Part shown: positions 1-52,169 of the stretch, piece by piece
Position numbering within the stretch: the stretch's first letter is position 1
Layout of the letters: each line of letters starts with the position of its first letter
Assembly: GCA_030706785.1 (NCBI GenBank)
Contig: JAUZNW010000004.1
Span: 1-52,169 of the forward strand
DNA length: 52,169 nt
From: Bacteroidota bacterium
Lineage (GTDB): Bacteria; Bacteroidota; Bacteroidia; Bacteroidales; VadinHA17
Direction: 5' to 3'
The notes under the pieces: model-generated
Told to the model about the DNA's origin: nothing
Databases searched by the model: none
What the model saw: only the letters and a program-made list of their open reading frames with translations
Made by a program: the position numbers and the translations under genes

Positions 1-1437
1 AATAACTTCAGTGCTTTCATTGATTCCGGTCGCTTCTCCGACCATATTGGCATCAAGCCAATCGAGCCTCCTGCTTATCCAGCTTTTAAACTTGACTATT
101 TCCCCCGCGTAGGAATCGGGCTGCTCACCATATTCACCGGTGCCGACATTTATCCCTAGTATTGGCCATTTCTGATAATGCCGATTCTGGGCTTCATCAA
201 GAAGGTTGGCCACCGAATCTATTGCCTGGTCAAGGTATTCCTGACTCAGAAAGGTTTTGCGCAGAGAAAAGTACCGGCTGTATATCCGGTTGGCAAAATC
301 ACTGTCCTGCATAAGCCTTACTTCCCAGGAGGGAGGAACAGGCCAGTCCACGCAGTCGGCCACCCTGTAAGCCCAGCCTGATCCATCTGTCTGGTCGAAA
401 TGGATGCAATCCTCGGTAATATCCTTCCATGCCCAATCCATATCCCAGGGAGGACCGGAATGTATCAGGAAGCTTTTGCTGTCCTTATCCTTATAATAGA
501 ACCTGCTTTTCTTGTATGCATCGACATTCCTCGATACCTCGCCTATCAGGAAATAATCAACAAATGAGTTTACATCAATATAAGCCCGGTAACCGGTGCT
601 CCTGTTTTTAAAGTCAGAGCTGTAAAGGACATTTTCAAACGCATCCACATAATCCTTGAGATATTTCTTTTGAGTTGAGCTAAGCTGGCCGGGCTCAGGA
701 TCATAATAAACAAAAGCGACCTCGGCACCCGGCCTGTTCAGCGGGGAATATTTGCTGATCCAGCTGTTCGTCTCGTCATAGTAATCGTTTGAGAAGATAT
801 AACCACCGGTAAGATCATTACCGGAGTTTTCATCCGGCTTGAGCTTCGCTATATTGATCCGGCCGCTGTCCTGCTTGATTTTTTCTCCGAAAAGGTAAAT
901 ACCCTGATATTCATTGTTCAGCACCACTTCACAATAGCGGGTTCTGGGTGCATAATGCCCCATTTTCCTGTAGATCTCAAAAGCAAGGAAGTTCCTCAGA
1001 AAGGTTTTGTCATTATAATTTGCTGTAAGGATCCAGTCATTCTCCCTTGGCATGTCCAGGATGATTACATTCCGGTTATTCCCGGCAGCATCACGGGTTT
1101 CCAAACCATATGGCTTCTGCGGAAGCACTGCTGAATAATGGCCTCTGACCTCGATTCCGATTTTCCCACTGTAAATATTCCCCGGATCCGCAATATTATT
1201 GACCTGTCCATTACCATTAAAGATAATTTTCATATCGGCAGTGATCTTGGGGTCATCTGGGATATCCTGACCACCAGGGGTTGTGATCACCACGATAGGA
1301 AGATTTGAAGTGCCGGTCCAGTCATCAAGGCAGCCCGAAACTGAAACACCTGATTTCGGATGATTGACTGGCTGACCGGACCCATAAAATGCCGGAACGT
1401 ACGAAAGAAGAATAAACAGGAAGATTTTTTCCCTCAT
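1..1437 (-). CDS. CotH kinase family protein (C-terminus cut by window edge)
   Basis: The reading frame is open from ATG at 1437 to the left edge, so at least 479 residues are present and the C-terminus is missing. It starts with a signal peptide (MREKIFLFILLSYVPAF...) and shows the CotH-kinase (PF08757) landmarks: RGHYSAVLPQKPYGLE near residue 100, a PRENDWILTANYNDKTFLRN block, YQGIYLFGEKI, and PPWDMDWAW, which carries the Asp-x-Asp expected of the atypical kinase fold. The end visible here (SWISRRLDWLDANM) is typical of the close of the CotH domain, so any missing part is probably a C-terminal accessory domain. CotH proteins phosphorylate secreted or surface proteins in spores and occur widely in secreted Bacteroidota proteins; the substrate here is unknown. 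It is divergent from the M1 peptidase across about 200 bp of repeat-rich DNA. Confidence 0.85.
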   Translation of the reverse strand, partial: MREKIFLFILLSYVPAFYGSGQPVNHPKSGVSVSGCLDDWTGTSNLPIVVITTPGGQDIPDDPKITADMKIIFNGNGQVNNIADPGNIYSGKIGIEVRGHYSAVLPQKPYGLETRDAAGNNRNVIILDMPRENDWILTANYNDKTFLRNFLAFEIYRKMGHYAPRTRYCEVVLNNEYQGIYLFGEKIKQDSGRINIAKLKPDENSGNDLTGGYIFSNDYYDETNSWISKYSPLNRPGAEVAFVYYDPEPGQLSSTQKKYLKDYVDAFENVLYSSDFKNRSTGYRAYIDVNSFVDYFLIGEVSRNVDAYKKSRFYYKDKDSKSFLIHSGPPWDMDWAWKDITEDCIHFDQTDGSGWAYRVADCVDWPVPPSWEVRLMQDSDFANRIYSRYFSLRKTFLSQEYLDQAIDSVANLLDEAQNRHYQKWPILGINVGTGEYGEQPDSYAGEIVKFKSWISRRLDWLDANMVGEATGINESTEVI

Positions 1438-1636
1438 GGAGGTAAAAATAGTATTAAAATTTAAGAGTATAACGGAGTGAATAGGTTGAAAGTGTTGAAA
1501 GGATTGAATGAGTTGATGAGTCGATGGATTGGTGAGTTGAATGAGTTAATTGATCCAACTGGAGTAATGCAGGAAAGAGGAAGTAGGAGATTCCCTTTAT
1601 CTTTTTACTTTTGTCTTTTATCTTAATAACCCGGTT
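1438..1636. repeat. Degenerate word repeat (TTGAA/GATTGAATGAG type) in divergent gap
   Basis: Between 1486 and 1560 the sequence cycles through TTGAAAG, TTGAAAGG, ATTGAATGAG, GTTGATGAG and GTTGAATGAG words. The 16-mer GTTGAAAGGATTGAAT (1494-1509) recurs exactly at 34698-34713, and the complementary style of word is at 16476-16518. The segment 1595-1626 is a second low-complexity run (CTTTATCTTTTTACTTTTGTC). It contains TACTTTTG (1606-1613), which matches the Bacteroidota -7 box TAnnTTTG, but I see no TTTG at the right distance upstream, so a promoter here is only possible. Confidence 0.6.
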
Positions 1637-3301
1637 ATGTGCAAACAATTCCGAAATTCCGTTTTCGTGATCGTTATTTTATGTTTTTCACTACCTGCCG
1701 GCGCACAGTACCTGGCACCGGAACACAGGACATTTACCAGGCAGGACTCGCTTAGGGGATCAATTACTCCTGAAAGGGCCTGGTGGGATCTTACATATTA
1801 CCATCTCGATGTTGCGGTAAATCCTTCCGACAGCACTATTTCCGGCAGTAATACCGTGACCTACAGAGTCAGGAACAGTGCCGGCGTCATGCAGATCGAT
1901 CTTCAGCCTCCTTTGAGTATCTCTGAAGCGACACAGAACGTCAAACAGCTTGAATTTACGAGGGAGGGAAATGTATACTGGATCAAGATGGCCGAAACAC
2001 AACAGCCAGGAAAGATTTACTCGGTCATCCTCAGATATGGTGGAAAACCTAAGGTCTCCAAACGGCCTCCGTGGGAAGGAGGTATTACCTGGAAACGGGA
2101 CAGCAATAATCTGCCGTTTATTGCCTCATCCTGTCAGGGTGACGGTGCAAGCCTCTGGTGGCCATGCAAGGATCACATGTACGATGAGCCGGATAGCATG
2201 CTGATAAGCGTTAATGTGCCTTCAAACCTTATGGATGTTTCAAACGGACGCCTGAGGAGTGTTGTAAAGCAGAAGAACAAAACAACAACATACAACTGGT
2301 TTGTTGCAAATCCGATAAACAATTATGGGGTCAATATTAATATTGCTGATTACGCACATTTTTCCGAAATCTTTGATGGAGAAAAAGGAAAGCTGACATG
2401 CGACTATTATGTCCTTAAAGAGGACCTTGAAAAGGCCAGGGTCCAGTTTAAACAGGCAACTATGATGCTTAAGGCTTTCGAGCACTGGTTCGGGCCTTAT
2501 CCCTTCTATGAGGACGGATATAAGCTTGTTGAGGCTCCATACCTGGGAATGGAGCACCAGAGCTCTGTTACTTACGGTAATGGCTTCCGGAATGGATACA
2601 GGGGAAATGATCTTAGCGGAACAGGCTGGGGCAACAAGTTTGATTTTATTATTATTCATGAATCCGCCCATGAGTGGTTTGCTAACAATATTACATATGA
2701 AGACGTTGCCGATATGTGGGTCCATGAGAGCTTTGCAAATTATGCCGAATGCCTTTATGTTGAATATTATTACGGAAAGGAAGCCGGGAGGGATTATGTC
2801 CTGGGTTCACGCAGGAATATCAGGAATGACCGGACTGTCACGGGTATATATAACGTGAACTTCAGCGGTTCCGGTGACATGTACTACAAGGGAGGGAGCA
2901 TGCTTCACACTTTGCGCCAGATAGTGAATGATGATGAAAAATGGAGGAATATCCTCAGGGGGCTGAATAATGATTTTTATCACCAGGTCGTTAAGGGATC
3001 TCAGATTGAGAATTATCTGAGCGAAAAAACCGGACTTAACCTTAAGCCTTTTTTCGACCAGTACTTAAGGGATATCAGAATCCCGGTGTTTGAATATTAT
3101 ATTAGTGACAACAAGCTCTTTTACAGATGGAACAACTGCGTACAGGGATTCAATATACCGCTCAAAATATCGGTATCAGGAGTCGAGAAAACCGTCGTAC
3201 CAACGACCAGGTTCACATCCGTTGATCTTGAAACACCAAATCCAAAAATAGTAGTAGATTCAAATTACTACGTCGCATCTTTGAATATGACCGGAAAGTA
3301 G
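1637..3301 (+). CDS. M1 family zinc aminopeptidase, exported
   Basis: 554 residues with a signal peptide ending near PAGAQ. The zinc site is complete: HESAH (H341, E342, H345) with the third ligand E364 in WVHESFAN, exactly 18 residues after H345, which is the M1 HExxH-(X18)-E pattern. The exopeptidase motif GxMEN appears as GMEH upstream, in YLGMEHQSSVTYGNGF. The N-terminal third (residues about 45-230) fits the M1 beta-sandwich domain. The length fits short bacterial M1 enzymes that lack the large ERAP-like C-terminal domain. Predicted role: removal of N-terminal amino acids from peptides in the periplasm. The start follows a repeat-rich leader without a clear Shine-Dalgarno site. It converges with the M16 peptidase gene. 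Confidence 0.92.
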   Translation: MCKQFRNSVFVIVILCFSLPAGAQYLAPEHRTFTRQDSLRGSITPERAWWDLTYYHLDVAVNPSDSTISGSNTVTYRVRNSAGVMQIDLQPPLSISEATQNVKQLEFTREGNVYWIKMAETQQPGKIYSVILRYGGKPKVSKRPPWEGGITWKRDSNNLPFIASSCQGDGASLWWPCKDHMYDEPDSMLISVNVPSNLMDVSNGRLRSVVKQKNKTTTYNWFVANPINNYGVNINIADYAHFSEIFDGEKGKLTCDYYVLKEDLEKARVQFKQATMMLKAFEHWFGPYPFYEDGYKLVEAPYLGMEHQSSVTYGNGFRNGYRGNDLSGTGWGNKFDFIIIHESAHEWFANNITYEDVADMWVHESFANYAECLYVEYYYGKEAGRDYVLGSRRNIRNDRTVTGIYNVNFSGSGDMYYKGGSMLHTLRQIVNDDEKWRNILRGLNNDFYHQVVKGSQIENYLSEKTGLNLKPFFDQYLRDIRIPVFEYYISDNKLFYRWNNCVQGFNIPLKISVSGVEKTVVPTTRFTSVDLETPNPKIVVDSNYYVASLNMTGK

Positions 3302-3371
3302 AAAAATGTTATGCGGTTATGCGATTATGCAGGTTCTACTTAATAATTAGCATTTTGCACAACCTGCACAA
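3302..3371. repeat. Convergent gap with TTATGCG word repeat and inverted repeat
   Basis: The gap between two convergent peptidase genes contains three successive TTATGCG-like units (3309-3331), followed by an 8-bp inverted repeat, TGCAGGTT (3328-3335) and AACCTGCA (3361-3368), with a 25-nt spacer. There is no T-tract after the stem, so a classical intrinsic terminator is not supported. It belongs to the same style of short degenerate repeats seen in other gaps of the window. Confidence 0.45.
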
Positions 3372-6191
3372 CTATTTATTAACAAGAATTGGTTTCCCGA
3401 ACCCGATTTTTTCAAGCGGTTGCAACTGGGAAGCAGCATCTCCGACAACAACATAATACATCTTATCAGGGTTGATATATTTGTCAGTGATTGCCTTGTG
3501 CTCTTCAACAGTCATGTTCCTGATAACAATTTCTTCCTTGCTAATATAATCCTGGGGAAGGTCATACCTTGTCATTGTGGTCAGCATTCCTACCAGTGCA
3601 TTGTTTGTTTCGAACCTCATCGCATCCGACCTTATCATGCAATTCTTGATAAACTGAAGATCAGCCGGCGATATTCCTTTCCTGTATTTTTCCATCTCGT
3701 CCCTAATTATCCTCAGGGATTCAAAAGTTGCATCAGACCTGACGCTGGTCCAGATCATGAACGGTCCGGGGCTTTTCATCTCCCTGAAAGTGCTGTGAGC
3801 TCCGTATGTGTATCCCTTTTCTTCCCTGAGTATCTGGTTCAGGATGCTTGTAAATGCACCGCCCAGCCTGTAGTTGACGAAATCGGCTTTTTTATAATCC
3901 GGATTTTCCCTGGAAATTGAAGGATATCCCGCATATATAACTGATTGCCTTGAGCCGGGCATATCGACAAAATAAATCCTTGAGATTTCCGGCGCGGGCG
4001 GGACAGGGTATCTATTAAAAGTTATTTCCTTTGGATTCCAGCTGCCCACAAATTGTGTGAGGGATTCAAGAGTCTTTTCCCTGTTTATATTTCCAGCAAT
4101 GAGGATCATGGTTTCCGATGGGGAGAAACATCTGTCAAAATATGCCTTCAGATCATCAATCGTAATTTTTCCAACCGATTCCCTGGTACCCCTTGAATCA
4201 TATCCGAGGATATTTTTGTCGCCATATGCAAGTTTGTAAAACTCCGTGCTGGCAACCCTTGCCGGTTGTGCTTCAGCCTGGATCAGATCGTTTATAGTTG
4301 CGGTCCTGGCAATCCTGAACTCAGATGTATCCCACCTTGGCTCAAACAGGATTTCCCTCATTAGCGAGATTGTCTGTTCGAAATTCCTTGAAAGCATTCC
4401 TGCACTCATTGTAATATCATCGGGCCCGGTGTACATGCTGATGTCTGATCCGAGCAGCTGGACTGCATCTTCAAGTTCCTCTGGTGTTTTGGTCTTTGTC
4501 CCCTGGGGAAGGACGCTTGCAATCATTGAAGCGACTCCCGGCAGGTCGAGCTTATCCTGTGATACTCCGCCTTTAAAGACAATGTTCATGTTCACCAGAG
4601 GCAGCTCTTTGTTTTCAATGCCATAAACCCGGATGCCGTTGGATAATACCGCTGTCCAGATCTCCGGTATCCTGGCTTCTGGTTCCTTCCCGGCGGTCGG
4701 CTCTGCTGTCCTGTCAATGGAAGATGGAGTCCTTTTTATTTCCTCGCTTCCTCCCCGGGCTATCGGGACTTCAGTCTGCTGGCTGATATTCTCCTCCTTA
4801 ACTTCAGCCTTGACTGAATTGTCTGCGGTGAGATTTGTTTCACCCTTTGGAACAAAGCTAGTTTCTATGTAATTCTTTCCCTTTATATATTTATTATAGA
4901 CTGATTTTATATCATCGAGGGTAACGGACTTTATGTTCTCAAGGTCCTTTTCAATATAACCCGGATCATTGAGATAGGTATTATAGAAAGCAAGCTGAAG
5001 TGATTTGTTGAATACACTGTTCAGCCCGTTGTAAAAGCTTCGTTCACTTGTGGCTTTTATCCTTTCGACATCCTTCTGTGTAATACCTTCCTTTTCGAAT
5101 CTTTCAAAGGCTTCACTGACAGCGCTTTCTATATCCTTAAGTGATTTGCCTTCGTTTGCCCTGATCTTAACGGTGAATTCGCCCGCCAGTTCGGAGGGAT
5201 AATAATAAGCGACAGGTTCTGAAGTCAGCTGTTTCTCTTTCACAAGGACCTTGTAAAGAGGAGCCTTCTTCCCTTCAGCCAGCAATCTGGCAAGATAGTC
5301 GAGAGCATAGGAATCCTTAGTGTAGGCTTGAGGAGCTGGCCATACCAGGGTCAGTTCGGGAACATTTGCAAAATTATCTTCGTGGTAGAATTTCCTGGTC
5401 TGATCGATCGAAACAGTCATTGGGGTCCTTGAAGCTACATCGCCATGAGGTTTTATCTCCCCGAAGTATTTGTTGATAAGTTGCTTTACGGAATCAGGAT
5501 TAAAATCGCCTGCAAGGACAAGGGTTGCATTGTTTGGTCCATAGAATTTGTCGTAATAATTCCTTACATCATTCAGGCTGGCATCTTTAAGATCCTCCAT
5601 CTCACCTATTACCTCCCAGTTATACGGATGGTTCGCCGGATAAAGATTTTTATCAATCACGTATTCGGTGAACCCGTAAGGTGAGTTATCCTCACCCTGT
5701 CTCTTCTCATTCTGAACCACGTTTTGCTGGATAGCAAGCAGGCGGGGAGTAACCGAGTTAATGAAGAATCCCATCCGATCCGATTCGAGCCACAGAATTT
5801 TCTCAAGGGCATTCTTCGGGAATACCTCGAAATAGGTTGTTACATCACGGGTTGTAAAGCCATTGTTCATGCCGCCTGCCGCTTCAATGACCTTGTCAAA
5901 TTTTCCTGCAGGAACATTTTCAGAACCTCCGAACAACAGATGTTCAAACAAATGCGCAAATCCCGTTCTGCCCGGGATCTCCCTGCTCGAACCTACATGA
6001 TACATTATGGCATATGAGATCATCGGATCCGAATGATCAGTATGAAGGATCACCTGCAGGCCGTTGGGCATTGTATACTTCTGAAAGTTGATATTCAGCT
6101 TCTCTTCTTCAGCCGCTTTCCTGCAGCCGTTAGCAATGGTAATAATAGCTGCCATCACAATTACTTTAATAATGAAACTGCGTGTGTTCAT
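3372..6191 (-). CDS. M16 family (pitrilysin-like) tandem zinc peptidase lipoprotein
   Basis: Two M16 modules in one chain, about 939 residues from ATG 6191 or 945 from ATG 6209. The N-terminal module carries the inverted zinc motif HLFEH (H86, E89, H90, numbered from 6209), with a later acidic ligand expected in the NVVQNEKRQGEDN block. The C-terminal module (from about residue 520) has the fold signature but no HxxEH, as is normal for the non-catalytic half. I prefer the inner start because it begins a clean lipoprotein signal (MNTRSFIIK... ending ANGC). A linker rich in Glu, Pro and Thr (about residues 455-505) joins the halves. Predicted role: degradation of peptides at the cell envelope. 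The 5' end lies only 21-39 bp from the divergent GH2 gene. Confidence 0.92.
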   Translation of the reverse strand: MNTRSFIIKVIVMAAIITIANGCRKAAEEEKLNINFQKYTMPNGLQVILHTDHSDPMISYAIMYHVGSSREIPGRTGFAHLFEHLLFGGSENVPAGKFDKVIEAAGGMNNGFTTRDVTTYFEVFPKNALEKILWLESDRMGFFINSVTPRLLAIQQNVVQNEKRQGEDNSPYGFTEYVIDKNLYPANHPYNWEVIGEMEDLKDASLNDVRNYYDKFYGPNNATLVLAGDFNPDSVKQLINKYFGEIKPHGDVASRTPMTVSIDQTRKFYHEDNFANVPELTLVWPAPQAYTKDSYALDYLARLLAEGKKAPLYKVLVKEKQLTSEPVAYYYPSELAGEFTVKIRANEGKSLKDIESAVSEAFERFEKEGITQKDVERIKATSERSFYNGLNSVFNKSLQLAFYNTYLNDPGYIEKDLENIKSVTLDDIKSVYNKYIKGKNYIETSFVPKGETNLTADNSVKAEVKEENISQQTEVPIARGGSEEIKRTPSSIDRTAEPTAGKEPEARIPEIWTAVLSNGIRVYGIENKELPLVNMNIVFKGGVSQDKLDLPGVASMIASVLPQGTKTKTPEELEDAVQLLGSDISMYTGPDDITMSAGMLSRNFEQTISLMREILFEPRWDTSEFRIARTATINDLIQAEAQPARVASTEFYKLAYGDKNILGYDSRGTRESVGKITIDDLKAYFDRCFSPSETMILIAGNINREKTLESLTQFVGSWNPKEITFNRYPVPPAPEISRIYFVDMPGSRQSVIYAGYPSISRENPDYKKADFVNYRLGGAFTSILNQILREEKGYTYGAHSTFREMKSPGPFMIWTSVRSDATFESLRIIRDEMEKYRKGISPADLQFIKNCMIRSDAMRFETNNALVGMLTTMTRYDLPQDYISKEEIVIRNMTVEEHKAITDKYINPDKMYYVVVGDAASQLQPLEKIGFGKPILVNK

Positions 6192-6227
6192 CTTTTTGTA
6201 TATTTCCATAGAGAATCAAAATCCTGA

Positions 6228-13328
<7,101 letters not shown>

Positions 13329-13376
13329 ATTAATAGCTTTTAATAAGTCAAATGTAGAAAGATACCTGTGAAAATC

Positions 13377-13410
13377 TTGAGCTTATTTAAGGAAAAATAG
13401 TTATATTTTG
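13377..13410 (+). promoter_or_regulatory. Probable Bacteroidota-type promoter for the epimerase gene
   Basis: TTGA at 13377-13380 and TATATTTTG at 13402-13410 resemble the -33 and -7 elements (TTTG / TAnnTTTG). The spacing is slightly long (about 21-24 bp, depending on which TA is used) and the leader would be about 40 nt. This is a consensus match by eye, not evidence of activity. Confidence 0.4.
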
Positions 13411-13454
13411 CATTCAATTACTGACCCTGTCAATCCTTTAACAAATTTTAAATC

Positions 13455-14738
13455 ATGAATAAATTTATATCAATCCTCTTCTCAGTTCTGATCGGTTCAA
13501 CCGTAGTATACTGCAGGGGAGGAGGCAAATCTGTCAATGTTACTGATCCGGGGGCGGAACAGCTTAAAAAGGAGGTTAAGGAGAACCTGACCGGGAATAT
13601 TCTGCACTACTGGACTACAAGGATGATTGACAACCGGAACGGCGGATTCTACGGCAGGATCGACTTTAAAGAACAGTTATACCCTGAAGCCGAAAAAGGC
13701 GGGATCCTCAATGCGAGGATTTTATGGACCTATTCATCTGCGTACCGTGTGCTGCACGACACTTCATATCTGCGAATAGCCACGCGTGCCAGGGATTATA
13801 TCCTTAAGTACTTCATCGACAGGCAGTATGGAGGAGCATACAGGAGTCTGAATTATAAGGGAGAACCTGCTGATGATAAAAAACAGATTTATACAGAGGC
13901 ATTTTTTATCTATGCCTTATCAGAATATTCAAGGGCAACCGGCGATAAAACAACACTTGCTGAAGCGAGGAAGATTTTTGACCTTGTTGAGAAATATGCA
14001 CTCGACAGGGAATCAAATGGTTATTTTGAGGTCTTCAACCGGGACTGGCAGCGTGTCCATGACAGACTAATAGGTGAGAATTCGGACATTGTGGAAAAAA
14101 CAATGAACACTCATCTGCATGTTATGGAAGCATATGCAAATCTGTTCAGAGTATCAGGGGATAAATTTGTGGGTGAGCGTCTCAGGAACCTGGTTAATAT
14201 ATTTCTTGACAAGATTATCGATAGCAAACGATTTCACCTGATCTGTTTTCTTGACAGGAGTTGGAACCCTGTTGGATCGATAGACTCTTACGGACATGAT
14301 ATTGAGTCGTCATGGCTTCTGTATGAAGCAGCAGGTTTGATTGGGGATCCCAAACTGACTGCAAAAGTAAAAGAAGTAAGTATCAGAATTGCAGATGCAT
14401 CTGCTGAGGGACTCCAGCCTGACGGCAGCCTGCTTACAGAGAAAGACAATGATACTGGCCGCACAAGGGAAACCCGGTCATGGTGGGAACAGGCTGAAAC
14501 AGTAGTGGGAAACCTGAATGCGTATGAACTGACCGGCGCAGAAAAATATTTTGACAGATCCGTCAACTGCTGGAATTATATTAAGAAGTATTTTGTTGAT
14601 TATAAAAATGGCGGCTGGTTCAGCAATGTTTCGGAAAAAGGCATGCCCGGACAAAGCGATAAAGCCGGATTCTGGATATGCCCTTATCATAACGGGAGGA
14701 TGTGTATGGAAGTTATAGAGCGTTTATCAAAGCCATAA
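13455..14738 (+). CDS. Cellobiose 2-epimerase / AGE-superfamily epimerase with signal peptide
   Basis: 427 residues in an (alpha/alpha)6-barrel of the N-acylglucosamine 2-epimerase superfamily. Family blocks seen: NARILWTYSSAYR, MNTHLHVMEAYANL, SYGHDIESSWLL, WWEQAETVVG and CPYHNGRMCMEV. H281 (in GHDIE) and H412 (in PYHNG) are 131 residues apart, the same distance as the catalytic His259/His390 pair of Rhodothermus marinus cellobiose 2-epimerase as I recall it. The enzyme interconverts the reducing-end glucose and mannose of beta-1,4-disaccharides, as in mannan breakdown. The N-terminus (MNKFISILFSVLIGSTVVYC) looks like an export signal, although the Cys context is a poor lipobox; most characterised homologues are cytoplasmic. 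The subtilase gene follows after 18 bp on the same strand. Confidence 0.85.
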   Translation: MNKFISILFSVLIGSTVVYCRGGGKSVNVTDPGAEQLKKEVKENLTGNILHYWTTRMIDNRNGGFYGRIDFKEQLYPEAEKGGILNARILWTYSSAYRVLHDTSYLRIATRARDYILKYFIDRQYGGAYRSLNYKGEPADDKKQIYTEAFFIYALSEYSRATGDKTTLAEARKIFDLVEKYALDRESNGYFEVFNRDWQRVHDRLIGENSDIVEKTMNTHLHVMEAYANLFRVSGDKFVGERLRNLVNIFLDKIIDSKRFHLICFLDRSWNPVGSIDSYGHDIESSWLLYEAAGLIGDPKLTAKVKEVSIRIADASAEGLQPDGSLLTEKDNDTGRTRETRSWWEQAETVVGNLNAYELTGAEKYFDRSVNCWNYIKKYFVDYKNGGWFSNVSEKGMPGQSDKAGFWICPYHNGRMCMEVIERLSKP

Positions 14739-14756
14739 TTGTAATTTTAATAAGCC

Positions 14757-16400
14757 ATGTACACCTATACATTCGGAGGAAAGAACGGAAAGAAATATTT
14801 CCTTCAGGAAAGCACCGACATGGTGGCAGTAAGGACTAAAAATGCAAGGGATCTTAAGAATGCCGTTATTTCGGAAAAAGGAAAGCAGGCACTGAAAGAC
14901 CTTGATTTGGTAGCCGTGTTTCCTGAAGCAGATGTCACTGTCTACAGGATCAGGAAACCCGCTAAAGATAATGTGGAAGTAAGGGACAGGGCAAGATCCG
15001 CATTCAAGAAGGAACCCGAGCTGAGGTTTGCTGGTAAGGTCCTGGTGGAAGCTGATGGCAAAACACTTGTCCTGTACACAGAGAACATCTTTATTAAGTT
15101 CCATGATGAAATCAGCTCCGGGATCTGTGAAAGGATCCTGGCTGAGAATAACCTGAGGATAAAGCAGAAGCCCGATTATTCAAAGAATACATATTTTGTA
15201 AGCGCCCCTGAAAATACCGGCGTGAGGATTTTTGACATTGCGGAGTCGCTTCTGAGCATGAAAGAGGTTGAGCTTTGCCATCCCGAGCTTATAAGGAAAA
15301 GGGGTTTCAGGAAGATACATCCGAAGCAGTGGCATTTGAAACCAACAATTATAAATGGAAATCGGATCAATGCCAGTGTAAGAGATGACCTTGCCCAAAA
15401 GCTCTCAACCGGGAAAAATGTGACCATTGCACTTATTGATGACGGGTTTGATATTGATCACCCTGAATTTAACCGCCCGGGTAAAGTGGTCAGTTCAAGG
15501 GATGTTTCGACCAACTCCAATGATCCGCGCCCGAAAGATTCATCGAATAACCATGGGACTGCATGTGCCGGAGTAGCAGCAGCTTCAGGCATAAAGGCGT
15601 CAGGTGTTGCACCGGGTGCATTCCTGATGCCTGTGAGGCTGAGCTCCAACCTGGGCTCAATCGCTGAGGCAAATGCATTTAAATGGGCTGCTGATCATGG
15701 TGCTGATATAATCTCATGCAGCTGGGGCCCTGAGGACGGCAACTGGACTGATCCGGACGACCCTGTCCATACAACACAGGTGGATATGCCTGACAGTACA
15801 AGACTTGCAATGGACTATGCGGTTTCAAAAGGACGGAACGGCAAGGGATGCATAATAGTTTTTGCTGCAGGTAATGGAAATGAGGACTGCGAATTTGACG
15901 GTTATGCAAGCTATGAGAAGGTAATGGCAGTAGCCGCATGTAACGATACCGGAAAAAGAAGTGTTTACAGCGACTATGGAAACCATGTTTGGTGTTCATT
16001 TCCCAGCAATGATATCGGATACCCGCCTTTTAATCACCCGGAACCTCTCACGAAAGGGATTTATACAACCGACAGGACGGGTAAAGCAGGATATAACAGA
16101 AACGGTGATTATACTGAAGATTTCGGAGGAACATCAAGTGCCTGCCCGGGTGTTGCAGGAACTGCAGCCCTCATACTTTCGGTCAATCCGGAACTAACAT
16201 GGATCCAGGTGCGGGAAATAATTAAAGATACCACCGATAAGATCGATCCGGAAAACGGACGGTACGACAAGAAAGGCCACAGTATTTATTACGGCTACGG
16301 GAGGGTGAATGCGGAGAAAGCAGTCCGGAAAGCAATGGAAGGTCTGGCCATTACCAGGACTCGTAAATCAAAGAAAGTCTCACTAAATATTGAGCATTGA
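14757..16400 (+). CDS. S8 family (subtilisin-like) serine protease without a signal peptide
   Basis: 547 residues. The triad is complete: D228 in ALIDDGFDID, H266 in NNHGTACAG, S460 in GGTSSACPG, with the oxyanion Asn N373 in AAGNG. The first about 190 residues are not catalytic and look like two prodomain-like halves, each with short beta strands then a helix (about 1-70 and 90-185). No signal peptide or lipobox is visible, no T9SS C-terminal domain is present, and the C-terminus ends shortly after the catalytic domain. It is therefore predicted to act in the cytoplasm or at the inner face of the membrane. The small membrane protein gene lies 118 bp downstream across a word-repeat element. 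Substrate unknown. Confidence 0.9.
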   Translation: MYTYTFGGKNGKKYFLQESTDMVAVRTKNARDLKNAVISEKGKQALKDLDLVAVFPEADVTVYRIRKPAKDNVEVRDRARSAFKKEPELRFAGKVLVEADGKTLVLYTENIFIKFHDEISSGICERILAENNLRIKQKPDYSKNTYFVSAPENTGVRIFDIAESLLSMKEVELCHPELIRKRGFRKIHPKQWHLKPTIINGNRINASVRDDLAQKLSTGKNVTIALIDDGFDIDHPEFNRPGKVVSSRDVSTNSNDPRPKDSSNNHGTACAGVAAASGIKASGVAPGAFLMPVRLSSNLGSIAEANAFKWAADHGADIISCSWGPEDGNWTDPDDPVHTTQVDMPDSTRLAMDYAVSKGRNGKGCIIVFAAGNGNEDCEFDGYASYEKVMAVAACNDTGKRSVYSDYGNHVWCSFPSNDIGYPPFNHPEPLTKGIYTTDRTGKAGYNRNGDYTEDFGGTSSACPGVAGTAALILSVNPELTWIQVREIIKDTTDKIDPENGRYDKKGHSIYYGYGRVNAEKAVRKAMEGLAITRTRKSKKVSLNIEH

Positions 16401-16414
16401 TAATTTTAGATAAT

Positions 16415-16518
16415 TGTTGCTGGTTATTTGTTGCTGGTTGCTCATTGAGTCATAATCTAATCCGCAACCAGCAACACTTCAACCATTTAACCATTTAACC
16501 CTTCAACCATTCAACACC
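16415..16518. repeat. TTGCTGGTT / AACCAGCAA inverted word repeat running to a start codon
   Basis: Two direct TTGCTGGTT words (16417-16439) are followed by an inverted copy: TGTTGCTGGTTGC (16429-16441) pairs perfectly with GCAACCAGCAACA (16464-16476) across 22 nt. The right side continues as TTCAACCATTTAACC-type words up to 16518, immediately before the ATG of the membrane protein gene, leaving no room for a Shine-Dalgarno site. There is no T-tract, so it is not a typical terminator. Related words occur at 16983-17005, 20579-20640 and 31484-31530. Confidence 0.65.
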
Positions 16519-16947
16519 ATGTCACGAGAAATCATTACCGCATCAGACATCAAGAAATTCAGGGAAGCGGGAGCCGACTCCCAGATTGCTGCCGCGGCCC
16601 CGGTCAAGGACACATATGTTGACCGGTTATTCAAATATATCCCTGCCGAACTGGTTGCAGGTTATATATTTGTTACCGGAGTTTTAAAGCAGCTTTCGGA
16701 TGCGGGTGAAATCAAGGTTCTGCAATGGTCCCTGTTCGTGATATTCTGCATACTGACACCTCTGTATTTATGGCGCATACAGAAGGTCAGGAAGGTTCAG
16801 CAGCAAATAATCTCAACGCTTTCCTTTGTCGTCTGGGTTTTTGCACTTGGAGGTCCATTTTCCCTGTATGGATGGTATAATCCCACCTACGGCCAAATAC
16901 TTTTGCCGGTATTTACCATGGTAATCGCAATTTGGGAAGCTGAGTAA
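16519..16947 (+). CDS. Small membrane protein of unknown function, subtilase neighbour
   Basis: 142 residues; I do not recognise the family. The N-terminal about 40 residues are polar and cytosolic-looking (MSREIITASDIKKFREAGAD). They are followed by about four hydrophobic segments near residues 42-58, 70-88, 98-116 and 122-139, separated by a basic loop (RIQKVRKVQQQ, about 87-97). The basic loop suggests both termini face the cytoplasm. It sits between a signal-less subtilase and the YdjC-like gene, on the same strand, with 7 bp to the latter. A role as a membrane partner, anchor or target of the protease is possible but is inference from position only. Confidence 0.7.
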   Translation: MSREIITASDIKKFREAGADSQIAAAAPVKDTYVDRLFKYIPAELVAGYIFVTGVLKQLSDAGEIKVLQWSLFVIFCILTPLYLWRIQKVRKVQQQIISTLSFVVWVFALGGPFSLYGWYNPTYGQILLPVFTMVIAIWEAE

Positions 16948-16954
16948 GCATCAG

Positions 16955-17950
16955 ATGATGAATTTAAACATGCAGTTACTTCTTGCTGGTTACTCGTTGC
17001 CGGTTAAATTAAGATCGCTTAAAATCAGTTTTTTACTTGCGGATTTGATTATAACCTTAACTGCATTTTCGCAGCCTGTCAAAAACCTGGCTGAGCAGCT
17101 GGGTTATCCCAAAATCTCCAAAATGCTCATCATTCATGCAGATGATATGGGACTGGCTCATTCAGTCAATGAAGCATGCATAAAGGCCTTTGCAGAAAAA
17201 GGCGTCACTTCAGGAAGTATTATGGTCCCCTGTCCATGGGCTCTTGAGATCACTGACTATGTAAAAAACCATCCCGGGATGGATGTCGGCATCCATCTGA
17301 CACTTACCGCTGAGTGGGATCTGTATAAATGGGGAGGGATTTCGCCTTCGGACGAGATACCGAGTCTTCTCGATAAGAACGGGTATTTTTATCCAAGTGT
17401 CGAGGCTCTCGGAAAATCAGTTAAACCGGAAGAAGCAGAGCGCGAAATAAAGGCACAGATCAACAAACTGAAAGAAGCCGGGATTCAGATCACCCATCTC
17501 GATACACACATGGGGAGTATGCTGGCAAATCCTGAATTGATGCAGATCTACCTGAGGCTTTCTGATGAGTATAATCTCCCTGTATTGTTCCCGCGTGCCT
17601 ATCTGAGCTGGTTCCCTCCCGAACTCTCTAAAGTTCTGGGATCGAAAGTTTTCTTGGTTGACAACCTGTTCCAGCTTGAGACGTCAATGATATCAGGGAA
17701 CTGGATCGATCCTTACAAAAAAGCCTTCTCGGAGCTCAAACCCGGGCTGAACCAGATTATTGTGCATATAGGTTACGATAACGATGAACTAAGAGCAATC
17801 TGTAAGGGGCATGATGAATATGGGGCCTCCTGGAGGCAGAAAGATCTTGACATGATCCTAAGCAATGAGTTTAAGGATCTGATTAAAAAGAACAACATAA
17901 TTCTGATCGGCTGGGGACAGATAAAAGAACTGATGAATAAGAGTAAATAA
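16955..17950 (+). CDS. YdjC/ChbG-type carbohydrate deacetylase, exported
   Basis: 331 residues from the first ATG. The metal-site motifs of the YdjC family are present: IHADDMGL (about residue 60), GIHLTL and ITHLDTHMG, giving the Asp-Asp and His ligands. Family members remove acetyl groups from diacetylchitobiose or other acetylated sugars. The start is uncertain: codons 6-17 (16970-17005) are made of TTGCTGGTTACT-type intergenic repeat words, whereas a plausible signal peptide begins at an in-frame TTG (16997-16999) that would give MPVKLRSLKISFLLADLIITL. The gene is 7 bp downstream of the small membrane protein gene. Substrate unknown; deacetylation of an acetylated hemicellulose oligosaccharide would suit the neighbourhood. 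Confidence 0.85.
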   Translation: MMNLNMQLLLAGYSLPVKLRSLKISFLLADLIITLTAFSQPVKNLAEQLGYPKISKMLIIHADDMGLAHSVNEACIKAFAEKGVTSGSIMVPCPWALEITDYVKNHPGMDVGIHLTLTAEWDLYKWGGISPSDEIPSLLDKNGYFYPSVEALGKSVKPEEAEREIKAQINKLKEAGIQITHLDTHMGSMLANPELMQIYLRLSDEYNLPVLFPRAYLSWFPPELSKVLGSKVFLVDNLFQLETSMISGNWIDPYKKAFSELKPGLNQIIVHIGYDNDELRAICKGHDEYGASWRQKDLDMILSNEFKDLIKKNNIILIGWGQIKELMNKSK

Positions 17951-18239
17951 CATTCTGAAGCCAACCTCCAGGTATCGTAGTACTACTTGCACTACATCAA
18001 ACTCGTCAAGTTCATCATCCTGCATTAAAATTCCTTTTTAACCGCAAAGAGTACATAGCTGGCGCCAATGAAGCAAAGGCAAACCTTTGATATTCACTCC
18101 TTAACGATCTATGGGGTTAGTGGATTTCATTTTTTGATTGCTACCTCAGAGTACAGAATGAACAAAAAAATCCTATGCCTGTTTTACAATCCAGAATTTA
18201 CGTTTTGTCTCTGTTTTGCTAACTTATAAGATCTTTAAT
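17951..18239. other. Gene-free gap with a degraded repeat word
   Basis: No supported gene. The part at 18038-18090 begins TTAACCGCAAAGAGTACATAG and looks like a single worn copy of the CGCAAAG/CACAGAG word class found elsewhere in the window. Just before the next gene, TTTTG occurs at 18204-18208, but no good TAnnTTTG follows at the right distance, so I assign no promoter. Confidence 0.4.
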
Positions 18240-19139
18240 ATGAAAACTCTTTTATCCAGGATTTTAACGGTCACAGCAATAGCTGTCTCCGCGTTGATTG
18301 TTCCCTTCTGTAAGAAAGATACCAGCAACTCTACCACTTCGGGTTTTGCGGTTTCACTTAGCTCAAGTTCCATTTATGGACAGTATCTGGTCGACAAGGA
18401 CGGATATACACTATACTATTTCTCAAATGATTATAACGGGCGATCAAGCTGTAATGGTGCCTGTACACAAATGTGGCCACCTTTCTACGTATCAGGTTTG
18501 ACGGCTGCCAATCTGGGCCCGGGTCTTGATATCGCTGATTTTGACACAATTCAGGTCAATGGTGTTCCACAACTCAGATACAAATCATGGCCTCTTTATT
18601 ATTATGCACCGGCAAATGGCGGAAATAATTTGAGGGAACCAGCAGGTCAGATAAATGGGGAGGGTTATTCCGATATCTGGTATATAGCAAAACCTGATTA
18701 TTCAATCATGCTCGAAAATGCCCAGCTGGTGGGAGGGGATAATCAGGATTACAAGGGTGATTACTCCCGGGGTACAGGAACTACAATATTTTTTACCGAC
18801 GACAGGGGAAGAACCTTGTATACTTTTTCAAAGGATACCCTTAATCACAACACATTCACCAAATCTGATTTTTCTAATAATTCAATCTGGCCGATTTATG
18901 GGCCTTCGACTATTATTGTTCCTTCTTCACTTGACAAGACATTATTTGGTACAATCGATGTATTTGGCAGACCTCAGTTAACCTATAAAGGCTGGCCTCT
19001 GTACTATTTCGGGGCTGATAATTCGCGAGGTTCTACTAAAGGAGTAAGCTATCCCACACCCGGGATCTGGCCTGTGGCTGTCAGGGATATGATGCCTGCA
19101 TCGGGAAGCAGCAATAATACAGGCGGTGGCGGATACTGA
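18240..19139 (+). CDS. PF03640-type secreted repeat protein (two copies), COG4315-like
   Basis: 299 residues from ATG 18240; an upstream in-frame ATG at 18216 would add 8 residues ahead of a good signal sequence and is less likely. Two copies of the secreted-repeat domain of unknown function are visible. The first (about 40-145) has LVDKDGYTLYYFSND, CNGACTQMWPPF and LRYKSWPLYYYA; the second (about 165-285) has FTDDRGRTLYTFSKD, IWPIY and LTYKGWPLYYFGAD. The second copy has lost the CxxxC pair. The N-terminus ends in VPFCKK, a weak lipobox. Family members are small exported proteins, some linked to metal or redox stress, but the function is unknown. The C-terminal tail is Gly/Ser/Asn-rich. Confidence 0.85.
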   Translation: MKTLLSRILTVTAIAVSALIVPFCKKDTSNSTTSGFAVSLSSSSIYGQYLVDKDGYTLYYFSNDYNGRSSCNGACTQMWPPFYVSGLTAANLGPGLDIADFDTIQVNGVPQLRYKSWPLYYYAPANGGNNLREPAGQINGEGYSDIWYIAKPDYSIMLENAQLVGGDNQDYKGDYSRGTGTTIFFTDDRGRTLYTFSKDTLNHNTFTKSDFSNNSIWPIYGPSTIIVPSSLDKTLFGTIDVFGRPQLTYKGWPLYYFGADNSRGSTKGVSYPTPGIWPVAVRDMMPASGSSNNTGGGGY

Positions 19140-19226
19140 AAAGAAAGAATCATGCGTTCCATGACTCAACGAGCACCATATCCAAGCTTTTTGTAAGTCA
19201 GAGGTCCTGAGTATTTTAAGTCTCTA

Positions 19227-19838
19227 TTATTTTAAGGCCTGGTCAAGGTAATATCTCACCATTGGCCGGTTTCTGGATTTTCTGTCGACTATTTTAAATC
19301 CTGCACGCTCAAAGGTTTTGTAAATCCCGATCCACGCGAAAGAATCGGGGAGCCTTTCCTTTGTCGGAATTGCCGGGTAGGCTTCCAGGATCTTAATATC
19401 ATTTTCACCTGCATATTTTATCGCACCTTTAAGAAGCTCAAAGGAAACACCTGATCTTCTGTATTTTTTGTCGATAAAAAAGCATGGGATGGACCAAGCC
19501 TTTTTGTCATCGATCCTTTTATGAACCGTGGAATTCTCCAGCCTGATGAAATCCTCCCTAGGGGCAAATGCACACCATGCAACTGCTTTTTCCCCGAGAA
19601 ATCCAAGCAGTCCGGCCGGCTTTTTATTCCAGACTATCTCTTTCATAGCCAGTTTATTCCGGTCATTGGATTTGCCCGCTTTGAATTGACCGTTGCTTAG
19701 CCTGTAATACATGCACCAGCAGTTTCCGCAGGCTCCCTTTTCACCGAATAGTTCTGCGAATTTATCCCAGTTCTTCCTTGTAAGAGGCTCTATTCTGAGA
19801 TTGGGAGCAGTCAAAAAATCGGGCTTGATGTTGGACAT
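19227..19838 (-). CDS. GNAT family N-acetyltransferase
   Basis: 203 residues, cytoplasmic, no signal. The acetyl-CoA binding motif A is visible as CFFIDKKYRRSGVSFELLKG (about residues 119-138; the usual Q/RxxGxG/A is RRSGVS), followed by a helix and ILEAYPAIP. A Cys cluster near the N-terminus (GACGNCWCMYYR, about residues 36-47) is typical of this GNAT subgroup in Bacteroidota and Clostridia. Substrate not predictable. The gene stands alone on the minus strand between two plus-strand secreted-protein genes. Confidence 0.85.
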   Translation of the reverse strand: MSNIKPDFLTAPNLRIEPLTRKNWDKFAELFGEKGACGNCWCMYYRLSNGQFKAGKSNDRNKLAMKEIVWNKKPAGLLGFLGEKAVAWCAFAPREDFIRLENSTVHKRIDDKKAWSIPCFFIDKKYRRSGVSFELLKGAIKYAGENDIKILEAYPAIPTKERLPDSFAWIGIYKTFERAGFKIVDRKSRNRPMVRYYLDQALK

Positions 19839-19883
19839 TTTGATCCGGTAATCGGTTTGGACTGTAAAGATACAATTTTAAAG

Positions 19884-19978
19884 GTTTCCCGCTGATCTCG
19901 CTGATTTTCGCTGAAATAACCGAATTCTTATTAATACAGAACCTATCTCCAATTATCCGCGCGATCTGCGGGAGAAAC
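19884..19978. repeat. 95-bp intergenic element with terminal inverted repeats (GCTGATTTTCGCTGA words)
   Basis: The left end GTTTCCCGCTGATC (19884-19897) and the right end GATCTGCGGGAGAAAC (19963-19978) are complementary except for one gap and one mismatch. Inside are CGCTGAT-type words (19890-19916) and ATCCGCG/ATCTGCG words (19955-19970). The same ATCTGCG word occurs four times at 34596-34634. There is no reading frame and no T-tract. The rest of the gap, 19979-20098, contains nothing I can identify. Confidence 0.55.
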
Positions 19979-20098
19979 AATTTCTTCAAAAAATTGTCTT
20001 CACTCTGAGTGTTATATCAAGATGCAGGACTACCAAGGCTCATACCAATGAACAAAAGGCTGACTTTCAAGTTATGGTAAAATCTAAATCGGGGAAAA

Positions 20099-20581
20099 AT
20101 GAGAAGACTACTTTTTATTGTGATAATTTTATCGCTCGCTGTTGGAGCTAGAGGACAGATTTCTGTTACCGCAGATTCAGTAAATGTATATAAATGGGAC
20201 CTTTCGAAGGAGGCTGAGGTACCGGTAAGCCGTAATAAAGAGGATATATCTCTTATGATTGATAAGGATCTCATGACCTTGAAAATAACCGGTATAACAA
20301 TTGAGAAATCATACATAGAAAGAGCTTATCTTATTGAATTGCTGGAGCTTAATAGTAATATGGACAAATGGCTTTTCCAGGGGGTCGATAAAGAATGTTT
20401 ATCATATACCATCACTCTTGATGCCAACGCAAGGAAACTCAGGATTGAAACATTCGGGAAGGAAGTCGGGATACCTAAACCGCTAAATACAATCTGTTAC
20501 ACAATAACGGACATCAAAATAAATAAGGAAGCGATTCAGAAACATATTAAAGAGAAGGGAATCAGGATTCCAGGTTATTAA
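20099..20581 (+). CDS. Small secreted protein of unknown function
   Basis: 160 residues with a clear signal peptide (MRRLLFIVIILSLAVGARGQ). The mature part is a mixed alpha/beta domain without recognisable motifs; two Cys lie at mature positions in DKECLSYT and NTICYTIT and might pair. The start is supported by GGGGAAAA just upstream. The stop codon TAA (20579-20581) is itself the first part of the AACCAGCAAC repeat run that follows. Neighbours give no firm clue to its role. Confidence 0.6.
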   Translation: MRRLLFIVIILSLAVGARGQISVTADSVNVYKWDLSKEAEVPVSRNKEDISLMIDKDLMTLKITGITIEKSYIERAYLIELLELNSNMDKWLFQGVDKECLSYTITLDANARKLRIETFGKEVGIPKPLNTICYTITDIKINKEAIQKHIKEKGIRIPGY

Positions 20582-20640
20582 CCAGCAACAAGCAACCAGC
20601 AACAAGCAACAAGTAACCACCAACCAGCAACAACAAGTAT
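20579..20640. repeat. AACCAGCAACAAGC tandem word repeat
   Basis: About 60 bp built from AACCAGCAAC, AAGCAACC, AACAAGC and AAGTAACC words, period roughly 7-14 and irregular. It begins at the stop codon of the small secreted protein. It is the complement of the TTGCTGGTT words at 16417-16439 and 16983-17005. Lack of equal-length spacers and repeat degeneracy exclude a CRISPR array. Confidence 0.7.
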
Positions 20641-20643
20641 TAG

Positions 20644-20674
20644 TTGTTAGTTTTCTAAGTAAGGTTTAACTTAG
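20644..20674 (+). promoter_or_regulatory. Possible promoter for the GH2 gene
   Basis: TTG (20644-20646), 20 bp, then TAACTTAG (20667-20674), a one-mismatch fit to TAnnTTTG. The leader to the GH2 ATG at 20724 would be about 45 nt. Consensus match by eye only. Confidence 0.35.
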
Positions 20675-20723
20675 TTGCATTAAGCATCGGAATTTCAATT
20701 TACTGACCTGACAAATTCTCCAA

Positions 20724-23327
20724 ATGAAAACCATCCTTTATTCCCTGATTATAACCATTTCAATTTCATTGCCTTTAGCCGGACAGACTTCAAACTACCT
20801 TCTCGATGAGAACTGGAAAGCAAAAAGGGCGGCTGATGTACTTGCCGACGGATGTGAGATCACAGGAACCGATTTTATTCTCTCAGGATGGATGGAGGCT
20901 GTGGTCCCGGGAACAATCCTGACAACCCTTTTGCATAACAGACAGATACCAGATCCTTTTTTCGGAATGAATAACAATCTGATACCGGATGTATACAATA
21001 CAGGCAGGGATTATTATACCTACTGGTTTTACAATGAATTTGAAACACCCGAATTAAAGGAAGAGCAGGAAGTATGGCTTAATTTCCGCGGCATCAATTA
21101 TTTCGCTGATATTTTTCTGAATGGTAAACGAATAAATGCCAGAACCCACCAGGGGATGTACCTGAGGGAAAAGTATCTTATCACGCCCTTCTTAAACAAG
21201 GGGAAGCCAAATAAGCTTGCAGTCTGGGTAGCGCCTCCCGATCCGGTCGGAAATGCAGCTGTCGGACAGGGAGGGGACGGAATGATCGGCCGGAATGTTA
21301 CTATGCAATGTACGGCGGGATGGGACTGGATATGCCCGATACGCGATCGTAATACAGGTATCTGGGATCAGGTAAGCCTTGAAATCACCGGAAAAGTCGA
21401 CCTGAAAAATCCCTTTGTGCAGATACGGGTTCCGGGCGTCAGGAATCCCAATGAAAAGCAGGATCCTGCCTTCGTCAGATCGTCAGCTGAGTTAAAAAAT
21501 GTTTCGTCGCAAACTGTGAATGGATTGCTTAGGGTTGAAATAGAGAATTATAAAAATGGTGTAAAGGTGACACTTAATCCATATGAGGAAAAAACAATCA
21601 CTCTTCCGGAAATCAAGGTGGACAATCCGCGTTTATGGTGGCCTAACGGTATGGGTTCACAGCCTCTGTATGAAATGCGGATAAGCTTTACTTCAGCTGA
21701 TGGGACAATTCTAGATTCGGAAGCGGTTAAATTCGGTATAAGGGAAACTGGTAATTTTTTTGATGAGAAGATAAAGGCGCAGGTATTTTCAGTGAATGGA
21801 CAGAGGGTATTTATTAAAGGCGGAAACTGGATTGCCTCGGATGCTCTCATGCGTCTCTCCAGAGAGCGTTATGAGGCTGAAATCCGGATGCATGCCGGAA
21901 TGAATATGAACATGATAAGGGTCTGGGGAGGGGGACTTCCCGAACGACCTGAATTTTATGATGCGTGCGATAAATATGGCATACTAGTGTGGCAGGACCT
22001 GTGGGTATCAGGCGATTGCAACGGGGAATGGAATGATCCAACCAAAAAGGAATCCCAGGCCAGAAGAAAGGCTTATCCGGACGATCACAACCTTTTCCTC
22101 GAGACTGCTGTTGATCAGATCAAAATGCTGAGGAATCATCCTTCTCTTTATCTGTGGTGCGGAGGTAATGAAACCCTCCCGGCGCCTGATATCCTTAAAG
22201 CTCTGCAGGGAAATATTTTCCCGCACTACGATCCTGACAGGTTTTTCCTTGAAATGTCAACCTCTTCAAAGCTTATGACAAATTCCATAGGTGGAACGGG
22301 TGACGGGCCTTACGGCATAAGAGAGCCATCAAGTGTATTTACTGAAAGATCATTCCCTTTCAATCCCGAAACAGGTTCTATAGGGATCCCTAACTATGAA
22401 GGGCTCCAAAAGATCATACCTCCGGATGAAATGATACCTCCCCAGGGGAACAGAACCAGCAGATCATGGACCTACCACAAATACCTGCCGCTACTTGACT
22501 TTCCAGGGAGGTACGGAAAAGTAAAGGATATCCGTGATTTCTGCTTTAAGGCTCAGATGGTGAGCTATGAACAGTACCGTGCACTTCAGGAGGGATTTAA
22601 TTATAAAATGTGGGACTGGTATTCAGGAATGCTCATCTGGAAAAATCAGAATCCATGGACAGCTCTCAGAGGGTTTTTTTATGACTATTTTCTGGATTAT
22701 ACAGGCGGGTATTTCGGTTATAAACATGGTGCAGCTCCGGTTCATATTCAGCTTAACCTGAATGATTCAGTCGTATGCGTTGTAAATCAGACTCCTGAAA
22801 ACCTTACGGGTATCACAGCATTTGCAAGTCTCTACGACCTTCATGGTAATCTTGTTTCGGAAAAGAAAGATGAGGTCAGCCCGGTTGCACAGAATGTGAT
22901 CCTGCTGAACAAGGTGGTTTTACCAAAAGGTGTTGATGAAGTTTACTTTTTGAAACTAATGCTGAAACAGGGAGATAAGGTAGTTGATGAAAACCTGTAC
23001 TGGCTTTCGAACAAGCCCCATTCATATGAAAAGCTTAATAGTCTTGAAAAAGTTTCGGTGACGGCTTCCATCGGCAAAAACGCAAATGGTAACAATATTA
23101 TCCGGGTCGAAAATAAAGAAAAGGAGACTGCATTCTTTATACGCCTGAAGATCATGAATGCAGGCAATGAACTTGTTCTGCCGGCATTTTTTACAGAGAA
23201 TTATTTTACCCTGATACCGGGAGATGAAAAACAGATTGAACTGGATTTGTCTGCTGCAGGTGTAAGGGACGGATCCAGGCTGGTGATTGAGGGCTGGAAC
23301 GTCAATCCTGAGGAAATTCAGTTATGA
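20724..23327 (+). CDS. GH2 beta-mannosidase / exo-glucosaminidase / endo-beta-mannosidase type
   Basis: 867 residues with a signal peptide ending at LAGQ. Domain order: GH2 sugar-binding sandwich (about 30-225), Ig-like domain (about 230-345), TIM barrel (about 350-640), C-terminal sandwiches. The motif AGWDWICPIRDRNTGIWDQV (about residues 194-213) is characteristic of the GH2 branch holding CsxA exo-beta-glucosaminidase and plant mannosylglycoprotein endo-beta-mannosidase, rather than LacZ. Acid/base is E483 in WCGGNETLP and nucleophile E549 in FNPETGSIGIP. The most likely action is release of a beta-linked mannose or glucosamine; mannose would fit a mannan-linked locus with a cellobiose 2-epimerase. 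The gene is convergent with the GH5 gene, 13 bp apart. Confidence 0.88.
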   Translation: MKTILYSLIITISISLPLAGQTSNYLLDENWKAKRAADVLADGCEITGTDFILSGWMEAVVPGTILTTLLHNRQIPDPFFGMNNNLIPDVYNTGRDYYTYWFYNEFETPELKEEQEVWLNFRGINYFADIFLNGKRINARTHQGMYLREKYLITPFLNKGKPNKLAVWVAPPDPVGNAAVGQGGDGMIGRNVTMQCTAGWDWICPIRDRNTGIWDQVSLEITGKVDLKNPFVQIRVPGVRNPNEKQDPAFVRSSAELKNVSSQTVNGLLRVEIENYKNGVKVTLNPYEEKTITLPEIKVDNPRLWWPNGMGSQPLYEMRISFTSADGTILDSEAVKFGIRETGNFFDEKIKAQVFSVNGQRVFIKGGNWIASDALMRLSRERYEAEIRMHAGMNMNMIRVWGGGLPERPEFYDACDKYGILVWQDLWVSGDCNGEWNDPTKKESQARRKAYPDDHNLFLETAVDQIKMLRNHPSLYLWCGGNETLPAPDILKALQGNIFPHYDPDRFFLEMSTSSKLMTNSIGGTGDGPYGIREPSSVFTERSFPFNPETGSIGIPNYEGLQKIIPPDEMIPPQGNRTSRSWTYHKYLPLLDFPGRYGKVKDIRDFCFKAQMVSYEQYRALQEGFNYKMWDWYSGMLIWKNQNPWTALRGFFYDYFLDYTGGYFGYKHGAAPVHIQLNLNDSVVCVVNQTPENLTGITAFASLYDLHGNLVSEKKDEVSPVAQNVILLNKVVLPKGVDEVYFLKLMLKQGDKVVDENLYWLSNKPHSYEKLNSLEKVSVTASIGKNANGNNIIRVENKEKETAFFIRLKIMNAGNELVLPAFFTENYFTLIPGDEKQIELDLSAAGVRDGSRLVIEGWNVNPEEIQL

Positions 23328-23340
23328 AGTAAAAGTCCTA

Positions 23341-24876
23341 TCATTTAGCTGTACTCTGAAGTATTGAAGTCATTTCACGGTCAAGCAGTTTACCCCTGTA
23401 CTGCTCATATGTGCAATCAGTTCGTTCACTGTTGATAATGCCCATGCTGCCTATCATGTTCCACATCGCATAACCGATCCTGGCTTTATTGAATTCGGAG
23501 ACAATATCGTTCAGATATGCTAGCGCAACTTCATGCGGCGTCTTGTTGTAAACTCCGAATTCCTGGACCATGATGGGGATACCTTCCGATTTTGCTGTTT
23601 CCAGCGTAGTTCTGAGGGGACCAAGGGAAGTTACGGGATTACCGTTTGTATCGGTTATTTTACCATCAGAAGAGATTTTATATGTTGCCTGCTTTGATCC
23701 CCATTCAGTATTTGCAGGGACGATAACAATTTCAGATGATCCTGATTTTATTGTTATTTTATTGAAAGTCAGCCAGTCTCCTTCAGTATTTGAAAATGTC
23801 AGCTTTGTACCGTCAGCCGGCAATGCCGTTGAATAATCCTTACCTGAAATGTTCTGGTACCCCCATTGGGTATTGATTATCTGTGTCCAGTCTTCACCAG
23901 GGTCCGGACCGCAGGTAAAAGCCTTGGTGTAGATTTCTGTCCCGTCCAGTTTGATTTGCATCGTCGATTTGACTGAGACTTGTTGAACATTAACTGTTAC
24001 TGTCGCATCTTTGGCGAAATTGCCTTCAAGGACAAGGGACGACTGGTAATTGCTTTGCCATGGTCCGAAAAGAAATTGTGAAATATCGAGCATAGGCCAT
24101 GTGGGTAGCGGCCATGAATCTGATCCGCTCACCCAGCTTGCCTTATAGTGAGTGAGTGTAATCGGATCGTAAACATGTATCGCCTGAATGACATCTTTCT
24201 CATTCTTCAATGAAGGGATCAGCTTGCGGGCATAGTTTAGTCCGTCCACAAATATCACTCTGTCAGGATTGATCTCCTGGATCTTTGCAATAGCTTTTTG
24301 CATGACTTTTACATAAGCGCCTTCGTCCATGTCCTTCGGCTCATTCACAAGATCAAAGCTAAGTTCTTTATAAGGCACATCCTTATAGCGTTCCGCAAAA
24401 TAGCTCCAGTGCTTCAGGAATGCATCCTGGGCTTTGGAATCAGTCCATAGATCAAGGTTCTGGTTTGACGGCAACGTTGTTGTGGGATTGACGCAATAGC
24501 CCGGCGCTCTGTGAAGGTCGATGCAGATGTGTACTCCATATTTCTTACCCCATTCAACGGCTTGATCAATCTCAGCAACTTCATCTTCAATAAAAACGTC
24601 CCAGTTGCCAGGCTGGGTGTAGGTTCTGTAATCGAGGGGAAGCCTTGCGAAGTTGAATCCGAGGTCTTTGATAATAGCAAATTCCTCTTCCTGAAACCCG
24701 TTATTCGACCAGTCGACATCATATTTCCCAAGGAGATTGAATCCCCTGAGGTTCCTGCTGAACTGATCAAGATCGATGGGAGCAAAGGTCAGCGGATGTT
24801 CGCGTTCGCAGCCCAACCATGGCATGATCAATGCCATCAGTATCAGAAACCTTACGATTTTTACTGCACATTTCAT
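23341..24876 (-). CDS. GH5 endoglucanase/mannanase-type lipoprotein with a beta-rich insert
   Basis: 511 residues; lipobox WLGC near residue 22. GH5 landmarks: ARLPLDYR, DLHRAPG, acid/base E179 in DLVNEPK, IHVYDP and nucleophile E439 in VQEFGVY. The two Glu are 260 residues apart, against 129 in the GH5 at 30367. The extra about 130-145 residues (about 266-410) lie between barrel strands 6 and 7 and form a beta-rich module (VNVQQVSVKSTMQIKLDG, then FSNTEGDWLTFNKITIK) that looks like a carbohydrate-binding jellyroll. Predicted to cut beta-1,4-glucan or -mannan at the cell surface. It is last in a three-gene operon after GH9 and the UnbV protein; the gap to the latter is 11 bp. Confidence 0.9.
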   Translation of the reverse strand: MKCAVKIVRFLILMALIMPWLGCEREHPLTFAPIDLDQFSRNLRGFNLLGKYDVDWSNNGFQEEEFAIIKDLGFNFARLPLDYRTYTQPGNWDVFIEDEVAEIDQAVEWGKKYGVHICIDLHRAPGYCVNPTTTLPSNQNLDLWTDSKAQDAFLKHWSYFAERYKDVPYKELSFDLVNEPKDMDEGAYVKVMQKAIAKIQEINPDRVIFVDGLNYARKLIPSLKNEKDVIQAIHVYDPITLTHYKASWVSGSDSWPLPTWPMLDISQFLFGPWQSNYQSSLVLEGNFAKDATVTVNVQQVSVKSTMQIKLDGTEIYTKAFTCGPDPGEDWTQIINTQWGYQNISGKDYSTALPADGTKLTFSNTEGDWLTFNKITIKSGSSEIVIVPANTEWGSKQATYKISSDGKITDTNGNPVTSLGPLRTTLETAKSEGIPIMVQEFGVYNKTPHEVALAYLNDIVSEFNKARIGYAMWNMIGSMGIINSERTDCTYEQYRGKLLDREMTSILQSTAK

Positions 24877-24887
24877 TTTCCGGCAAC

Positions 24888-27800
24888 TTACTTGGATCTC
24901 AGCTTATAAGCAACAATACCGGTATTGCTTATACCTGCCAGAAGATAACGGATACCTTTTATATATATTATTTTCATTGACCTTACATCACCTGTCATTG
25001 TGAATCCCGATACAGCCTGGGGAATGTAGGTGAAATTGCCTTTCCCGTCTCCCTCAAATAATTGCCCGTAGCTTGCATCCATCACACCAAGACGCACGCA
25101 CATGGCATTCTGATTACCGGCAAGTACAAGATCATCATTTCCATCCATGTTGTAATCCAGTATTTCGATAGCATGTACAGGAGCAAACTGGGCCTCTACC
25201 GGCAGGATGTGCTTTACAAACCTTGTACCCGCATTCTTAAAAAGTACAGTTCTTAGCTCGCTGGCAGTCAGTATCGTTGCTGTCTTAAGGTTCTCAGGTG
25301 TGAACATATCAGTCAGCCGGGCCTCAGAATAGGATTCATAGGTAGGAAATTTGATCCTGAGACTGCTTATCTGGTTCAGGATTTCATTCCGGCTTGGAAA
25401 GGGGTAAGACTGACCCTGGATAAAATAAGTAATGATGGGATCGACCGATCCGTTGTTGTCGAAATCCTTGTAAGTCAGAGTCACTGGCTCACTTACAGAG
25501 CTCTTTAATTGTGAGTTTGTCCCGAAATTTCCTGCAACAAGGTCGATATTACCATCATGGTCAAAATCGGCAGCTTCAACCTTATTCCAGAAACCTTCTT
25601 CAGGCTCTTCAAACCATGACCTTGTTGCCTCGGTAAATTTCTTCCCTTTTTCATTGATAAATACCCTGACCGGCATAAATTGTCCGACAGTTACCAGGTC
25701 GGGCCATGAATCTTTATTAAGATCGATCCAGACAGCATCAGTTATCATGCCACCTGATGACAGATCAGGAAGCAGCGATGGCGCCATGTTTTTGAAATGT
25801 GCCGATCCGTCATTTATCAGCAGGTAGCTTCCTGGTGACATGGGATATTCCCCGGGAATCACAAATCCACCTACAAACAGATCGATATCACCATCTTTGT
25901 CGAAATCGGCTGCACAGACACAGGATTTTGATCCTGTCATCTGGGGAAGTGCACCATCAGTCCTTGAGAATTTGCCGGAACCGTTGTTCATATAGAAACG
26001 GTCCTGAAGAGCTTTATCATATCTGCTGTAATCATGATAGCCACCACTTACCACATAGAGATCCTGATCTCCGTCATTGTCTGCATCAAAGAAGACAGCA
26101 TCAGCATCGGTGCAATTAAAATCATCCCTGAAATTAAAGTCCCTGGCAGCTGTAAAGATTCCGGAAGATGATTGAAGGAATAATTTACCCGGGTTTTCTT
26201 TGGTTCCGCCAACATAGATATCTGTAAGTTTGTCCCCGTTTACATCGCCGGTTGCCATAATCGGTCCGCAGATTGACAGCATTGAAATCAGCAATGGTTG
26301 CCGCTCGAAGTCGTTTGAACCATATTCGGTATGGTCATATTTTAAAGGTGATACTACGGGTGAAAATATTGTTCCTGATAGTGTTTTGGAGGAATTCTTC
26401 TGCCTGGCATCCTTCTCATTTATCTCAAGGATCTGATCTGCCGTTACATTTTTCAGAATGCTGATTTTTCCCATGGGCCATTCGACTTTCACAGAATCGG
26501 CAAACTTATGATCAGCGAGACCGAAGTGAAGGGTTTTGCTGACGCACGACTGGTATCCTCGTGACGGCATTTGTTCGAGGTACTGCACTCCATTCTGTGC
26601 ATAGACATATACCTTGCTGCAGAATCCTGAAGTGTTCTTACCGGAACCAATGAGCCGTATTCCCAGGTAACCTGATGAAGCCGGATTCAGTTCCCTGAGC
26701 ATGTTCCTGTACACGGATGCAGTTTCATTCTGGTTGCTTACTACAAGATCCAGATCCCCGTCGTTGTCTAGGTCGGAATAGGCGGCACCATTTGAAAATC
26801 CTTTTTTATCGAATCCCCACTGAAGGCTTTCATCTGTAAAAGTTAAATCCCGGTTGTTCTTAAATATAAAATGATGAACCGGGGTTGAGGTCATGTGACG
26901 GGTCAGCATGAATGTATCTGCTTTTTCCTTTGCCCTAGCCTGTTGGGTATAATAATCAAATTTATACTTCAGGAAATCGCGATTCGTATAGTCTTTGAAA
27001 TAACCGTTGGTAATGAACAGGTCTTTCCATCCGTCGTTATCATAATCTGCAAATAGAGGAGCCCAGCTCCAGTCGGTATTTGAAATTCCTGCAAGCTGGC
27101 CGATCTCGCTGAAAGTTCCGTTCCCGTTGTTAAGCTGCAGCATATTGCGCATGCTTGAATGATAAAATCCCTGCATAACCTCAAGGGCATATTCTAGGTA
27201 ATTTTCCGGACCGTAAAGAAGCTTTAGCCGCTTGTTATCTGCTGAAAGCATGTCGGAGGTAAATATATCGGGCCATGTATCGTTATTGAAGTCGTTCACA
27301 TCATTCCCCATTGCTGACTGTGATATATGCTGGACATATTCTGTGAGCCGATTGGTGAAAGTGCCATTTCCATTATTAATATACAGGTAATCAGGCTCGA
27401 TGTAATCGTTTGTTACATAGATGTCAGGCCATCCGTCCTTGTTAATATCCGAAATTGCAACGCCCAGGCCATAGCCAAGGCCATTGGCGATTATACCCGA
27501 TCCTTTGGTTACATCAGTGAAATGATTTCCATCATTCCGGAATAGTTTATCTCCGGCATAAGGATCATCAGTTACTCTTGCCTGATCAAATTCCAGCCCG
27601 CGGATTACTTTAACGTTGGTGGCAACCAGGAACAGATCAAGATCTCCGTCGAGGTCGTAATCGAAAAATGCACCAAGTGTAGAATAAGTGGGATCGTCCA
27701 GACCATATTCCTTTGCCTTTTCCTCGAATTTCAGGTTGCCTTTATTGATAAAGAGCTGATTGCGTCTCAGCTCTGGATTTCCTCTTCCTGAATAACAAAC

Positions 27801-28220
27801 ATATATATCAATTAAGTTATCCCCATTGACGTCAGCCATGGTCACCCCCGTCTTCCAGCCATCGCGTCCTCCGGTGCCTGAACTATTTGTGATATCCCTG
27901 AATTTCAAATCACCAAGGTTAAGATACAGCTTGTTATATCCCATGTTAGATATGAAATAAATATCATCGAGACCGTCATTGTTTATATCTCCCATTGCAA
28001 CACCACCACCGTTATAAAGATTCTCGTGAGTAAGAGCATTATGTTCTTCGTTTTCAGTGATTGTGTTTTTGAACAGAATTCCCGATTTTTTGGGGGAGAC
28101 TGGTTCAAATAGTTCGAAATCCTGGCCAGTGGAAAACAATGAAATAAAAAGAAGACAGGAACCAAGGAATGTCCTTGAATAGGAAGTGTCATGTATACAC
28201 TTAATACACGCCTGTTTCAT
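24888..28220 (-). CDS. FG-GAP/VCBS repeat protein with ASPIC/UnbV domain (CRTAC1-like), exported
   Basis: 1110 residues from ATG 28220, chosen because it gives a normal signal peptide (to LFSTGQ) and an 11-bp gap after the GH9 stop; the longer frame from 28292 would overlap GH9. Many Asp-rich calcium-type loops occur (DINNDGLDDIYFI, DVNGDNLIDIYV, DFDKDGDIDLFVGG), forming two beta-propeller regions at about 30-500 and 630-1100. Between them (about 515-600) lies an ASPIC/UnbV domain (SRGYQSCVSKTLHFGLAD then VKVEWPMG). Such proteins are extracellular and presumed to bind ligands; their function in Bacteroidota is not settled. Its place between two cellulase-type enzymes in one operon suggests a glycan-binding or scaffold role. 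Confidence 0.88.
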   Translation of the reverse strand: MKQACIKCIHDTSYSRTFLGSCLLFISLFSTGQDFELFEPVSPKKSGILFKNTITENEEHNALTHENLYNGGGVAMGDINNDGLDDIYFISNMGYNKLYLNLGDLKFRDITNSSGTGGRDGWKTGVTMADVNGDNLIDIYVCYSGRGNPELRRNQLFINKGNLKFEEKAKEYGLDDPTYSTLGAFFDYDLDGDLDLFLVATNVKVIRGLEFDQARVTDDPYAGDKLFRNDGNHFTDVTKGSGIIANGLGYGLGVAISDINKDGWPDIYVTNDYIEPDYLYINNGNGTFTNRLTEYVQHISQSAMGNDVNDFNNDTWPDIFTSDMLSADNKRLKLLYGPENYLEYALEVMQGFYHSSMRNMLQLNNGNGTFSEIGQLAGISNTDWSWAPLFADYDNDGWKDLFITNGYFKDYTNRDFLKYKFDYYTQQARAKEKADTFMLTRHMTSTPVHHFIFKNNRDLTFTDESLQWGFDKKGFSNGAAYSDLDNDGDLDLVVSNQNETASVYRNMLRELNPASSGYLGIRLIGSGKNTSGFCSKVYVYAQNGVQYLEQMPSRGYQSCVSKTLHFGLADHKFADSVKVEWPMGKISILKNVTADQILEINEKDARQKNSSKTLSGTIFSPVVSPLKYDHTEYGSNDFERQPLLISMLSICGPIMATGDVNGDKLTDIYVGGTKENPGKLFLQSSSGIFTAARDFNFRDDFNCTDADAVFFDADNDGDQDLYVVSGGYHDYSRYDKALQDRFYMNNGSGKFSRTDGALPQMTGSKSCVCAADFDKDGDIDLFVGGFVIPGEYPMSPGSYLLINDGSAHFKNMAPSLLPDLSSGGMITDAVWIDLNKDSWPDLVTVGQFMPVRVFINEKGKKFTEATRSWFEEPEEGFWNKVEAADFDHDGNIDLVAGNFGTNSQLKSSVSEPVTLTYKDFDNNGSVDPIITYFIQGQSYPFPSRNEILNQISSLRIKFPTYESYSEARLTDMFTPENLKTATILTASELRTVLFKNAGTRFVKHILPVEAQFAPVHAIEILDYNMDGNDDLVLAGNQNAMCVRLGVMDASYGQLFEGDGKGNFTYIPQAVSGFTMTGDVRSMKIIYIKGIRYLLAGISNTGIVAYKLRSK

Positions 28221-28231
28221 CCCGAATTTTT

Positions 28232-30019
28232 TTATTCGGCTGCAGTTATTTCTGTCAGCAGCCATAAAGTAAATGCAACCATAGGTGTCCAATATTCCGA
28301 TATCTGCCAGTTCCCGTTACCTATCACCGGCTGGTCATTAGCATCACCACCGAGTCCGTTCAGTACCGCACCCGGCAAGACTGGTGTCTGTGGAATAAAG
28401 GTACTTCCCGGAAAATGGACAGGATTATTATAACCGACTGTTTCAATTGTAGAGCTGTTGAAGGGATTGACGCCGATAATCCAGTCAAGCTGTCTCTGGG
28501 CTAATATCATTAATTCAGGATCATTAAGAGCTTTTGAAGCCTTCATCAATCCGACTCCTGCCGACGCCAGGTTTGAGTTGATACCAACCCACCAGCTGAG
28601 TTCCGGCTGCATGAAGTACCTGTACCAGTACTCACCTGTCTTTCTGTTCCCTCCGGGATCCTTACCTTCAAAAAGTCCGTAGGGAACGATGCCAAAGCTG
28701 TTTTTACCGGCCATCAGCTTTAGGTACTGTTGTGAATAATCCGATACGATCTGCTTCCACACTGCAGCATCCCTGTGCGACGGATTCGTAGCTATCATAT
28801 CAGATGCTGTTATGAATCCCAGGCATCCCTGCCAGATATCCTTGAATGGCTCTTTGCCCGACTGGCTTGTGTAAAAGAATCCATTTAGAATATTATTATC
28901 ATGACTGGACACCTGTAATTTTCTTAGTTTTGCCGCTTGCCCAGCAGCAAAATCGAAATAGGTATCCTTCCGGGTTGTTTTATATAATTCGTTCCCTGCC
29001 TGCATCGATGCTCCTATAATTGCTGCGTTTTCATCCCCGGCTGTTTTGGCGCACCAATCAAAGCATTTTATGGCAGCCTGAAGGCATCGGACAGAATAAT
29101 CAGGATTACCGGTCTGTGCAATCCTCGCCATGATAGCCTCCGCAGAAATGAAGTTATATTGACCTACAAGATCAAGAGGATCAGTCCTTATAACCCTGTC
29201 GTCATTCGATCCGAACAGGAGCATGTCAGCCATCGATTTTCCAGCTGTCGGCTTTATAAAAGCGAGTTCCCCGCCATCAGGTCCAACAATATTATCGGTC
29301 CAGCGGTTACTGTCGGAATGTTTCTTCACGTCGCCTCCGACATAACTCATGATATAACCATCAGGTTCCTGCATTTTCAGGAAATACTGGTTTCCCCACA
29401 GCAGCTCATCCAGAATTTTGATTCTGGCGGGATCAATCTCATCAAGTAGTTCATATGTCTTTGAAAGACCAATCATTCCGTAGATCGTTGCCCCAACCCA
29501 TTTTCTCAAGTCACTGGCATCGTGCCACCCTCCGGTGACATCCTGGTGTTTCCCGTTGTCCATCCTTATGCCATCGTCCACATGGCAGGGCGACAGATAG
29601 CCTGTTGTGCTTGAACCGCAGCGCTGAAGAGAAAAATAACCAACGATTTTTTCCATCGGCTTCCGGTAGGCTATTGAAGAAATTTCAAACGGGTAAGAGC
29701 GGAGAGTATCACATTTAATATAATAGTGACCGTCACGTGTAAGAGAACTGAAGTCCCCAGCTGACCATTCTCCGAAATCACCCGGACAAGGTTTAAGATT
29801 CCCGGAGTAAACAACCCGGTGTGATTCGAGGTCGATAATGTCAAAGGCTGAGGTCCTTATTCCTTTTGTTAAGACTCTCTTCCCGGCATGAGGGACATAC
29901 CCCACCTGATTGATAAGCAGATCAACATTCAGATCCCTTGAGATTCTTTGTGATTTAGTTTCCGGGCTTCCGGTGTAAAGAATGATAAGGGTGAGAGATA
30001 CAGGAATAAACTTTTTCAT
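28232..30019 (-). CDS. GH9 family glycosidase (cellulase-type), exported
   Basis: 595 residues with an N-terminal export signal (MKKFIPVSLTLIILYTGSP). An Ig-like CelD_N domain (about 32-120, LLINQVGYVP) precedes the (alpha/alpha)6 barrel. The nucleophile-activating pair is D167 and D170 in GGWHDASD (usual form DAGD) and the candidate proton donor is E575 in WQISEYWTP. DWIIGVNPFNSS corresponds to the conserved GVNP block; the usual RxPHHR segment is replaced by NNPVHFPGS. Predicted endo- or exo-acting beta-1,4-glucanase. First gene of the GH9-UnbV-GH5 operon; a good promoter lies at 30050-30080. Confidence 0.9.
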   Translation of the reverse strand: MKKFIPVSLTLIILYTGSPETKSQRISRDLNVDLLINQVGYVPHAGKRVLTKGIRTSAFDIIDLESHRVVYSGNLKPCPGDFGEWSAGDFSSLTRDGHYYIKCDTLRSYPFEISSIAYRKPMEKIVGYFSLQRCGSSTTGYLSPCHVDDGIRMDNGKHQDVTGGWHDASDLRKWVGATIYGMIGLSKTYELLDEIDPARIKILDELLWGNQYFLKMQEPDGYIMSYVGGDVKKHSDSNRWTDNIVGPDGGELAFIKPTAGKSMADMLLFGSNDDRVIRTDPLDLVGQYNFISAEAIMARIAQTGNPDYSVRCLQAAIKCFDWCAKTAGDENAAIIGASMQAGNELYKTTRKDTYFDFAAGQAAKLRKLQVSSHDNNILNGFFYTSQSGKEPFKDIWQGCLGFITASDMIATNPSHRDAAVWKQIVSDYSQQYLKLMAGKNSFGIVPYGLFEGKDPGGNRKTGEYWYRYFMQPELSWWVGINSNLASAGVGLMKASKALNDPELMILAQRQLDWIIGVNPFNSSTIETVGYNNPVHFPGSTFIPQTPVLPGAVLNGLGGDANDQPVIGNGNWQISEYWTPMVAFTLWLLTEITAAE

Positions 30020-30049
30020 AATCGTCAGGATAAGGAGGATTCGTCAGAA

Positions 30050-30080
30050 TAAAAGTAAGTAAAATTTGTCCTTATTCAAA
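30050..30080 (-). promoter_or_regulatory. Promoter of the GH9-UnbV-GH5 operon
   Basis: On the minus strand TTTG (30080-30077) is followed after exactly 19 bp by TACTTTTA (30057-30050), a 7/8 match to TAnnTTTG. The leader to the ATG at 30019 would be about 25 nt. The -33 box directly abuts the repeat element starting at 30081. Confidence 0.6.
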
Positions 30081-30193
30081 AACTAACACGGAGAACATAG
30101 ACCTGTCTGCCGGGAGGCAGGGAAAACGCAGAGTTCCACTGAGCTAAAGAAATAATCCTCTGTGGAATTTCGTGGTTCTCTGTGTAACTAAAA
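30081..30193 (+). repeat. 113-bp intergenic element with terminal inverted repeats, copy 1
   Basis: Ends: ACTAACACGGAGAAC (30082-30096) and the complement of GTTCTCTGTGTAACT (30175-30189), 12 of 15 positions pairing. The centre holds the hairpin CTGCC-GGGA-GGCAG (30107-30120) within CCTGTCTGCCGGGAGGCAGG (30102-30121). A related copy lies in reverse orientation at 37275-37399: 34 of 42 positions match from 30102 to 30143, and 17 of 17 from 30177 to 30193. No reading frame. It separates the divergent GH9 and GH5 genes. Confidence 0.7.
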
Positions 30194-30366
30194 TGTTTCT
30201 ATAGTTCTCAATTAGTCTTTTAACCGGAGTGGATGAAAAATGCCCTAAATGGGCTTATAAATCCTACAATTTTATTAAATTTATGTCACTCTGATTTATT
30301 TTTGAAATTTAACCGGACCGGCCAATCTTGAAACCTTATCCTAATTAATCATAAATTCTTCCAACC
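30194..30366. other. Leader region of the GH5 gene, with small hairpin and -7-like box
   Basis: GCCC-TAAAT-GGGC (30242-30254) forms a 4-bp stem. TATTTTTG (30297-30304) is an exact TAnnTTTG match and would give a leader of about 55 nt for the GH5 ATG at 30367, but no TTTG lies 19-21 bp upstream, so the promoter assignment is weak. Confidence 0.35.
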
Positions 30367-31464
30367 ATGAAACATTTATCAAAGTTCTTATTTACAGTTC
30401 TGTTGACCTGTATACTGATTTCTGCTTGCCAAAGTAGAAAAGCAGAAAAGACATCGTACAAATTCCCATTCACAACGTTTGAGATAAAACGAGGGACCAA
30501 CATCGCCCACTGGTTGTCGCAAAGTGATCGCAGGGGAGAAGAAAGAGCGAAATTCATAACCGAAAAAGATATCGCTTTCATCGATTCGGTGGGCTTTGAT
30601 CATATCCGGCTGCCCATTGATGAGGTTCAGATGTGGGATGAAACAGGGAAACGGAATGATACTGCATTTGCACTGCTTAATAATTGTCTTGACTGGTGTC
30701 AGAAAGCTGGGCTGAGAGTTGTCGTTGATCTGCACATTTTACGGTCGCACCACTTCAATGAACAGGTAAAACCGTTGTGGACGGTTCCCGCGGAGCAGGA
30801 TAAATTCATTGCCTTCTGGAAAGATCTTTCGGATTTTCTTCATAATAGACCTCTGGCAATGGTCGCTTATGAACCCATGAATGAGCCTGTAGCCGATGAT
30901 CCCGAACAATGGAATGTTCTGCTCACAAGAGCAATTGATTCAATACGTAAAAGGGAACCAGCCCGTGTAATAGTTATCGGATCGAACCGATGGCAGTCTG
31001 CATCGACATTCGATCAGTTGAGGGTACCTCAGGGTGATACCAATATAATATTAAGCTATCATTTTTATGAACCGTTTTTCCTCACCCATTATCAGGCGGG
31101 CTGGACAAACCTGAAGGATTTTAAGGGGGAAGTGAATTATCCGGGGCAGATAGTGTTGAACAGCAACCTTCCTGAACACCAGAAGGTATACAACCGGGAT
31201 ACGCTTATCAAAATGATGGAAAAGCCTCTTCGCCTTGCCTCAACTCTTAAGCTGCCTTTGTATTGCGGGGAATTCGGCATTTACAGGAATTTCTTCCCTG
31301 CCGCAAAGCTTGACTGGTACAAGGACATGATCTCTATATTCGAGCAGTACCATGTTGCCTATGCGAACTGGAATTACAAATCAGGTGCATTCGGACTAGT
31401 CGGTGATGATGGAAAGCCGATACAGCCATATCTAAGCATTGTGGCCGGGAAAGGCTCCGACTAG
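30367..31464 (+). CDS. GH5 cellulase/mannanase-type lipoprotein
   Basis: 365 residues; signal peptide with lipobox ISAC near residue 21. GH5 TIM barrel with HIRLPID, VVDLHI, acid/base E173 in EPMNEPVA, SYHFYEP and nucleophile E302 in CGEFGIY. It is a single-domain relative of the GH5 at 23341: the barrel segments align (THYQAGW against THYKASW), but it lacks the beta-rich insert. Predicted endo-beta-1,4-glucanase or mannanase on the cell surface. It starts a plus-strand run of glycosidase genes and is divergent from the GH9 operon. The stop is followed by AACCAGCAAC-type repeat words (31484-31530). Confidence 0.9.
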   Translation: MKHLSKFLFTVLLTCILISACQSRKAEKTSYKFPFTTFEIKRGTNIAHWLSQSDRRGEERAKFITEKDIAFIDSVGFDHIRLPIDEVQMWDETGKRNDTAFALLNNCLDWCQKAGLRVVVDLHILRSHHFNEQVKPLWTVPAEQDKFIAFWKDLSDFLHNRPLAMVAYEPMNEPVADDPEQWNVLLTRAIDSIRKREPARVIVIGSNRWQSASTFDQLRVPQGDTNIILSYHFYEPFFLTHYQAGWTNLKDFKGEVNYPGQIVLNSNLPEHQKVYNRDTLIKMMEKPLRLASTLKLPLYCGEFGIYRNFFPAAKLDWYKDMISIFEQYHVAYANWNYKSGAFGLVGDDGKPIQPYLSIVAGKGSD

Positions 31465-31558
31465 TAAAAGTCAAACCAATCAGCACCCGGCACCTATCAA
31501 CAAGCAACCAACTAGCGACTAGCAACCAATTGAATTTCAATTATTAAATAATCATAGT
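31465..31558. repeat. CAAGCAACC word repeat plus short palindrome
   Basis: 31484-31530 consists of CAGCACCCGGCACC, CAACAAGCAACC and TAGCAACC words of the AACCAGCAAC class. It is followed by the palindrome AATTGAA-T-TTCAATT (31528-31542). No gene and no T-tract. Confidence 0.5.
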
Positions 31559-32698
31559 ATGAAACTAATCATTAGAATTCTCTCCACCCTGTTGATGCTG
31601 ACAGGAATATGTTCTGTTGTTTCTGCCCAGAATACCGAAGAACCGCTGTTTCAGATCAGGGGATTCTGCATAAGTGCACCACGCCCTGACGGTGTTGAGC
31701 GATTCGTAAAATTCATAGACGAGGAACTGGCAACAAGGGGTGTCAATACCCTTGTTCTTCTTGTCGACTATGGATTTAAATTCGAAAGCTATCCTGAGCT
31801 TGCAGACTCTGCTGCACTTTCAAAATCAGACTGCAGGAAGATAGTGAAAGTGTGCAGGAAGAACAATATCAGGATAATACCACAGATCAACCTTTTGGGC
31901 CATCAGTCCTGGGCGAACCATCCCAATCCATTGCTTACCCATTTCCCTGAATTTGATGAGACCCCATGGGTCAAAATGCCTGAAAAATATGTGTGGCCGA
32001 ATGCCGATGGACTTTATTGCAAAAGCTATTGTCCTCTTCATCCCGAAGTCCACAAGGTGATATTCGCTCTTGTTGATGAGTTATGCGATGCTTTTGATGC
32101 AGAGGCTTTTCATGCCGGCATGGATGAAGTATTCTATCTTGGTGACGATAAATGTCCCCGGTGTTCAGGAATTGACAAAGCTGTTTTATTTGCAGATGAG
32201 GTAAGAAAGATAAGAGATCACCTTGCCCTTAAGAACAGGGAGATGTGGATCTGGGGCGACCGTCTGATTGACGGAAAGACATCCGGAATGGGAATCTGGG
32301 AAGCAAGCTATAATTTCACTTACCGGGCTATCGACATGATCCCCAAAGACGTGGTGATCTGTGACTGGCATTATGAAAGGCCTGATCAGACGCCTGTTTA
32401 TTTTGCCCTCAAGGGATTCAGAGTAATTACCTGTCCCTGGAGAACTCCTGCAACAGCCGTCATTCAGGCGGAGGACATGGCGAAATTCAGGAAATATGCA
32501 ACGCCTGAAATGAAACCTAGGTATTACGGAATGATGCAGACCACATGGTCAAACCCTGAACGGTTCATAAACGGTTTTTACGGCATAAAGACCAATGACG
32601 CAAGGCCTGGCACCAATCAACAGGATCCGGCCAAGAATCCATGGGACACCTTTAGGGCAATGTACAAACGGATGGACGAGCTGTCTTCAATGAAATAG
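31559..32698 (+). CDS. GH20-like family glycosidase, exported
   Basis: 379 residues with a signal peptide ending VVSAQ. A TIM barrel without the usual GH20 N-terminal domain. The catalytic pair D189-E190 lies in FHAGMDEVF (H185-x-G-x-D-E, the GH20 signature); IIPQINLLGHQSW resembles the strand-3 histidine motif and WIWGDRL the strand that follows. A CPRC pair (about residues 198-201) follows the catalytic loop. Classical GH20 enzymes are beta-N-acetylhexosaminidases, but this short form is divergent and the substrate may differ. 18 bp upstream of the DUF5060 glycosidase, probably the same transcript. Confidence 0.75.
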   Translation: MKLIIRILSTLLMLTGICSVVSAQNTEEPLFQIRGFCISAPRPDGVERFVKFIDEELATRGVNTLVLLVDYGFKFESYPELADSAALSKSDCRKIVKVCRKNNIRIIPQINLLGHQSWANHPNPLLTHFPEFDETPWVKMPEKYVWPNADGLYCKSYCPLHPEVHKVIFALVDELCDAFDAEAFHAGMDEVFYLGDDKCPRCSGIDKAVLFADEVRKIRDHLALKNREMWIWGDRLIDGKTSGMGIWEASYNFTYRAIDMIPKDVVICDWHYERPDQTPVYFALKGFRVITCPWRTPATAVIQAEDMAKFRKYATPEMKPRYYGMMQTTWSNPERFINGFYGIKTNDARPGTNQQDPAKNPWDTFRAMYKRMDELSSMK

Positions 32699-32716
32699 CT
32701 TTATACAACTTCCGCT

Positions 32717-34501
32717 ATGAAGAGCCTGAGAGTTTTTTCCTTTGCAGCATTCCTAATCCTGACTTTTAATGCCATGGCAATTAAAAGCCCTGAGATACAG
32801 AACCTACGTCAAAGACCTGATACACTGGGACTTTATGAAAAACTGGAAATATCGTTCAATATAAATAACGGAAATGAGTACATCAATCCTTTTGATCCGG
32901 ATGAGGTTGATATAACTGCGCTTTTTACATCACCTTCCGGTAAAACATGGAAGATACCCGGCTTTTATTGTTATGCGATGGGGACACTCTGGAAGATCAG
33001 GTTTTCACCTGATGAAACCGGACTATGGAAATACATTGTTACCGTCAGGGATAAAGGAGGTGAGGTATCGAGTGCTCCACAATCTTTTGTTTCCGTAAGT
33101 TCTGCCAGGAAAGGACCTGTTGTGGTAGCTGATAATAAACGTTACCTGAAATACAGTAATGGTTCTGATTTCTATGGCGTTGGTCTCTGGTATAATGATA
33201 GTTACACCTCCTTTAACAGGGGCTCTGTAAGACCCGAAGAACTTGATAATCTTAAATCACTGGGGATTAATTTTATCGGAACCTTTATTACCCCGCTTGA
33301 AACACCGGGAAGCGGCCTGGGCAGGTATGACCAGAATATCTGCGGAAGGCTTGATGAGCTTCTTGAAATGTGTGAAGAACGTGATATGTTGCTAAGCCTC
33401 AACGTCTGGTTTCATTCCTACCTTTCAGAAACTGTATGGGGTGGGGGGAACATAAGATGGTATGCTAATCCCTACCAGCAGATAACGAGCGCAAAGGATT
33501 TCTACAGAAGCGAACCAGCCTGGAAATACCAGGAGAAGCTTTACAGGTATTTTATTGCCAGATGGGGATACAGCAGGGCGCTCGGGATATGGTTCATTGT
33601 CGATGAAATTAATGGAACCGACGGATGGGTAAAGGGAGACAGCCTTGCAGCATGTGACTGGGCTAAAAGGGTCCATGATTATTTCAAGGCAAATGATCCT
33701 TACAGACACCCAACAACCGGTACCAGGAGTGGAGGCATACAGGAGTATTGGAGGCAGGGATATCAAACCTTTGATCTGGCAGCAAGGGAAATCTATGAGG
33801 CTCAGGGATACCCGATCAACACGACAAGTACTATCGACTCGGCAAGGATCCATCCCCTTAAAAGCAGCTATACAAATTACGCAAACCAGATCAGGCGGTT
33901 ATGGAACGGATACGAAAAACCGGCAATAATTGGTGAAACTGGATGGGCTCATACATTTTACGAACCTTCCATGCCGGGATACCTGGCACAATATCACGAT
34001 GCACTATGGGTATCTCTGACAACGGGAACAGCCATGACACCTTTCTGGTGGGCTCACTCAAGGTTCATTAATGACAATGTGCTGACTGCCCAGATTACCA
34101 GCATAAAAAGATTCACAGACAGGATTCCCCTTTCGAAGCTGACAGGCATTGTACCCGCTTCAGTACAAAGTTCCCGTGGTGACGCTTTCGGTATTAAGAG
34201 TAACGAAGTTGTATTCGGTTGGGTGGCAAATCCTGATGCTGACGTTGCTGGTGTTAAAATTACGGTTTCTTCTCTGAGCAACGGTAAATACAAGCTGAGG
34301 ATCTTTCATACCTGGAGAGGAACATTTATTGATGAAAGGGAGATCTCATGTACTGACGGATCAGTCACTTTCGGGCCGCCGTACATGCATATTACAGGTT
34401 CCCAGGCTGTATATATCGGGCAGGATGTTGCATTTATCCTGGAAAGATTGCCCGATCCGGCGCCATTACCTGATAAGGGAAAAAAGCCAGGGAAGAAGTG
34501 A
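32717..34501 (+). CDS. DUF5060-containing glycosidase (clan GH-A type), exported
   Basis: 594 residues; signal peptide ending FNAMA. Residues about 25-125 match the DUF5060 beta-sandwich (FTSPSGKTWKIPGFYC, RFSPDETGLWKY). A TIM barrel follows (about 150-480), with putative acid/base E297 in IVDEING and nucleophile E407 in IIGETGWA. A C-terminal beta-sandwich (about 495-580) ends in a basic Pro/Lys tail. Related proteins are assigned to GH5-like or DUF4038-type families; activity is not predictable. The stop is immediately followed by a 14-bp tandem repeat array. Confidence 0.8.
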   Translation: MKSLRVFSFAAFLILTFNAMAIKSPEIQNLRQRPDTLGLYEKLEISFNINNGNEYINPFDPDEVDITALFTSPSGKTWKIPGFYCYAMGTLWKIRFSPDETGLWKYIVTVRDKGGEVSSAPQSFVSVSSARKGPVVVADNKRYLKYSNGSDFYGVGLWYNDSYTSFNRGSVRPEELDNLKSLGINFIGTFITPLETPGSGLGRYDQNICGRLDELLEMCEERDMLLSLNVWFHSYLSETVWGGGNIRWYANPYQQITSAKDFYRSEPAWKYQEKLYRYFIARWGYSRALGIWFIVDEINGTDGWVKGDSLAACDWAKRVHDYFKANDPYRHPTTGTRSGGIQEYWRQGYQTFDLAAREIYEAQGYPINTTSTIDSARIHPLKSSYTNYANQIRRLWNGYEKPAIIGETGWAHTFYEPSMPGYLAQYHDALWVSLTTGTAMTPFWWAHSRFINDNVLTAQITSIKRFTDRIPLSKLTGIVPASVQSSRGDAFGIKSNEVVFGWVANPDADVAGVKITVSSLSNGKYKLRIFHTWRGTFIDEREISCTDGSVTFGPPYMHITGSQAVYIGQDVAFILERLPDPAPLPDKGKKPGKK

Positions 34502-34894
34502 GCCGCGGGACACAAGACGCAGGACACAAGACGCGGGACACAAGACGCAGGACACAGGACACAGGGCACAAGACGCAGGACGATGGGCATAGGATATCTG
34601 CGAAAATCTGCGGTTTTATCTGCGTGAATCTGCGAGGAATAAAAAAAAAAGAAGTCTACCGCAGAGTATCACTGATTTGTTCGCAGAGTTACGCAGAGTT
34701 GAAAGGATTGAATAGGAGAAAGGGGGAGTGGGAGAAGCGATGTGTTTCCTGTGTTAGGAGTGGTGAAGAAAAGACGGAAGGCGGAAGACAGTGAAACTCG
34801 ATATTAACTCAGTGAAATTCAGTGGTAAAACAGAAGTGAAAAAATATAAATATCTTGAAATACATTGAAATACATGGAAATATTTGGGAATAAG
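34502..34894. repeat. Composite repeat region: 14-bp tandem array and ATCTGCG, CGCAGAG, GAAATACAT words
   Basis: No gene. 34507-34576 is a 14-bp unit (RGGACACAAGACGC) in five copies, with variable positions 1, 4, 9 and 13 all A or G. 34596-34634 has four ATCTGCG words. 34655-34697 holds CGCAGAGT words, 34698-34713 repeats the 16-mer seen at 1494-1509, 34800-34832 has AACTCAGTGAAATTCAGTGG words, and 34855-34882 has GAAATACAT units. An apparent reading frame at 34498-34794 is a product of these repeats. I see no promoter match for the next gene. Confidence 0.65.
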
Positions 34895-37231
34895 ATGGTT
34901 AGAAATAAACTTTATCATACCTGCCTTTGGTTGGTAATGGTTTTTATCGGAATCTTGATTTCTGTCCAACCAGCCACTGCACAGAGAAAGAAGTCCAAAA
35001 AAACTGAACCAGTACCTGTTGATCAGAACATTGTGCTGGCTGACAAGGGTTTGAGTGCATACAGGATCGTGTTACCTGCTTCTGCAACAACATATGAACA
35101 AAAGGCAGCATCAGTGCTGCAGGATTACCTCCTTCAGATAAGCAGTACTGCACTTCCGATACTGCCGGAAAATAAGAAAGGAAGTCCTTATGAGATTCTG
35201 CTTGGTCAGAATGAACGGCTTAACCGGCTGAACGCCGGCATAAGCTTTAATGACCTCGGAACTGATGGATTTGTGATAATGACCGACAGCATGCGTCTGA
35301 TCATTGCAGGAGGGAACGGGAAAGGCACACTGTATGGTGTCTATACGTTTCTCGAAAAGTACCTGGGCTGTCGCATGTACAGCCCTAAGGTAAAGATCGT
35401 TCCAAAACTGGAGAAGATATCGCTCGGAACAATTAAGGATAAGCAAGTCCCTGTAATTAAGTTCAGGGATACCCATTATCGTATATCATGGGACCAGGAG
35501 TATACCGACTGGCATAAATTGAGTCACGATGAGCGGGGCAACAGACCGGCATGGGGCTCTTGGGTACACACCTTTAACAGTCTGGTGCCTCCTGAGATCT
35601 ATTTCAGGGATCATCCTGAATACTATGCGCTGCGTGATGGAAAGAGGATCCCGACCCAGTTGTGCCTTACCAATCCGGAAGTTCTGAAGATCGTGATCCA
35701 AAATCTCAGGAGGAAGATAGCCGAAAACCCTGGTGCCCTGTACTGGTCAGTCAGTCAGAACGATAACCGTCAATACTGCACATGCGATAATTGCCGCGAA
35801 CTTAACGAGCGTGAAGGATCTCCTTCAGGTTCAATTATAAATTTTGTAAATCAGGTGGCAGAGCAGTTTCCCGATCATAGAATATCTACCCTGGCATATG
35901 AATATTCACGTAAAGCTCCTATAAATATCAAGCCGGCGAAAAACGTGAATATAATGCTCTGCAGCATTGAAATGAGGAGGGACCGGCCATTTGCAGAAGC
36001 TACCGATTCTGTCAGCACTGCCTTTGTCAGAGATGTAAGGGACTGGAGCAGGATAGCCAGTGATATTATTGTCTGGGATTACGTGATCCAGTTCCCAAAC
36101 CTGGTAAGTCCATTCCCAAACCTTCATGTACTGCAGCCAAACCTTCAGTTCTTTGCGGAGAACGGAGTAACAGCTATGTTTGAACAAGGGAACCGGGAAG
36201 TTGGCGGTGAATTTGCAGAATTACGTACATACATGATTTCAAAGCTTTTATGGGATCCTTATTGCAATACCGACAGCCTGATAAATGATTTCCTTAATGG
36301 CTATTACGGTGAAGCTGCAGGTCCGATCAGAAAGTATATAGATATGATGCGGGAGGCATCGCTTGCATCTGAACAGCCTCTCGGGATTTTCGCTTCCCCG
36401 AATAAAGCTGCAGAGAGTTATCTTACGAGGCCCTTGATTGATAATTACAAGAAATTGTTTGATGAAGCGGAATCTGCTGTGGCTGATTCTGCCGAAATTC
36501 TTGAAAGAGTGAGAATTGCCAGGTTGCCCTTGAATTTTGCGATAATGGAGCAGTCCAAAAAGATCTTTTATGGCGAGTACGGATCTTTTATTAGAGAGGG
36601 GGATAAATGGGTTGTGAACCCTGAGATCAGATCGATGGTCGATCCGTTCGTTGATCTTTGCATCAGGCAGGGAGTGACCAGGCTTAAAGAATGGAGCACA
36701 ACACCCGAAGCGTATCGTGCAGCAATGTACAGGCTTTTCTATCAGGGCAGGAATGAGCATCTTGCGTACGGGAAAGAAGTAAGGTTCATTAGTCCCGATA
36801 TTTCGGCAATACCTGAAGAAGAGCGGAAAATACTTACTGATGGTATAAGGGGAAGTCATGATCCGGAATACAACTGGCTTGATTTCCAGGGAAAGGATCT
36901 CGATGTAATAATCGACCTTGGAGAGATCCAGCTTGTACATCATATCGAGTGTGCATTCTACCAATTGGCAGCATGGCTCAGTATTGTTCCGAAGGAGGTG
37001 GATTTTCTGATATCGGCAGATGGGGAAAAGTTTGAATCTACCGGAGTCGTAAAGAATACATTACCTATTGATCAATATGATTCATATCAGAGAGACTTCA
37101 TTATCGATTTTAGGCCGCTGAATGCCAGATATATCAGGGTTGTCGCACATACTATCGGTAACACACCTGAATCACACCCCGGAGCGGGCCAGCCTGCAAG
37201 AATGCATATAGATGAGATAGTTGTCGAATAA
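34895..37231 (+). CDS. DUF4838 glycoside-hydrolase-like protein with C-terminal F5/8-type domain
   Basis: 778 residues from ATG 34895; an in-frame ATG at 34865 lies inside the GAAATACAT repeat and is less likely, because 34895 begins a standard signal peptide (MVRNKLYHT... to ATAQ). Residues about 40-165 resemble the alpha-glucuronidase-like N-terminal domain (GKGTLYGVYTFLEKYLGCRMYSP). DUF4838 follows (about 190-520), with YWSVSQNDNRQYCTCDNC, typical of the family. The C-terminal about 130 residues (IIDLGEIQLVHHIECAFYQ through DFRPLNARYIRV) form an F5/8-type discoidin sandwich. DUF4838 proteins sit in polysaccharide loci; activity not established. Separated by 393 bp of repeats from the upstream gene. 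Confidence 0.82.
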   Translation: MVRNKLYHTCLWLVMVFIGILISVQPATAQRKKSKKTEPVPVDQNIVLADKGLSAYRIVLPASATTYEQKAASVLQDYLLQISSTALPILPENKKGSPYEILLGQNERLNRLNAGISFNDLGTDGFVIMTDSMRLIIAGGNGKGTLYGVYTFLEKYLGCRMYSPKVKIVPKLEKISLGTIKDKQVPVIKFRDTHYRISWDQEYTDWHKLSHDERGNRPAWGSWVHTFNSLVPPEIYFRDHPEYYALRDGKRIPTQLCLTNPEVLKIVIQNLRRKIAENPGALYWSVSQNDNRQYCTCDNCRELNEREGSPSGSIINFVNQVAEQFPDHRISTLAYEYSRKAPINIKPAKNVNIMLCSIEMRRDRPFAEATDSVSTAFVRDVRDWSRIASDIIVWDYVIQFPNLVSPFPNLHVLQPNLQFFAENGVTAMFEQGNREVGGEFAELRTYMISKLLWDPYCNTDSLINDFLNGYYGEAAGPIRKYIDMMREASLASEQPLGIFASPNKAAESYLTRPLIDNYKKLFDEAESAVADSAEILERVRIARLPLNFAIMEQSKKIFYGEYGSFIREGDKWVVNPEIRSMVDPFVDLCIRQGVTRLKEWSTTPEAYRAAMYRLFYQGRNEHLAYGKEVRFISPDISAIPEEERKILTDGIRGSHDPEYNWLDFQGKDLDVIIDLGEIQLVHHIECAFYQLAAWLSIVPKEVDFLISADGEKFESTGVVKNTLPIDQYDSYQRDFIIDFRPLNARYIRVVAHTIGNTPESHPGAGQPARMHIDEIVVE

Positions 37232-37274
37232 AGGTATTCCTCTCTTTCTTCTAATTCTTCTAAATAGGAATATT

Positions 37275-37399
37275 TTTTAGTTACACAGAGATCCACGTAG
37301 AATAACAAATGTTCACAGAGATACTAGTTCTTAACTCAGTGGGATTCTGTGTCTTCCCTGTCTTCCGGCGGGCAGGTTTTAGCGTGTCCGTGTAAGTTC
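37275..37399 (-). repeat. 125-bp intergenic element with terminal inverted repeats, copy 2 (inverted)
   Basis: Reverse-orientation relative of the element at 30081-30193. The reverse complement of 37335-37376 matches 30102-30143 at 34 of 42 positions, and TCTCTGTGTAACTAAAA (complement of 37275-37291) is identical to 30177-30193. Centre: CCTGTCTTCCGGCGGGCAGG (37357-37376). The far end GTCCGTGTAAGTT (37386-37398) is the partner of the ACACGGA end of copy 1. It lies 140 bp upstream of susC, between DUF4838 and the susC promoter. The flanks 37232-37274 and 37400-37447 hold nothing I can identify. Confidence 0.7.
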
Positions 37400-37447
37400 T
37401 TGAAGTGCGCCAAAAATGGCAATTATGCGAATAAAAGCCTGGGAGAA

Positions 37448-37479
37448 TTTGGTTATCTCAAAAAAAATGTTAAATTTTG
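37448..37479 (+). promoter_or_regulatory. Promoter of susC-susD
   Basis: TTTG (37448-37451), a 19-bp spacer, then TAAATTTTG (37471-37479), a near-exact TAnnTTTG. The leader to the susC ATG (37539) would be about 55 nt. The spacing is identical to that of the GH9 operon promoter. Confidence 0.65.
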
Positions 37480-37538
37480 TAAAAACAACCTATCGGGAAA
37501 GAACCTTAACCTTTTTCGATGCCTAAAAACCAAAGCCA

Positions 37539-40500
37539 ATGATTTTTAGAAAACTGGACAAATTTACCAGACTGGTTTTGATTTTGTTTCTGTTGCTGAC
37601 ATCGTCGCAGATGGTGCTGGCGCAGGGACGGGTTATTACCGGTACCGTCAAAGACTCAGACGGTGGAGCTCTGGTGGGTGTTACTGTCCTGATTAAAGGC
37701 AGCACAGTCGGAACACTCACGAATGCACTAGGAAAGTACTCAATTAATGCGGGAAGCAATGATGTATTGAGCTTTTCCTTTGTTGGTTACGTTGCACAGG
37801 ATATTCCTGTTGGTAACCAGACAACTATTGATGTAACTTTATCAACCGAGGTTTCACAACTTGGTGAAGTTGTCGTGACAGCACTTGGTGTGACAAGATC
37901 GACAAAAGCTTTGCAGTCAACAATTGCCAAAGTTGACGGCTCAAACCTCACCCAGGCACGGGAAATTAACCTTGGTAATGCCATCCAGGGACGTGTAGCT
38001 GGCGTGAATGTGTCCAATCCGGGTACAGGTCCGGCAGGATCTTCCCGTGTTATCATCAGGGGGAACAAATCGATCGGGGGTGCTAACCAGCCCCTTTATG
38101 TAGTTGACGGAATCCCTATGGATAACACACAGTTCGGCCGGTCCGGAGTATGGGGAGGAGTGGACCAGGGAGACGGCCTATCGAGCCTTAACCCTGAGGA
38201 TATTGAATCTGTAACTGTTCTTAAAGGCGCTGCTGCTGCTGCACTTTATGGTTCCAGAGGTGGTTTCGGAGTTATCAACATCGTAACAAAACGCGGCCAG
38301 GCCCGCAAGGGTATCGGAGTTGAATTAACCTCCAATTATGTCTTTGAGAATGTGATAAACTGCTCTGACCTGCAGCAGGTTTATGGCCCCGGAGGAATAG
38401 TTGACGGTCCGGGCGGTACAAGGATCTATGGAAAACCTGTTGATCAGCAGCAAGCTTATAACTGGGGAGCCACTTCAATGTGGGGACCAAAACTGGATGG
38501 TTCTTCAGTTATCCAGTTCGATGGTGTCGCAAGACCCTATTCCTATGCCGGGGATAACTGGAAGCGCTTTTATGAAACCGGACATACATGGACCAACAGC
38601 ATTGCCATTTCAGGTGGAGGCCAGAAACAGACCTATAGGTTCTCATTCTCAGATCTGACCAATACTACCATGATTCCCAATGAATCCTTCAAGAGGAGGA
38701 ACCTTTCACTAACAACAAACGGGAAATTTGGCGAAAGGGTTACCTTCAATGCCAAGGTCATGTATTCGAATGAGAAAACGGAGAACAGGCAATACACGGC
38801 TGACAGCCCTGCAAATATTCCCCAGGCAATATGGGCACTCGCAAATACATTAAATGTATACGATCTTAAAGGTGATCCCAATAAACTGGGTGCAGTTGCT
38901 CCAGGCGTTACTACACCTGACCTGAAATCAACAGGCGAAGAATTTCAGGAGGCCAATAATAACTGGCTGCAAAACCCCTACTGGGTCGCTTACCAGTTTA
39001 AGAATGAGAACCTCAGGGACCGTTTCATCGCATCTGGAAACGTTAGATATGATATATTCAAATGGCTGTGGGTGCAGGGACAAGTGGGGATGGACTATTT
39101 CGTAAGAAATAATAATTTCCTCGTTCCCCAGGGCACCGGTTATCTTCGCGGAGGTTCCAAAAATGAAACCTCAAACTTCGTGAGGGAAATTAACATGGAG
39201 TGGATGGTCGGTGGTGATCATGAATTCGGAAAGTTCAGGGTCAATGCGTTTGTGGGTGGAAACAGAATGGTGCATGATTATGAGACAATTCAGGCAAACG
39301 GTTCTAACTTCAATATTCCATTCTACACCTCAGTGACCAACACTAAGTCTCAGAGCTTCGGATACGGCTATTCCAAATCAGGGATTAACTCCATTTACGG
39401 TTCGGCCGAGTTAAGTTACAATAATTATGTATTTATTACTGCCACAGCCAGAAACGACTGGTTCTCAGTACTTAATCCGGTTAACAACAGTAAGTTGTAC
39501 CCATCACTAGGCGGAAGCTTTATATTCACTGATGCATTCAAATTCCTGCCTGACTGGCTCAGCTACGGCAAATTAAGGGTAGCGTGGGGTCAGGTTGCAA
39601 CTGCCAATGTTGGTGCTTATTCGTCGAGTATTACTTATGGCCTGTTTGGACAGGGACATCTTGGTCTTCCTATGGCAGGATTCTCGGGAGGAGATAATAT
39701 TCCGAACCCGAATCTTAATCCCGCTTTGTCGACCGAGATTGAGTTCGGAACTGATCTTAGATTCTTTAGAGGAAGACTAGGCTTGGAGTTCACCTATTAC
39801 AACCAGAAGACGACCGATGATATCCTGTCTGCATCGATCTCAAGAACTTCAGGATTCCTGACGACATCTGTAAATATAGGTGAGCTGTCGAATAAGGGAG
39901 TTGAAATAGTGCTAAGCGGAACACCCGTACAGGGACCGATAACTTGGGATGTTTCACTAAACATTGCACAGAATAAAAACAAAGTAATTGCGCTTAGTCC
40001 GGGTGTGACAGAGCTGAATGTTGAGGAACCTCGTACCAGAACTGTTTATATTAAACACATTGTCGGTTATCCTTTCGGAATGATCACCGGATATGTGCAG
40101 AAGACTGACAAGCAGGGTAACAAGGTTTATGAATCAAACGGCTCACCCGCCAGATCCGATGTATATGAGATACTGGGGAACGGCGTGGCCAAATTCACCG
40201 GAGGTCTGACCAATACATTGACCTGGAAACGTATAAGCCTGAATGCACTTATCGACTTCAAGTTTGGAGGTGATATCTATTCAGGAACCAATGTTCGTCT
40301 AACCGAATGGGGTTTGCATAAACAGACACTGAAGAACCGCGAGGGAGGAATGGTTGTAACAGGTGTAACTCAGACCGGTACTTCAGGGGGTGAACCTGTT
40401 TATGCGCCATTTACACTGACACTTAATCAGGAGCAGACACGTCAGTACTGGAGTAACCTGGGTGAACGGGCCGAAGAGAATTTTATATATGATGCTTCAT

Positions 40501-40736
40501 TCATCAAGCTGAGACAGATTTCTATTGAATACAGCTTTGCCCCGAAAATCCTGGCTAAAACTCCATTCACTAATCTTGCCGTGTCATTCGTTGGAAGGAA
40601 CCTTGCCATACTCTACAAGAATATAGACAATGTCGATCCGGAATACGGTTACACGGATAGTGCCGCTCAGGGTCTCGATTACTTTGGTATGCCGACAACC
40701 CGTACTTTTGGTTTTAACGTGAAAGCAGTATTCTAA
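37539..40736 (+). CDS. susC: SusC/RagA-type TonB-dependent outer-membrane transporter
   Basis: 1065 residues with a signal peptide ending MVLAQ. Order: carboxypeptidase-regulatory-like domain (about 31-110, ITGTVKDSDGGALVGVTVLIKG), the conserved LGEVVVTALG stretch, plug domain (about 120-240, VIIRGNKSIGGANQPLYVVDG), then a 22-strand barrel ending in the terminal Phe of outer-membrane proteins (NVKAVF). No N-terminal STN domain is present, so direct control of an anti-sigma factor is not indicated. It imports oligosaccharides held by its SusD lid; from the neighbours a beta-1,4-glucan or mannan oligosaccharide is likely. susD follows after 18 bp. Confidence 0.95.
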   Translation: MIFRKLDKFTRLVLILFLLLTSSQMVLAQGRVITGTVKDSDGGALVGVTVLIKGSTVGTLTNALGKYSINAGSNDVLSFSFVGYVAQDIPVGNQTTIDVTLSTEVSQLGEVVVTALGVTRSTKALQSTIAKVDGSNLTQAREINLGNAIQGRVAGVNVSNPGTGPAGSSRVIIRGNKSIGGANQPLYVVDGIPMDNTQFGRSGVWGGVDQGDGLSSLNPEDIESVTVLKGAAAAALYGSRGGFGVINIVTKRGQARKGIGVELTSNYVFENVINCSDLQQVYGPGGIVDGPGGTRIYGKPVDQQQAYNWGATSMWGPKLDGSSVIQFDGVARPYSYAGDNWKRFYETGHTWTNSIAISGGGQKQTYRFSFSDLTNTTMIPNESFKRRNLSLTTNGKFGERVTFNAKVMYSNEKTENRQYTADSPANIPQAIWALANTLNVYDLKGDPNKLGAVAPGVTTPDLKSTGEEFQEANNNWLQNPYWVAYQFKNENLRDRFIASGNVRYDIFKWLWVQGQVGMDYFVRNNNFLVPQGTGYLRGGSKNETSNFVREINMEWMVGGDHEFGKFRVNAFVGGNRMVHDYETIQANGSNFNIPFYTSVTNTKSQSFGYGYSKSGINSIYGSAELSYNNYVFITATARNDWFSVLNPVNNSKLYPSLGGSFIFTDAFKFLPDWLSYGKLRVAWGQVATANVGAYSSSITYGLFGQGHLGLPMAGFSGGDNIPNPNLNPALSTEIEFGTDLRFFRGRLGLEFTYYNQKTTDDILSASISRTSGFLTTSVNIGELSNKGVEIVLSGTPVQGPITWDVSLNIAQNKNKVIALSPGVTELNVEEPRTRTVYIKHIVGYPFGMITGYVQKTDKQGNKVYESNGSPARSDVYEILGNGVAKFTGGLTNTLTWKRISLNALIDFKFGGDIYSGTNVRLTEWGLHKQTLKNREGGMVVTGVTQTGTSGGEPVYAPFTLTLNQEQTRQYWSNLGERAEENFIYDASFIKLRQISIEYSFAPKILAKTPFTNLAVSFVGRNLAILYKNIDNVDPEYGYTDSAAQGLDYFGMPTTRTFGFNVKAVF

Positions 40737-40754
40737 ACTTTAAAATTCAGCAAT

Positions 40755-42374
40755 ATGAAAAATATATTCAGACTGATTCTGGGTACGCTTCTCACAGGAT
40801 TCATTATAGCAGGCTGCGATACTAAGGACCTGCATGATATGAACATCAATCCCAATGCCGTAAATCAGATAGATGTAAACTATTTCCTTACATCTGCTGA
40901 GCTGAGTGCTTCCAATAATGGCCTTCGTGATGACAGATATACCGACTGGAGAACAAATATCGGTATGTGTGCACATGCCATCCAGCAGCTGGCCAGTACA
41001 AGCACTGGTACTATATCGGTTGGTGATAAATATCTTGAGAACGACGTTGAGCCGTCCAATGCTCCCTGGGACCATTTCTTCGCAGGCGACGGAAGGGTGA
41101 CGGCAGAAATTATCAAGCAGACTGGTCCGGGTGGCTGGTCTGAGGGACAGAAAATCAATACCCGCTGTGCAGCAAGAATACTGAGAGTGCTCTGCTTCCA
41201 CCGTCTGACCGACTGGTATGGAAGCATACCGTATACTGAAGCAAACAAGGGTATTGAAGGGATATTCCAGCCGAAATATGATAAACAGAAAGATATCTAT
41301 AAAGATCTGTTAAAAGAGCTGGATGAAGCCTGTACTGATCTGAAAACTTCAAATCCTGATGAAGGATTTGCAGCTGCAGACTATTACTTTAAGGGTGATA
41401 TCACCAAATGGAAAAAGTTTGGATATTCCCTTATGTTCAGGCTTGCAATGAGAATTTCGAATGTGGATGCTGCCACTGCAGCAACTTACGTTACAAAGGC
41501 TATTGCAGGTGGAGTAATGCAGAGCAATGCCGATAATCTGTTCGCAACAATGGCACTTGGGCCAAGTGAATGGACAAACCAGAACGGCATCTCACGCGGA
41601 TTCTATCCTGGTGACGGTGGTCAGTGGGAAAGTTCGTTCCTGAGCAAAACCTTTGTTGACTGGCTACAGGGACCAGATAAAACATCCGTTAATGACGATG
41701 ATCCCAGACTGATGATCTTCACGGGAGGCATTATCCAGTGGACAGCCAATTCGGTAATTTATCTTGAAACTGATCCTCTGAAACAGAGGGGATTGCCTAA
41801 TGGCCTTGACGGAGCTATGCTTAATACACTGATGGGTGGCCCAACAATTCCTTACCAGCATTTTTCAGCCGTCAATCCGCTGATGATGCAGGATGATGAA
41901 CCATACCAGATCATGAATGCAGCTGAATCGCAATTCCTGATGGCAGAAGCTCTTGAAAGAAATATTGGAACAGGAATTACGGGAACTGCTGAGGATCATT
42001 ACAAGGCTGGTGTCAGGATGGCCATGCAGATGTATACCGTCTATGATCCGTCATTTGTAGTTACCGATGCAAGGGTAGACCAATATCTGGCTCTTTATCC
42101 TTATGGCGTTACAAAGCCAAAACTGGAAATGATCGGCGAGCAGATGTGGGCATGCAAGTATATGAACTGGTGGGATGCCTGGTCTGACTGGAGAAGAATG
42201 GGGTTCCCGCAACTGACACCGACCAATTATCCCGGTAATGCAACAAATGGTCAGATCCCGACAAAGCTGATGATCCCTGCCTATGAAGCAACTGGTAATC
42301 CCAACTACAAAACTGGCGCCACACAGCCCGACAGGCTGGTTGGCAAGGTTTGGTGGGATGGAGGACCAGAATGA
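40755..42374 (+). CDS. susD: SusD/RagB-type surface glycan-binding lipoprotein (SusD-like_2)
   Basis: 539 residues; lipobox IAGC near residue 21. The sequence matches the SusD-like_2 branch: DMNINPNAVNQIDVNYFLTSAE at the N-terminus, ARILRVLCFHRLTDWYGSIPYTEA in the TPR-like region, FLMAEALERN, and a C-terminal block ending DRLVGKVWWDGGPE. It binds oligosaccharides at the outer face and closes the SusC channel. In the same transcript as susC and followed by a strong terminator. Confidence 0.95.
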   Translation: MKNIFRLILGTLLTGFIIAGCDTKDLHDMNINPNAVNQIDVNYFLTSAELSASNNGLRDDRYTDWRTNIGMCAHAIQQLASTSTGTISVGDKYLENDVEPSNAPWDHFFAGDGRVTAEIIKQTGPGGWSEGQKINTRCAARILRVLCFHRLTDWYGSIPYTEANKGIEGIFQPKYDKQKDIYKDLLKELDEACTDLKTSNPDEGFAAADYYFKGDITKWKKFGYSLMFRLAMRISNVDAATAATYVTKAIAGGVMQSNADNLFATMALGPSEWTNQNGISRGFYPGDGGQWESSFLSKTFVDWLQGPDKTSVNDDDPRLMIFTGGIIQWTANSVIYLETDPLKQRGLPNGLDGAMLNTLMGGPTIPYQHFSAVNPLMMQDDEPYQIMNAAESQFLMAEALERNIGTGITGTAEDHYKAGVRMAMQMYTVYDPSFVVTDARVDQYLALYPYGVTKPKLEMIGEQMWACKYMNWWDAWSDWRRMGFPQLTPTNYPGNATNGQIPTKLMIPAYEATGNPNYKTGATQPDRLVGKVWWDGGPE

Positions 42375-42401
42375 TAAAATGGGATCAGGTTTAACAATAG
42401 T

Positions 42402-42429
42402 AAAAAGGGGCTGAAAATGCCCCTTTTTT
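42402..42429. terminator. Bidirectional intrinsic terminator between susD and GH9
   Basis: Stem GGGGC (42407-42411) and GCCCC (42419-42423) with a 7-nt loop TGAAAAT, flanked by an A-run before and a T-run after (TTTTTT, 42424-42429), so the stem can extend to about ten pairs. The A-run makes it work for the minus-strand GH9 gene as well. Confidence 0.88.
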
Positions 42430-42438
42430 ATACTCCTG

Positions 42439-44850
42439 TTATTTTTTTAGCAGCTGGTTGGTTGCCAACACCAAGAACATGAAGTTTGTTTCGCCTCCAC
42501 CCATTACATATTCAGTCTGCTGCCAAAGGAAGCTCCAGTTGTCCTTTAATTCCGGCAGATCAGGCCTGATAATCGCTGTTCCTGATGCCACACCACCCGG
42601 TATGTAAGAAAGGTCCGCCCTGTTAACTCCATAAGCCTGGGTAAGCGATTTATAACCCACACCCGAAGCGAAGGATGCTGTGTTCCTTCCGGGATGGCAT
42701 CCGAGGACAAATTGCATTGAACTGAAAATCCGGTCTGGTTTGAATACTCCAGGAAATCCCTTAACCAGGAAATATTGCTGGACTCCCAGTGATTGAATTG
42801 TCCATCCTGCTCCCCAGATATCTGGCTTATACGGGACCCCAAATGGGTTTTCAGCATCTTCTTTCTCCAGCTGAGCGGAGAATTCCTTTACCGCTTTCTC
42901 CATATCTTCCCGGAATCCAGCATCAGTTATATTATTGTATACCATAGCAACAGCCCAGGCTGTTCCCTGCATATGGGCAAGAATAAATTCCTTCTGGGAT
43001 GTTATGTCATCAAGAAATTTTATGCTTTTTGTTGTAATATACAATTCCGCAGCAGCCTGTATCCGTTCATTTACCATTTCTTTTTTACAAGCAGTCAAAT
43101 AGAGATCTTCCGCGGCTTTCAGACATTCATCTGACATTTCAGGACGCCAGGCTTTCAGTACCCTGGCTGCTGCGGCCAGGGAAGCCACACCAGTAAGTTC
43201 ATGCCTTGCATTATCCTCGGTGAAGACCCAGTTGTCATCCATTATTGAAGAATTATACGCTGTTTTTGCTCCCTCGGGCAGTTCCTGACTATAGATGAGG
43301 TTATCAGTCTGTGCACTTCCGTCACCCTGAAGACCATATTGCTTACGTGTTGGATTAATCATTCCCCTGTACAATCTGCCCATGCCTTTGTAGCCACCAA
43401 GTATGGTATATACACCGTGTTCAACCTGTTGAAGGGCATCCGGTATGCCATCAGGTTTATGGATCGTAACGATCCTTTTTTCCTGATCCACAGTTGTGGC
43501 ATCAAGGTCTATATGAAAGATCTCATACATCTGGGCAAGTCTCCAGGTTGTAACTGCCTGCGATTCAATGCGAAGATCATAGTCGCCGGCATCGTGCCAG
43601 CCGCCTCTGTCGAGAAAAGGAACATGCTCAGGATATGAGAACCTGGTAAAAGTCTCAGGTCCCTGCCTGTAACCATCGAAATGTATCAGGTTGACAGGAG
43701 CCATCACTGCATCATCAAGATGGCACCAGTCATGCCATACCCTTGTGCCTTGCTCGATGCGCATATGACACATTTGAACAGGGAGGAAATATTCCAGAGT
43801 CGGCTGCCATACGTATCTGTCATAGATATCATTCCCTACTTTGAACAGATTTGAAGTCACATCACCATAACGGATCTGATAAATTCCGGGATCTTTAATT
43901 ATGCTGAAATCACAAATAGCGTAATTGTACCTGAGATATTTACCCCACGTAACCAGCGCCGCTGACATTACTTTTACCTGTGTGCCATCGGAATTAATCT
44001 TCATTATTTCAATGGTTTTGGGTTTAGTGGTCCGTTTGTCCAGCTCAATAACTGCTCTTTTGTGCTCAGAAGGAAGATAACCAACCTGGCTTATATGGAT
44101 GACAGGAGAGTAAGTGAAATCCTTCAGTGGAACTGCTTCAATCTCCCATTCAATGACTTTTTTAGTTTCACCTTTTGGAATCGCTGCTCTTACTATAAAC
44201 CATCCGGCTTTTGAGTCTTTACGGCCATCAACGAGCTGGATATTGCCTTTCAGTGCCTTAATGGTCAAGCGCTGGTCATTAGTTTCAGGAGCAACGGTAA
44301 GGATTTTTCCTTCAGCATAAGGCTCAAGCTCTGCTCCAATCATCGGGCTGTATGAATCGGTGGGGAAGAATCCCGACTGGCCGTCCATGCTCCAGCTCTT
44401 GCCAAAGAGTATTGACGGGAAGAGTTCTATCTGGAACCACGATTTACCAGCCATATCCTCAGGGAGAGCCTGATCAAGATCAGCTGACACCAGAATTTTA
44501 TGGCCTTGTGCAGTGACACGAACTGTATATCCTAAAGGAACGTCAGGATATTTAAGTTGTGCTTCAATGGTTCCGGTTTGCTTGTCAATTTTTTTCTGAC
44601 CTTTTTCCGAAAACATACCTAGTCTTATATCCCCGTTGGCAGCAACGCGGATGCCGTTTTGAATAATAGTAATTCCGCTCTGGTGGCCGCTGGGGTAGTA
44701 ATCATCAAAAACCATAACATCAAGTCCTGGCATTTCAAAATATCCCTGATCATTAATGGTGAGCTTATCTTGCCCGTACACTTGGTTTATAGATCCCTGA
44801 CACATAAGAATGGCGAGGAAGATCAATAGAAACAAAGAGCTATTTTTCAT
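42439..44850 (-). CDS. Large GH9 family glycosidase with extra N-terminal beta-sandwich domain
   Basis: 803 residues with an export signal (to about VYGQ). Residues about 30-245 form a beta-rich domain I cannot name, then an Ig-like CelD_N domain (about 250-345, HISQVGYLPSEHKRAVIEL), then the GH9 barrel. The Asp pair is D420/D423 in GGWHDAGD, the canonical form. LGCHPGRNTASFASGVG corresponds to the GxNPxxxS block, and the proton donor is E780 or E787 in TEYVMGGGETNF. Predicted exported beta-1,4-glucanase or glycosidase, longer than the GH9 at 28232. Convergent with susD across the terminator and divergent from the c-heme propeller gene. Confidence 0.9.
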   Translation of the reverse strand: MKNSSLFLLIFLAILMCQGSINQVYGQDKLTINDQGYFEMPGLDVMVFDDYYPSGHQSGITIIQNGIRVAANGDIRLGMFSEKGQKKIDKQTGTIEAQLKYPDVPLGYTVRVTAQGHKILVSADLDQALPEDMAGKSWFQIELFPSILFGKSWSMDGQSGFFPTDSYSPMIGAELEPYAEGKILTVAPETNDQRLTIKALKGNIQLVDGRKDSKAGWFIVRAAIPKGETKKVIEWEIEAVPLKDFTYSPVIHISQVGYLPSEHKRAVIELDKRTTKPKTIEIMKINSDGTQVKVMSAALVTWGKYLRYNYAICDFSIIKDPGIYQIRYGDVTSNLFKVGNDIYDRYVWQPTLEYFLPVQMCHMRIEQGTRVWHDWCHLDDAVMAPVNLIHFDGYRQGPETFTRFSYPEHVPFLDRGGWHDAGDYDLRIESQAVTTWRLAQMYEIFHIDLDATTVDQEKRIVTIHKPDGIPDALQQVEHGVYTILGGYKGMGRLYRGMINPTRKQYGLQGDGSAQTDNLIYSQELPEGAKTAYNSSIMDDNWVFTEDNARHELTGVASLAAAARVLKAWRPEMSDECLKAAEDLYLTACKKEMVNERIQAAAELYITTKSIKFLDDITSQKEFILAHMQGTAWAVAMVYNNITDAGFREDMEKAVKEFSAQLEKEDAENPFGVPYKPDIWGAGWTIQSLGVQQYFLVKGFPGVFKPDRIFSSMQFVLGCHPGRNTASFASGVGYKSLTQAYGVNRADLSYIPGGVASGTAIIRPDLPELKDNWSFLWQQTEYVMGGGETNFMFLVLATNQLLKK

Positions 44851-45041
44851 GATGCAATAAAGTTTGAAGAGAATTTTATTTAATAAAGTTAAGATAAATA
44901 ATCCAGCCGGTCAGAAGATGACAAGATCGTTTTTGACAGATTAGTCAGGGTATCTCATAAGGATCCTGTTTAAGAATTTATTTATAATTTTACTTAATAC
45001 CCTTCAGTTGCTTAAGTCTCGGGAAGAGGAACAGTTTAAGT

Positions 45042-46520
45042 ATGCTGAGAAAGATTACATTCATGAAAATACTGGCTTTAATGCTCGGGCTGTTTCTGAC
45101 TACCGGATGTGCCAGGGACACCTCTAGATTAGAAGAGGCTGACCGCGAACCGACTCTCGAGCCTGACTACTCCGGAGTAACTGTCCCGAAAAATATTGCC
45201 CCCCTGAATTTCAGAATCAATGAGGATGGAACATCGTTCCATCTCATTGCCTCCTCGACCAATGGCTTCTGGATTTCAATAAATTCTTCAGACGGGATCA
45301 TTCGTTTCCCGTATAAATCATGGAAGAAACTGATGCAGGATAATAAAGGAGGGATGATCACATTTGAAATTACGTCAGGAAATAAGGAGGGAATCAGAAA
45401 AAAATTTAATCCTGTAAAAATATATGTAGCAGGTGATCCAATAGATCCATGGCTGTGCTACAGGCTGCTTTATCCCGGTTACGAATCATACTTACAATTA
45501 AAGATCATAGAAAGAAGCACCGAAAGCTTTAAGGAAAAGTCCATTGTCGAGAATCAGCTCCTGAACAATAACTGTATAAATTGTCATTCCTTCTGCAGAA
45601 ATAATCCGGATAAGTTCCTTTTACATGTAAGAGGCACGGTAGGCGGAACCTATTTCACCGAAGGGGATAAGGTTATCCGGAAGGATTTAAAAGCTTCCGG
45701 AATGAAGTACGGAGCTGTTTACCCGGCATGGCATCCTGACGGGGATCTTGTTGCTTTTTCCTCGAACAGCATTGTCCAGAGTTTTCATGCAGCACAGGAA
45801 TATAATATTGAAGTGACTGACTTGGCTTCCTCGCTTGTGGTTTACAATATCAAAAAAAATGAAATGTCACCCGTTGGCGAATCTGATTCCTTGAAATATT
45901 TGGAGACATTTCCGGAATGGTCACCAGATGGCAGATACCTGTACTATTGCAGGGCAGTGCAGATTAATGATACCTCGGATTTCGTCCGGATAAATTATGA
46001 TCTTGTCAGAAAATCTTTTAACAAGACTTCATTTTCATTTGGGAAGGCCGAGGTCATTTTCGATGCCCGGGCAATCGGGAAAAGTGTATCTTTCCCGAGG
46101 ATCTCACCCGACGGACAATACCTCGTATTTACACTTCACAATAATGGGAACTTCTCCATATGGCATAAAGAAGCCGATCTGTATCTGATGAATCTCCAGA
46201 CCGGAAATACAGATCGAATGAGCATCAACAGCGATGAGACTGAAAGTTATCATAGCTGGTCATCAAATGGCAAATGGCTGGTTTTCAGCAGCAAAAGGGA
46301 TGATGGATTGACAGCAAGACCATATTTTGCTTATTTCGGTTCAGCGGATAATGTCGGTAAACCATTTGTTATGCCGCAGAAGGATCCCACACTTTACAAG
46401 AGAGAAATAAGAACTTTTAACAAGCCTGAGTTTGTAACCGGTAAGGTCAGAATAAATCCACGCGAATATGAGCATGCCTCAAAAAAGACAGCTCAAAAGG
46501 CTCAATGGGCTCAAAGATAG
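45042..46520 (+). CDS. c-type heme-motif lipoprotein with TolB/PD40-like beta-propeller
   Basis: 492 residues from ATG 45042; a start at 45063 (MKILALMLG) would serve equally. Lipobox TTGC near residue 22. After an N-terminal domain (about 45-165) comes one c-type heme site, C178-x-x-C181-H182 (NCINCHS). Four PD40/TolB-like blades follow: PAWHPDGDLVAFSS, PEWSPDGRYLYYC, PRISPDGQYLVFT and HSWSSNGKWLVFSSKR. Such heme-plus-propeller proteins are known in Bacteroidota, but the role is unclear; electron transfer or sensing at the periplasmic face is possible. The last nine residues (AQKAQWAQR) are encoded by three 9-bp repeat units (46491-46517). First of four genes; DUF6057 follows after 46 bp. 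Confidence 0.82.
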   Translation: MLRKITFMKILALMLGLFLTTGCARDTSRLEEADREPTLEPDYSGVTVPKNIAPLNFRINEDGTSFHLIASSTNGFWISINSSDGIIRFPYKSWKKLMQDNKGGMITFEITSGNKEGIRKKFNPVKIYVAGDPIDPWLCYRLLYPGYESYLQLKIIERSTESFKEKSIVENQLLNNNCINCHSFCRNNPDKFLLHVRGTVGGTYFTEGDKVIRKDLKASGMKYGAVYPAWHPDGDLVAFSSNSIVQSFHAAQEYNIEVTDLASSLVVYNIKKNEMSPVGESDSLKYLETFPEWSPDGRYLYYCRAVQINDTSDFVRINYDLVRKSFNKTSFSFGKAEVIFDARAIGKSVSFPRISPDGQYLVFTLHNNGNFSIWHKEADLYLMNLQTGNTDRMSINSDETESYHSWSSNGKWLVFSSKRDDGLTARPYFAYFGSADNVGKPFVMPQKDPTLYKREIRTFNKPEFVTGKVRINPREYEHASKKTAQKAQWAQR

Positions 46521-46539
46521 AGTCGAACAGGTATAGTAT

Positions 46540-46557
46540 CCTGGTTTATAAAACAGG
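46540..46557. promoter_or_regulatory. 18-bp near-palindrome just upstream of the DUF6057 gene
   Basis: CCTGGTTTATAAAACAGG pairs with itself at 16 of 18 positions and ends 9 bp before the ATG at 46567. It could be an operator or an RNA hairpin near the ribosome site; there is no T-run for termination. Confidence 0.3.
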
Positions 46558-46566
46558 CTCGGAAAA

Positions 46567-48405
46567 ATGAATAAAGAGTCAGCTAGAAGTAAACAATCAG
46601 CAGGGCAGGCAATCCTTAAGGATGAATTAAAAGCCTGGGAATATGATAAATACTACCTCCTTACCTCAGTTTTTATCATCTCAGGGCTATATTTTTATTT
46701 GATAGGCAACTATCTGTTCTTCTACCAGGAAAACCAGATGCTGTTTGTATTTTCCCGGGATTATCTGAAACAATTTGCCTCAAAACCTGGCGGGTTTCTG
46801 GAATATGCCGGAAATTTCCTCAGTCAGGGTTATTTCAGTAACCTGTATGGAGCTCTGATCCTGGCTGTTGTCTTTACAATTATTACAATTATTTTCATTC
46901 GAATAAATAAGAAGCTGGCATCCGATAAAACATTTTCACTTCTGTTTGCCGTACTTTCAGCGTGCCTTATGATCCTGATTCAGACAAACATAAATTTCCG
47001 GATGCATAATAACCTGGGAATCCTTGGAGCGGGTTTGTATTTTCTTATTTCAATATCTTTCAAAGGGAAAGTTGCACGAATTACGGCCCTGGCTTTATTT
47101 CCACTGTTTTTCTGGCTTACCGGCGCTTATGCATTTATTTATCTGGTTATGTACACGTTGTACAACATATTCAGGAAAGAAGTAATCTGTCCGGCTTGTC
47201 TCCTGATAATTGCAGGTCTGACCCTGCTGATTTCCAAAGAAGTCATTTTCCTTCAGCCGTGGCCTGATTTGTTATATTATCCTATGCCTCTGAAAGGCTA
47301 CTTCGGCAAGCCATTGATATTGTGGCTGTTCTTCCTGTTCTTTATTTTATATCCTGTGCTTGTAAAGCTTCCGGGCCTGATAAAAAGGAATGAGAATTAC
47401 ATCAGGCCAGTCTCGACCTGGTCAATTCTTCTCACAATATTGCTGACAATCTTCGTGTTGTCGAGAATTTACAATCAGGATACTGCCAACATGTTCAGTT
47501 TGGAAAAAATGTTCTTTGCAAGGGACTGGGCCGGAGTGATAAAGCAACAGGAGAAGATGCGATCGAGGAACCCGGTAGCGGAATATTATTTTAATACAGC
47601 TCTTTCTGAAAGCGGGATGTTATGCGATAAATTGTTCTTTGCACCTCAGGATTACGGGCCGAGATCGATCGGTATAGCATGGAACTCACAGATTAGTATG
47701 AATAAGCTTTTCAGGGGAGTTTATTTTTACTACTCCATCGGACTCATTAACGAAGCACACCGCTGGGCATTTGAATCAATGGTCACTGAGGGTTATCATC
47801 CTGAAAATATCAAGCTTCTGATCAAAACAAATATGATCAACGGTCATTATAAAGTGGCTGAAAAATATATAGGTGTTCTAAAGAAAACCCTGCATTACAG
47901 GAACTGGGTTAAGAAATATGAGGAGATGCTCAGGAATCCGCAACTGATAAGTGCAGATCCGGAATTAGGTGAAAAAATAAAACTGAAGCCAAATTATGAT
48001 TTTATAGTAAGAATTAGGAATCCTCAAAAAAATATCACCTCACTGTTGCAGTCGAATCCTGAAAACAAGAGAGCCTTTGAATACAATTTGGCATGGCTTA
48101 TGCTAGATAAAGATTTTAACGGGATTGTAAATGAAATCAGCAAACTAAGCCTGATGAATTATACAAAAATACCAAGGCATATTGAGGAAGCCGCATTATT
48201 GTTGAGAGCAGATATGGGACCAATGCCCGGATTCAGCAATTTATTGATAGGCAACGAAACCCAGTCGCGCTTTTTAAATTATGTGTCTCTAAGAATGTAT
48301 TTTGACCGGACTAAATCTCCGGTAGGAACCGCAATTCAGAAAGAATTCGGAAACACCTTTTGGTATTATCTTGATTTTAATAAACCTCAGAATCAGCTGG
48401 AATGA
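46567..48405 (+). CDS. DUF6057 family polytopic membrane protein
   Basis: 612 residues. The N-terminal half is a polytopic membrane domain: hydrophobic segments at about 32-53, 95-113, 125-140, 145-160, 168-198, 213-225, 250-272 and 285-302. The C-terminal half (about 310-612) is soluble and helical, with TPR-like pairs (NTALSESGMLCDKLFF, INEAHRWAFESMVTEGYHPENIKLL). The pattern fits the DUF6057 family of Bacteroidota; no function is established. It is followed by the TPR gene with a 4-bp ATGA overlap, which implies coupled translation. Placement after a heme-propeller lipoprotein suggests an envelope complex. Confidence 0.78.
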   Translation: MNKESARSKQSAGQAILKDELKAWEYDKYYLLTSVFIISGLYFYLIGNYLFFYQENQMLFVFSRDYLKQFASKPGGFLEYAGNFLSQGYFSNLYGALILAVVFTIITIIFIRINKKLASDKTFSLLFAVLSACLMILIQTNINFRMHNNLGILGAGLYFLISISFKGKVARITALALFPLFFWLTGAYAFIYLVMYTLYNIFRKEVICPACLLIIAGLTLLISKEVIFLQPWPDLLYYPMPLKGYFGKPLILWLFFLFFILYPVLVKLPGLIKRNENYIRPVSTWSILLTILLTIFVLSRIYNQDTANMFSLEKMFFARDWAGVIKQQEKMRSRNPVAEYYFNTALSESGMLCDKLFFAPQDYGPRSIGIAWNSQISMNKLFRGVYFYYSIGLINEAHRWAFESMVTEGYHPENIKLLIKTNMINGHYKVAEKYIGVLKKTLHYRNWVKKYEEMLRNPQLISADPELGEKIKLKPNYDFIVRIRNPQKNITSLLQSNPENKRAFEYNLAWLMLDKDFNGIVNEISKLSLMNYTKIPRHIEEAALLLRADMGPMPGFSNLLIGNETQSRFLNYVSLRMYFDRTKSPVGTAIQKEFGNTFWYYLDFNKPQNQLE

Positions 48406-49043
48406 TGCGCGATTTGGAAAAGGTTATATTATTGTCAGTCCTGATGTCAGTATCTCTGGCAGCCCCCAGCCAGACTTCTGACATGATAGCGAGAGAATTC
48501 TTTAACGAGGGAACTTATAAAGTTACAATCAATGACTATAAGGGAGCTATTTGTGCTTTATCCGAAGCTATAAAGCTGGATTCAGGCTTCCTGCAGGCAT
48601 ATGAAAACAGGGGAGTGGCAAAGTATCACCTTCAGGACTATAATGGAGCACTCTATGATTTCGATAAAGCACTGAAAATAAATCCATATGATTACAGCAC
48701 TTATGGCCGGAGGGGATGGGTAAAATACCGTTTACAGGACCTTCACGGGGCAATCTCTGATTTCACTATGGCTCTCCAGGGCAACAAAGACAACGCTCAA
48801 TACTATAATATAAGAGGTCAGGCGAATTACTTTCTTCATAACTACTCTTCAGCGGTTGATGATTTTAACAGGGTAATTAAATTCTTCAACGGGAGCAGGG
48901 AGGAGAGGAGAGAAGCATATTTCTGGCGTGGACTGGCCGAAATAAGCTCGGGACAAAAGGAGAATGGCTGCCTCGATCTGCGAAAAGCGGGAAAGCTTGG
49001 CTTCGCAAAAGCAAATGAAGTAATTGAATTATATTGTCAGTAA
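48402..49043 (+). CDS. Exported TPR-repeat protein
   Basis: 213 residues with a signal peptide (to about LAAPSQ). Four to five tetratricopeptide repeats cover about residues 35-190 (DYKGAICALSEAIKLDSG, DYNGALYDFDKALKINPYDY, DLHGAISDFTMALQGN, NYSSAVDDFNRVIKFF). The start overlaps the DUF6057 stop by 4 bp (ATGATG, 48402-48407; a second ATG is in frame). Presumably a periplasmic protein-protein adaptor in the same unit as its neighbours. Confidence 0.85.
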   Translation: MMRDLEKVILLSVLMSVSLAAPSQTSDMIAREFFNEGTYKVTINDYKGAICALSEAIKLDSGFLQAYENRGVAKYHLQDYNGALYDFDKALKINPYDYSTYGRRGWVKYRLQDLHGAISDFTMALQGNKDNAQYYNIRGQANYFLHNYSSAVDDFNRVIKFFNGSREERREAYFWRGLAEISSGQKENGCLDLRKAGKLGFAKANEVIELYCQ

Positions 49044-49053
49044 TATAACGTCC

Positions 49054-50022
49054 ATGAACAGTATCACCAGCATCGCCAGAACATTGCCCTTATTGTTTTT
49101 AATTTTACTTTATTCCTGCAGGAAAGGGGATATCCCTGTTGTTACGACTGAACAGATAACAAATATCACCCCAACCTCGGCATCAACTGGTGGTAATGTT
49201 ACCAGCGATGGGGGTTCGGACATCACTTCACGGGGCATTTGCTGGAATTCGAACGGAAATCCGACAACAGCCAACAGCCGGACCTCAGATGGGACAGGCA
49301 CTGGCGCTTTCAGCAGTACTCTAAAGTTGCTTAGACCGGGTACTTACTATTATATTAGGGCTTATGCAACGAACAAAGCCGGAACGGGTTATGGTGAAGA
49401 GCTTGGATTCGCCACACTTGAGATAACAACAGGTACCGTCAGCGATATTGATGGCAATATTTACAAAACGGTAACAATCGGATCTCAGACATGGATGGCT
49501 GAAAACCTTAAGACAAAGAGGTATAGCGACAATACACCTGTTCCACTTGTCACAAACGGCAATATATGGAAAAGCCTTGCAACACCGGCTTATTGCTGGT
49601 ATAAGAACGATTCATCAGCGTATGCAGCAACTTATGGAGCCTTGTACAACTGGTATGCTGTTGTCTCAGGGAATTTATGCCCGATCGGATGGCGTGTCCC
49701 CAATGATTCCCAATGGACAACAATGACAACATACCTTGGCGGGGAGTATCTGGCTGGTGATAAATTAAAGGAAGAAGGTCAGGCGCATTGGTTTAATTTC
49801 AACAGCAACGCTTCCAACGAGACTGGTTTTACGGCACTCCCGGGAGGGGCACGTATGGAAGGCGATTTTGTTTATATCACCATGACAGGGGCATGGTGGT
49901 CCTCAACGGAGTATGACAGCGGAACAGCCTGGTGCAGGGAACTTGACGACAATATAATCGAGATGCTTGTCGGTCACCTGGCAAAATCCGAGGGTTACTC
50001 GATCCGTTGCATACAGGATTGA
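49054..50022 (+). CDS. FISUMP-domain lipoprotein
   Basis: 322 residues from ATG 49054, 10 bp after the TPR stop; a TTG frame from 49024 would overlap it. Lipobox YSC near residue 22. Residues about 25-120 are a fibronectin-III-like module (TPTSASTGGNVTSDGGSDIT, YYYIRAYATNKAG). The rest is a Fibrobacter succinogenes major paralogous domain: VTIGSQTWMAENLKTKRYSD, AYCWYKNDSS, GALYNWYAV, CPIGWRVPNDSQW, GFTALPGGAR, WWSSTE, GYSIRCIQD. FISUMP proteins are surface lipoproteins of unknown function with a C-type-lectin-like fold. Last gene of the four-gene set. Confidence 0.9.
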   Translation: MNSITSIARTLPLLFLILLYSCRKGDIPVVTTEQITNITPTSASTGGNVTSDGGSDITSRGICWNSNGNPTTANSRTSDGTGTGAFSSTLKLLRPGTYYYIRAYATNKAGTGYGEELGFATLEITTGTVSDIDGNIYKTVTIGSQTWMAENLKTKRYSDNTPVPLVTNGNIWKSLATPAYCWYKNDSSAYAATYGALYNWYAVVSGNLCPIGWRVPNDSQWTTMTTYLGGEYLAGDKLKEEGQAHWFNFNSNASNETGFTALPGGARMEGDFVYITMTGAWWSSTEYDSGTAWCRELDDNIIEMLVGHLAKSEGYSIRCIQD

Positions 50023-50035
50023 TCCGAGGGATTTT

Positions 50036-51127
50036 TCAAAGTTCCTTTAAACCCCAGAACTTATTTATATCCGTCCATTTCGAAACTGATGGTCTTGCAA
50101 ATTGGCGTTTGCATTGATCGATTTTCAGGCCGCGTATTTCAATATCATCAAAGGACAAGGGTAACATCCCTGTTTTATGTGCCAGCACTATTGACGGGAT
50201 CTCATTAATATCGAATCCCATCAGGGCAGCACTGACCATGTCGGCTGCCAGAGGAGATGTACCGGCTATTATAAGTCCCATATTAACAAGCGGGCCGTCG
50301 AATGGTCCGTTTCCCTCCATTGCGGTTGATGCATCTATTACTGAAAGACCAGTACTGACAGCATTATTCATATCGAGTATTTCGAAAGCTACACCTTGTG
50401 AGCCCGCTTCTGCTGCCCGGTCGTGCAGCCAGGAACGAACAGAATAATATTCGGTTCCCGGATATAAACCTATTAAGTTCTTCATTGCCAGGGTGACTGT
50501 AGCAAGAGAGTGGGTTTTCATCATCGGTACAGAACAGAGCAGATCGATTTCAGTAAGTGACTTATGTATTTTTACAGACTTTGCTGCAAACCCGTTTTTC
50601 AACGGGACTTCAACTATTTCCCCGGAATGAAGATTAATCAATGGTATTTTCAGGGATTCAGCCATTTCAGTGTATCCGAGAGTATCGAATACATGTTGCT
50701 GCATTTTGTCGAGGATCTCCCTTTTCCTGGTCCTGTAGGTTTCATTATTTATAACATTGAATGAATCAGCTGCTGCAGATCCTTCACCTATCATGACTTC
50801 CTTTCCCTTTTTAAGCATCAGTTGTGCAAGAGCCCTGACTACTTCCGGTTTTGTTGTACCAACCGGACTGTCAGCGACCAGATTAGGTTTAAGCATGATT
50901 TTATGCCTGCCTCTGGTAACTGATTCTATCCCGCCAAGAAGGTCAACGGCTTCTTCCACCGCTCCTGCAGTATTACCCTCTTTAATACGTGTGATACTTA
51001 CAATATTCGCCCGTTTTTCTGTCGAATGAGTATAGTTATGGACGTTGAATCCGAATGTTGCCGTACCTATTGCTGCTGCAGAGGCAGTTCCGATGAATTT
51101 CCTTCTTGAGATATATGATTTGCTCAT
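50036..51127 (-). CDS. DUF362 domain protein with Tat signal
   Basis: 363 residues with a twin-arginine signal (SRRKFIGTASAAAIGTA). The body matches DUF362: KIMLKPNLVADSPVGTTKPEVVRALAQ, VMIGEGSA, SVPMMKTHSLATVTLAMKNLIGLYPG, and GMDF-type ending LMGFDINEIPSI. No 4Fe-4S ferredoxin cysteines are present, unlike many DUF362 proteins, so the function is open. Export through Tat suggests folding with a cofactor before transport. It converges with the FISUMP gene, 13 bp apart. Confidence 0.87.
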   Translation of the reverse strand: MSKSYISRRKFIGTASAAAIGTATFGFNVHNYTHSTEKRANIVSITRIKEGNTAGAVEEAVDLLGGIESVTRGRHKIMLKPNLVADSPVGTTKPEVVRALAQLMLKKGKEVMIGEGSAAADSFNVINNETYRTRKREILDKMQQHVFDTLGYTEMAESLKIPLINLHSGEIVEVPLKNGFAAKSVKIHKSLTEIDLLCSVPMMKTHSLATVTLAMKNLIGLYPGTEYYSVRSWLHDRAAEAGSQGVAFEILDMNNAVSTGLSVIDASTAMEGNGPFDGPLVNMGLIIAGTSPLAADMVSAALMGFDINEIPSIVLAHKTGMLPLSFDDIEIRGLKIDQCKRQFARPSVSKWTDINKFWGLKEL

Positions 51128-51741
51128 TTCTTTTAAGCTTTCCTGTTAATCCATCTAAGTTACAACCTTTTGGGATAAAGCAATTCTTGGAGGATCAGTT
51201 AAACTTTCACAAAATATCCTGTTCGTCGGAGAGAGGCCCGGGTTGCACTAAAGCGTATTTTATATTTCTGTCCTCAGGAGATTTTTGAGAAATTATTGCA
51301 CCGAGAATAAAAACAGATCGGGAAATAATAACTCTGGAATTGGCAGATTTTGTTCGCTATATGTACATAATTAACAACGTTGGTTGCTAACAGCAGTCTG
51401 ACATGTAAAATTCTTAATATTATTCCCTTTTAAAAGTAGAGGGTAAAGTCATCCAGGGGGTCTTAGTTTTGAAATGTTTATTATATAAGACGATAAAAAT
51501 GAATTATTGGATATACATAACGAACTTGCAAAACATTATTACTTTGACAGATATGTTGGTTAATATCTTAGAAGTGATAATTAAAAGCATTATTTTCGTA
51601 GTCATCCAAATACTTTACACTACCTTAAAAGGTAATCGGATTGCCCTTTTAAGGCACTAAATAGGATACTCAATATTGTAATAATTTGCATTTTACTACT
51701 AAACTGGCGTGAATCAAGCTGGATCAACATAAAAAACAGAA
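51128..51741. other. AT-rich gene-poor region
   Basis: 614 bp without a supported gene. The only frame of note (51469-51660, TTG start) encodes an Ile-rich string without homology I recognise. A perfect inverted repeat lies at 51623-51654. A GC-rich patch at 51220-51245 (GGAGAGAGGCCCGGGTTGCAC) stands out but folds into nothing I can name. Confidence 0.4.
51623..51654. repeat. Perfect 10-bp inverted repeat CCTTAAAAGG / CCTTTTAAGG
   Basis: Arms at 51623-51632 and 51645-51654 pair completely across a 12-nt spacer (TAATCGGATTGC). No T-run follows. It lies about 90 bp upstream of the nitroreductase ATG and could be an operator or a leader hairpin. Confidence 0.5.
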
Positions 51742-52169
51742 ATGATGAAACGAAGAAAATTTATAAAAGCAGTCCCATCCATGGCTGTCCTGGCAAGCTC
51801 GGCATCAAGCTATTCCCTGGATACGATCCGCCAACAGGGATTTCAACCTATTGTGCTTCCACCACCTGAACATGATGGCGGTAAATCCGTTCTGGCTTCC
51901 TTGCTTGAAAGAAAAACAACACGCACAATCAGTCCCAAAGAACTTCCGTTACAGGTAATATCCAACCTTCTCTGGGCTGCTTTTGGAGTCAACCGGGATA
52001 AGGCAAGTTTTGGGAAAATAGGAAGAACAGCTCCCTCAGCAAGCAATTCCCAGGAAATAGATCTTTATGTTGCATTAGCAAATGGTGTATACGTATATGA
52101 GGCTGCAAAACATAGCTTATTACCTGTAGCTGAAGGTGACTTCCGTGCAAGGTCAGGGCGTAGAGGTGC
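51742..52169 (+). CDS. SagB/ThcOx-type nitroreductase-family protein, Tat signal (C-terminus cut by window edge)
   Basis: The frame is open from ATG 51742 to the right edge (142 complete codons). The N-terminus is a Tat-type signal (KRRKFIKAVPSMAVLASSAS). Then LLERKTTRTISPKELPLQVISNLLWAAFGVN is the typical start of the SagB-type FMN oxidoreductase domain (the RxSxR region, here RKTTRTI), followed by GRTAPSASNSQEIDLYVAL and GVYVYEAAKHSL. Members use FMN and often work as nitro- or quinone-type reductases; SagB proper oxidises azolines in peptide toxins. No cyclodehydratase or precursor peptide is visible upstream, so a toxin pathway is not supported. Confidence 0.8.
   Translation, partial: MMKRRKFIKAVPSMAVLASSASSYSLDTIRQQGFQPIVLPPPEHDGGKSVLASLLERKTTRTISPKELPLQVISNLLWAAFGVNRDKASFGKIGRTAPSASNSQEIDLYVALANGVYVYEAAKHSLLPVAEGDFRARSGRRG

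Follow-up and report, generated by a model that had tools for sequence, protein, structure and literature searches.

Two related palindromic elements beside glycosidase genes of a Bacteroidota genome are probably copies of a dispersed hairpin repeat

Three groups of small palindromic repeats are the closest described systems to the elements analyzed here. The enterobacterial repetitive intergenic consensus (ERIC, or IRU) is given a length of 127 bp, and fusions with RNA genes are also mentioned for the Rickettsia palindromic elements (RPEs), in the parts of the source that we drew on for both groups (PMC2229807). The third group comprises the REPINs and REPs with their RAYT, a Y1 tyrosine transposase. 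Among the results listed, searches of the open-access literature by motif and by topic retrieved no description of the element family reported below, two copies of which, termed E1 and E2, lie on either side of a block of four glycosidase genes in a Bacteroidota genome of the order Bacteroidales.

The window, by which we mean the whole stretch of DNA that was analyzed (52,169 nucleotides), is one whole contig of a draft genome of 3.65 Mb in 299 contigs, which is 97% complete with an estimated contamination of 6.5%. An initial annotation of the window had placed in it two related elements in opposite orientation, and this was confirmed: E1 and E2 are related imperfect palindromes of 111–122 bp that are mutually inverted, show 74% identity when E1 is compared with E2 in reverse, and have B-side ends that form a 23-nt inverted pair with 96% complementarity. 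The places originally given for them (30081-30193 and 37275-37399) were right, but their borders were redrawn from the end profile across many copies and are listed in revised form in Table 1. A GC palindrome of 20 nt is indeed present in both elements; it had been described as a shared central palindrome, but it sits off-centre, in the arm adjoining the AAGAACTT-type end. The two ends of one unit are unlike each other (AAGAACTTACACAGAG versus CTCTGTGTAAC). On the plus strand, E1 has a predicted fold of -42.9 kcal/mol (z -5.4), and the fold of E2 is weak (z -1.7 and -1.5).

Table 1. Positions in the window of E1, E2, their nested palindromes and the neighboring genes
Feature	Position	Strand	Basis
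GH9 gene left of E1	28232..30019	-	Pfam PF00759
E1, full-length element, A end AAAAACTAACACGGAG to B end CTCTGTGTAAC	30078..30188	+	End profile of many copies, covariance model
Nested palindrome P1 in E1, CCTGTCTGCCGGGAGGCAGG	30102..30121	+	
GH5 gene	30367..31464	+	Pfam PF00150
GH20-like gene	31559..32698	+	Pfam PF00728
DUF5060 gene	32717..34501	+	Pfam PF16586
Degenerate words of the E1/E2 kind inside the supposed block	34660..34830		
DUF4838 / GH67N-like gene	34865..37231	+	Pfam PF16126, PF03648
E2, full-length element, orientation opposite to E1	37280..37401	-	End profile of many copies, covariance model
Nested palindrome P1 in E2, CCTGCCCGCCGGAAGACAGG (minus strand)	37357..37376	-	
SusC-like gene right of E2 (SusC/SusD side)	37539..40736	+	Pfam PF07715, PF13715

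The four genes between E1 and E2 were assigned by Pfam as had been predicted (GH5, GH20-like, DUF5060 and DUF4838), and none of them has a transposase domain, in agreement with the earlier remark that no transposase was seen. E1 and E2 are not an exclusive pair, as words of the same kind occur within the block itself (Table 1). The stretch at ~34789-34826 aligns with the junction between DUF5060 and DUF4838 in a relative (locus L059); two other loci in the source genome align with it as well. Separately, at 34487-34595, at and after the stop of the DUF5060 gene, the window has a 14-bp tandem repeat of the AGACGCAGGACACA type with six overlapping reference copies, and this repeat is followed by ATCTGCG words, which makes the intergenic DNA here a patchwork of several repeat types.

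A covariance-model search of the genome and its relatives, which had been proposed at the outset, was run with a model (R1) built from six copies and found further copies in the source genome, in the genus and in the order. In the source genome the search returned at least 44 rows at E<=1, which were merged over strands to at least 31 places, and at least 20 places at E<=1e-3, six of them seed copies and at least 14 outside the seed; since 150 of the 729 first-look candidates were scored in this run, the counts may be a lower bound. E2 and E1 were recovered with E-values of 4e-25 and 7e-21, respectively, values that are rough and belong to seed copies, which match by construction. In addition, a DNA search identified a third homologue on another contig, and the word pattern CTCTGTG[GT][AT]NCT..TGG gave 15 rows versus none in the reversed control. 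Rows at E<=1e-3 were present in 28 of the 58 genomes of the genus (source genome included), at 0 to 25 rows per genome with the 25 in G071, and in 18 of 198 genomes evenly drawn from the order (source genome included). There was no R1 row in the other 30 genus and 180 order genomes, which were searched with stricter filters and with 61 and 17 candidates scored per genome, so that absence from them is unproven and they provide a weak negative control for R1. In a relative from another family of the order, whole elements are arrayed in tandem at one locus (L320, G199:C18:7258-8349); the repeat unit measures ~114 bp, and some of the array reads as N.

The build of the element was derived from 88 genus copies, 60 of them taken by place from the genus matches to R1 and the other 28 obtained directly with that search. 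In undecayed copies a loop separates four CACAGAG words from four CTCTGTG words and the ends are AAGAACTTACACAGAG and CTCTGTGTAAC; the ancestral unit is AAGAACTTACACAGAG-N3-CACAGAG-N4-CACAGAG-N3-CACAGAG-loop-CTCTGTG-N3-CTCTGTG-N4-CTCTGTG-N3-CTCTGTGTAAC. Both ends are sharp: the A end has AA at 97% and 93% and then a drop (70 A ends), and the B end has GTTAC with a drop one base outward (65 B ends). With regard to terminal inverted repeats, the arms of inverted words are long, but by a pattern test the outermost ends were unlike (AAGAACTT versus GTAAC) in 39 of the 88 copies, and the others had two A ends (15), two B ends (6) or at least one unclassed end (28). A sub-variant in which TCCGGA replaces part of a word was noted in 14 of the 88 copies, including L264, L266, L283 and L287; judged by eye, it affects one arm only.

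In the initial annotation the elements had been likened to a MITE or a structured element, and a MITE-like structured element is supported. The elements are short (<200 bp), non-coding and dispersed, as expected of MITEs, and their hairpin build, sharp ends and location mostly between ORFs also agree with it. With a simple ORF caller, 41 of 50 copies (23 from the source genome and 27 from the genus) were found between ORFs, four overlapped one and five were at contig edges; the gene setting was co-directional for 23, convergent for 10 and divergent for 8. On the other side, neither a convincing target duplication nor a TA rule was found. It had been remarked that no target duplication was seen at E1 and E2, and flank statistics over 86 copies likewise gave no convincing target-site duplication, the best flank signal being z 4.3 among 1,936 tests. 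Terminal TA is likewise not the rule, with TA directly outside GTTAC in 15 of the 65 B ends.

Presence and absence of the element were compared at one orthologous locus in 15 regions, out of 49 genomes with a match. A full-length element fills this locus in G027 and G034, and a remnant of the B half was found in G066. Ten species have both flanks and no element, and in G020, G032 and G068 there is a single flank in which no element was found. The tightest empty site is that of G026, where 125 bases of G027 are unmatched and the flank alignments overlap by 6 bases. Neither an excision nor a new insertion was seen in the genomes compared. At other loci, two gap comparisons (L142 versus L085 and L113 versus L069) gave element-bearing gaps and a third (L140 versus L085) a partial one, the exact points in all of them being masked by intergenic divergence.

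E1 and E2 had been suggested to mark the borders of a movable module of the four glycosidase genes. Such borders could be the terminal inverted repeats of a composite transposon or a pair of sites for recombination, and the opposite orientation of E1 and E2 with the 23-nt inverted pair, as well as the common theme of the genes that they enclose, would suit that role. So would the finding that the block is not fixed: among the best 80 of 319 GH20 loci, compared with flanks of up to 10 kb, only six had another block gene at >=50% identity (L053, L056, L057, L058, L059 and L105), and in one of these, L105, an FG-GAP gene separates off an inverted SusD/SusC pair. However, when loci with and without the block were compared, DUF4838 was followed by SusC-SusD without E2 in all three relatives with this arrangement (L053, L057 and L059), and the divergent GH9/GH5 pair was without E1 in the single relative that has it (L058), the relatives without E1 and E2 being, at 64-86% protein identity, too distant for exact insertion points. 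The R1 search at E<=1 gave no match in L053, L056, L057, L058 or L105. In L059 there were weak matches only (best 15.9 bits), and these were at the other junction, DUF5060–DUF4838, which holds a word-type relative with long arms and where the window has degenerate words too; the GH20–DUF4838 junction of L053 has a CGCAAAG-type relative. Also against a module are the lack of a transposase domain in the four genes and the number of other copies in the source genome, at least 29 places besides E1 and E2 at E<=1 and at least 18 at E<=1e-3. Copies in the source genome lie apart from the block and the junctions of the relatives are without E1 and E2, which is the outcome that had been named beforehand as speaking against a module border. 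Based on the synteny of L053, L057, L058 and L059 we rejected such a border, which we regard as very improbable, and the location of E1 and E2 beside glycosidase genes is probably incidental. A regulatory RNA structure had also been proposed. A conserved structured RNA that affects the flanking transcripts, be it as leader, terminator or stability element, would be in keeping with the strong fold of E1, with z values below -3 in 82 of the 88 genus copies and with the 41 of 50 copies located between ORFs, and ERIC copies are described as altering mRNA stability in Yersinia in the part of PMC2229807 used here. Against it are the weak fold of E2, the orthologous junctions without the element, the gene orientation around copies, which is not fixed, and the outcome of two scans, as Rfam gave no match at gathering score in the whole window and a simple terminator scan found no terminator-like site at E1 or E2.

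Selected pairing would make the own arms of a copy fit each other best, but they do not. Of 22 source-genome copies, 9 had own arms that paired better than the swap median, as did 7 of 26 genus copies and 21 of the 88 genus copies. In a pooled arm test, 21 of 88 genus copies and 10 of 23 source-genome copies had own arms above the pool median, although this test mixes arms of the same type and is biased against own pairing. In a fairer, oriented test on the 32 of 88 copies that passed the end filter, some of them shortened by it, 4968 of 5000 permutations equalled or exceeded the own arms in pairing strength, indicating that own pairing is weaker; loss of near-perfect palindromes may be one possible reason for this. 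The arm-swap tests gave no sign of compensatory base-pair changes, and in the seed alignment one pair of 11 was compensated. There is therefore no support for a selected RNA structure, and a regulatory RNA, rejected on the arm-swap tests, Rfam and the terminator scan, appears quite unlikely to us. Since own arms fit no better than swapped ones, the hairpin is best regarded as inherited from the common source and as eroding in each copy. A further candidate was a REPIN-like element moved by a RAYT, which would account for a hairpin of inverted words in mostly intergenic positions and for the tandem clusters in one relative (G199), and Y1 genes are present in 49 of the 58 genus genomes. However, the three Y1 loci of the source genome (2.2-3.3 kb each) hold single words only (L005:2165, L006:2121, L007:1188 and 2500), no element was found beside the Y1 gene in any of the three on inspection, and the palindromes seen by eye at their flanks are different ones. 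Moreover, two carriers of the element, G022 and G034 (87% and 85% complete), are without a Y1 match, and the presence of Y1 in 26 of 28 carriers versus 23 of 30 non-carriers is not significant (Fisher p 0.15). Given the Y1 loci of the source genome without the element and the lack of a significant association, the link to RAYT was rejected and we consider it unlikely; the search for Y1 transposases in the 58 genus genomes yielded no mobilising gene. As judged by eye, the Y1 genes in L005, L006 and L007 each appear to be flanked by short palindromes of their own, which are GTAG-like or GGATTGCAAATCC-like.

We are confident, if not certain, that a non-coding hairpin element of ~95-125 bp is dispersed here, that E1 and E2 are two independent copies of it in partial decay, and that their location beside glycosidase genes is a matter of chance. 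The best reading is that of non-autonomous, MITE- or ERIC-like hairpins, in which smaller palindromes are nested and which undergo decay once inserted. Such an element would spread as non-autonomous DNA by means of an enzyme supplied in trans, which probably recognises the hairpin, and single-strand-type transposition is hinted at because the ends are unlike and no target duplication is detectable. The element would land in AT-rich intergenic DNA, where it would then decay without selection for pairing.

The palindromes nested within the arms are 18-20 nt in length. In the source genome, P1 (CCTGYCTGCCGNNNGGCAGG, two mismatches allowed) was identified at 12 places and P3 (TCCCGATARYTATCGGGA, one mismatch allowed) at 15, with none in the control for either, and a pattern match detected a further kind, P2, in 5 of 23 source-genome copies. 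On reading the 15 P3 copies, six were in CACAGAG-type elements and three in CGCAAAG-type elements, while three occupied the D-loop position of truncated tRNA copies; the remaining three were elsewhere. Visual inspection placed P1 in the corresponding slot of an element from a different family of the order as well (L321). The same patterns detected P1 in two and P3 in two of the 88 genus copies; nesting of palindromes is common in the source genome and not in the best-scoring genus copies.

Truncated 5' tRNA copies were observed directly upstream of an intact tRNA with a palindrome (P3 or P1, 18-20 nt) at the D-loop position, in the form AGCTCA-TCCCGATAGCTATCGGGA-GG, at L232, L235, L239 and L245 in the source genome and at L328, L331 and L333-L344 in the genus. 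Up to five such copies stand in tandem (L333, period 54). The pattern AGYTCA-P3-GG (<=3 mismatches) occurred in 18 of the 58 genus genomes and not in the control, with some of the matches not being tRNA-like. Twelve regions were selected from these matches, and ARAGORN predicted a tRNA for Gly, Val, Ala or Met in 11 of them; among six further loci with the pattern two were clear (L328 and L331) and the rest were cut, masked or distant from a tRNA. A search of the open-access literature found no description of palindrome-bearing tRNA copies, and the nested palindromes at this D-loop position are perhaps the most novel part of our analysis. Tentatively, and with somewhat less than even confidence, we propose a two-layer system in which the CACAGAG/CGCAAAG word hairpins are a landing site for the 18-20 nt GC palindromes, which would be separate, ultra-small dispersed units. 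These would insert at preferred slots within the arms of hairpins and also, within this genus, at the D-loop position of truncated tRNA copies directly upstream of intact tRNA genes, with up to five copies in tandem. That palindromes are common to hairpin repeats and tRNA copies raises the question of how a palindrome of 18-20 nt can multiply.

For the annotation of Bacteroidales gene loci, it is important to note that such repeat pairs are not to be taken as module borders. A well-bounded hairpin repeat family with a patchy distribution over one genus (28 of 58 genomes) also offers a direct way of looking for the enzyme behind its spread. By build and size the element is a variant of the small palindromic repeats that stands outside any named family, and it was filed in this way because several of the features by which MITEs are recognized were lacking or left undecided. 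REPINs and REPs with RAYT resemble it in having inverted words that form a hairpin and in the occurrence of tandem clusters, as described in the part of PMC3116915 that we used, but they differ in that no element here lies beside the three Y1 genes of the source genome and no significant link was apparent in 58 genomes. The RPEs, hairpins of 105-146 bp in the portion of PMC2229807 cited above, are similar by description, and unlike them the element described here has 41 of 50 copies between ORFs and four overlapping one. ERIC/IRU is alike in size, hairpin build, dispersed non-coding copies and an unknown mobiliser, again by description; a target-site duplication and a terminal TA are tabulated for it in that same portion of PMC2229807, whereas neither was found as a rule in the present element, to which the heptad-word build and the inner palindromes belong.
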